In this document: positions 1 to 32,142 of the stretch, piece by piece
Layout of the letters: every line of letters starts with the position of its first letter
Numbering within the stretch: position 1 is the first letter of the stretch
DNA from: Microcaldota archaeon
GTDB lineage: Archaea; Micrarchaeota; Micrarchaeia; Micrarchaeales; CABMGC01
NCBI GenBank assembly: GCA_021810375.1
Contig: JAJZJB010000007.1
Coordinates: 1 to 32,142, forward strand
Direction of reading: 5' to 3'
DNA: 32,142 nt
Made by a program: the position numbers and the translations under genes
Notes under the pieces: model-generated
What the model saw: the letters and a program-made list of their open reading frames with translations, nothing else
Databases searched by the model: none
Told to the model about the DNA's origin: nothing

Positions 1-1
1 C

Positions 2-85
2 GTAAGATATGGAATTGCAGGTTTTGAGAGCGTGCAGGGTTATGGCACTGCTGCACTTAGAAAGCAATATGGGTTGGTGGTATAA
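2..85 (+). CDS. 3' end of a protein-coding gene truncated by the window start (tail ...VRYGIAGFESVQGYGTAALRKQYGLVV*)
   Basis: Open frame from the window edge to TAA at 83-85; the TAATG overlaps the next ORF start. Family not recognised. Confidence 0.5.
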   Translation, partial: VRYGIAGFESVQGYGTAALRKQYGLVV

Positions 86-324
86 TGCTGGTTCACTTCC
101 CCGGCCGGAAGCCGGTGCATTTCGATGATCTAGTAAGGCTTGATGATTTGCGCAGGGTATCCGACATACCATATACAGTTGGGCCTACGGGCAAGGAGAT
201 TGGTAAATATGCTGACACAGATATGCGCAAGGAGCTACGCAAACAGGGAAGCCATGAGGAGAATGCAGAAGCTGATGCCGCGTGCCTAGCCCTTCTGGTA
301 CGAGTAGCCAAAATACTTCCTTAG
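85..324 (+). CDS. small hypothetical protein, 79 aa
   Basis: ORF starting in a TAATG overlap with the upstream reading frame; convergent 39-bp overlap with the HIT gene. No recognised domain. Confidence 0.35.
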   Translation: MLVHFPGRKPVHFDDLVRLDDLRRVSDIPYTVGPTGKEIGKYADTDMRKELRKQGSHEENAEADAACLALLVRVAKILP

Positions 325-741
325 CCGTGCGATTTCAGCGCTTACGTGTTCAGGCCCGAGATCTTCAAGACTTTCTGATATGTCCACCTTGAGGCCCCCT
401 CCCCGCTTCTGGTATTTGTCATCAGGCTTTCTAGGTATAATGTGGATATGGAGGTGGTCTATGGTCCTTCCGGAATATGGCCCAGACTGCACCGCGAGGT
501 TATATGAATTGTCCTCTGATCCGTAGAATCTTATTAGTACAGGTATGACCTCCTTCATGACCCTATTAAGGTCCTTTGCCTCCTTGTCGGTTAGTTCGGT
601 AATCCTCTCTACATGCCTTACAGGCACGAACAGACTGTGACCCGCAGCTATGGGTCTTATATTATACAGCACCATGAAATGGCTGGTGCCATAGAATTGG
701 GTCTTGCCTGTATCAACTGCGCTGCAGAATGGGTCAATCAT
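286..741 (-). CDS. HIT-family nucleotide-binding protein/hydrolase
   Basis: Histidine triad motif HLHIHIIPRK preceded by a typical HIT fold sequence (AAGHSLFVPVRHV, NLAVQSGPYSG). Confidence 0.85.
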   Translation of the reverse strand: MIDPFCSAVDTGKTQFYGTSHFMVLYNIRPIAAGHSLFVPVRHVERITELTDKEAKDLNRVMKEVIPVLIRFYGSEDNSYNLAVQSGPYSGRTIDHLHIHIIPRKPDDKYQKRGGGLKVDISESLEDLGPEHVSAEIARLRKYFGYSYQKG

Positions 742-2546
742 TTTGCATGCCTTCTTGAACGGTTCTGCTGCTGCCTGGGCAGATGGGACCCTTGTGGCCT
801 GAGGAGTGAGGCGACCAGCAGCAGGAGCACTACGAAGAGTATGACCATGATTGCCAGCAGGACTGTGTACAGACTCTGTAGCTGCTGCTGAAGCCCCGAT
901 ATTTGGTTCGAGAGCGCTGTTATCTCAGATGATGAGATGCCGGGCGGGGCTGGGGCAGTGACATTGTACTCAAACGTGCTATTGAGCTGCTGGTCGTATG
1001 AGCTGAGCATGCGTGCAAGGTCGGCAACATAGTAAGCTGATATGTTGTCGCTCTGGTTCCCTGTGAGTCTCGCCTCGGTTGTGTAGAACTGGGCCTGAAG
1101 TGCGAACTGAGTTGGCCAGACCCCGTAATTGTACCTGGACAGGTTTGACATTGTACTGGCCATGGCGTTGCTGCTTGCAGAAGCACCACCGTAGAATGCC
1201 ATTGCATATGCAGATGCATATAGCGATGCGCCGTAGTTGCCTGCCTTGTAGTTGTCAAGCGCGGATTGGTAGTATAGGGTTGATGTCCCATAGTTGCTTA
1301 TTGCGTTGAGGGCCTTGGTTGCATTGGCCTTTACAGTAGGTGAGAGCGCCACGTAGCTGCCCCCGGAAGATGATGCTATGCTGTACATCTCCTGTGCGGC
1401 TCTGCACCATGCACTGGACTTTCCAATGTCGTCTATGGCAAGCACCAGGCCGTCGGAAGTCTGCGATGCGTTGAGCTGCTGCCTGGCCAGGCTTGCATAT
1501 ACTGTACCCCACGACTGGCGCAGCTCTCCACCTATCACATACTCATAGTTCAGATTGGTGAGAGGCGGCGGTGTGAGGGATGTACAGTATGAGCTAACGT
1601 TGCTAACAGTAAGATTTGCTGAGACTGGCGTAACGTTCCCAGAGTTCAGGAATGTGTATGCATTTGTATATAACAGGAATGAAAGGTCTGCTCCGGAATA
1701 TAGATAGCCTTTCTGCGCTATGGTCTCATACTGATTATTCTGGGATAGCATCTGCGACTTCAGCGCGGAGAATTCTGGGCCCATAGCGTTTATGGCGCTA
1801 TTGGTGTAGTTGAACGTGAAGTTGGTCAGCTGTACGAACAGGCTCACATTGCACGCTGTGCACGTTATGTTTGCTTGCGGCAGGGTGCTGGCATAGTAGT
1901 TTGCGCTTACATTGTAACTGACAGGGCTTATCTGGACAGTTCCATATACATATCCGAGTGCTTGCGAGACATTAGAAACCTCTATTAGAGGTATGTTGAA
2001 TTGCTGCTGCACAAGATAGTAGAGTTGTTGTTCAAATGATCCCTCAGGAACCTCTGGCACTATGATATAGTGCATGCCGTCCTTTGAGGCTGCCTGCGCT
2101 TTGTCATATATGCCGCCTATCTCCCCGGCTTCGCCTGCAGAGTTTATGGTGCCGGTAATAGTAAAGTTGCTGGGGAGCTGCCTGTGCTGTAGCGCAGTTA
2201 CAGCAAGGAGCGTCATTGCCATGCCGCCACTAGGACCGCTTACGTTAGATGCATTGTATATGGTATATATGAAGTTATACCTTGTTTCGTTAACGCCAAC
2301 AAAAGTCGATGCATATCTCGCAGCTGTTATCGCAGACTGGAGCGTGGATTCATTGACTACTTGCGGGCCTTTTATTGCGACATCTCCATTACCTGGAGTG
2401 ACGTTCACTGTTATGGTGGTGACAACGCCTGCATCCTGATTGAAGAGTACTGCTGGGGCCTTTATCTGGGTAGCGTACGCGCCAACTGAGACGGCCATCA
2501 GGGTAAAGAAGAGCAGTGTTCCTACTATTCCAGCATGCAACTTCAT
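738..2546 (-). CDS. membrane-anchored, extracytoplasmic S16 (Lon-type) serine protease domain protein without AAA+ module (COG1750-like)
   Basis: N-terminal signal/TM segment; GPSGGMAMTLLAV (catalytic Ser context) and GGIYDKAQAASKDG (catalytic Lys context); C-terminal TM (LYTVLLAIMVILFVVLLLLVASLL) followed by a basic tail. Confidence 0.75.
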   Translation of the reverse strand: MKLHAGIVGTLLFFTLMAVSVGAYATQIKAPAVLFNQDAGVVTTITVNVTPGNGDVAIKGPQVVNESTLQSAITAARYASTFVGVNETRYNFIYTIYNASNVSGPSGGMAMTLLAVTALQHRQLPSNFTITGTINSAGEAGEIGGIYDKAQAASKDGMHYIIVPEVPEGSFEQQLYYLVQQQFNIPLIEVSNVSQALGYVYGTVQISPVSYNVSANYYASTLPQANITCTACNVSLFVQLTNFTFNYTNSAINAMGPEFSALKSQMLSQNNQYETIAQKGYLYSGADLSFLLYTNAYTFLNSGNVTPVSANLTVSNVSSYCTSLTPPPLTNLNYEYVIGGELRQSWGTVYASLARQQLNASQTSDGLVLAIDDIGKSSAWCRAAQEMYSIASSSGGSYVALSPTVKANATKALNAISNYGTSTLYYQSALDNYKAGNYGASLYASAYAMAFYGGASASSNAMASTMSNLSRYNYGVWPTQFALQAQFYTTEARLTGNQSDNISAYYVADLARMLSSYDQQLNSTFEYNVTAPAPPGISSSEITALSNQISGLQQQLQSLYTVLLAIMVILFVVLLLLVASLLRPQGSHLPRQQQNRSRRHAK

Positions 2547-2596
2547 GATAAAACATTATACACCAGATTTTAAAAGTCTTTTGACACGCTCCGCTT

Positions 2597-3853
2597 TTAG
2601 AATTCGCTTATCTGCTTCTGCTTGCCGTGCTTCTTCTCTTCCTGCATCTGGTTGAGTATGTCTATTACACCGAATATGCCATCGTATCCAGGTATTATCC
2701 TGACGCGCTCTGCGCGCACATTCTCTATGGCCTTGGCGAGTTCCGCATCTATCTTGGAAATGCTAGTTATATCACTGTTAAGGAGAACCTCGAATTCATT
2801 GCCAAATGCTTCAATTAACCTCTGGTATGATGCGTTTACATATGCAGTGCCAACGCCTTTTTTCGTGACATATGCTATTACCTCTTGAAGCGGTATCGCG
2901 TGTACGAATGGTATGGCGTTGTCAGGCTTGTATCCTGCAGGCCTGTCTGCAAGTTCCTCTGCCCTGTGAAGCACGCCTATGGTAAGCGGTCTCCTGCACC
3001 GGGGGCATATGTTCCCGTACTTCTTCGCCTCTTCAGGGCTCATAGATATACTGCAATTCCTGTGGCCATCGAAATGGTACTTACCTTCTTCGGGGTAGAA
3101 CTCTATGTTCATCTTGAATTTTTTCCCTTTTATCTGACTGACCAGTTCATTGTAAGTTGGATCCTTCTCAAAGCTGAACACAGTTGCCTCGCGGCCCAGT
3201 TTCGCCAGGGAGTGCGCATCGCCCCCGGATATGGGCACATATCTATCAAGAGATGAGACCCTCCAGAACATTGGCGGATCTGCTGATAGGCCGGTCTCCA
3301 TCGCGTATATGCGCTTTGACTGATCGCCATATGCCTCTTCGATAGAATTGAAGCCCATTGTTCCAAGCACGCCAAACCATGGGGTCCAGCTGTGCGCCGG
3401 AGTCACGATTATCCTGTTGTCTATGCTGTATAAGGTTTCCACAAGCTCTTCATTGCTCATGGACAGCATTGGCCTTCCGTCAGAAGCAAGATTCCCTTTT
3501 CCAGAGAGCGCCTCGTTGACCTGTAGGGCTACTTCTATGCTTGGCGCGAAGATAAGATTATGCACCTTCTTGACCCGTTCAGATGGGTTTCTGCCGAAGA
3601 TCACGCAAACCTCGCTTGTAAGCATGAATGCAGTGCCTGCCGGATTTTCCTTCATGCGATAAAGCCCCGAGTCCCCTACCTCGGAGAGCTTTGCCTTTAT
3701 CTCCTTTAACCAGAGGGGGTGAGTGAAGTCTCCGGTGCCCATGATCCGTATCCCCTTCGTCCTTCCCGCCTTGTCGAGGTTCTCCAGGACAAGCTGCTCG
3801 CTGCACGCGCCTGCATATTTCGAGTGTATGTGCAGATCTGCTATATAGTCCAT
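2597..3853 (-). CDS. endonuclease Q (EndoQ)-like PHP-superfamily nuclease
   Basis: DLHIHSKYAGACS and GTGDFTHP PHP motifs; GDAHS; zinc-finger-like CSIS...CPRCRRPLTIGV segment; IPGYDGIFGVI C-terminus, as in EndoQ/YqxK-type proteins. Confidence 0.8.
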   Translation of the reverse strand: MDYIADLHIHSKYAGACSEQLVLENLDKAGRTKGIRIMGTGDFTHPLWLKEIKAKLSEVGDSGLYRMKENPAGTAFMLTSEVCVIFGRNPSERVKKVHNLIFAPSIEVALQVNEALSGKGNLASDGRPMLSMSNEELVETLYSIDNRIIVTPAHSWTPWFGVLGTMGFNSIEEAYGDQSKRIYAMETGLSADPPMFWRVSSLDRYVPISGGDAHSLAKLGREATVFSFEKDPTYNELVSQIKGKKFKMNIEFYPEEGKYHFDGHRNCSISMSPEEAKKYGNICPRCRRPLTIGVLHRAEELADRPAGYKPDNAIPFVHAIPLQEVIAYVTKKGVGTAYVNASYQRLIEAFGNEFEVLLNSDITSISKIDAELAKAIENVRAERVRIIPGYDGIFGVIDILNQMQEEKKHGKQKQISEF

Positions 3854-3858
3854 GAAAT

Positions 3859-4614
3859 CTAGAGGCTCTTTGTAACATTATTCTTAGGGCAGAGGGCCTT
3901 GATTAGGCACTTGCTGCAGAGCGGAACCTGCGAATGGCATATCTTCTTCCCGTGCGCTTTCATTACGTATGCCAGATTGTGCCAATGCTTCTTGTCCGTT
4001 ATTCTCATGAGGTCCTGCTCTATATCATCCGGCTTCTTTCCCATTGAGAGGCCTATCCTTCCGGAGAGCTTTATCACCCAGGTGTCTACAGGTATGCCCT
4101 CAACCTTGTTGTACGCATTTATCAGTATTGTGTTGGCTGTCTTCCTGCCTATTCCTGGAAGATCAAGAAGTTCGTCCATCCTGTCGGGAACCATTCCGTT
4201 GTATTTTTCTGCTATTATCTTGCATGCCGAAATTACGTTCCTGGCCTTGTTGCCGGCAAAGCTTACGCCGCGTATCAGGTTTTCCAGCTCTTGCGGCTTG
4301 GCATTCGCGTAATCCATAGCAGTCTTATACTTCCTGAAGAGATCCGGGGTGATGGCATTGACGACCTCGTCCCTTGTCTGCGCAGAGAGTATTGCCGCAA
4401 CGACAAGATCTATCGGGGTTGCGAATTTCAAGTAGTATGCCGCGTTTGGATATGCCTTCTCAAGCTTCTCTATAGCTTCTTTTGCTTTCTTCTCCTCTAG
4501 AAGGACAAGTGCCAGGCAATCATCTCTTGTAGCCAAGCTCGCGCAACAGTGCAAGCCTCTTTTTGATGTCTTCGTCGGATTCAACGCCCTTGGGCTTGTA
4601 TCCATCGACAACAC
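3859..4614 (-). CDS. nth: endonuclease III (DNA-(apurinic or apyrimidinic site) lyase)
   Basis: ILSAQTRD, LPGIGRKTANTIL HhH motif, VDTWVIKLSGRIGL, C-terminal 4Fe-4S-type cysteines (CHSQVPLCSKCLIKALCP). The annotated ATG overlaps the upstream gene; a TTG at 4536 is a plausible alternative start. Confidence 0.9.
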   Translation of the reverse strand: MLSMDTSPRALNPTKTSKRGLHCCASLATRDDCLALVLLEEKKAKEAIEKLEKAYPNAAYYLKFATPIDLVVAAILSAQTRDEVVNAITPDLFRKYKTAMDYANAKPQELENLIRGVSFAGNKARNVISACKIIAEKYNGMVPDRMDELLDLPGIGRKTANTILINAYNKVEGIPVDTWVIKLSGRIGLSMGKKPDDIEQDLMRITDKKHWHNLAYVMKAHGKKICHSQVPLCSKCLIKALCPKNNVTKSL

Positions 4615-5026
4615 CGAGTATGCTGTTGCCCTGCTCGGTCTTTGCGACTATTACCTGCACGGGATTGGCAGTTGCACAGTATATGTGCACGACCTCCTGC
4701 ACGTTCTTGAGCTCGTTGACCAGGTTTATAGGAAATGCATTCTTGAATAGGATTATGAAGCTATGCCCTGCGCCTATCCTCATCATATTGCGCTCTGCCT
4801 CCAGCTTCAGTGTCTCATCGTTTCCCTCCATGCGCACAAGGCATGCGCCGCTTGCTTCTGCAAATGCCAAACCGAATTTTATGTCAGGCACCGAACCGAC
4901 CATTGCCTCGTATAGGTCTAGAACGGTCTTGATGAACCCCGCATGGCCCAGAATTACCTGCACGTCGTTGCCTTTCTTTACGTCTATAATGCTGATTTCT
5001 TTTATTTCTCCACCGATATTAGTCAT
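4520..5026 (-). CDS. adenosine-specific kinase family protein (COG1839)
   Basis: Whole-length similarity by recall: GLAFAEASGACLVRMEGND, AGHSFIILFKNAFPINLVNELKNV, EVVHIYCATANPVQVIVA, GVVDG. Confidence 0.75.
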   Translation of the reverse strand: MTNIGGEIKEISIIDVKKGNDVQVILGHAGFIKTVLDLYEAMVGSVPDIKFGLAFAEASGACLVRMEGNDETLKLEAERNMMRIGAGHSFIILFKNAFPINLVNELKNVQEVVHIYCATANPVQVIVAKTEQGNSILGVVDGYKPKGVESDEDIKKRLALLRELGYKR

Positions 5027-5038
5027 GCAATCACATAA

Positions 5039-6337
5039 TCATGGAATCAGGCGCTCCCTATCCCTTGGGAAGAGTGCGCACTCGCGTATATTGCTCATGC
5101 CGGTAACCTTCATGGTGAGGCGTTCCAGGCCTATGCTCCAGCCTGCATGCGGTGGAGCACCCCTTCGGAACGCGTCGATGTAGAAAACAAAGTTTTTAGG
5201 GTCGAGACCGCGACTCTCGATCGCACTCAGCAGCATTTCGGGGTTGTGTATACGCTGTGCACCGCTGGATATCTCAAGGCCTTTATATATAAGATCATAG
5301 CTGTTAGAGACTTCGGGGTTCTTTTGGTTGGGCATGCTGTAGAATGCGCGCAGAGCAGTGGGATACTCCTTGACAATAACGGCATCGCTGACAGTCTTGC
5401 AGAGCACTTCTTCTGCCTCCCTGGTCAGGTCATGGCCGAATTCCAGGTGCATGCCGTTTGCGGAGAGCTTCTTCAGGGCCTGCACATATGTTATTTCTTT
5501 TACTGAAGTCTTTCCAAGGCTTACGCCAAGCTCCTCCATGTCTCCGGCATTGTTCTTCTCAGCGGACTTCAGCATGGAAAGAAAGAAAGCCTTGAGGGCC
5601 CTTATAGCGTCGTTGTGGTCTGCAAAACCCATCTCTATATCCATCTGCGTGCTCTCGTTGAGGTGGTAAACGGTATTGTGCTTTTCTGCCCTGAATACAG
5701 GCACCACCATGAAGACACGGTCCATGCCCCCTATCACCGAGAGCTGCTTGTAGAGCTGTGGCGACTGGGCCAGGTATGCCTTCCTCTCAAAATAATCTAT
5801 CTGGAAGAGGTCTGCACCGCCTTCTGTGGCAGCTTCAACTATGCTCGGCGGCCTTATTTCCATGAACCCGTTTTTCTGCGCTGCGTCGCGGAAGCCCTTT
5901 AGTATCGAGGACTGTATCTTGAATATTGAGCTTGTCTCAAGCCTGCGAAAGTCTATGTAACGGTAGTTCAGCCTCACGTCAAGGTCTGCAGGCACTTTCC
6001 CAGTAGTCTCAAAGGGTATGCTTGCCGAGAGGGGATTGAGGTTCTCTATCCCATTAGGCACTATCTCAAAACCTTTCCTTGACTGCTGATTCTTCTTTAC
6101 TGTGCCGCTTATGCTTATGACACTCTCCTTCGGAAGGTTCATTGCGCTGATAACGTGCTCTGGCACAACGCCTTCTTTGGCAGTTACCTGGACTATTCCC
6201 GTGCGATCCCTTATGAGCAGGAAGATTATCTTGCCCATATTCCTTACCTCATGCACCCAGCCGGCAAGCCGGACCTGCTGGCTTTCCATATCAGGAGAGA
6301 GCTCGTTTATGTAATGGGTGCGGTATTGGTTCTGCAA
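5039..6337 (-). CDS. aspS: aspartate--tRNA ligase (archaeal type; probable non-discriminating AspRS)
   Basis: OB-fold N-terminus (RLAGWVHEVRNMGKIIFLLIRDRTG); class II motifs (FMEIRPPSIVEAATEGGADLFQIDYFERKAYLAQSPQLYKQ, VFRAEKHNT, GWSIGLERLTM). Confidence 0.93.
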   Translation of the reverse strand: MQNQYRTHYINELSPDMESQQVRLAGWVHEVRNMGKIIFLLIRDRTGIVQVTAKEGVVPEHVISAMNLPKESVISISGTVKKNQQSRKGFEIVPNGIENLNPLSASIPFETTGKVPADLDVRLNYRYIDFRRLETSSIFKIQSSILKGFRDAAQKNGFMEIRPPSIVEAATEGGADLFQIDYFERKAYLAQSPQLYKQLSVIGGMDRVFMVVPVFRAEKHNTVYHLNESTQMDIEMGFADHNDAIRALKAFFLSMLKSAEKNNAGDMEELGVSLGKTSVKEITYVQALKKLSANGMHLEFGHDLTREAEEVLCKTVSDAVIVKEYPTALRAFYSMPNQKNPEVSNSYDLIYKGLEISSGAQRIHNPEMLLSAIESRGLDPKNFVFYIDAFRRGAPPHAGWSIGLERLTMKVTGMSNIRECALFPRDRERLIP

Positions 6338-6380
6338 GCAAACACCATAAGCAGCGATTCAATTATTACATTATGCAAAC

Positions 6381-6389
6381 TTTATAATA
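6381..6389 (+). promoter_or_regulatory. TATA-like element upstream of the CBS-domain gene
   Basis: tttataata about 21-29 nt upstream of the candidate start ATG at 6410. Confidence 0.4.
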
Positions 6390-6409
6390 CATGGATGTTG
6401 ACATTGGAT

Positions 6410-6799
6410 ATGATAGCCATGAAACTGGTGTCTGCTATAATGCACAAGCACGTGGTGGGGGTGGACAGGTCTGCAAAGGTTTCGACTGCGCTGATTGTTA
6501 TGGCGCATTCTAGGGTATCTGTGGCTCCTGTACTCCAGGAAGGCAGGTTAGTCGGTCTACTTACAAGGGAGATAGCAATAGAGAAGGGCAACAGGAACAA
6601 GGAGGCATGGCAGGTAATGCTTCGCCCTCAGCTCGTTGAGAAATCGATGGCAATAGACAAGGCAGCGCAGCTTCTCGTGAGGAGCAAGCTCTCCAGGCTT
6701 CCGGTAATAGACAGCATGAAGAACATGAATGTAGTGGGTACGGTAACTGCAGCTTCGATAGTCAGAGAGCTAAGGCACCCAACCCGCCAAGAAACTTAA
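6410..6799 (+). CDS. CBS-domain pair protein
   Basis: Tandem CBS-like sequence (VSAIMHKHVVGVDRSAKVSTALIVMAHSRVSVAPVLQEGRLVGLLTREIAI ... LSRLPVIDSMKNMNVVGTVTAASIVRE). The ORF extends upstream to 6155, but that part is antisense to aspS; start chosen at 6410 (6395 or 6419 possible). Confidence 0.75.
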   Translation: MIAMKLVSAIMHKHVVGVDRSAKVSTALIVMAHSRVSVAPVLQEGRLVGLLTREIAIEKGNRNKEAWQVMLRPQLVEKSMAIDKAAQLLVRSKLSRLPVIDSMKNMNVVGTVTAASIVRELRHPTRQET

Positions 6800-6863
6800 T
6801 GATAAGCGCGATGCATCGGGAATAACGCCCAGAGCGTTAGCATGCACGTTAATACTAGGCCAT

Positions 6864-7172
6864 TTACCTTCCAAGGGTGATCTCTATCGAGCTTACCTTT
6901 GACCTTGTGCCGTCCTCATTCGAGAGCTCCTCTGACGCTATAGCTATGTGGTTCACCCTTACGTCTGTAACGAACCTGTTGCGCGAGATCTCAGCCACGT
7001 CCACGGCTCTCGATATGGCATTGCCTCTTGCACGTATCTTGACGCTCTTTGCCCCATTGTTGAACTGGGTGACCACGGCAAGCACGTAGTTCATTGGAGG
7101 CTTCTTTCCTATAAGCACTATATTCTCAGAGGAAGGCGCTCCCCGTACCTGTTTCTCATCTAGTTCGCTCAT
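6864..7172 (-). CDS. alba: Alba family DNA/RNA-binding protein
   Basis: [47 protein letters not shown]...IEITL is typical Alba. Confidence 0.9.
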
Positions 7173-7290
7173 TTGATCACCTGATTGATTCAGCAGGCCT
7201 GAGCCTTGCAGTATGCCTGGTGAATTTTTGCCTCGGTCTGATATTTGCTGGCAGAGTATTTAAAGCTTCGCACAATTTTTGGAAAGGATT

Positions 7291-7803
7291 TTATCTGACC
7301 AGCCTTCTTCCGCGCTTCGCATCTGTTATGACATCATGCATCGAATATTTCAGTATTACCATGGCCTTAAGCTTATCTCGATCACCAAAGTTGTTGCGCC
7401 TCGCGAGGCGCTCTGCCTGGTCAAGCTTGTTCCTGTAGGCATTGTATGCAAACCGCGCAGCTGCAAGGGCATCGCGCTCGTGTATGCTTTCCACGGATTC
7501 CCCAGACCTTATCTCGTTCTTCTTCCTCACGCTGATATCTGAACTGGGAGTGAAGAGCACTGAATCAAAGATCGTCGCAAGCTTGGAGATTGTTGTATCG
7601 GCATGTGTCTTGTCTGTTGCTATTATCACAGGTATCCCAATGGAGCTTAGCTTGCTCGTGAACCATTCGAGGCCGACAAAACGCTCAGCTGCGGAATATA
7701 CCAGGTGCCCATTCAGATCAAGACATGCTATTGCAGCGGTCTTGCCCGTGTCTATGCCTGCTATCAGGTACCTTTTTCCTTCAGCAGAACGATCCGTTGG
7801 CAT
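7291..7803 (-). CDS. DUF460-like RNase H-fold (RuvC-like) protein
   Basis: YLIAGIDTGKTAAIACLDLNGHLV...IPVIIATDKTHADTTISKLA...SIHERDALAAARFAYNAYRNKL. Start set at the internal Met (7803) to reduce overlap with the upstream gene. Confidence 0.75.
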   Translation of the reverse strand: MPTDRSAEGKRYLIAGIDTGKTAAIACLDLNGHLVYSAAERFVGLEWFTSKLSSIGIPVIIATDKTHADTTISKLATIFDSVLFTPSSDISVRKKNEIRSGESVESIHERDALAAARFAYNAYRNKLDQAERLARRNNFGDRDKLKAMVILKYSMHDVITDAKRGRRLVR

Positions 7804-8848
7804 AGCAAAGTGCCTTGTTAACAGTCTGCGGTATCGCAAGTGTGTCACAATTGACAACTATTGATGGGCTTGCAGTTATGTTATAGCGACCTGCAAGAAG
7901 CGACTGCCTGCTGAATGCATTGAGATAGTTCCCAAGGCAGCTGTTGAACTGGGTCTGATTCATGCCAGACGTGCTTGCTATGCCTTGCAGTTCATTGGAT
8001 GAGATGTAGCTGTTAGAGTAAACATTGTTTAGCAGGGATACGTATTGCGCGAAGCGGGGCTGCTGCTGTGAGGCACAGAAGAGGTATTGCCCGAGTGCCT
8101 GCGCATCTGGCACGCTGGTCTGGCTCGCTATGTTCTGCGATGCGCTGCCGAAGAGCATCTCTAGCGAGATGTTTACGCTGCTGCCATATTTCTGCTCCAG
8201 TGCAGTGACATTCCTGAGACTCTGCACCGCTCCGGCAGAGTAGGGGTCCATGAACCAGTATATCTGCGTGGAATTACTTACAATGCATGCAGGCTGGCCG
8301 GAAATCCTGATTACACCATCACTTGCAACGTAGTTTGAGAGTATCCTCTGCGGTTTTGGTATCTGCAGGAACGGTATCAGCACGCTTCCGTTTGTATCGC
8401 TTATGAGCGCAGACATGTAGACAACTGTTGAGCTGCCTGGCTCTGTTGCAGGAACCTGGACATACCATGCCTTCAGTGCGGGTACGTACGATTCAGACAT
8501 TCCTGAAACATTGCTGTAGAACGGGAGCACTGAGAGAGAGCTGTTCGTAGGCACGTAGCTCGCGAGCATCTGCTCGGCTATATGCTTTATTGTGCTCGCA
8601 TTACGCACAGTTTGGAGTGATATATTAGACGCTATGGTAGTAGTAAGCGCACTTGATGTAGAGTTGTTAGGCATAGCTACAGGCTTATAGTATGAGACAA
8701 GCAGCAGCAGAGCTATGAGTATGGCGACTAAAGCAAGCAGAGCCACATGTATGTTGTCGAGACCTCCAAGCCTGGTTATCGGCCTTATCAGTATGCTAGG
8801 CTCTGCTATCTTTGAATTGCTCTTTGCCTTTGCGCCTTTTTCAACCAT
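7781..8848 (-). CDS. membrane-anchored extracytoplasmic DsbA/thioredoxin-fold-like protein lacking a CXXC motif
   Basis: N-terminal TM (VALLALVAILIALLLLVSYY); C-terminal half resembles the DsbA layout (IYWFMDPYSAGAV..., QFNSCLGNYLNAFSRQSLLAGRYNITASPSIVVN with a cis-Pro-like SPS). Confidence 0.5.
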   Translation of the reverse strand: MVEKGAKAKSNSKIAEPSILIRPITRLGGLDNIHVALLALVAILIALLLLVSYYKPVAMPNNSTSSALTTTIASNISLQTVRNASTIKHIAEQMLASYVPTNSSLSVLPFYSNVSGMSESYVPALKAWYVQVPATEPGSSTVVYMSALISDTNGSVLIPFLQIPKPQRILSNYVASDGVIRISGQPACIVSNSTQIYWFMDPYSAGAVQSLRNVTALEQKYGSSVNISLEMLFGSASQNIASQTSVPDAQALGQYLFCASQQQPRFAQYVSLLNNVYSNSYISSNELQGIASTSGMNQTQFNSCLGNYLNAFSRQSLLAGRYNITASPSIVVNCDTLAIPQTVNKALCYANGSFC

Positions 8849-8858
8849 CGAAACACCA

Positions 8859-8959
8859 CGGGTCCGGCGGGATTTTCATGCCATGCTCTACTTGGCAATT
8901 TGAACCCGCGACCGTCACCTTAGGACGGTGCTGCTCTATCCAAGCTGAGCTACGGACCC
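8859..8959 (-). tRNA. tRNA-Arg(CCT) with a 26-nt intron in the T-loop
   Basis: Acceptor GGGTCCG/CGGACCC, D-arm GCTC..GAGC, anticodon stem-loop GCACC-GTCCTAA-GGTGA, T-stem GCGGG/CCCGC. Removing nt 8873-8898 gives the standard GCGGG-TTCAAAT-CCCGC T-arm and a 75-nt tRNA. Confidence 0.9.
8873..8898 (-). other. tRNA intron (T-loop, between positions 59 and 60)
   Basis: Folds as gcggg-ttca-[aat]-tgcca-agtagagca-tggca-tgaa-[aat]-cccgc: two 3-nt bulges separated by a 4-bp helix (canonical BHB). Cutting after the second nt of each bulge restores the T-loop TTCAAAT. Confidence 0.85.
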
Positions 8960-9014
8960 CTGTTAACCTTGTTGTAGTGCATATAAATATAATAATGCAC
9001 TTTCCCCGTTCCTG

Positions 9015-10136
9015 TCACGCAAACGAATTGGCATTCCTTGCAGTCTCCACGATCAGCGTCTTAAGCGCCTCGAGTTCCTGAAATGTTATGGTTTCGCTTA
9101 GCGAATGAGGCATGCTGCCCCCTCTTGACATACCAAGGATTGCGAAGCCCTTGTGCTTGAGTATATTTGATTCAGTAGTTGCCCTTACCGTAGACATGGA
9201 AAACTTCAGTCCTGAGGAAGTTGCAGCTGCCTTGGCCAATGCGGCTATCTGCGTGTCTCTTCCAGTAGAGAACGGAGGCGCACCTTCCTTTACCTTCTTG
9301 GTAAATTTGTATGTGCACTTAGTCTTCTTGCAGACAGACTTCACTACGCCCTCCACTTCGGCAAGCCGCTTATCCATCTTGCTTTTTGTAAATGCCCTTA
9401 CTTCACCGCTTATTGTTGTCTTGCCCGGCACCACATTCACAACAGTACCGCCCCTGATCCTGCCGATATTAAGCGTTGAACCATCCCTGGCCTTGCCCAT
9501 GGCAAGCCTTGAGATTATCAGGCTTGCGGTCATTATGGCATTTATGCCTTTTTGCGGGGCGTATCCGGCATGTACTTCCTTGCCGTATATCTCTATATTG
9601 AAAGGTATCTGGCCAAGAGCCTGGTTGATAAATGTGCCGGCCTTGTCAGACCCGTCGAGCACGAAGATAAATTTTGTACTGTGATCCGGGGTTATGTAAT
9701 TAGCCCCCATCCTGCCGTTCTCTTCTCTTGTAGAGAAGACCATCGTGACCGTAGGCCTGTTCTTCATCTGCTTTATTTCCTTCGCCGCAGCAATCAGACA
9801 TGCAACAGCACCTTTGTTGTCTACTCCAAGGATAGTTGTGCCATCGCTTGTTATGCTGCCATGCCTTACTACCGGCTTTATCCGCTCTTTTCCTGTTTCC
9901 ACGGTATCGATGTGGGCTATGAACATTATGTGCGTCTTTCCTCCAGGTATTGTGGCTATGAGGTTGCCGCAGTTGCTGTTGTTCTTCCTTCCGGAATCAT
10001 CAAATCTGGAGGTTACTCCTGTCTTGTCAAGCCTGCCTTTTATGTATCTTGCCACCTCAAGCTCGAACCCGCTCGGAGAGGGTATCTCTACCAGGCTGAC
10101 GAATAGATCAGCAATGCTGTTGCTCAATCGTGACAC
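9015..10136 (-). CDS. M20 family metallopeptidase (PepT/tripeptide aminopeptidase-like)
   Basis: IPSPSGFELEVARYI, IMFIAHIDTVETG, LGVDNKGAVACLIAA, VMVFSTREENGRMGAN, FVLDGSD, GKEVHAGYAPQKGINAI dimerisation-domain motif. Confidence 0.85.
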   Translation of the reverse strand: MSRLSNSIADLFVSLVEIPSPSGFELEVARYIKGRLDKTGVTSRFDDSGRKNNSNCGNLIATIPGGKTHIMFIAHIDTVETGKERIKPVVRHGSITSDGTTILGVDNKGAVACLIAAAKEIKQMKNRPTVTMVFSTREENGRMGANYITPDHSTKFIFVLDGSDKAGTFINQALGQIPFNIEIYGKEVHAGYAPQKGINAIMTASLIISRLAMGKARDGSTLNIGRIRGGTVVNVVPGKTTISGEVRAFTKSKMDKRLAEVEGVVKSVCKKTKCTYKFTKKVKEGAPPFSTGRDTQIAALAKAAATSSGLKFSMSTVRATTESNILKHKGFAILGMSRGGSMPHSLSETITFQELEALKTLIVETARNANSFA

Positions 10137-10140
10137 CTAC

Positions 10141-10659
10141 TCACTTTCTCACTGAAGGTTTAAGATTTATCGCATATACCTTGTACTCCGTTGTAGGGTC
10201 AAGTTCCATTACTGCAGGAGGGAGTTTGCCAACCTCTTCCTTTGTCAACTCCCTGAGCCCCAGGCCGAGAAGGATCGATGTCCCGTTGCTGTTAGCGTTC
10301 TTTACAGCTATGAAAGTAAGAGCCTCGCCATCCCAATGGTCCGTGTTTGATGTCAACTCTTCGAATAGCGCACCTTTCAGGTAATATCCGAGGTTGTTTT
10401 TCCGATGCTCAGGGGTAACGTAGTGCGATCTTCCCTCAATCAGGCCTGGCTGCCATACCGAAGCACCCTGATACCCTATTATCTGACCCTCGAACTCTGC
10501 GATGAATGAATGGCCATTAGCGGTCCACTGTGCTAGCGTTTCTTTGCTCACAGGCAGTACCGCACCGTTCTTCTCCTGCCGGAGCAACGCTGCAATGGCT
10601 GGTATGTCGTCATTTGTAGCCTTTCTTATAACATAGCCTTTTAACATCATTGGATTCAC
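10141..10659 (-). CDS. GNAT-like N-acetyltransferase
   Basis: YVIRKATNDDIPAIAALLRQEKNG...SFIAEFEGQIIGYQGAS...SHYVTPEHRKNNLGYYLKGALFEEL pattern. Confidence 0.7.
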   Translation of the reverse strand: MNPMMLKGYVIRKATNDDIPAIAALLRQEKNGAVLPVSKETLAQWTANGHSFIAEFEGQIIGYQGASVWQPGLIEGRSHYVTPEHRKNNLGYYLKGALFEELTSNTDHWDGEALTFIAVKNANSNGTSILLGLGLRELTKEEVGKLPPAVMELDPTTEYKVYAINLKPSVRK

Positions 10660-10934
10660 TTTTCGCAGCCGTAGCCGATATACGGATCGATAAGGGTTCC
10701 GTCCCTTGCGGCCTTGAGCAGGTCTTTTATCTCTTCATGCCCTTGAGCTACAACTTCGTGGCTTGGGCTACTGTAGCCCACCACTTCCCCGTTCTTTACC
10801 GCAAGTAGCCGTGGACCGGGGCGGGAGAAATCTGCTTTTGCAGCGCAAGGATCTATGCGCAACAGTGATGCTATCTGATCAAGATCCCTGATGCTTGCCG
10901 TGTTTATCGAAACGTCTCGTGGTAGAAATTTCAT
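10656..10934 (-). CDS. short GNAT N-terminal-half-like protein, about 92 aa
   Basis: SINTASIRDLDQIASLLR...GPRLLAVKNGEVVGYSS resembles the first half of a GNAT fold. Stop overlaps the next start by 4 nt. ATG at 10934 preferred over the ORF-track start at 11117. Confidence 0.5.
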   Translation of the reverse strand: MKFLPRDVSINTASIRDLDQIASLLRIDPCAAKADFSRPGPRLLAVKNGEVVGYSSPSHEVVAQGHEEIKDLLKAARDGTLIDPYIGYGCEK

Positions 10935-11031
10935 ATACTTACCTTCACATCTATTTTGAGAAAAGTTGTTTATTAATTTTATGTCGTATTTGTTATAAAT
11001 TAGGCCTATACTGTTCCATATGAGACAGTTG

Positions 11032-11049
11032 AATCCAGTCGACTGGATT
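11032..11049. promoter_or_regulatory. 18-bp perfect palindrome AATCCAGTCGACTGGATT, candidate operator
   Basis: Exact inverted symmetry read from the sequence; lies upstream of the 10934 start, with AT-rich TATA-like sequence between them. Confidence 0.45.
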
Positions 11050-11268
11050 TGGCCATTGCATATCAAGTAACATATATCTCTCTTGTCATATATAAAACGA
11101 GGCTGGATTTGCCACAATTTACACTGTTGTTTGTAGATTTGTAGCCTGCCGTCCTTAAGTTATTTAGCGATATCTTAATAGGCATCCCTGGGATTCATCC
11201 CTTGAGTTGCCAATGTGTGGATGCAGTCCGTGGCGTATGGATCACTTGTAATTGCAGCGCTGCACCTT

Positions 11269-11874
11269 TTACCCCTGCCTATGTGCAGCTGCAAGCACGT
11301 ATCCGGCATCCTTGGCTTCCCCATATGCGCCTTTCGTCAGAACATAGGCGTATCTTCCGGAGGGACTCTCCAGCTCAAGGCCCATCCCAAGGACCTCGTC
11401 GAGCGGAACCCAGGCAAACCCCTTTTTGGGAAGCAACCTATATCCTTGGCTCCTCTTATTCTTTATCATTACAACTGTTGCAGAGGGATCTTTCTCGAAT
11501 ATCGCCCTTATTATGCTATCGGACATGTTGCCGTAGACACCCAGGCCCCTGTAGCGAGACTGCACCACAATCGACCTTATTTCAAAGCAATGGCTGGACC
11601 ACCTGATCACTGCTGTGTGTGCGGCTGCCTTATCGCCTTCGCTGTGGTCTCTTGCAATAAAGGAATCTGCACTGCCCGAACGGATCCAACCGGCTACATG
11701 CTCGTACGTAACGGCATTGACCGCACCGGATGCTTCATGTTCTTCGTTTACCATCCTGACTATTGCCTTTACGTCGCTAGCACGATGTGCCACTTCTAGC
11801 CCGATGTCATAGCATGCTCCGCGCATGCGCGGAAACTTTGGCTCTATCAGTGCGATCCTGCCTGTCATAGCCAT
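11269..11874 (-). CDS. GNAT-like N-acetyltransferase
   Basis: HRASDVKAIVRMVNEEH...FEIRSIVVQSRYRGLGVYGNMSDSIIRAIFE: acetyl-CoA-binding-like (R/Q-x-x-G-x-G/V) motif. Confidence 0.7.
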   Translation of the reverse strand: MAMTGRIALIEPKFPRMRGACYDIGLEVAHRASDVKAIVRMVNEEHEASGAVNAVTYEHVAGWIRSGSADSFIARDHSEGDKAAAHTAVIRWSSHCFEIRSIVVQSRYRGLGVYGNMSDSIIRAIFEKDPSATVVMIKNKRSQGYRLLPKKGFAWVPLDEVLGMGLELESPSGRYAYVLTKGAYGEAKDAGYVLAAAHRQG

Positions 11875-11875
11875 C

Positions 11876-12139
11876 TTATCTTATGTAAGAAGGAATCTCG
11901 GATGGATCGTATGCCTTGCCTGTGTCCGGTGCATTGTTGGCAGCATCGGGCTTGGCAAAGCGTATTACCATCGTATTCCTCTTGTTCTTAGGAAACTGGA
12001 ATGTCAGCACCGGATTGTGCTCCTCTATGAACTTGCTGAGTTCCTCCGCCGTTTCCGGGTCGTCGAAGTCTACAGGGAGTTCTATCTTTCCATCCTCCTC
12101 CAGGCTTAGACTCTCCTTTGCGTTTTTCTTCGCAGGCAT
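11876..12139 (-). CDS. hypothetical protein, 87 aa
   Basis: Compact ORF abutting the GNAT gene on the same strand; charged, no recognised domain. Confidence 0.5.
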   Translation of the reverse strand: MPAKKNAKESLSLEEDGKIELPVDFDDPETAEELSKFIEEHNPVLTFQFPKNKRNTMVIRFAKPDAANNAPDTGKAYDPSEIPSYIR

Positions 12140-12241
12140 ATTTTCACCTTATTGTCCCTTAGATAGATTATGCCAGATGTCATATATTAAGAATGCGGCA
12201 AGAATGATACAATATGAGCTCTCTATGTTTCATATGATACA

Positions 12242-12250
12242 TTTATATAT
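12242..12250 (+). promoter_or_regulatory. TATA box for the ACT-domain gene
   Basis: tttatatat 21-29 nt upstream of ATG 12271; consistent with a leaderless transcript. Confidence 0.5.
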
Positions 12251-12270
12251 TTTGCATAAGTGTGATTATC

Positions 12271-12864
12271 ATGAGCATCTCAGATACGGTTAGGGTATAC
12301 CTGAAAAACAAGCCATATACGCAGGAGGCCCTGGAATATGGAATTGTGAACTTCAGCGCCCTCGCAAGGCTGATACAAAAGGAGTTGGGAATAAAGAACT
12401 ACCAGGCGATCAAGGCAGCGATAAGGAGATACGCGGAGCACATGGAATCGGTCAAGGGCAGCATCGAGAACCGGGCGCTACGTGTGCTGAAGGAGAACAG
12501 GATCGCACTGCTCGACGGCGTACATGTAATTGTGTCAAGCGAGGAATTGGGCATTAATAACGACGCAAAGGTAAAGATAGACGAGTATTACGTATACCTC
12601 ACGAGGAAGGACGTGCTAAAAGGGCTTGGCAAGAAAGCAAGGTCCAGCATAGTAAAGGTCAATGACAATTGCTCCACTTTAGTGATATATTCTGGCGAGA
12701 ACCTTGAGAGCGGGTCTGGAGTAGTAGCTTTCCTCACCTCCCTGCTCGCCGAGCAGAACATAAACGTGGTGGAACTGATATCATGTTACACTGAAACGAT
12801 AATAGTAGTAAACAAGGAAGACGCCTTGAGAAGCTACGAACTACTCTCAGGGATAGTAAGATAA
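12271..12864 (+). CDS. ACT-domain-containing protein with N-terminal HTH-like region
   Basis: C-terminus VAFLTSLLAEQNINVVELISCYTETIIVVNKEDALRSYELL is ACT-like; N-terminus YTQEALEYGIVNFSALARLIQKELGIKNYQAIKAAIRRY is helix-turn-helix-like. Confidence 0.7.
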   Translation: MSISDTVRVYLKNKPYTQEALEYGIVNFSALARLIQKELGIKNYQAIKAAIRRYAEHMESVKGSIENRALRVLKENRIALLDGVHVIVSSEELGINNDAKVKIDEYYVYLTRKDVLKGLGKKARSSIVKVNDNCSTLVIYSGENLESGSGVVAFLTSLLAEQNINVVELISCYTETIIVVNKEDALRSYELLSGIVR

Positions 12865-12911
12865 TCAATGAAATGCTGCAACATCTTTATGTGCAGTTGC
12901 AAAGGTTTTGC

Positions 12912-14819
12912 TTACATCGAGTCTACAGTGCCTATTCCCAGGAGCAGGAGCATGTTCTTTGTAACCTGCATTGTTGCAGCCACAAGCGAGAGCCGCAAGT
13001 TCTTCGCGCTGCCTCCTTTTATTACAGGCATTTTTTCGTAAAACCTGCTGAATAGCGTCGCAAGATCCAGCAGATAGTCTGTAATCACGTTAGGGCGGTA
13101 TTCGCTCCCCGCCTTCTCGACTATATCTTGGGCTTCACCCAGAAGCTTTGCAAGGTCGAAGTCAGCTTCTCTTTGCATCTGCTTGTAGTCCGAGTCCTTT
13201 AGTTCCGTAGGGATGTAGGCCGCACGTTCCAGTATCCTTTTTGACCTTGCATAAGTGTACATGCAGTATGGCGCGCTGTTACTCTCGAAGCTGAGCGCCC
13301 TTTCCCACGAGAAAGTGACCTGTTTCTCTGGCGCTATTCTCAGGAATTCGAACTTTATTGCCCCCAATGCTACTGCATTGGCTATTTCGCTGGACTTCCG
13401 CTTGTCCTCAATCTTCTCGCTCTTCTCTACTATCTCAAGGGCTTTTTTCCTTACCTCGGTGAGCAGCGAGTCTGCGGTATAGCTCCTCCCTTCACCTCCG
13501 ATCCATCCGCCTTTTCTCCCGCTAAGCGAGCCGCCTTCTATGCCGACTTCACCATAGGCAAGGTGCACGATGTTATTCGCAATATCTCCGTATCCTGCCA
13601 TACTGAAAGCGGCCTTGAGTATAAGTTGTGCATAACTCTGCTTCGTCCCTATTATGTTGACTATCATGTCGGCCTTGCCGAACAGCGCTGCTACGCCGCT
13701 GGCAGATGTAGTGTATAGTGCCTTTCCGTTGGGCTGCTTCTCTATGAACGGTTCGTATGCAAACGGATCAGCTATCAACCCAAACTTCCACATGTGGAAC
13801 GCTATGTCCTTTGCCACGTATGTTGCTGTGCCGTTGCTCCTCACAAGCACCTTCGTCTCCTCTGCGGGGTTCTCGAACTCCTTGGCAAATCTCTTTGCTT
13901 TCTCTAGAGGCAGTGTTATGCAGTTAGCATACTTGCCTTCTACGGGCTTTTCCAGCATTCCCTTGGAATCCATTATACTTAGTGCCTTCTCAAGCAGCTT
14001 TCCCGACACAATATCGCTTTCCCATACCAGCAGGTCATGCGAGATTCCGTAGCTGGCATTGGTCTCGTATTGCGCTCGCACGCATTTACCCGCCAGATTC
14101 CTGGCCTCTGCTGATTCGGGGCTCGACGGGCTCTCCATCTTCTCGTTTAGCAGTTTAATCTCGTTGGCAATGCTCTTGTCATCTTCCATCTTCTTGTTGA
14201 CTAGAACATATTGCTCTCCGAGCCATTGGTCAAATTTGCCCTCAGGTGCATTGCCCAGATGTTTCACGCCCCATAGTGACTCGGCAACCTGCAGGCCAAG
14301 ATCATCAATGTAGTCTATTCTTTCCACGTTGCATGCATTTGCCGCAAGTATGTTAGATATAGCATCGCCAAGCAATGCATTCCTGAGATGGCCTATGTGC
14401 CAGGGCTTGTTTGGATTGACGCTGGGCCCTTCAACTATTACCTTCTTGCCTTGCCCTGCCTGGGTGAGGCCGTAGAATTCCTTGCGCTCATTTATGGCAG
14501 AAATTACGAGCCTTGCGTATTCCAATTCATTTAGCTTTGCGTTTACATAGCCAGCAGTCTCGCCGATATGGGATATTAGGCCTGAGGGTACAGCCATAGA
14601 TGCTATGGCCTTAGATATTTCCAGCGGTGACTTCTTCAAGCGCTTTGCGAGGCTGAACGAGATTGCAGAGCTGAGGTCCCCGAACCCGGGCTTGGCCTTC
14701 GATATGGAAAGTGCAAGCTGATCATCAGTAACAACATCCTGCGGATACGCAGCTTTGACAGCAGAGGCTAGTGCCTTGATGAATTCGTCCTTTGCTTGCT
14801 TGTTTGGGCTTATCGACAT
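12912..14819 (-). CDS. argS: arginine--tRNA ligase
   Basis: VEGPSVNPNKPWHIGHLRNALLGDAISNIL (class I HIGH region), YIDDLGLQVAE, C-terminal DALR anticodon-binding domain with ...RLSLVAATMQVTKNMLLLLGI. Start at the internal Met MSISPNKQ. Confidence 0.93.
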   Translation of the reverse strand: MSISPNKQAKDEFIKALASAVKAAYPQDVVTDDQLALSISKAKPGFGDLSSAISFSLAKRLKKSPLEISKAIASMAVPSGLISHIGETAGYVNAKLNELEYARLVISAINERKEFYGLTQAGQGKKVIVEGPSVNPNKPWHIGHLRNALLGDAISNILAANACNVERIDYIDDLGLQVAESLWGVKHLGNAPEGKFDQWLGEQYVLVNKKMEDDKSIANEIKLLNEKMESPSSPESAEARNLAGKCVRAQYETNASYGISHDLLVWESDIVSGKLLEKALSIMDSKGMLEKPVEGKYANCITLPLEKAKRFAKEFENPAEETKVLVRSNGTATYVAKDIAFHMWKFGLIADPFAYEPFIEKQPNGKALYTTSASGVAALFGKADMIVNIIGTKQSYAQLILKAAFSMAGYGDIANNIVHLAYGEVGIEGGSLSGRKGGWIGGEGRSYTADSLLTEVRKKALEIVEKSEKIEDKRKSSEIANAVALGAIKFEFLRIAPEKQVTFSWERALSFESNSAPYCMYTYARSKRILERAAYIPTELKDSDYKQMQREADFDLAKLLGEAQDIVEKAGSEYRPNVITDYLLDLATLFSRFYEKMPVIKGGSAKNLRLSLVAATMQVTKNMLLLLGIGTVDSM

Positions 14820-14823
14820 GCAT

Positions 14824-16077
14824 TCATCCTTTTTTAAGATAGGAACCAAGAGCCTTGGCGAGCTTTCTGCCCGATCCTGGAATTGCGTATATCCTTGCGT
14901 CGTGGAGGGTCTTGCTGCCTATCATGTTCAGGACAAGCCCGCTACTCTCTGTTATTGGCTTGAGCTTGCCCTTGTTCCTTATATACACATTTGTCTGTTC
15001 GTCTATCAGGCTTAACGGACGCAGCGACACCACGAATATGTCCTCGGGTTTCATTCCTGCCATATCTGCTAGCCGGGACCTTTCCGATTCACTAGTTTCA
15101 AGGCGCTTTATTTTCTCCGCTCCCTCAGGCACAATGCCCTTCTGGGCAGGCTGCGGGTTTATATATACGCATTCCAGAGGCTCCCTTGCAAGGAAGAGTT
15201 TTATCAGGCTCTTCGTGAACCTGCCGGTTCCGGATTCAAGGTACTTGTGCATCGAAGCAAAAAGCATATCGTCAGTATAATTTGTTATTGAATATTCGTC
15301 CTCCTCATTGGCAAGATCCTTAGGGCTGGTCATGTACCCTTCCATAACCATGTTCTCATAGATACGCTCAACCATCAGGTTGAATGAGGTCACGGTCTTG
15401 TGATGGTACACTGCCCGGTACATGTGATACCTTCCTATGAGGAAATCCTCGGCAGAGATCTCGTCCTTCTCGAAGACTATGCCGCTCTTTACATATGACA
15501 TTGTACGGACTAATCGCTGTATGCTTACACGTCCGTACGGCACCCCGCAATGATAGGAATCCCGTATTAGATAATCGGACTTGTCTGCGTCAAGTGCAGA
15601 AGATATGAGAGGGCTTGCATATCCCTTGCCACCGGAAAAGAGATCCGATATTTCATCTGCCCTGTACGTATCCAGCTTGTCAGACAGGAATTTTTTAAGC
15701 AGGTACCTGCCGAATTCCTCGTGTGACATGCCTCCGAGCCTTTTAACCGCCTTTTCCAGGGTATGCGAGTATGGATAATGGCCTATATCGTGCAATAGCG
15801 CTGCTATGCGCAGTTTCTCCATGTCTGTTTCCCTCTCGTGCTTCTCCCTAGACCTTTTCAACGCGTGTAGAAACTGGCTCATCATGTGCATTGTGCCTAT
15901 GCAATGAGCAAACCTTGTATGGGTCGCGCCTGGATAGACAAGGTTTGCCGCTCCAAGCTGCCGTATCTGGTGGAGTCGCTGGAAAGTGGGAGTATCTATA
16001 AGTCGAAGCTCTTGCTCCGAAACATTGACATTGCCATATATGCTGTCGTTTATCCTTTTTGCCGCATCGTGGGCCAT
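14824..16077 (-). CDS. HD-domain phosphohydrolase (SAMHD1/dGTPase-like)
   Basis: FQRLHQIRQLGAANLVYPGATHTRFAHCIGTMH, AALLHDIGHYPYSHTLE, SSALDADKSDYLIRDSYHCGVPYG. Confidence 0.88.
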   Translation of the reverse strand: MAHDAAKRINDSIYGNVNVSEQELRLIDTPTFQRLHQIRQLGAANLVYPGATHTRFAHCIGTMHMMSQFLHALKRSREKHERETDMEKLRIAALLHDIGHYPYSHTLEKAVKRLGGMSHEEFGRYLLKKFLSDKLDTYRADEISDLFSGGKGYASPLISSALDADKSDYLIRDSYHCGVPYGRVSIQRLVRTMSYVKSGIVFEKDEISAEDFLIGRYHMYRAVYHHKTVTSFNLMVERIYENMVMEGYMTSPKDLANEEDEYSITNYTDDMLFASMHKYLESGTGRFTKSLIKLFLAREPLECVYINPQPAQKGIVPEGAEKIKRLETSESERSRLADMAGMKPEDIFVVSLRPLSLIDEQTNVYIRNKGKLKPITESSGLVLNMIGSKTLHDARIYAIPGSGRKLAKALGSYLKKG

Positions 16078-16082
16078 GAATA

Positions 16083-16988
16083 TTACCTTGCCGTTACATC
16101 AAATCGCTTAAGCGCTGATGGTATGCTTTCTACTACATCAGTCGAGATTATATGGTTTCCCATCTTCCTGGCAAGGAAGTCACCGATGGCCGAATGGAGA
16201 TGCGCCCCTGCTACTGCTGCTTCGAACGTGTCTGCGCCGGTGGCGGCATATCCGCCGATTATCCCGGAGAGCACGTCACCCGTACCCATCGTTGCCAGAG
16301 CAGGTGTCTTTGCACGGTTCACCTTTATGCGCTTTCCGTCGGTTATCACGGTCTCGTGCCCCTTGAGCAATACTACTGCACCAAGGGATCTTGAGAGCCG
16401 TACGGCGGCAGAGATCCGCCCGTCAATCGTTCTGCCGGACACATCCGTACCGTAAAGGAGCTTGAATTCGCTGTCCTGAGGAGTGATTACAGCGTTAAGG
16501 TTCATCCTTTCCTTAACATACGGCACGGATCGCACTGCTCCGGCATCTATCACAATCTTCTTGCTGTGCAATGAACAGAAATCGATGATGCGTGCGGTTT
16601 CCCGCCTCGTCCTCTGGTCAGTGCCTATCCCCATGCCAATCGCTATGGCATCTGATTTATCGATCGCACGCCGTATATTTTCATTGAATACTATGTTCTC
16701 TTTGCCAAGTGCATTTACCACAATGGCTGGAGACTGCATGCGCACTATCGGAGCTACAGTACTAGGTATGTACGCGATGACGTATCCCGCACCCACACGC
16801 AAGGCAGCAATAACATTCTGCGCCGCATTTGCGGCGAGGGCCGGAGCTCCGTGGTAATACTTGCTGCCTGCTATAACTACAAGCACGCCCTTATCTATCT
16901 TGTTCGTGCCGGAACCCTTGGCCTGGGTTGCCCGCCTTATGTCATCGGATCCGGCAAGCATTTCCTTGACGTCATAGTGCATATGCAT
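16083..16988 (-). CDS. nnrD: ADP-dependent (S)-NAD(P)H-hydrate dehydratase
   Basis: VVIAGSKYYHGAPALAANAA, VNALGKEN, IAIGMGIGTD, ALATMGTGDVLSGIIGGYAATGADTFEAAVAGAHLHSAIGD. Confidence 0.85.
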   Translation of the reverse strand: MHMHYDVKEMLAGSDDIRRATQAKGSGTNKIDKGVLVVIAGSKYYHGAPALAANAAQNVIAALRVGAGYVIAYIPSTVAPIVRMQSPAIVVNALGKENIVFNENIRRAIDKSDAIAIGMGIGTDQRTRRETARIIDFCSLHSKKIVIDAGAVRSVPYVKERMNLNAVITPQDSEFKLLYGTDVSGRTIDGRISAAVRLSRSLGAVVLLKGHETVITDGKRIKVNRAKTPALATMGTGDVLSGIIGGYAATGADTFEAAVAGAHLHSAIGDFLARKMGNHIISTDVVESIPSALKRFDVTAR

Positions 16989-17020
16989 CTAGCTCTCTGC
17001 AAACCCTTTTATTAGTTTAC

Positions 17021-17040
17021 ATAGTATAATATCGTACTAT
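17021..17040. promoter_or_regulatory. inverted repeat ATAGTA-N8-TACTAT in a divergent promoter region
   Basis: Read directly; lies between nnrD (minus) and the AbrB-like gene (plus). Confidence 0.4.
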
Positions 17041-17073
17041 CTTCTGCAAACTTAAAAATCAACCGGTAGTCAT

Positions 17074-17946
17074 ATGGTGAAGGTTTACAAGTACAACAAC
17101 AAATTGGCCATTTATCTGCCTTTTGACGTGATAAAGGATTTAGGGCTTTCGGAAAATGACGAGATAGACTTTTTCAGGTTCAGGGGCAGTGCATATCTCT
17201 TTGCCAAGAAGGCCGACATAGCAGACCTGCTTGCCGGAAGCAGCAATGCGGCGGAGAACCTGCAGAATCGCAATGAAAGACAACAGTCGCAGCAGCCGAA
17301 AGCTGACCTTTCTCAAGATGAGATATCGGTGCTCAAGAAGCTTGATACACTGAGATACAACCAGAGGACTCAGCAGAATGTCGATAGGCTGCTCAGCCCG
17401 CAGGAGCGCGAGATACTTAGGCAATTGCTCAAGAAGAAGGCTGTTTCGCTTTTCAGGAGCGGAAAGGACGATGCAACAGTATATAGCATTGGCAAGAGCG
17501 TTTATGACAGGTTCCTTATGAGGAAAAAGCCGCAGGCGGCGGAGAGTACCGTACCGCAGGACATAGATGAGCACCACACAAACCTGCTCAGAGTCCGGGG
17601 CAACGTGGATGACGAGAATATAAAGAAGCTGGAGAAGGAGGGTTACATAGTATTGCAGACTGAGAGCGAGGCCGCTGCAGTGTCAGCTGCTCTTGAAGAG
17701 AGCATAAGGCATGGCCAGGTCTTTGGTACGCGCGCCTTCAACAAGAAGTTTTACATAATGCTCCGGTCCTTCTTGGAGAGATATTCATCGCAGATAATCA
17801 AGGAGCTACGGTCGGGGGATAAGAAGGTCCCAGAGATAGCTGAGAGGGTGCGGATGGATGAGAATGGGGTAAGGGCGGTGCTTTATTATATGGCTGAGAT
17901 AGGCGATGTTAGCGAGAAGAGACGCGACCTTTTCACGCTTACATGA
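17074..17946 (+). CDS. AbrB/SpoVT-like N-terminal domain plus C-terminal winged-helix-like protein
   Basis: MVKVYKYNNKLAIYLPFDVIKDLGLSENDEIDFFRFRGSAYLFAK (swapped-hairpin AbrB-like); C-terminus SSQIIKELRSGDKKVPEIAERVRMDENGVRAVLYYMAEIGDVSEK (wHTH-like). Confidence 0.6.
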   Translation: MVKVYKYNNKLAIYLPFDVIKDLGLSENDEIDFFRFRGSAYLFAKKADIADLLAGSSNAAENLQNRNERQQSQQPKADLSQDEISVLKKLDTLRYNQRTQQNVDRLLSPQEREILRQLLKKKAVSLFRSGKDDATVYSIGKSVYDRFLMRKKPQAAESTVPQDIDEHHTNLLRVRGNVDDENIKKLEKEGYIVLQTESEAAAVSAALEESIRHGQVFGTRAFNKKFYIMLRSFLERYSSQIIKELRSGDKKVPEIAERVRMDENGVRAVLYYMAEIGDVSEKRRDLFTLT

Positions 17947-18096
17947 TCAGACGAAGTGATCTAGTATTATTATAACTATTGAGAATGCTGCTACTGCAAT
18001 GAGCACTAACTTTGCGCTCAGCTTAGGACCGCGCTCTGGCGCATCGTAAAAGCTTAATATTCCTGCCTGCTGTTGGGGCGTGTTTAATGTTGCCAT
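17947..18096 (-). CDS. preprotein translocase subunit Sec61-beta (SecG), 49 aa
   Basis: Manual translation: MATLNTPQQQAGILSFYDAPERGPKLSAKLVLIAVAAFSIVIIILDHFV*. The QQAGILSFYD...KLSAKLVLIA layout plus a single C-terminal TM is characteristic of archaeal Sec61-beta. Absent from the ORF track, whose shortest entries are 60 aa. Confidence 0.85.
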   Translation of the reverse strand: MATLNTPQQQAGILSFYDAPERGPKLSAKLVLIAVAAFSIVIIILDHFV

Positions 18097-18174
18097 ACGA
18101 TCACTGACGTAATTCATAGTTATTTACAGAAAACCTATTTAAAGTGTGCCTTAGACTGTTTGTTTGGGGAGAAA

Positions 18175-18843
18175 ATGCAAAGGACGGGAACGGACATGCG
18201 GCATGCATTAGACAGGTCTATCAAGCAATCCTTTCGTACGCAGGAGGTAGCGCCACAGCAAGGCAACATCTTAAGGCTTGCGGCAACACTCGGACCTGCC
18301 AGCGGAATAGCGATGGTAATGACCGCAGCAAAACTCAAGCGCGGATTTTCATGGAAGAGAGATACGCTAAGCTCCCTGATGAATGCAGATAGGAAGGAAT
18401 TGGGTTACATGTTTCAGGCAGGCACTGTTGAGTCGGGGCTTGCAACGCTCTTGCTCGCAAACGTACTCAGGAAAGACCATAAGGGATGCCTGGTGGCGAT
18501 GGTTGGGGAAGTCGCACTGATTACAGCTGCCATAGGGCTTGTTGGGACCGGGATTACTAATGGTCCCAGAGAAAAACAGCATGGAAAGTTCGCAACTACA
18601 TTCTTCGTAAGCGGCCCTCTTGCGCTGGTCATAGAAGGCATAGATATGATGATGCATGGGTCAAGGGCGTGGGGGGCTGCCACTGCAGGCGCAGGGCTTG
18701 CTGCAGGATCAGTTGCCATAGCGGGTCTTGATGGACACAGGCTCCCGGCGAGGGCCGAGGCGGTGCATGCAGCACTGGTAGGTGTAGGTGGAATCATGGC
18801 AGGGACTGCGCGGTTTATGCCTATTAGCAGATGCATGCGTTGA
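18175..18843 (+). CDS. multi-pass membrane protein, DUF998-like
   Basis: Several hydrophobic segments; FSWKRDTLSSL...GYMFQAGTVESG resembles the DUF998 FSWxxDxLSxL...FNxGLI signature. Confidence 0.55.
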   Translation: MQRTGTDMRHALDRSIKQSFRTQEVAPQQGNILRLAATLGPASGIAMVMTAAKLKRGFSWKRDTLSSLMNADRKELGYMFQAGTVESGLATLLLANVLRKDHKGCLVAMVGEVALITAAIGLVGTGITNGPREKQHGKFATTFFVSGPLALVIEGIDMMMHGSRAWGAATAGAGLAAGSVAIAGLDGHRLPARAEAVHAALVGVGGIMAGTARFMPISRCMR

Positions 18844-19806
18844 TTACACAGCACCTTTCACGTCATTAGAGTTGTACAGCCTGTGCACATCGCGTGCCAG
18901 GCTGGTCAGCACAGACGGCTTGATGGAATGCCCCATGTGTGTTGCCCCGGTTTCGACTATCAGCATAGCATCAGGCCTTACTGCAGAGGACCTTGCAACT
19001 ATGCCGCCTTTTCCCCTATATGCTATTATCGGAATCTTCGCAGGCTCGGAAAGCCTCCTCACAGCAATTAGCTCTTCGTGCATGCATGACAATATGCCGG
19101 AGCCAATGGCTTTTGATGCGTTAAGCAGGGTCAAGGGTTCGTGTACATGTGTATTCCCGGCCGCGGCCTTTTGCGCCTTGTGCACGCCCAAGGCTATCCC
19201 GTTAGCCAGCCGTATCGGGATGCCTATCATAGCCACCTCCTCAGCAAACGTAAATTCAGGATTTATTGGGGAATCTAGGGTTATCAGGCCTTTGAACCAT
19301 TTGGGATTGCTTTGAGAGAGCAAGAAAAGCTGCGTGCCACCTAGGCTGCGTCCTATCGCCACCACTGGGCCTTCGTTTGCATTGACTATGCCGCTCATGT
19401 CCCTGTTTACTTGATTGAGCGTGTGCACAATCGAGTAGCCATTCCATTTCGGACCTACAAAGTCCGGGGACCAGCCCATGCGCACAAGCCATTCTCCCAG
19501 GGCTTCCATTTGCGGCATGTTTCGCGTTTCGCAGAATCCCTGAAGAAGCGCTACCTTCCTGCCGTCGCCATGGGGCAGACCCTTGCCTTTCCTCCATGTC
19601 TCTGTCTTCTTGAACTCGTTGAATTCCTTCATCTCGAGGCACATTGCCAGCTCCTTGTATACTATGGGTTTTTCCTCGAACATAAATGACTCGGCGAGTC
19701 GAATTGCAGTAGTTATATCATCGATAACGGGATTACGTGCTGCCACTGCAAGCTTTTTTGCCAATAAGGACAGTGCATCGCCGCTGCGGTTTCCGATGTG
19801 CATCAT
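18844..19806 (-). CDS. alpha/beta hydrolase fold protein
   Basis: Nucleophile elbow AIGRSLGGTQ; VALLQGFCETRNMPQMEALGEWLVRMGW; C-terminal VETGATHMGH. Confidence 0.7.
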   Translation of the reverse strand: MMHIGNRSGDALSLLAKKLAVAARNPVIDDITTAIRLAESFMFEEKPIVYKELAMCLEMKEFNEFKKTETWRKGKGLPHGDGRKVALLQGFCETRNMPQMEALGEWLVRMGWSPDFVGPKWNGYSIVHTLNQVNRDMSGIVNANEGPVVAIGRSLGGTQLFLLSQSNPKWFKGLITLDSPINPEFTFAEEVAMIGIPIRLANGIALGVHKAQKAAAGNTHVHEPLTLLNASKAIGSGILSCMHEELIAVRRLSEPAKIPIIAYRGKGGIVARSSAVRPDAMLIVETGATHMGHSIKPSVLTSLARDVHRLYNSNDVKGAV

Positions 19807-19912
19807 CTGGTCACCTTCACCACATACGGAAAAGCGCTGGGCAAGGTATTTAAGGTTTCTCTGGAAAGAGCTACCTTAGGCATGGCAACATATCCTTTGG
19901 CCTAGTGGTAAG

Positions 19913-20779
19913 ATGCGTAATCCCGAATTTTCTAGAATGAGGCTGCCAGAGGAAGTATCCGCTTCAATAATTAAGGTAGATAGGAGGATAGCGGGACTGG
20001 GCCTTCCGGTTTTCAGGAGCAAGGAGTTGTTTGCTCCGGCAGTGCATCTTCTGCGCAACAGAGGCAAGCTCATGCGGCCTTCGCTCGTCCTGCTAGGCGC
20101 GCATGTCACCGGGCAGGATACGCAAATGTTCGTGGACCTTGCAGTCTCAGCTGAATTGCTGCACATATCTTCGTTGATACATGATGACATAATAGATAGG
20201 GACACCGTGCGCAGGGGCGTCAAGGCAGTACACATAAGATACGGCAATGAAGCGGCCATACTTGCAGGTGACGCGCTGATATCAAAATCAATAAGCAACT
20301 CGGCAAAGTACGGCAAGGAGGTTATTGAGAGCATATCTGAAGCTGCAATGGACATGTGCGCGGGCGAGGCACTGGATTATTCGTTCCAGAAGGGAAAGAA
20401 GGTGCCTAAGCAGTCAGAATATCAGCGCATTGCAGAACTTAAGAGCGCATCGCTCATAGCAACATGCTGCAACATCGCAGCCGTATACAAGAAGGACAAA
20501 CTCGCAGGAAGGCTACATGCGTTCGGGAGGAACGTGGGGATAGCTTTCCAGATGCGGGATGACATACTTGACAGCATAGAAGGCACGGAGAAGAAGTCGG
20601 GTTTCCGGCCAAACATAATAACAACACTAATGGAGCACTTGTCGCTCTCTGGCAAGGAAGCAGTAGATCAGGCCATTGAACTTCACAACAGGCATATAGA
20701 TACGGCCATAAAGGAACTTGGAAGCTCGGAGTCCACGGACCTTCTTGCAGTATATGCCGACACGATCAGGGTAAAATGA
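19913..20779 (+). CDS. trans-isoprenyl diphosphate synthase (GGPP/FPP synthase family)
   Basis: First Asp-rich motif LIHDDIIDRDTVRRG; GNEAAILAGDALIS; second motif QMRDDILD. Confidence 0.9.
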   Translation: MRNPEFSRMRLPEEVSASIIKVDRRIAGLGLPVFRSKELFAPAVHLLRNRGKLMRPSLVLLGAHVTGQDTQMFVDLAVSAELLHISSLIHDDIIDRDTVRRGVKAVHIRYGNEAAILAGDALISKSISNSAKYGKEVIESISEAAMDMCAGEALDYSFQKGKKVPKQSEYQRIAELKSASLIATCCNIAAVYKKDKLAGRLHAFGRNVGIAFQMRDDILDSIEGTEKKSGFRPNIITTLMEHLSLSGKEAVDQAIELHNRHIDTAIKELGSSESTDLLAVYADTIRVK

Positions 20780-20780
20780 C

Positions 20781-21473
20781 TCATTTTGTTCCTGTTATCA
20801 GGAAACCGACGCCCATGGCAAGCTCTCTTGTCTTGACGCTCCTGAAGCCTTCTTCTTTCAGCATGCGCACCGCACTCTTCTTGTCGAAGTGGGTTATGCT
20901 GTGGAGCAGCCATTTGTACGCGTCTATGCCTATAATGTATCCTAGGGGCCGCATCAGCACGCCGAAATAGAACTGGAATACTGCCCTGCGCACAGGATCG
21001 TCAGGGTTACCCATTTCCAATATAACGAACTTGCCATTCTTCTTTAGCACACGATGCAGTTCCTTGAAAAAACTCCTTAGGTCGTCAAAGTTTCTTAGTG
21101 CGAATGCGCAGGTGGCCAGATCATAGGATGAATCTGTAAAATCCATTGAAAGGGCATCGCCTTTGAGCAACGAGATGTTTCCAAGGTTTTTCCTTGCTAC
21201 TTTCTCTCTGCCGGTTTTCAACATTTCGTTGTTGAAGTCCATGCCTGTGATCTCAACCCTCTTCCCATGCCGCATCGCTTCTTCTGCAAGCATTATTGCA
21301 ACGTCTGCGGTGCCCGTAGCCACATCGAGTATGTTGAATGACCTCTTGTCAAGCATCGCTTCCTTCACAGCTTCTTTTCTCCAACTTATGTCTATTCCAA
21401 GGCTGTATATATGGTTCGCGCCGTCGTACTTGCCATGGTATTCAGAGAAGAGTTTTCGGATACGTTCGCTCAT
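20781..21473 (-). CDS. UbiE/COQ5-family SAM-dependent methyltransferase
   Basis: YSLGIDISWRKEAV, ILDVATGTADVAIMLAEEA, ITGMDFNNEMLKTGREK, LATCAFALRNFDD, GKFVILEMGNP. Confidence 0.85.
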   Translation of the reverse strand: MSERIRKLFSEYHGKYDGANHIYSLGIDISWRKEAVKEAMLDKRSFNILDVATGTADVAIMLAEEAMRHGKRVEITGMDFNNEMLKTGREKVARKNLGNISLLKGDALSMDFTDSSYDLATCAFALRNFDDLRSFFKELHRVLKKNGKFVILEMGNPDDPVRRAVFQFYFGVLMRPLGYIIGIDAYKWLLHSITHFDKKSAVRMLKEEGFRSVKTRELAMGVGFLITGTK

Positions 21474-21549
21474 TGTCTAACCTATAATTTGGTAGCCATA
21501 TAGATTTAAAAGCACATATATGCATTTGTTTAACCGAAAAGGTCTTAGA

Positions 21550-22119
21550 ATGATAATAGTAGACGATATAAAGAAAGGGGTAAATGCAATATTACATCCG
21601 GACAAGAATACAGGAACTACAATGAGCCTTGGAGCAGCTGCAGTAATGTATTACAAGTTTGCTTTCCTGCCATTCCTTGTGCTCTCGATAGTTGTGGATT
21701 TGGTGCTAGGCGGCTTCCTTGGCGCAATATCTGCAGGAGGCACTTTGGTTCAGTATATACTTTATCCGATAGGACTTCTCATAGGCGCCGGAATATTCTT
21801 CTTCATAGGCAAGTATCTCTTTCGCTGGTTCAGGGGCACATTCAGCGGAGCCTTCACGGCAACAGTATATGGGGCATTTCCTAGCCTACTGCTCGCCTGG
21901 GTTGTCTCAGCCATAGTGTATGCAAGTGCACCAGTAGGCGCGGTTATAGGCTTAATAGTAGACCTATGGGCGCTTTACGTTATGGTAGTGGCGTTTTCAC
22001 AGCAGCAGAAGTGCACAAAGCTCCAGTCCTTGATAGTTGTCCTAGTGCCAGTAATAATAGTCGCTATAATAGCTTTCTTGGTTCTGGGATCGGTTGCACT
22101 GTCTGCCACGGGCCTCTAA
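21550..22119 (+). CDS. Yip1-like integral membrane protein
   Basis: IKKGVNAILHPDKNTG N-terminus followed by multiple TM segments; paralogous to the next ORF. Confidence 0.6.
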   Translation: MIIVDDIKKGVNAILHPDKNTGTTMSLGAAAVMYYKFAFLPFLVLSIVVDLVLGGFLGAISAGGTLVQYILYPIGLLIGAGIFFFIGKYLFRWFRGTFSGAFTATVYGAFPSLLLAWVVSAIVYASAPVGAVIGLIVDLWALYVMVVAFSQQQKCTKLQSLIVVLVPVIIVAIIAFLVLGSVALSATGL

Positions 22120-22135
22120 GAGCCATGGTAAGGTT

Positions 22136-22732
22136 ATGATATCAGTAGATGAAGCCAAGTGGACCTGGGGAATGATGTTCAGTCCAGGCAGGTTCACTAA
22201 GAAACGAATGAGCATCGGCGATGCGCTTGGCTTCTATTACAGGCTGGTCATAATACCGCTTATAATATCATTGATACTTGGAGTGCTGGTTGGGGTCGCT
22301 GCTTCTGCTGTGCTCTCCCACTTTGTAGGCATCTTGGGTTTCTTCGGCGGTTTGGGTACCGCAGCCGTAGCCATAGGGGTGGTAGCCATGCTGCTTCTTG
22401 TGTTTATACCAATAGGCATGTTCATTTCAGCAGCGTTGCTTCACTTCTTTGGCAAGTATGTATTCCGTCAATTCAGATCAGATTACCAAGCGACATTCGC
22501 AGCAGTAGTGTATGGCGAGGCACCCGTGATACTCTTCTTCTGGATTGCAATCATACCTGTCATAGGCCTTCTGTACATACTCATCGATATATGGGGCTTT
22601 ATTGTTGAGATCTTCGCACTCTCGAACCTGCAGAAGACAAGCAAGCTCTCGGTAGTCGGGGTCATGATAGGCACGGTTGTTGTAATATTAGTAATCGCAA
22701 TAATCCTTGGGATCGTTGGAGTACTAGCATGA
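22136..22732 (+). CDS. Yip1-like integral membrane protein (tandem paralogue)
   Basis: MFSPGRFTKKRMSIGDALGFYYRLVIIPLIISLILG...HFFGKYVFRQFRSDYQATFAAVVYGEAPVILFFW parallels FIGKYLFRWFRGTFSGAFTATVYGAFPSLLLAW in the upstream gene. Confidence 0.6.
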   Translation: MISVDEAKWTWGMMFSPGRFTKKRMSIGDALGFYYRLVIIPLIISLILGVLVGVAASAVLSHFVGILGFFGGLGTAAVAIGVVAMLLLVFIPIGMFISAALLHFFGKYVFRQFRSDYQATFAAVVYGEAPVILFFWIAIIPVIGLLYILIDIWGFIVEIFALSNLQKTSKLSVVGVMIGTVVVILVIAIILGIVGVLA

Positions 22733-22746
22733 TGAACTCGCTTGCT

Positions 22747-23082
22747 TCAGAGCTTATATACGCTCTCGCCTTCGCCAACCCTGTATTTCAGCTTTATCCC
22801 AACTGAATCGCCTTCGCTTGCCTCTTCCACATCCTCGCGGTTTATCTGCATGCTCAGGACACGTTGCCTGACAGCCTCTTCTTCTGTGCCTATTTCTATC
22901 ACATCACCTACCTTGAGAGTGCCGGATAACCTTATTGCTACAACGCCGATCTTATCGAAGAAGCCCTCTACGGTGCCTACAAGCACTCTTGCCTGTTGCT
23001 GCCTGGATGTACTTCTTGCCGCTTCCCTGGCTTCCATAGTTTCCAGGGAGTCCATAGTGCTATCGAGATCCACGTCTTTCAT
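22747..23082 (-). CDS. stand-alone translation-factor domain II (EF-Tu-like beta-barrel) protein
   Basis: VLVGTVEGFFDKIGVVAIRLSGTLKVGDVIEIG...VLSMQINREDVEEASEGDSVGIKLKYRVGEGESVYKL. Confidence 0.7.
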   Translation of the reverse strand: MKDVDLDSTMDSLETMEAREAARSTSRQQQARVLVGTVEGFFDKIGVVAIRLSGTLKVGDVIEIGTEEEAVRQRVLSMQINREDVEEASEGDSVGIKLKYRVGEGESVYKL

Positions 23083-23258
23083 TATCTCACCTACTTCTCC
23101 TTAGTTGTGCTGGTTAAAAAGCCTTTTGCGCAGGGGTAAGCCCGAAAGGCTCGCAGCGTTGCAGAGGGACAATGGCGCATGTGTGCACTGTAGATATGCT
23201 TTATCTGCTTTTCACAGTAGTTATAGCGTGATTAGGAAAGAATTAGGTGAGAGTATTG

Positions 23259-23444
23259 ATGCCTAAGATAACGCTTAAAAGTCTCAAAGAAGAAAGAGGC
23301 AGGAATCGAAAGAGCAACCAGGAGTTCATAGACTTTTATGTCGAGTATATGAAAACGCATGGAAATAGGGTATGGAGCCGTGCGCAAAGGAAACTTATTG
23401 ATGCAGTCTATACCAAGGCTCCACGTAAAGTTGCAAAAACTTAA
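23259..23444 (+). CDS. small basic hypothetical protein
   Basis: MPKITLKSLKEERGRNRKSNQEFIDFYVEYMKTHGNRVWSRAQRKLIDAVYTKAPRKVAKT; isolated ORF, no recognised family. Confidence 0.4.
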   Translation: MPKITLKSLKEERGRNRKSNQEFIDFYVEYMKTHGNRVWSRAQRKLIDAVYTKAPRKVAKT

Positions 23445-23510
23445 TTTTAAGAGCCTCCGGCGGTCTGCGGCCAGTCAGGAGTGGTTTCTTACCGTTGCAG
23501 AGGATAGACC

Positions 23511-23909
23511 TTATGATAGGGCGACTCTTTCTATGCTCTTTATCTTATCGTATGCATGGTCACTACTTAGGATCTTGCTATCCCTGCTTATGGCCGTTGC
23601 GGCATGATAGGCATCGAATGGGCTAAGTTGGTATTCTTCAATTAGTGCCGCGGCATTTAGGCATATTTCCTGACTTAGGTCTATCCATTCCAGATTCTTA
23701 ATATTGAGAAGTGCATCCACCGTTGTCAGGATATCTGTAGCCCTCCCTTCACGCAATAACCAAAACACAATCTCCTGCACTACAGCTACAGATGCATATG
23801 CACCGCTGATCTTTCCTGCTTCTATGTTCTCAAGGATATTGGAAGCTGTGGACTTAAGCCTGTCCCTCTCTTTTATGACAGCTATGAACAAATCCGATTC
23901 TACTAGCAC
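23511..23909 (-). CDS. PIN-domain toxin (VapC family)
   Basis: VESDLFIAVIKERDR, LSPFDAYHAATA, ILSSDHAYDKI acidic PIN motifs; GTG start directly after the antitoxin stop. Confidence 0.8.
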   Translation of the reverse strand: MLVESDLFIAVIKERDRLKSTASNILENIEAGKISGAYASVAVVQEIVFWLLREGRATDILTTVDALLNIKNLEWIDLSQEICLNAAALIEEYQLSPFDAYHAATAISRDSKILSSDHAYDKIKSIERVALS

Positions 23910-24164
23910 TCAGACACCGCTTTTAGTGGCCGTTCCCATAGCAGTATAATGTATATTTTGCTTTATTTTCTGTACCGAATCTCCGGTCTTTACCTTGAGT
24001 GAGAGGAGAGTTTTTATGGCATTCTTTGTTTTAGGCAGTATTGCTATATGGTCACCCAGATCAACATAGGTAACCATGTCACCTTCCTTTATCGAGTATC
24101 TCTTACGCATTGACTTTGGTAGGGTAATCTGTCCCTGCCGTGTAACTTTGCCCTCGTAGTCCAT
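23910..24164 (-). CDS. AbrB-type antitoxin (VapB family)
   Basis: GKVTRQGQITLPKSMRKRYSIKEGDMVTYVDLGDHIAILP; MDYEGKV start preferred. Confidence 0.8.
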   Translation of the reverse strand: MDYEGKVTRQGQITLPKSMRKRYSIKEGDMVTYVDLGDHIAILPKTKNAIKTLLSLKVKTGDSVQKIKQNIHYTAMGTATKSGV

Positions 24165-24267
24165 TATTATCAGTACTATTATTTGTGGCAATATATTAAT
24201 AAAACTTTGTTTCTAGTATATCCATTTCATTAAATCATATTAGGAAAACGTGCAAAGAGTGAACGAG

Positions 24268-24339
<72 letters not shown>

Positions 24340-24438
24340 ACGACATTAATTTGATTGGGAAGACTATTAAACTTATTTTATTCGCATGCGGGGATACGCC
24401 GCAGGAAAACTTTTTAAGAACCTCAAGCGAGTTATTAT

Positions 24439-25320
24439 TTGAGTATTAATATGGCAATTAGGGACTCTCATGCCTGGAGTAAGAAACTGGCAGGGCTTAA
24501 CGCACAAGCTTTAGAGGAGCTGAGCAGGGTGCATAGGCGGAACGGCTGCAAGAACATGGCTGACTTCTGGATATCCAAAGGCTGGTTTACTGTAGGAAAA
24601 TCTGGAGAGATCATACTTAATAAGCGTCCAAGATGGCAGAGCGAGGCTGACGTGATAGACGGCATACGACTTCTCGCAAAGACTGAGGGGATAGATCCTG
24701 CAAGGATCAGCTATGGGTTTCTGGAAGAGAATGGTTTTGAATGGGCTATAATAAGGTTCTTTGATGGGAGCCATTATCGCGCGCTCAGGGCTGCATTTCC
24801 AGAGATCGGTATCCAGCCGTGGGAGCTCAGCGAAACACCGAAGGGATTCTTTGACGACCCAGAGGAGAGGAAGAGGGCGACAAGGTGGCTTGCAGAGACA
24901 AGACTGTCAAAGGATCCAAGAGAGCTTTCCAAGGCGGATTTCCATGACAACGGCCTTGCAGGACTGCTCCATCATCCAGAGATAAGAGGGAGCCCATGGC
25001 GCTTAATAAGCGAGGCTTACCCTGAGATAAAGCCATGGGAGCTTAAACGCATGCCAGCAGGCGTGGAGCTCTCAGGCAAAGAACTATGTGACATGGTAGT
25101 GACAAGGGCTGGTGAGCTGGGCATAGATCCGATGGACTTGCCGAGGGGGCGCGTGCCCGGAAGCGTACTCAAGGCAAATGGGAATAGCATACTCAACGTA
25201 CTTATTGCAGCAGGCATAGCTACAGAAGAGGATAGGAAGTACGTAGAATGCAAGGGTGCCAGAAAGAGCGCCGAAAGGCGATCAATTAGGGCATTGCGTA
25301 GAAATGAAGACCAGGGCTGA
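24439..25320 (+). CDS. hypothetical protein with three tandem ~65-aa helical modules
   Basis: Recurring pattern: ...GSHYRALRAAFPEIGIQPWEL / ...GSPWRLISEAYPEIKPWEL / ...GIDPMDLPRGRVPGSVLKANGNSILNVLIAAG. Confidence 0.6.
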   Translation: MSINMAIRDSHAWSKKLAGLNAQALEELSRVHRRNGCKNMADFWISKGWFTVGKSGEIILNKRPRWQSEADVIDGIRLLAKTEGIDPARISYGFLEENGFEWAIIRFFDGSHYRALRAAFPEIGIQPWELSETPKGFFDDPEERKRATRWLAETRLSKDPRELSKADFHDNGLAGLLHHPEIRGSPWRLISEAYPEIKPWELKRMPAGVELSGKELCDMVVTRAGELGIDPMDLPRGRVPGSVLKANGNSILNVLIAAGIATEEDRKYVECKGARKSAERRSIRALRRNEDQG

Positions 25321-25344
25321 ATTAACATTGCTATGCATCAGCTG

Positions 25345-26697
25345 TTACGCTTTTGCAGTAGCTAGCCCAGGAACAGCATTAGGAAGAGCCTGGTGCTTCT
25401 TTCCTTTATTTCTCACAGGCAACACGCTTGCGAAGACCAGTGCTCCGGAGGCAAGGTAGAGGACCGGGAACCCTATCAATTGGGTTGCAGCAGCGGCAAG
25501 GGCGCCGAGGAAGCTGCCAATGCTGCCCGCGCCGTTGTAAATGCCAAGGGCATTTCCCCTTTTCTTGTCGCGCAGTGACTCAAAGAGCAAGGCGTAAGAC
25601 GTGGTGTAGTAGATTGGGTAAGAGATGCCAACTATGATGGCATATAGAAGTATGTTTGCAGTGAGGAAGCTTATACCGCTGACCACAAAGCTAGCTGCCA
25701 CTAGCACATATGAGAATGCCCGTATGTAATTCATATTGATAAATGTCCTGTAAAGCCCATTGGTGTCGTTGGACCTTGTGGCATAGTGGAATATTACGGT
25801 CTGGAGCACTGATGCCACCATTATCACTAGGAATACTTCTGACTCGGTGAGCCCGTGGATGTGTAGTGATGCCGAGTACTCGGTGTTGAACATGTTCACT
25901 CCAAGGCCAAAGATAAAGCATGAAATGCAGAGGAGCACAAAGGTGTCGTTAAGGTATTTGTGCCAGCCGGGTTTGCTTACGGCTTTTGAGATGTCGTCCA
26001 TTCCAGGAACGGAGCTGAATCGGAACGGATATGAGAGCATTGAGATTATGAGTGATCCTGCGTGCTTTAGTATGGATTCCTCCCTTGTCATGTTTACCAT
26101 TGGCTCAACTACAAGCAGGTATGCTGCAGCTGCGGAAGCAAACGAGGAGATGCCAAAGACCAGCACAAGAAGCCTGAGCGAGTACAGCCCCGCCACTACA
26201 GCCGCAGCTATGAGACCCAGGATCATGCCTACGTTAGATATCATCTGTAGGTCTGAGAAGTTCTTGGACCAGTGCTTTTCCTCGTCGGTCTCCATGATCA
26301 GCAAGTTGTACGCAGTGGGGTTGGCCTGCTGGAATAGAGCTATGCCTGCATATAGCAATATTATTGCTGCCGCGCTGGTGTAGAAGTACATTATTAGCAG
26401 CAGCAAGGTTATGCCTAAGTATGATAGCAATATGAACGGCTTCCGCTTTCCGGTGAGATCTGCGAGCTTGCCCCAGAAGAAGGCGCTTATCATGGCTACT
26501 GCGTTGAACAAGCTTACAGCTATGGCAACTGAGAGTATGCTGCCTCCGGTGGCAAGCAGATACAGGGGCACAAACGTAGAGAGCGGCGCATAGGCAAAGC
26601 TGGCAGGTATTGTTGCCAGCATCCAACGCGTATATCCCCCTGGCGCTAACAGTTTGGGATTTTTGTGCATATTATGGTCGCTTGATCGAATATTCAA
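25345..26697 (-). CDS. MFS transporter
   Basis: About 12 hydrophobic segments; AFFWGKLADLTGKRKPFILLSYLG matches the MFS loop 2-3 motif. Alternative start MHKNPK at 26670. Confidence 0.82.
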   Translation of the reverse strand: MNIRSSDHNMHKNPKLLAPGGYTRWMLATIPASFAYAPLSTFVPLYLLATGGSILSVAIAVSLFNAVAMISAFFWGKLADLTGKRKPFILLSYLGITLLLLIMYFYTSAAAIILLYAGIALFQQANPTAYNLLIMETDEEKHWSKNFSDLQMISNVGMILGLIAAAVVAGLYSLRLLVLVFGISSFASAAAAYLLVVEPMVNMTREESILKHAGSLIISMLSYPFRFSSVPGMDDISKAVSKPGWHKYLNDTFVLLCISCFIFGLGVNMFNTEYSASLHIHGLTESEVFLVIMVASVLQTVIFHYATRSNDTNGLYRTFINMNYIRAFSYVLVAASFVVSGISFLTANILLYAIIVGISYPIYYTTSYALLFESLRDKKRGNALGIYNGAGSIGSFLGALAAAATQLIGFPVLYLASGALVFASVLPVRNKGKKHQALPNAVPGLATAKA

Positions 26698-26763
26698 ACA
26701 AATGAATGATCGTCAGATAATTTGACAATGCGTCAAGAATATAAACATGGGCCCTGACCGCGC

Positions 26764-26801
26764 AATAGTGGCGGTAACGGGCCTTTGATGGCGCCACTAT
26801 T
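26764..26801. repeat. 10-bp perfect inverted repeat AATAGTGGCG-N18-CGCCACTATT (possible structured RNA)
   Basis: Read directly; a competing stem GGCCC-TG-ACCG/CGGT-AAC-GGGCC overlaps it (26750-26783). Confidence 0.5.
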
Positions 26802-27015
26802 TCTTGGCGAGCATTAATTGCATGCCACCCAAGCCAAAGAGTTGGTTTATTACGTCGACAAGCCAAGCGCGCCGGGGCATTTGAAAGGCGATTGGCTAGA
26901 GCAGGATTATGACGTGTGATTTTAGTGGAAGTATAGTTTAAGGCGTATTTGTGGTTCGCATAGGAATTGCATTATACTTTTGTCGCTTTGTATTGCGCGC
27001 AAAGATTGCAGAGAT

Positions 27016-27120
27016 TGCAGGGGGTCGGATTTGAACCGACGAAGGCGCTAAGCCACAGGATCTTAAGTCCTGCGCATTTTCCGTGGCTCTGTGAACCATT
27101 CCAGGCTCTGCCACCCCTGC
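27016..27120 (-). tRNA. tRNA-Leu(TAA) with a probable ~20-22-nt D-loop intron
   Basis: Acceptor GCAGGGG/CCCCTGC, anticodon arm CAGGA-CTTAAGA-TCCTG, class II long variable arm, T-arm GTCGG-TTCAAAT-CCGAC. The D-loop GAGCCTGGAATGGTTCACAGAGCCACGGAAAA is far longer than the usual ~12-13 nt. Confidence 0.85.
27078..27099 (-). other. putative tRNA intron in the D-loop (boundaries approximate)
   Basis: Inner hairpin TGGTT-CACAG-AGCCA with flanking GAA and AAA bulge-like segments; imperfect central helix CCTG/CGGA. Excision leaves an ~83-85-nt tRNA-Leu. Confidence 0.55.
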
Positions 27121-27159
27121 AAGTGCATAAGGATAGGATTAGCAGGCTTAAAAAGGCAT

Positions 27160-28032
27160 TTATGGGGATGCCAGTTCAACAGCAAGGTTTGTTGCGTCAA
27201 CTGTCCAGGCTTGCCCATTCTCGCCAATGTATCTTACATATGCATGGCCTGGCTCTACTACCCGTCTTACTTGGTTATTTGAGGTGTCGTATTCTGGACG
27301 CTTAAAGGCAACCCCAAACCTACCAGTTATATCACCGCTTTGCCTTAATGCCTGCATGAGCCCCAGGGTGAGATCAGCATGGTTCCTGCATACTCCGCCA
27401 TTCTTTACAAAGTATTCTATAGGCATTAAGGATAATTTACCGTCTTTTGTGAGTATATCAGCAGCTTGTTCATCGTACCTTATTGCTGCAAATGCCGCGG
27501 CTGCAACAATTACAAGCTTGGCCTCCTCAGGTATGTCATTCTCTCGTATTATCCGTCTAAGCGCATCAGACAGCGACGTAATATAATTACCTTTTATGTC
27601 AACTGCTGACCCTACTCCAATGAACTTGCCTATGCCGGGCTTAAGCTCTTCTGATACATCATGCCCAAGGCAAAGTCGATGGAACCCTGAACGGATAAGT
27701 TCGCGTAGCTGTTGTACTGACTCAGCCTTATCTCTAGCTCCTTCCGCTTCGTGGGCGTCCATGATGCGCTGTAGCGACTCGCTTCTTCCCGCAAATGTTT
27801 GCTTGTAATCCTTGATCCATTTACCCATCCTCGTTGCTGCAAGACCCCAGTCCTCGTCTGCAAGCCTATCGAGTTCTCTTATTCCGTCATTGTAAGTGTT
27901 AATGGCGCTGCGATACTTCCCCTCGTCTGCAAGACTTTCGGCAGTCCTAGAGTAACCCCCAGTAACATCTTCCAAGTGCTTAAAAGCAGCATGCTCCCTC
28001 GGAGCGGCTATTATGGCCCTTAGCCTCATCAT
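27160..28032 (-). CDS. transglutaminase-like cysteine protease-fold protein
   Basis: KNGGVCRNHADLTLGLMQAL (Cys), VEPGHAYVRYI (His), AWTVDATNL (Asp) triad spacing; no obvious signal peptide. Confidence 0.7.
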   Translation of the reverse strand: MMRLRAIIAAPREHAAFKHLEDVTGGYSRTAESLADEGKYRSAINTYNDGIRELDRLADEDWGLAATRMGKWIKDYKQTFAGRSESLQRIMDAHEAEGARDKAESVQQLRELIRSGFHRLCLGHDVSEELKPGIGKFIGVGSAVDIKGNYITSLSDALRRIIRENDIPEEAKLVIVAAAAFAAIRYDEQAADILTKDGKLSLMPIEYFVKNGGVCRNHADLTLGLMQALRQSGDITGRFGVAFKRPEYDTSNNQVRRVVEPGHAYVRYIGENGQAWTVDATNLAVELASP

Positions 28033-28132
28033 AACATATCAATTAGTTATGTGCATTTCCTGATTCTTAATGCTTATCTTTATGCACACATTAAGTGCCG
28101 TATGTGGTTATTTTGGCTCTGCAGGCCACGGC

Positions 28133-28909
28133 TCATGCGTACATGGACGGCCCCTGGTCAGGAGCATTGCCGCCGAGCGTCTCGTTGGTGTCGCGGACCT
28201 TCTTTGTAAGGCTCCTTATCTTGGCCTCGACAAGTTTTGCCTCCTTCTCCAGGTCATCCAGATCAATGTTCATGTTCATTATCTTGTTAAGCCCTGCTAT
28301 CGCTAGCTCTGCGTACCTCGGATCCATTACTGTTGGATTGACCTCTACAAGCAGGTTCATCATTGGTATCTTGAATTGGTCTGCGTTGGTCATAAGTATG
28401 GCGCTTATTCCTGCTATCACGCCTTCTGCTATTGGCTTTATGCCTACGCTCCCGGCCTTTTTGATAGTCGCGGCGTCGGGAGAAGCTATGTAGACGTTGT
28501 TGGTGGGCTTCTGTGCAGGCATGCCGCTTATCGAGACAATCCTAGATATGCCGTATTTTCTTATGAAATTGAGCAGCTCCATGCTCAGCTGGTATATGGC
28601 ATCCGGAGGGATAGTGAACTCAGATATTATCAATACCGTCTTTGTGTTGTCATCCTTGTAGAGCCTTGCGGGAAACATAGGCAAGCCGTTGTGTATTGTG
28701 GCTATAGGAGGAAACAGGTCGCTCTCTATGTGTCCTATGTAATCCATCTTCAGTTTCTCTATTATATAGCTACCAGACATTGAGCCGACAAGGCCTGCAC
28801 CCGGAAAAGCTTCAATGAGTCCGTATCCCTTCAAGTTTACGTCTTTCGAGAGCTTTATGCTGATCATGCTATCAGATGATAGAGGGTAGCATAAGTATTT
28901 AAATGTCAA
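28133..28909 (-). CDS. PAC2 family protein (proteasome assembly chaperone-like, COG2047)
   Basis: LIEAFPGAGLVGSMSGSYIIEKLKMDYIGHIESDLFPPIATIHNGLPMFPARLY; ISGMPAQKPTNNVYIAS; VNPTVMDPRYAELAIAGLNKIMNMNIDLDDLEKEA. Confidence 0.85.
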   Translation of the reverse strand: MTFKYLCYPLSSDSMISIKLSKDVNLKGYGLIEAFPGAGLVGSMSGSYIIEKLKMDYIGHIESDLFPPIATIHNGLPMFPARLYKDDNTKTVLIISEFTIPPDAIYQLSMELLNFIRKYGISRIVSISGMPAQKPTNNVYIASPDAATIKKAGSVGIKPIAEGVIAGISAILMTNADQFKIPMMNLLVEVNPTVMDPRYAELAIAGLNKIMNMNIDLDDLEKEAKLVEAKIRSLTKKVRDTNETLGGNAPDQGPSMYA

Positions 28910-29052
28910 ATTGCTGCGCTTGGCACTTTGAAGTCGTAACCGCCGACAGAGTAATGCCTTTAGATTTACAAAATAACTAAAAGGCCTTGATATTGTGTAA
29001 AAGTTTTGTGTGCTTTAAATATGAGAAAATTCACTTTCCTTGTGTCACACTG

Positions 29053-30231
29053 ATGCTGGCGATACCAATGGCCACAACCCCAAATAAAGAGGCCCCACCG
29101 AAGGCCGCATTCAATAGGGAAGCGAAAGATAGGATAGGCACTGCAATATTGCGCGAATTGAGCATGGATGCAAGGCAGAGCCTTAGCGCAATGGCTGAGA
29201 AGACAGGCGCAAGCAAGACTGCAGTCTTCAACGAATTGAACAGTTTGATAGAGCAGAAGGACATAAAGTTTGTTCCAGAGATAAACCTGGAGGAATTGTG
29301 GAGGCACGAGCTGCTTTATACAACCAAATGGATGCAGAAGAGGGAATTCAGGCAGTTGGATATACACCAGATAGGCTTCACCGAATACGTTGGATTTGTC
29401 AAGTTCATTGGAAAGAAACCGAGCGATGAAGAGATAGCCAAGGCGGTCAGAGCCTCATATATACCGCAGAATGTATCTGCAGTATATGGCAGGTACGACC
29501 TCTTCATGTACCTTGTTGCAAGAGATCATGCAGACATAAATGTCTTTGTAAACGCCTTCAACAAGAGCCTTCCAGGCTACAAGATGATAGTCAGGATAAG
29601 GCCTGTCAGGAAGAGCTTTGGCTTCTTCCCGCTTAGGAACGAACTCATAGAGCAGTTCAAGCTGCCTGAGAAATACAAGAAGCTTCTGGTGTCACTGAAC
29701 AATGGCTCTAGGGGCCAGCTCGGCCAGGGCCAGGAGCCGGACAAGAATGCCATTACATACATATACAAGACATTGATTGAGTACGGGATAGTAAGCCGGA
29801 CGACTATGTATATGAGGAACCCTGACAACGGTTTTGCAGGAATAATATCCTACAGCATAGTAGACCACCAGCAGTTCCAGAAGAGCAAGTACAAGTGGTT
29901 CGAGCATCTCGTGAAGATGGACGGCAATAAGTTGGGAACTTATACGTTTATGGCTGATGTCCACGAACCCTATGGAGGGATAATAATAGCCAATGCCAAG
30001 AACGCGGCGTGCTTTGAGGGCATCAAGAAGTCTATAGAAAGCTTAAGGCTCGGAATAGAGGTCGAGAGCATGATATTCTCCAGGCAGATCATTGGCGAAC
30101 TTGGGGTGCGGAACTTCGATCTCAGGTACTCAAACCAGTACGGCATGCTAGCCACAGAAGGCCTTGTGCCGAAAGTATGCACGGACAGGTATGCAAAGGA
30201 GCGTGCAAAGCAGGCATACATAGAGATATGA
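29053..30231 (+). CDS. HTH / Lrp-AsnC-like transcriptional regulator-type protein, extended
   Basis: ILRELSMDARQSLSAMAEKTGASKTAVFNELNSLIEQKDI wHTH followed by VSAVYGRYDLFMYLVARDHADINVFVNAFN RAM-like segment. ATG at 29053 or 29068 fits a TATA-like ttaaatat near 29015. Confidence 0.6.
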   Translation: MLAIPMATTPNKEAPPKAAFNREAKDRIGTAILRELSMDARQSLSAMAEKTGASKTAVFNELNSLIEQKDIKFVPEINLEELWRHELLYTTKWMQKREFRQLDIHQIGFTEYVGFVKFIGKKPSDEEIAKAVRASYIPQNVSAVYGRYDLFMYLVARDHADINVFVNAFNKSLPGYKMIVRIRPVRKSFGFFPLRNELIEQFKLPEKYKKLLVSLNNGSRGQLGQGQEPDKNAITYIYKTLIEYGIVSRTTMYMRNPDNGFAGIISYSIVDHQQFQKSKYKWFEHLVKMDGNKLGTYTFMADVHEPYGGIIIANAKNAACFEGIKKSIESLRLGIEVESMIFSRQIIGELGVRNFDLRYSNQYGMLATEGLVPKVCTDRYAKERAKQAYIEI

Positions 30232-30280
30232 GTATCATGTTATCATTTCGCAGACTAGGAGCCCTGCCAGGCTCGATTAG

Positions 30281-30646
30281 GTGATAGGTATCCCAAAGGC
30301 TTTCTCAAGGATGAATAGCAGGACAAGCACTCTTGCCAGCGCCTCTGCAGACGCACTTGCAGAACTGAGGAGGGGGCTTCCCAATGGGGAGAAGATCAAG
30401 ATAGATATGGCCTTGGCATGCCTTTACGATGCTATTCGCGAAGCCTTCCCTGCAGAAATACCGCAGGGCAGGGATCTGTCTTATAGGAACTCAATGGTTG
30501 GCATTCATGTCGATTCTGCAGTAGACTGGGTGGTGATGGCCTCTGGCAGTAGTGCTGCGCGTATGCCTGAAGAATTCGTCAAGACAGCACAACTGCTTAT
30601 CTATGTCAAGAGATCCGTGTCTGAACAGTTGAGCCAGGAGATCTAG
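30281..30646 (+). CDS. hypothetical protein, ~110-121 aa
   Basis: ORF with GTG start at 30281 or ATG at 30311; 41-bp convergent overlap with dph2. Confidence 0.4.
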   Translation: MIGIPKAFSRMNSRTSTLASASADALAELRRGLPNGEKIKIDMALACLYDAIREAFPAEIPQGRDLSYRNSMVGIHVDSAVDWVVMASGSSAARMPEEFVKTAQLLIYVKRSVSEQLSQEI

Positions 30647-31562
30647 GCTTCATAGCAAGTTCCTCTCTCATATGTATTACCTCCATCAGCTCGTTTGCGC
30701 TGAGGAGAGGCTTCCTTGTCCTGTCTATATCATCAATGGATAGCCTAGGGCATGCAGTATTGACAAAGGCATCGAACTCCAGCATGTTGTTTAACGACTC
30801 GAAGTCGAAAGTATTAGCGACAAGAATGCCCGCGCTCATGCCGGACTTCTCTATTTTTGCCTTGAGCACCTTTGCAAGCGCCATGTTGTGCTGGCCGTTC
30901 TTCGTAGTGAGCATTATGCCTATGCGCTTTGCTTCAAGCGACCTTAGTATCTTTGCCTTCCTTTTCTTTGCATACAGTTCCCTATAGCCGTCGAACCTCT
31001 CTATAGTACCCTGGAATGGTTCTATCACGAAGAAAGGCTTCTTCGTTGCAAGCACGGCCCCCAACGGATGAAAGATGCCGCCGCCGAAGTATACCAGCGC
31101 GTCGACCTTTGAGTCTATGTTTGCTGCACTCCCTATATCACATCCGAGAATCTGGCCCGGCTTCTTTGCAAAGCCGTATGGCTTGCCTATCAGGACTTCG
31201 TGCCCTTTTGACTCGTAGAATTGCTTCACTGTCCCAAGCTGGTGCATGTGCTGTATTGTTGTAACAAGACCTAGCTTTGTATAGTCTTTCAACGCCTCTA
31301 GGGATTGAGGCAATAGGTCCATCGGTGCGTCAATCTCATAGCTGACATATTCAACATTAAAATCGACATGCTGGAATTCGGCATGGCCATAGTGTATGAG
31401 CTTGTCTACATTGAGGCTCTTTGCCTCGTCGAGTGCAAGATCGCATGCGCCGAATGTAGGCGACGCTGAGATGAGGACCTCATGGCCCTCTTTTTCAAGC
31501 TTCTTCGCATGCTCAAGCGCCTTCTGCTTCAGGCCTTCCGGAAACTGCAGTAATATTCTCAT
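30606..31562 (-). CDS. dph2: 2-(3-amino-3-carboxypropyl)histidine synthase (diphthamide biosynthesis)
   Basis: QFPEGLKQKALE, SPTFGACDLALDEA, IHYGHAEF, LGCDIGSAANI, YFGGGIFHPLGA, NTACPRLSIDD: three conserved Cys regions. Confidence 0.9.
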   Translation of the reverse strand: MRILLQFPEGLKQKALEHAKKLEKEGHEVLISASPTFGACDLALDEAKSLNVDKLIHYGHAEFQHVDFNVEYVSYEIDAPMDLLPQSLEALKDYTKLGLVTTIQHMHQLGTVKQFYESKGHEVLIGKPYGFAKKPGQILGCDIGSAANIDSKVDALVYFGGGIFHPLGAVLATKKPFFVIEPFQGTIERFDGYRELYAKKRKAKILRSLEAKRIGIMLTTKNGQHNMALAKVLKAKIEKSGMSAGILVANTFDFESLNNMLEFDAFVNTACPRLSIDDIDRTRKPLLSANELMEVIHMREELAMKPRSPGSTVQTRIS

Positions 31563-31601
31563 GGCATTCAACAAAATTAGCAGGATTATATCGCAAAACA
31601 G

Positions 31602-31610
31602 ATATATAAA
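31602..31610 (+). promoter_or_regulatory. TATA box upstream of idi
   Basis: atatataaa, with ATG at 31640. Confidence 0.45.
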
Positions 31611-31639
31611 GTTTTATCCCAATGTCTTTATGGGGTTAG

Positions 31640-32142
31640 ATGGAGGACTTGGTTGTACTTGTAGACATGCATGACAATGAAATGGGAACGATGGAAAAGC
31701 TTGCAGCACACAGCAATGGCGGAAGACTCCATAGAGCCATATCTATTTTCATATTCAACAGCAAGGACCAATTGATGCTCCAGCAGCGCGCCGATTCAAA
31801 GTACCATAGCGGCGGATTATGGACCAATACGGTTTGCAGCCATCCGCTTCCCAGAGAAACGCCAATTGAGGCAGCACATAGAAAGCTCGTGCAAGAGATG
31901 GGTTTTGACTGTGATATGCACGAGGCGTTCTCATTCACTTATGAGGCATATGTTGGCAACGGGCTTACCGAGAAGGAATTCGATCACGTTATCTTTGGCA
32001 ATTATGACAATGAGCCCAGGCCCAATCCCGAAGAGGCGAAAGGATGGAGGTGGATAGGGCTCCGTGATCTGAGAGATGAAATAAGGAGGAATCCTGAGTC
32101 TTACACGAAATGGCTCAACATAGTAATAGATAATGCCATAGA
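31640..32142 (+). CDS. idi: type I isopentenyl-diphosphate delta-isomerase (Nudix), 3'-truncated by the window end
   Basis: Manual translation: MEDLVVLVDMHDNEMGTMEKLAAHSNGGRLHRAISIFIFNSKDQLMLQQRADSKYHSGGLWTNTVCSHPLPRETPIEAAHRKLVQEMGFD...YVGNGLTEKEFDHVIFG: NTxCSHP catalytic Cys and ExE metal motif. Confidence 0.9.
   Translation, partial: MEDLVVLVDMHDNEMGTMEKLAAHSNGGRLHRAISIFIFNSKDQLMLQQRADSKYHSGGLWTNTVCSHPLPRETPIEAAHRKLVQEMGFDCDMHEAFSFTYEAYVGNGLTEKEFDHVIFGNYDNEPRPNPEEAKGWRWIGLRDLRDEIRRNPESYTKWLNIVIDNAI

Follow-up and report, generated by a model that had tools for sequence, protein, structure and literature searches.

The tRNA-Leu(UAA) gene of a micrarchaeal genome, located within the 32,142-nt stretch of DNA analyzed here (hereafter the window), has a D-loop about 21 nt too long, raising the question of whether the surplus is an intron at a non-canonical site or an extension retained after maturation. 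The gene occupied positions 27016..27120 of the minus strand (105 nt including A73, with CCA not encoded) and read GCAGGGG TG GCAG AGCCTGG-AATGGTTCACAGAGCCACGGAA-AATGC GCAGGACTTAAGATCCTG ..., such that all of the excess fell after G19 and before the 3′ strand of the D-stem, as the original prediction had stated. The stems were all standard, specifically the acceptor (GCAGGGG/CCCCTGC), the D-stem (GCA/TGC), the anticodon stem (CAGGA/TCCTG), and the T-stem (GTCGG/CCGAC). Together with a long variable arm, A73, G18G19, the anticodon TAA (27063..27065, minus strand), and the T-loop GTTCAAAT, these are the features of a type II tRNA-Leu. The gene was not detected by ARAGORN under default settings, and it scored 21.1 bits with the Rfam tRNA model (cut-off 29) and 28.1 with the tRNA-Sec model (cut-off 47). 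The match to a tRNA is nevertheless not due to chance, because 55 of 60 relatives had an orthologue (complete interrupted copies measured 102-117 nt) and the insert recurred in 143 of the 164 genomes from the order.

The insert and the flanking exon together had the parts of a bulge-helix-bulge (BHB) motif. On the minus strand, the central helix was formed by CTG in the exon (tRNA positions 17-17a-18; 27102..27104) and CGG in the intron (27081..27083; CAG in many relatives), and this short exon-intron helix was flanked by two 3-nt bulges, GAA on the 5′ side (27099..27101; GTC or GTT in most relatives) and AAA on the 3′ side (27078..27080). Between them was the hairpin TGGTT-CACAG-AGCCA (27084..27098), which, like the bulges, was just as originally described. 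The claim that the central helix is imperfect was also borne out: it comprised three pairs (C-G, T-G, and G-C) and a C-A mismatch at the fourth, and owing to this mismatch the BHB of this copy is relaxed. When the cloverleaf was forced to contain the BHB, its energy was -43.2 kcal/mol, against an unconstrained minimum of -43.7; the D-stem was broken in the free minimum-energy fold, which we did not adopt given that the BHB cloverleaf was only 0.5 kcal/mol worse. A four-pair central helix was likewise considered for the copy in the window and discarded, as too few nucleotides would be left between G19 and the D-stem.

We analyzed 95 distinct insert-bearing Leu(UAA) sequences, in which pairing was compared with shuffles. 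An exon CTG or CCG paired with a 3′-terminal CAG or CGG of the insert, and the third pair of the central helix, with T or C in the exon and A or G in the intron, was T-A in 59 sequences, T-G in 28, and C-G in eight, while the C-A combination was never seen. This pair, the middle one of the helix, was intact in all 95 sequences (at most 94 in shuffles), and a fourth pair was possible in 68. Pairs 2-5 of the hairpin were kept through changes across the order; pairs 2-4 were retained in nearly all 95 sequences, and the fifth, variously T-A, A-T, C-G, or T-G, was paired in 54 of 76 cases, exceeding both the mean (38.3) and the maximum (49) of the shuffles. The terminal loop, in contrast, varied freely in length and sequence, with hairpins of 11-26 nt. 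The 5′ bulges were GTC, GTT, or GAA, and the 3′ bulges were A-rich, always with one letter fewer on this 3′ side when the 5′ bulge was GAA.

Next, we pursued the distribution of the insert. Among the 164 genomes sampled from the order to which the window belongs, no Leu(UAA) gene was found in 20, one of them 93% complete (G031), and the insert was at the same place in 143 of the 144 in which the gene was found. This count combines 131 genomes recovered by pattern with G050 and G054, G129 and G132, and eight others. Public records name the close relatives with an identical anticodon arm as Micrarchaeota, the complete genome of ARM-1 among them, alongside some FK_Sedi bins labelled Marsarchaeota. 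In the complete ARM-1 genome (G048) the intron-bearing copy was the only Leu(UAA) gene found, so this copy must work. Outside the order, a pattern allowing for any insert from 0 to 40 nt was matched by seven of 137 genomes from other orders of the class, six of which were readable and had no insert. Plain D-loops were likewise found in public contigs that come from other archaeal groups and share the anticodon arm.

The single remaining genome of the order (G040) encoded an uninterrupted Leu(UAA) with a canonical D-loop, reading GCAGAGCCTGGTCAAATGCGCAGGACTTAAGATC, in which the D-loop region was GAGCCTGGTCAAATGC and thus insert-free. All other uninterrupted matches were Leu(CAA). The uninterrupted gene was on a 438-kb contig, where tblastn placed it downstream of a PAC2-family gene that is common to the relatives and that in the window is located at 28133..28909 (minus strand; Pfam PF09754, 1.8e-42). 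Because the same gene adjoins it as in the relatives, the uninterrupted Leu(UAA) is most probably orthologous rather than a stray copy. The simplest history for these distributions would be one gain of the intron preceding diversification of the order, with precise loss in at least one species.

A tRNA-intron endonuclease was also encoded, and its type can cleave motifs that are relaxed or off-position. In the genome of the window, the gene (PF01974) was truncated by a contig end, such that only the C-terminal 169 aa were present; the 167 readable residues were closest to ARMAN-2 EndA (4FZ2, 9W2K), matching it at 2.1e-74, and kept the residues aligned to Y236, H251, and K282, that is, the full catalytic triad. 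A congener encoded the full protein of 386 aa (2.9e-158 to 4FZ2), and it is in the congener only that the ARMAN-specific loop with Y160/K161 was seen, the gene in the genome of the window ending with the contig. Relatives had open frames of 384-414 aa, several with two PF01974 stretches, and 377 residues aligned to 4FZ2. The truncated gene may thus encode an epsilon2 three-unit EndA of the ARMAN type, the protomer of which has ~390 aa in three fused units and an ARMAN-specific loop. According to reviews, the epsilon2 enzyme cleaves relaxed BHB introns located at a range of positions in the tRNA (PMC6379350, PMC4033280), and cleavage of ARMAN-2 pre-tRNA-Ile and pre-tRNA-Cys has been shown (PMC12397907).

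Collectively, we consider the extra 20-22 nt to be an archaeal tRNA intron at a non-canonical D-loop site just after G19/N20, with a probability of about nine in ten. This reading is based on the intronless orthologue, the plain D-loops of the other Leu isoacceptors (GAG, CAG, and CAA of the same genome were canonical there, GAGCYTGGTCAAAYGC), the relaxed BHB with its covariation, the normal tRNA obtained on removal of the insert, and the broad-specificity type of the endonuclease, and thereby supports the non-canonical intron with a relaxed BHB that was originally proposed, splicing itself being deduced from sequence.

The main alternative is that the insert stays in the mature tRNA as an extension of the D-arm, which would protrude as a small hairpin at position 20a. 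A retained arm would be expected to be structured and almost universal, and so is the insert within the order (143 of 144 genomes); its helix pairs are kept through changes, and G18 and G19 are in place for the elbow contact. A further point against an intron is that the central helix of this copy is limited to three pairs and the outer helix to the short D-stem. The original prediction had itself named a structured D-arm of the same length in close relatives as evidence against an intron, and taken literally this is what the relatives possess. However, one species lacks the insert entirely and has a normal D-loop, no such arm was seen in any other Leu isoacceptor examined in the clade, and bulges of the kind found in splicing substrates are present along with a matching endonuclease. 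An intron is still the better reading because of this clean loss, the plain isoacceptors, the exon-intron covariation, the endonuclease, and the hairpin of 11-26 nt with its free loop, rendering a retained arm unlikely.

Two further explanations have next to no weight. A pseudogene, or a tRNA that an insertion has disrupted in this genome alone, would fit the low Rfam score and the failure of ARAGORN, but the same insert occurs throughout the order, the stems are all intact, this is the sole Leu(UAA) gene found in near-complete genomes, and UUA codons are in use (18 in 15 ORFs of the window). An intron in the anticodon loop, returned as a Leu-AAG with a 21-nt intron when ARAGORN was run with introns allowed (-i0,60), was rejected because it needs a poor anticodon stem and gives up the perfect CAGGACTTAAGATCCTG arm; that arm is conserved among relatives and, in nearly identical form, is shared by the intronless orthologue.

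In BHB motifs, cleavage falls after the second base of the bulge. Applied to the copy in the window, this rule predicts a 21-nt intron, ATGGTTCACAGAGCCACGGAA, at 27079..27099 of the minus strand (20 or 22 nt also being possible), between a 5′ exon at 27100..27120, ending after G19 and one A (boundary ±1 nt), and a 3′ exon at 27016..27078, and it leaves a tRNA of 84 nt. In silico excision of 19-22 nt yielded tRNA-Leu(taa) by ARAGORN in every version (83-86 nt), such that removal of the insert restores a canonical tRNA. The rule predicts GG-A-AA or GG-U-AA(A) at the junction, while the orthologue has GGUCAAA, and because the two do not match exactly the boundaries are uncertain by one or two letters. 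In the proposed pathway, the pre-tRNA would fold as a cloverleaf with a D-loop holding the relaxed BHB (3-pair central helix CUG/CGG, 5′ bulge GAA, 3′ bulge AAA, and intron hairpin UGGUU/AGCCA), the micrarchaeal epsilon2-type endonuclease would cut in both bulges, and ligation of the two exons would then produce the 84-nt tRNA-Leu(UAA) with the D-loop AGCCUGGAA. Excision, the exact splice sites, and ligation are here what we infer from the gene and its relatives.

The other tRNA genes of the window conformed to the initial description, tRNA-Thr (24267-24339) being uninterrupted and tRNA-Arg(CCT) (8859..8959, minus strand) containing a 26-nt T-loop intron with a perfect BHB. The central helix of the latter had four pairs, UUCA/UGAA, and removal of the 26 nt left a perfect GGGTTCAAATCCC. 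An Rfam search of the genome, which is 64% complete, recovered ~28 tRNA genes. The suggestion that the whole genome may be rich in introns outside the anticodon loop held in part: inserts outside the anticodon arm were present in three tRNA genes, Arg-CCT, Leu-CAA, and Leu-UAA, with those of Arg(CCT) and Leu(CAA) being T-loop introns, but the majority of the genes were uninterrupted. About three further genes had inserts in the anticodon arm, as judged by eye. In the G031 genome, a Leu(GAG) with a short anticodon-loop insert was also seen (L295, G031:C8).

We noted an A12-C23 mismatch in the D-stem of some Leu(UAA) genes: of 96 distinct copies with the intron, 33 had it, as opposed to none of 27 uninterrupted Leu D-arms, a contrast with a Fisher p of about 1e-4, the true weight of which is less because the sequences are related. 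Examples among the relatives were L037, L038, L041, and L043, while pair 12-23 in the gene of the window was A-U. One reading of the mismatch is that this pair undergoes intron-dependent editing or modification in the precursor, which would also account for the rarity of intron loss, although we regard it as improbable.

Fragments of tRNA genes were observed as well. In one relative (L308, G010:C29, ~1076-2707), a second copy of the 3′ half of tRNA-Leu(UAA) was located 1.5 kb downstream of the complete gene, and between the tRNA copies was an AbiEi-like and AbiEii toxin-antitoxin pair (PF08843, 3.3e-24; PF13338, weak); the region has the appearance of a very small element that has integrated at the tRNA 3′ end. 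Lone Leu-UAA 3′ halves with no 5′ half nearby were present at G036:C24:20798-20855 (L087) and at L285, and the genome of the window had lone tRNA 3′ halves, again with no 5′ half nearby, at C12:20785-20806 (L029) and C30:1857-1906 (L026). These lone halves are likely integration scars or integrase-embedded attachment sites.

The insert is best seen as an ancient, otherwise unexceptional member of an already known class of archaeal tRNA introns. It indicates that one non-canonical tRNA intron can be maintained while an entire archaeal order with reduced genomes diversifies, and in what is usually the sole tRNA for UUA. The collection of roughly a hundred natural versions of a single relaxed BHB, together with a clean loss, should be useful for learning what the epsilon2 endonuclease accepts, and also for training tRNA finders, since ARAGORN by default misses the gene. 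Our search of the Micrarchaeota literature found no paper on this intron, and the ARMAN-2 case may already stand in the tables of Fujishima 2011.

Non-canonical BHB tRNA introns are known from Thermoproteales and Thaumarchaeota, with 673 in 217 genomes identified by tRNAscan-SE 2.0 (PMC8450103), and D-loop and T-loop introns have been reported previously (PMC6379350, PMC4033280). The insert in Leu(UAA) is like these in being short, outside the anticodon loop, and in having a BHB at the exon junctions. The closest parallel is the system of ARMAN-1 and ARMAN-2, which belong to the same phylum and in which intron-containing tRNAs are cut by the epsilon2 three-unit endonuclease (Fujishima 2011 and Hirata 2012, reviewed in PMC4033280 and PMC6379350; PMC12397907); the relaxed BHB introns at various tRNA positions and probably the endonuclease type are shared, while the ARMAN substrates in those three papers are tRNAs other than Leu(UAA). 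In Thermoproteales, tRNA introns have been gained rapidly by intron transposition (PMC4033280), unlike the situation herein, where a D-loop intron of a single tRNA has come close to fixation throughout a DPANN order and apparently derives from a single gain.
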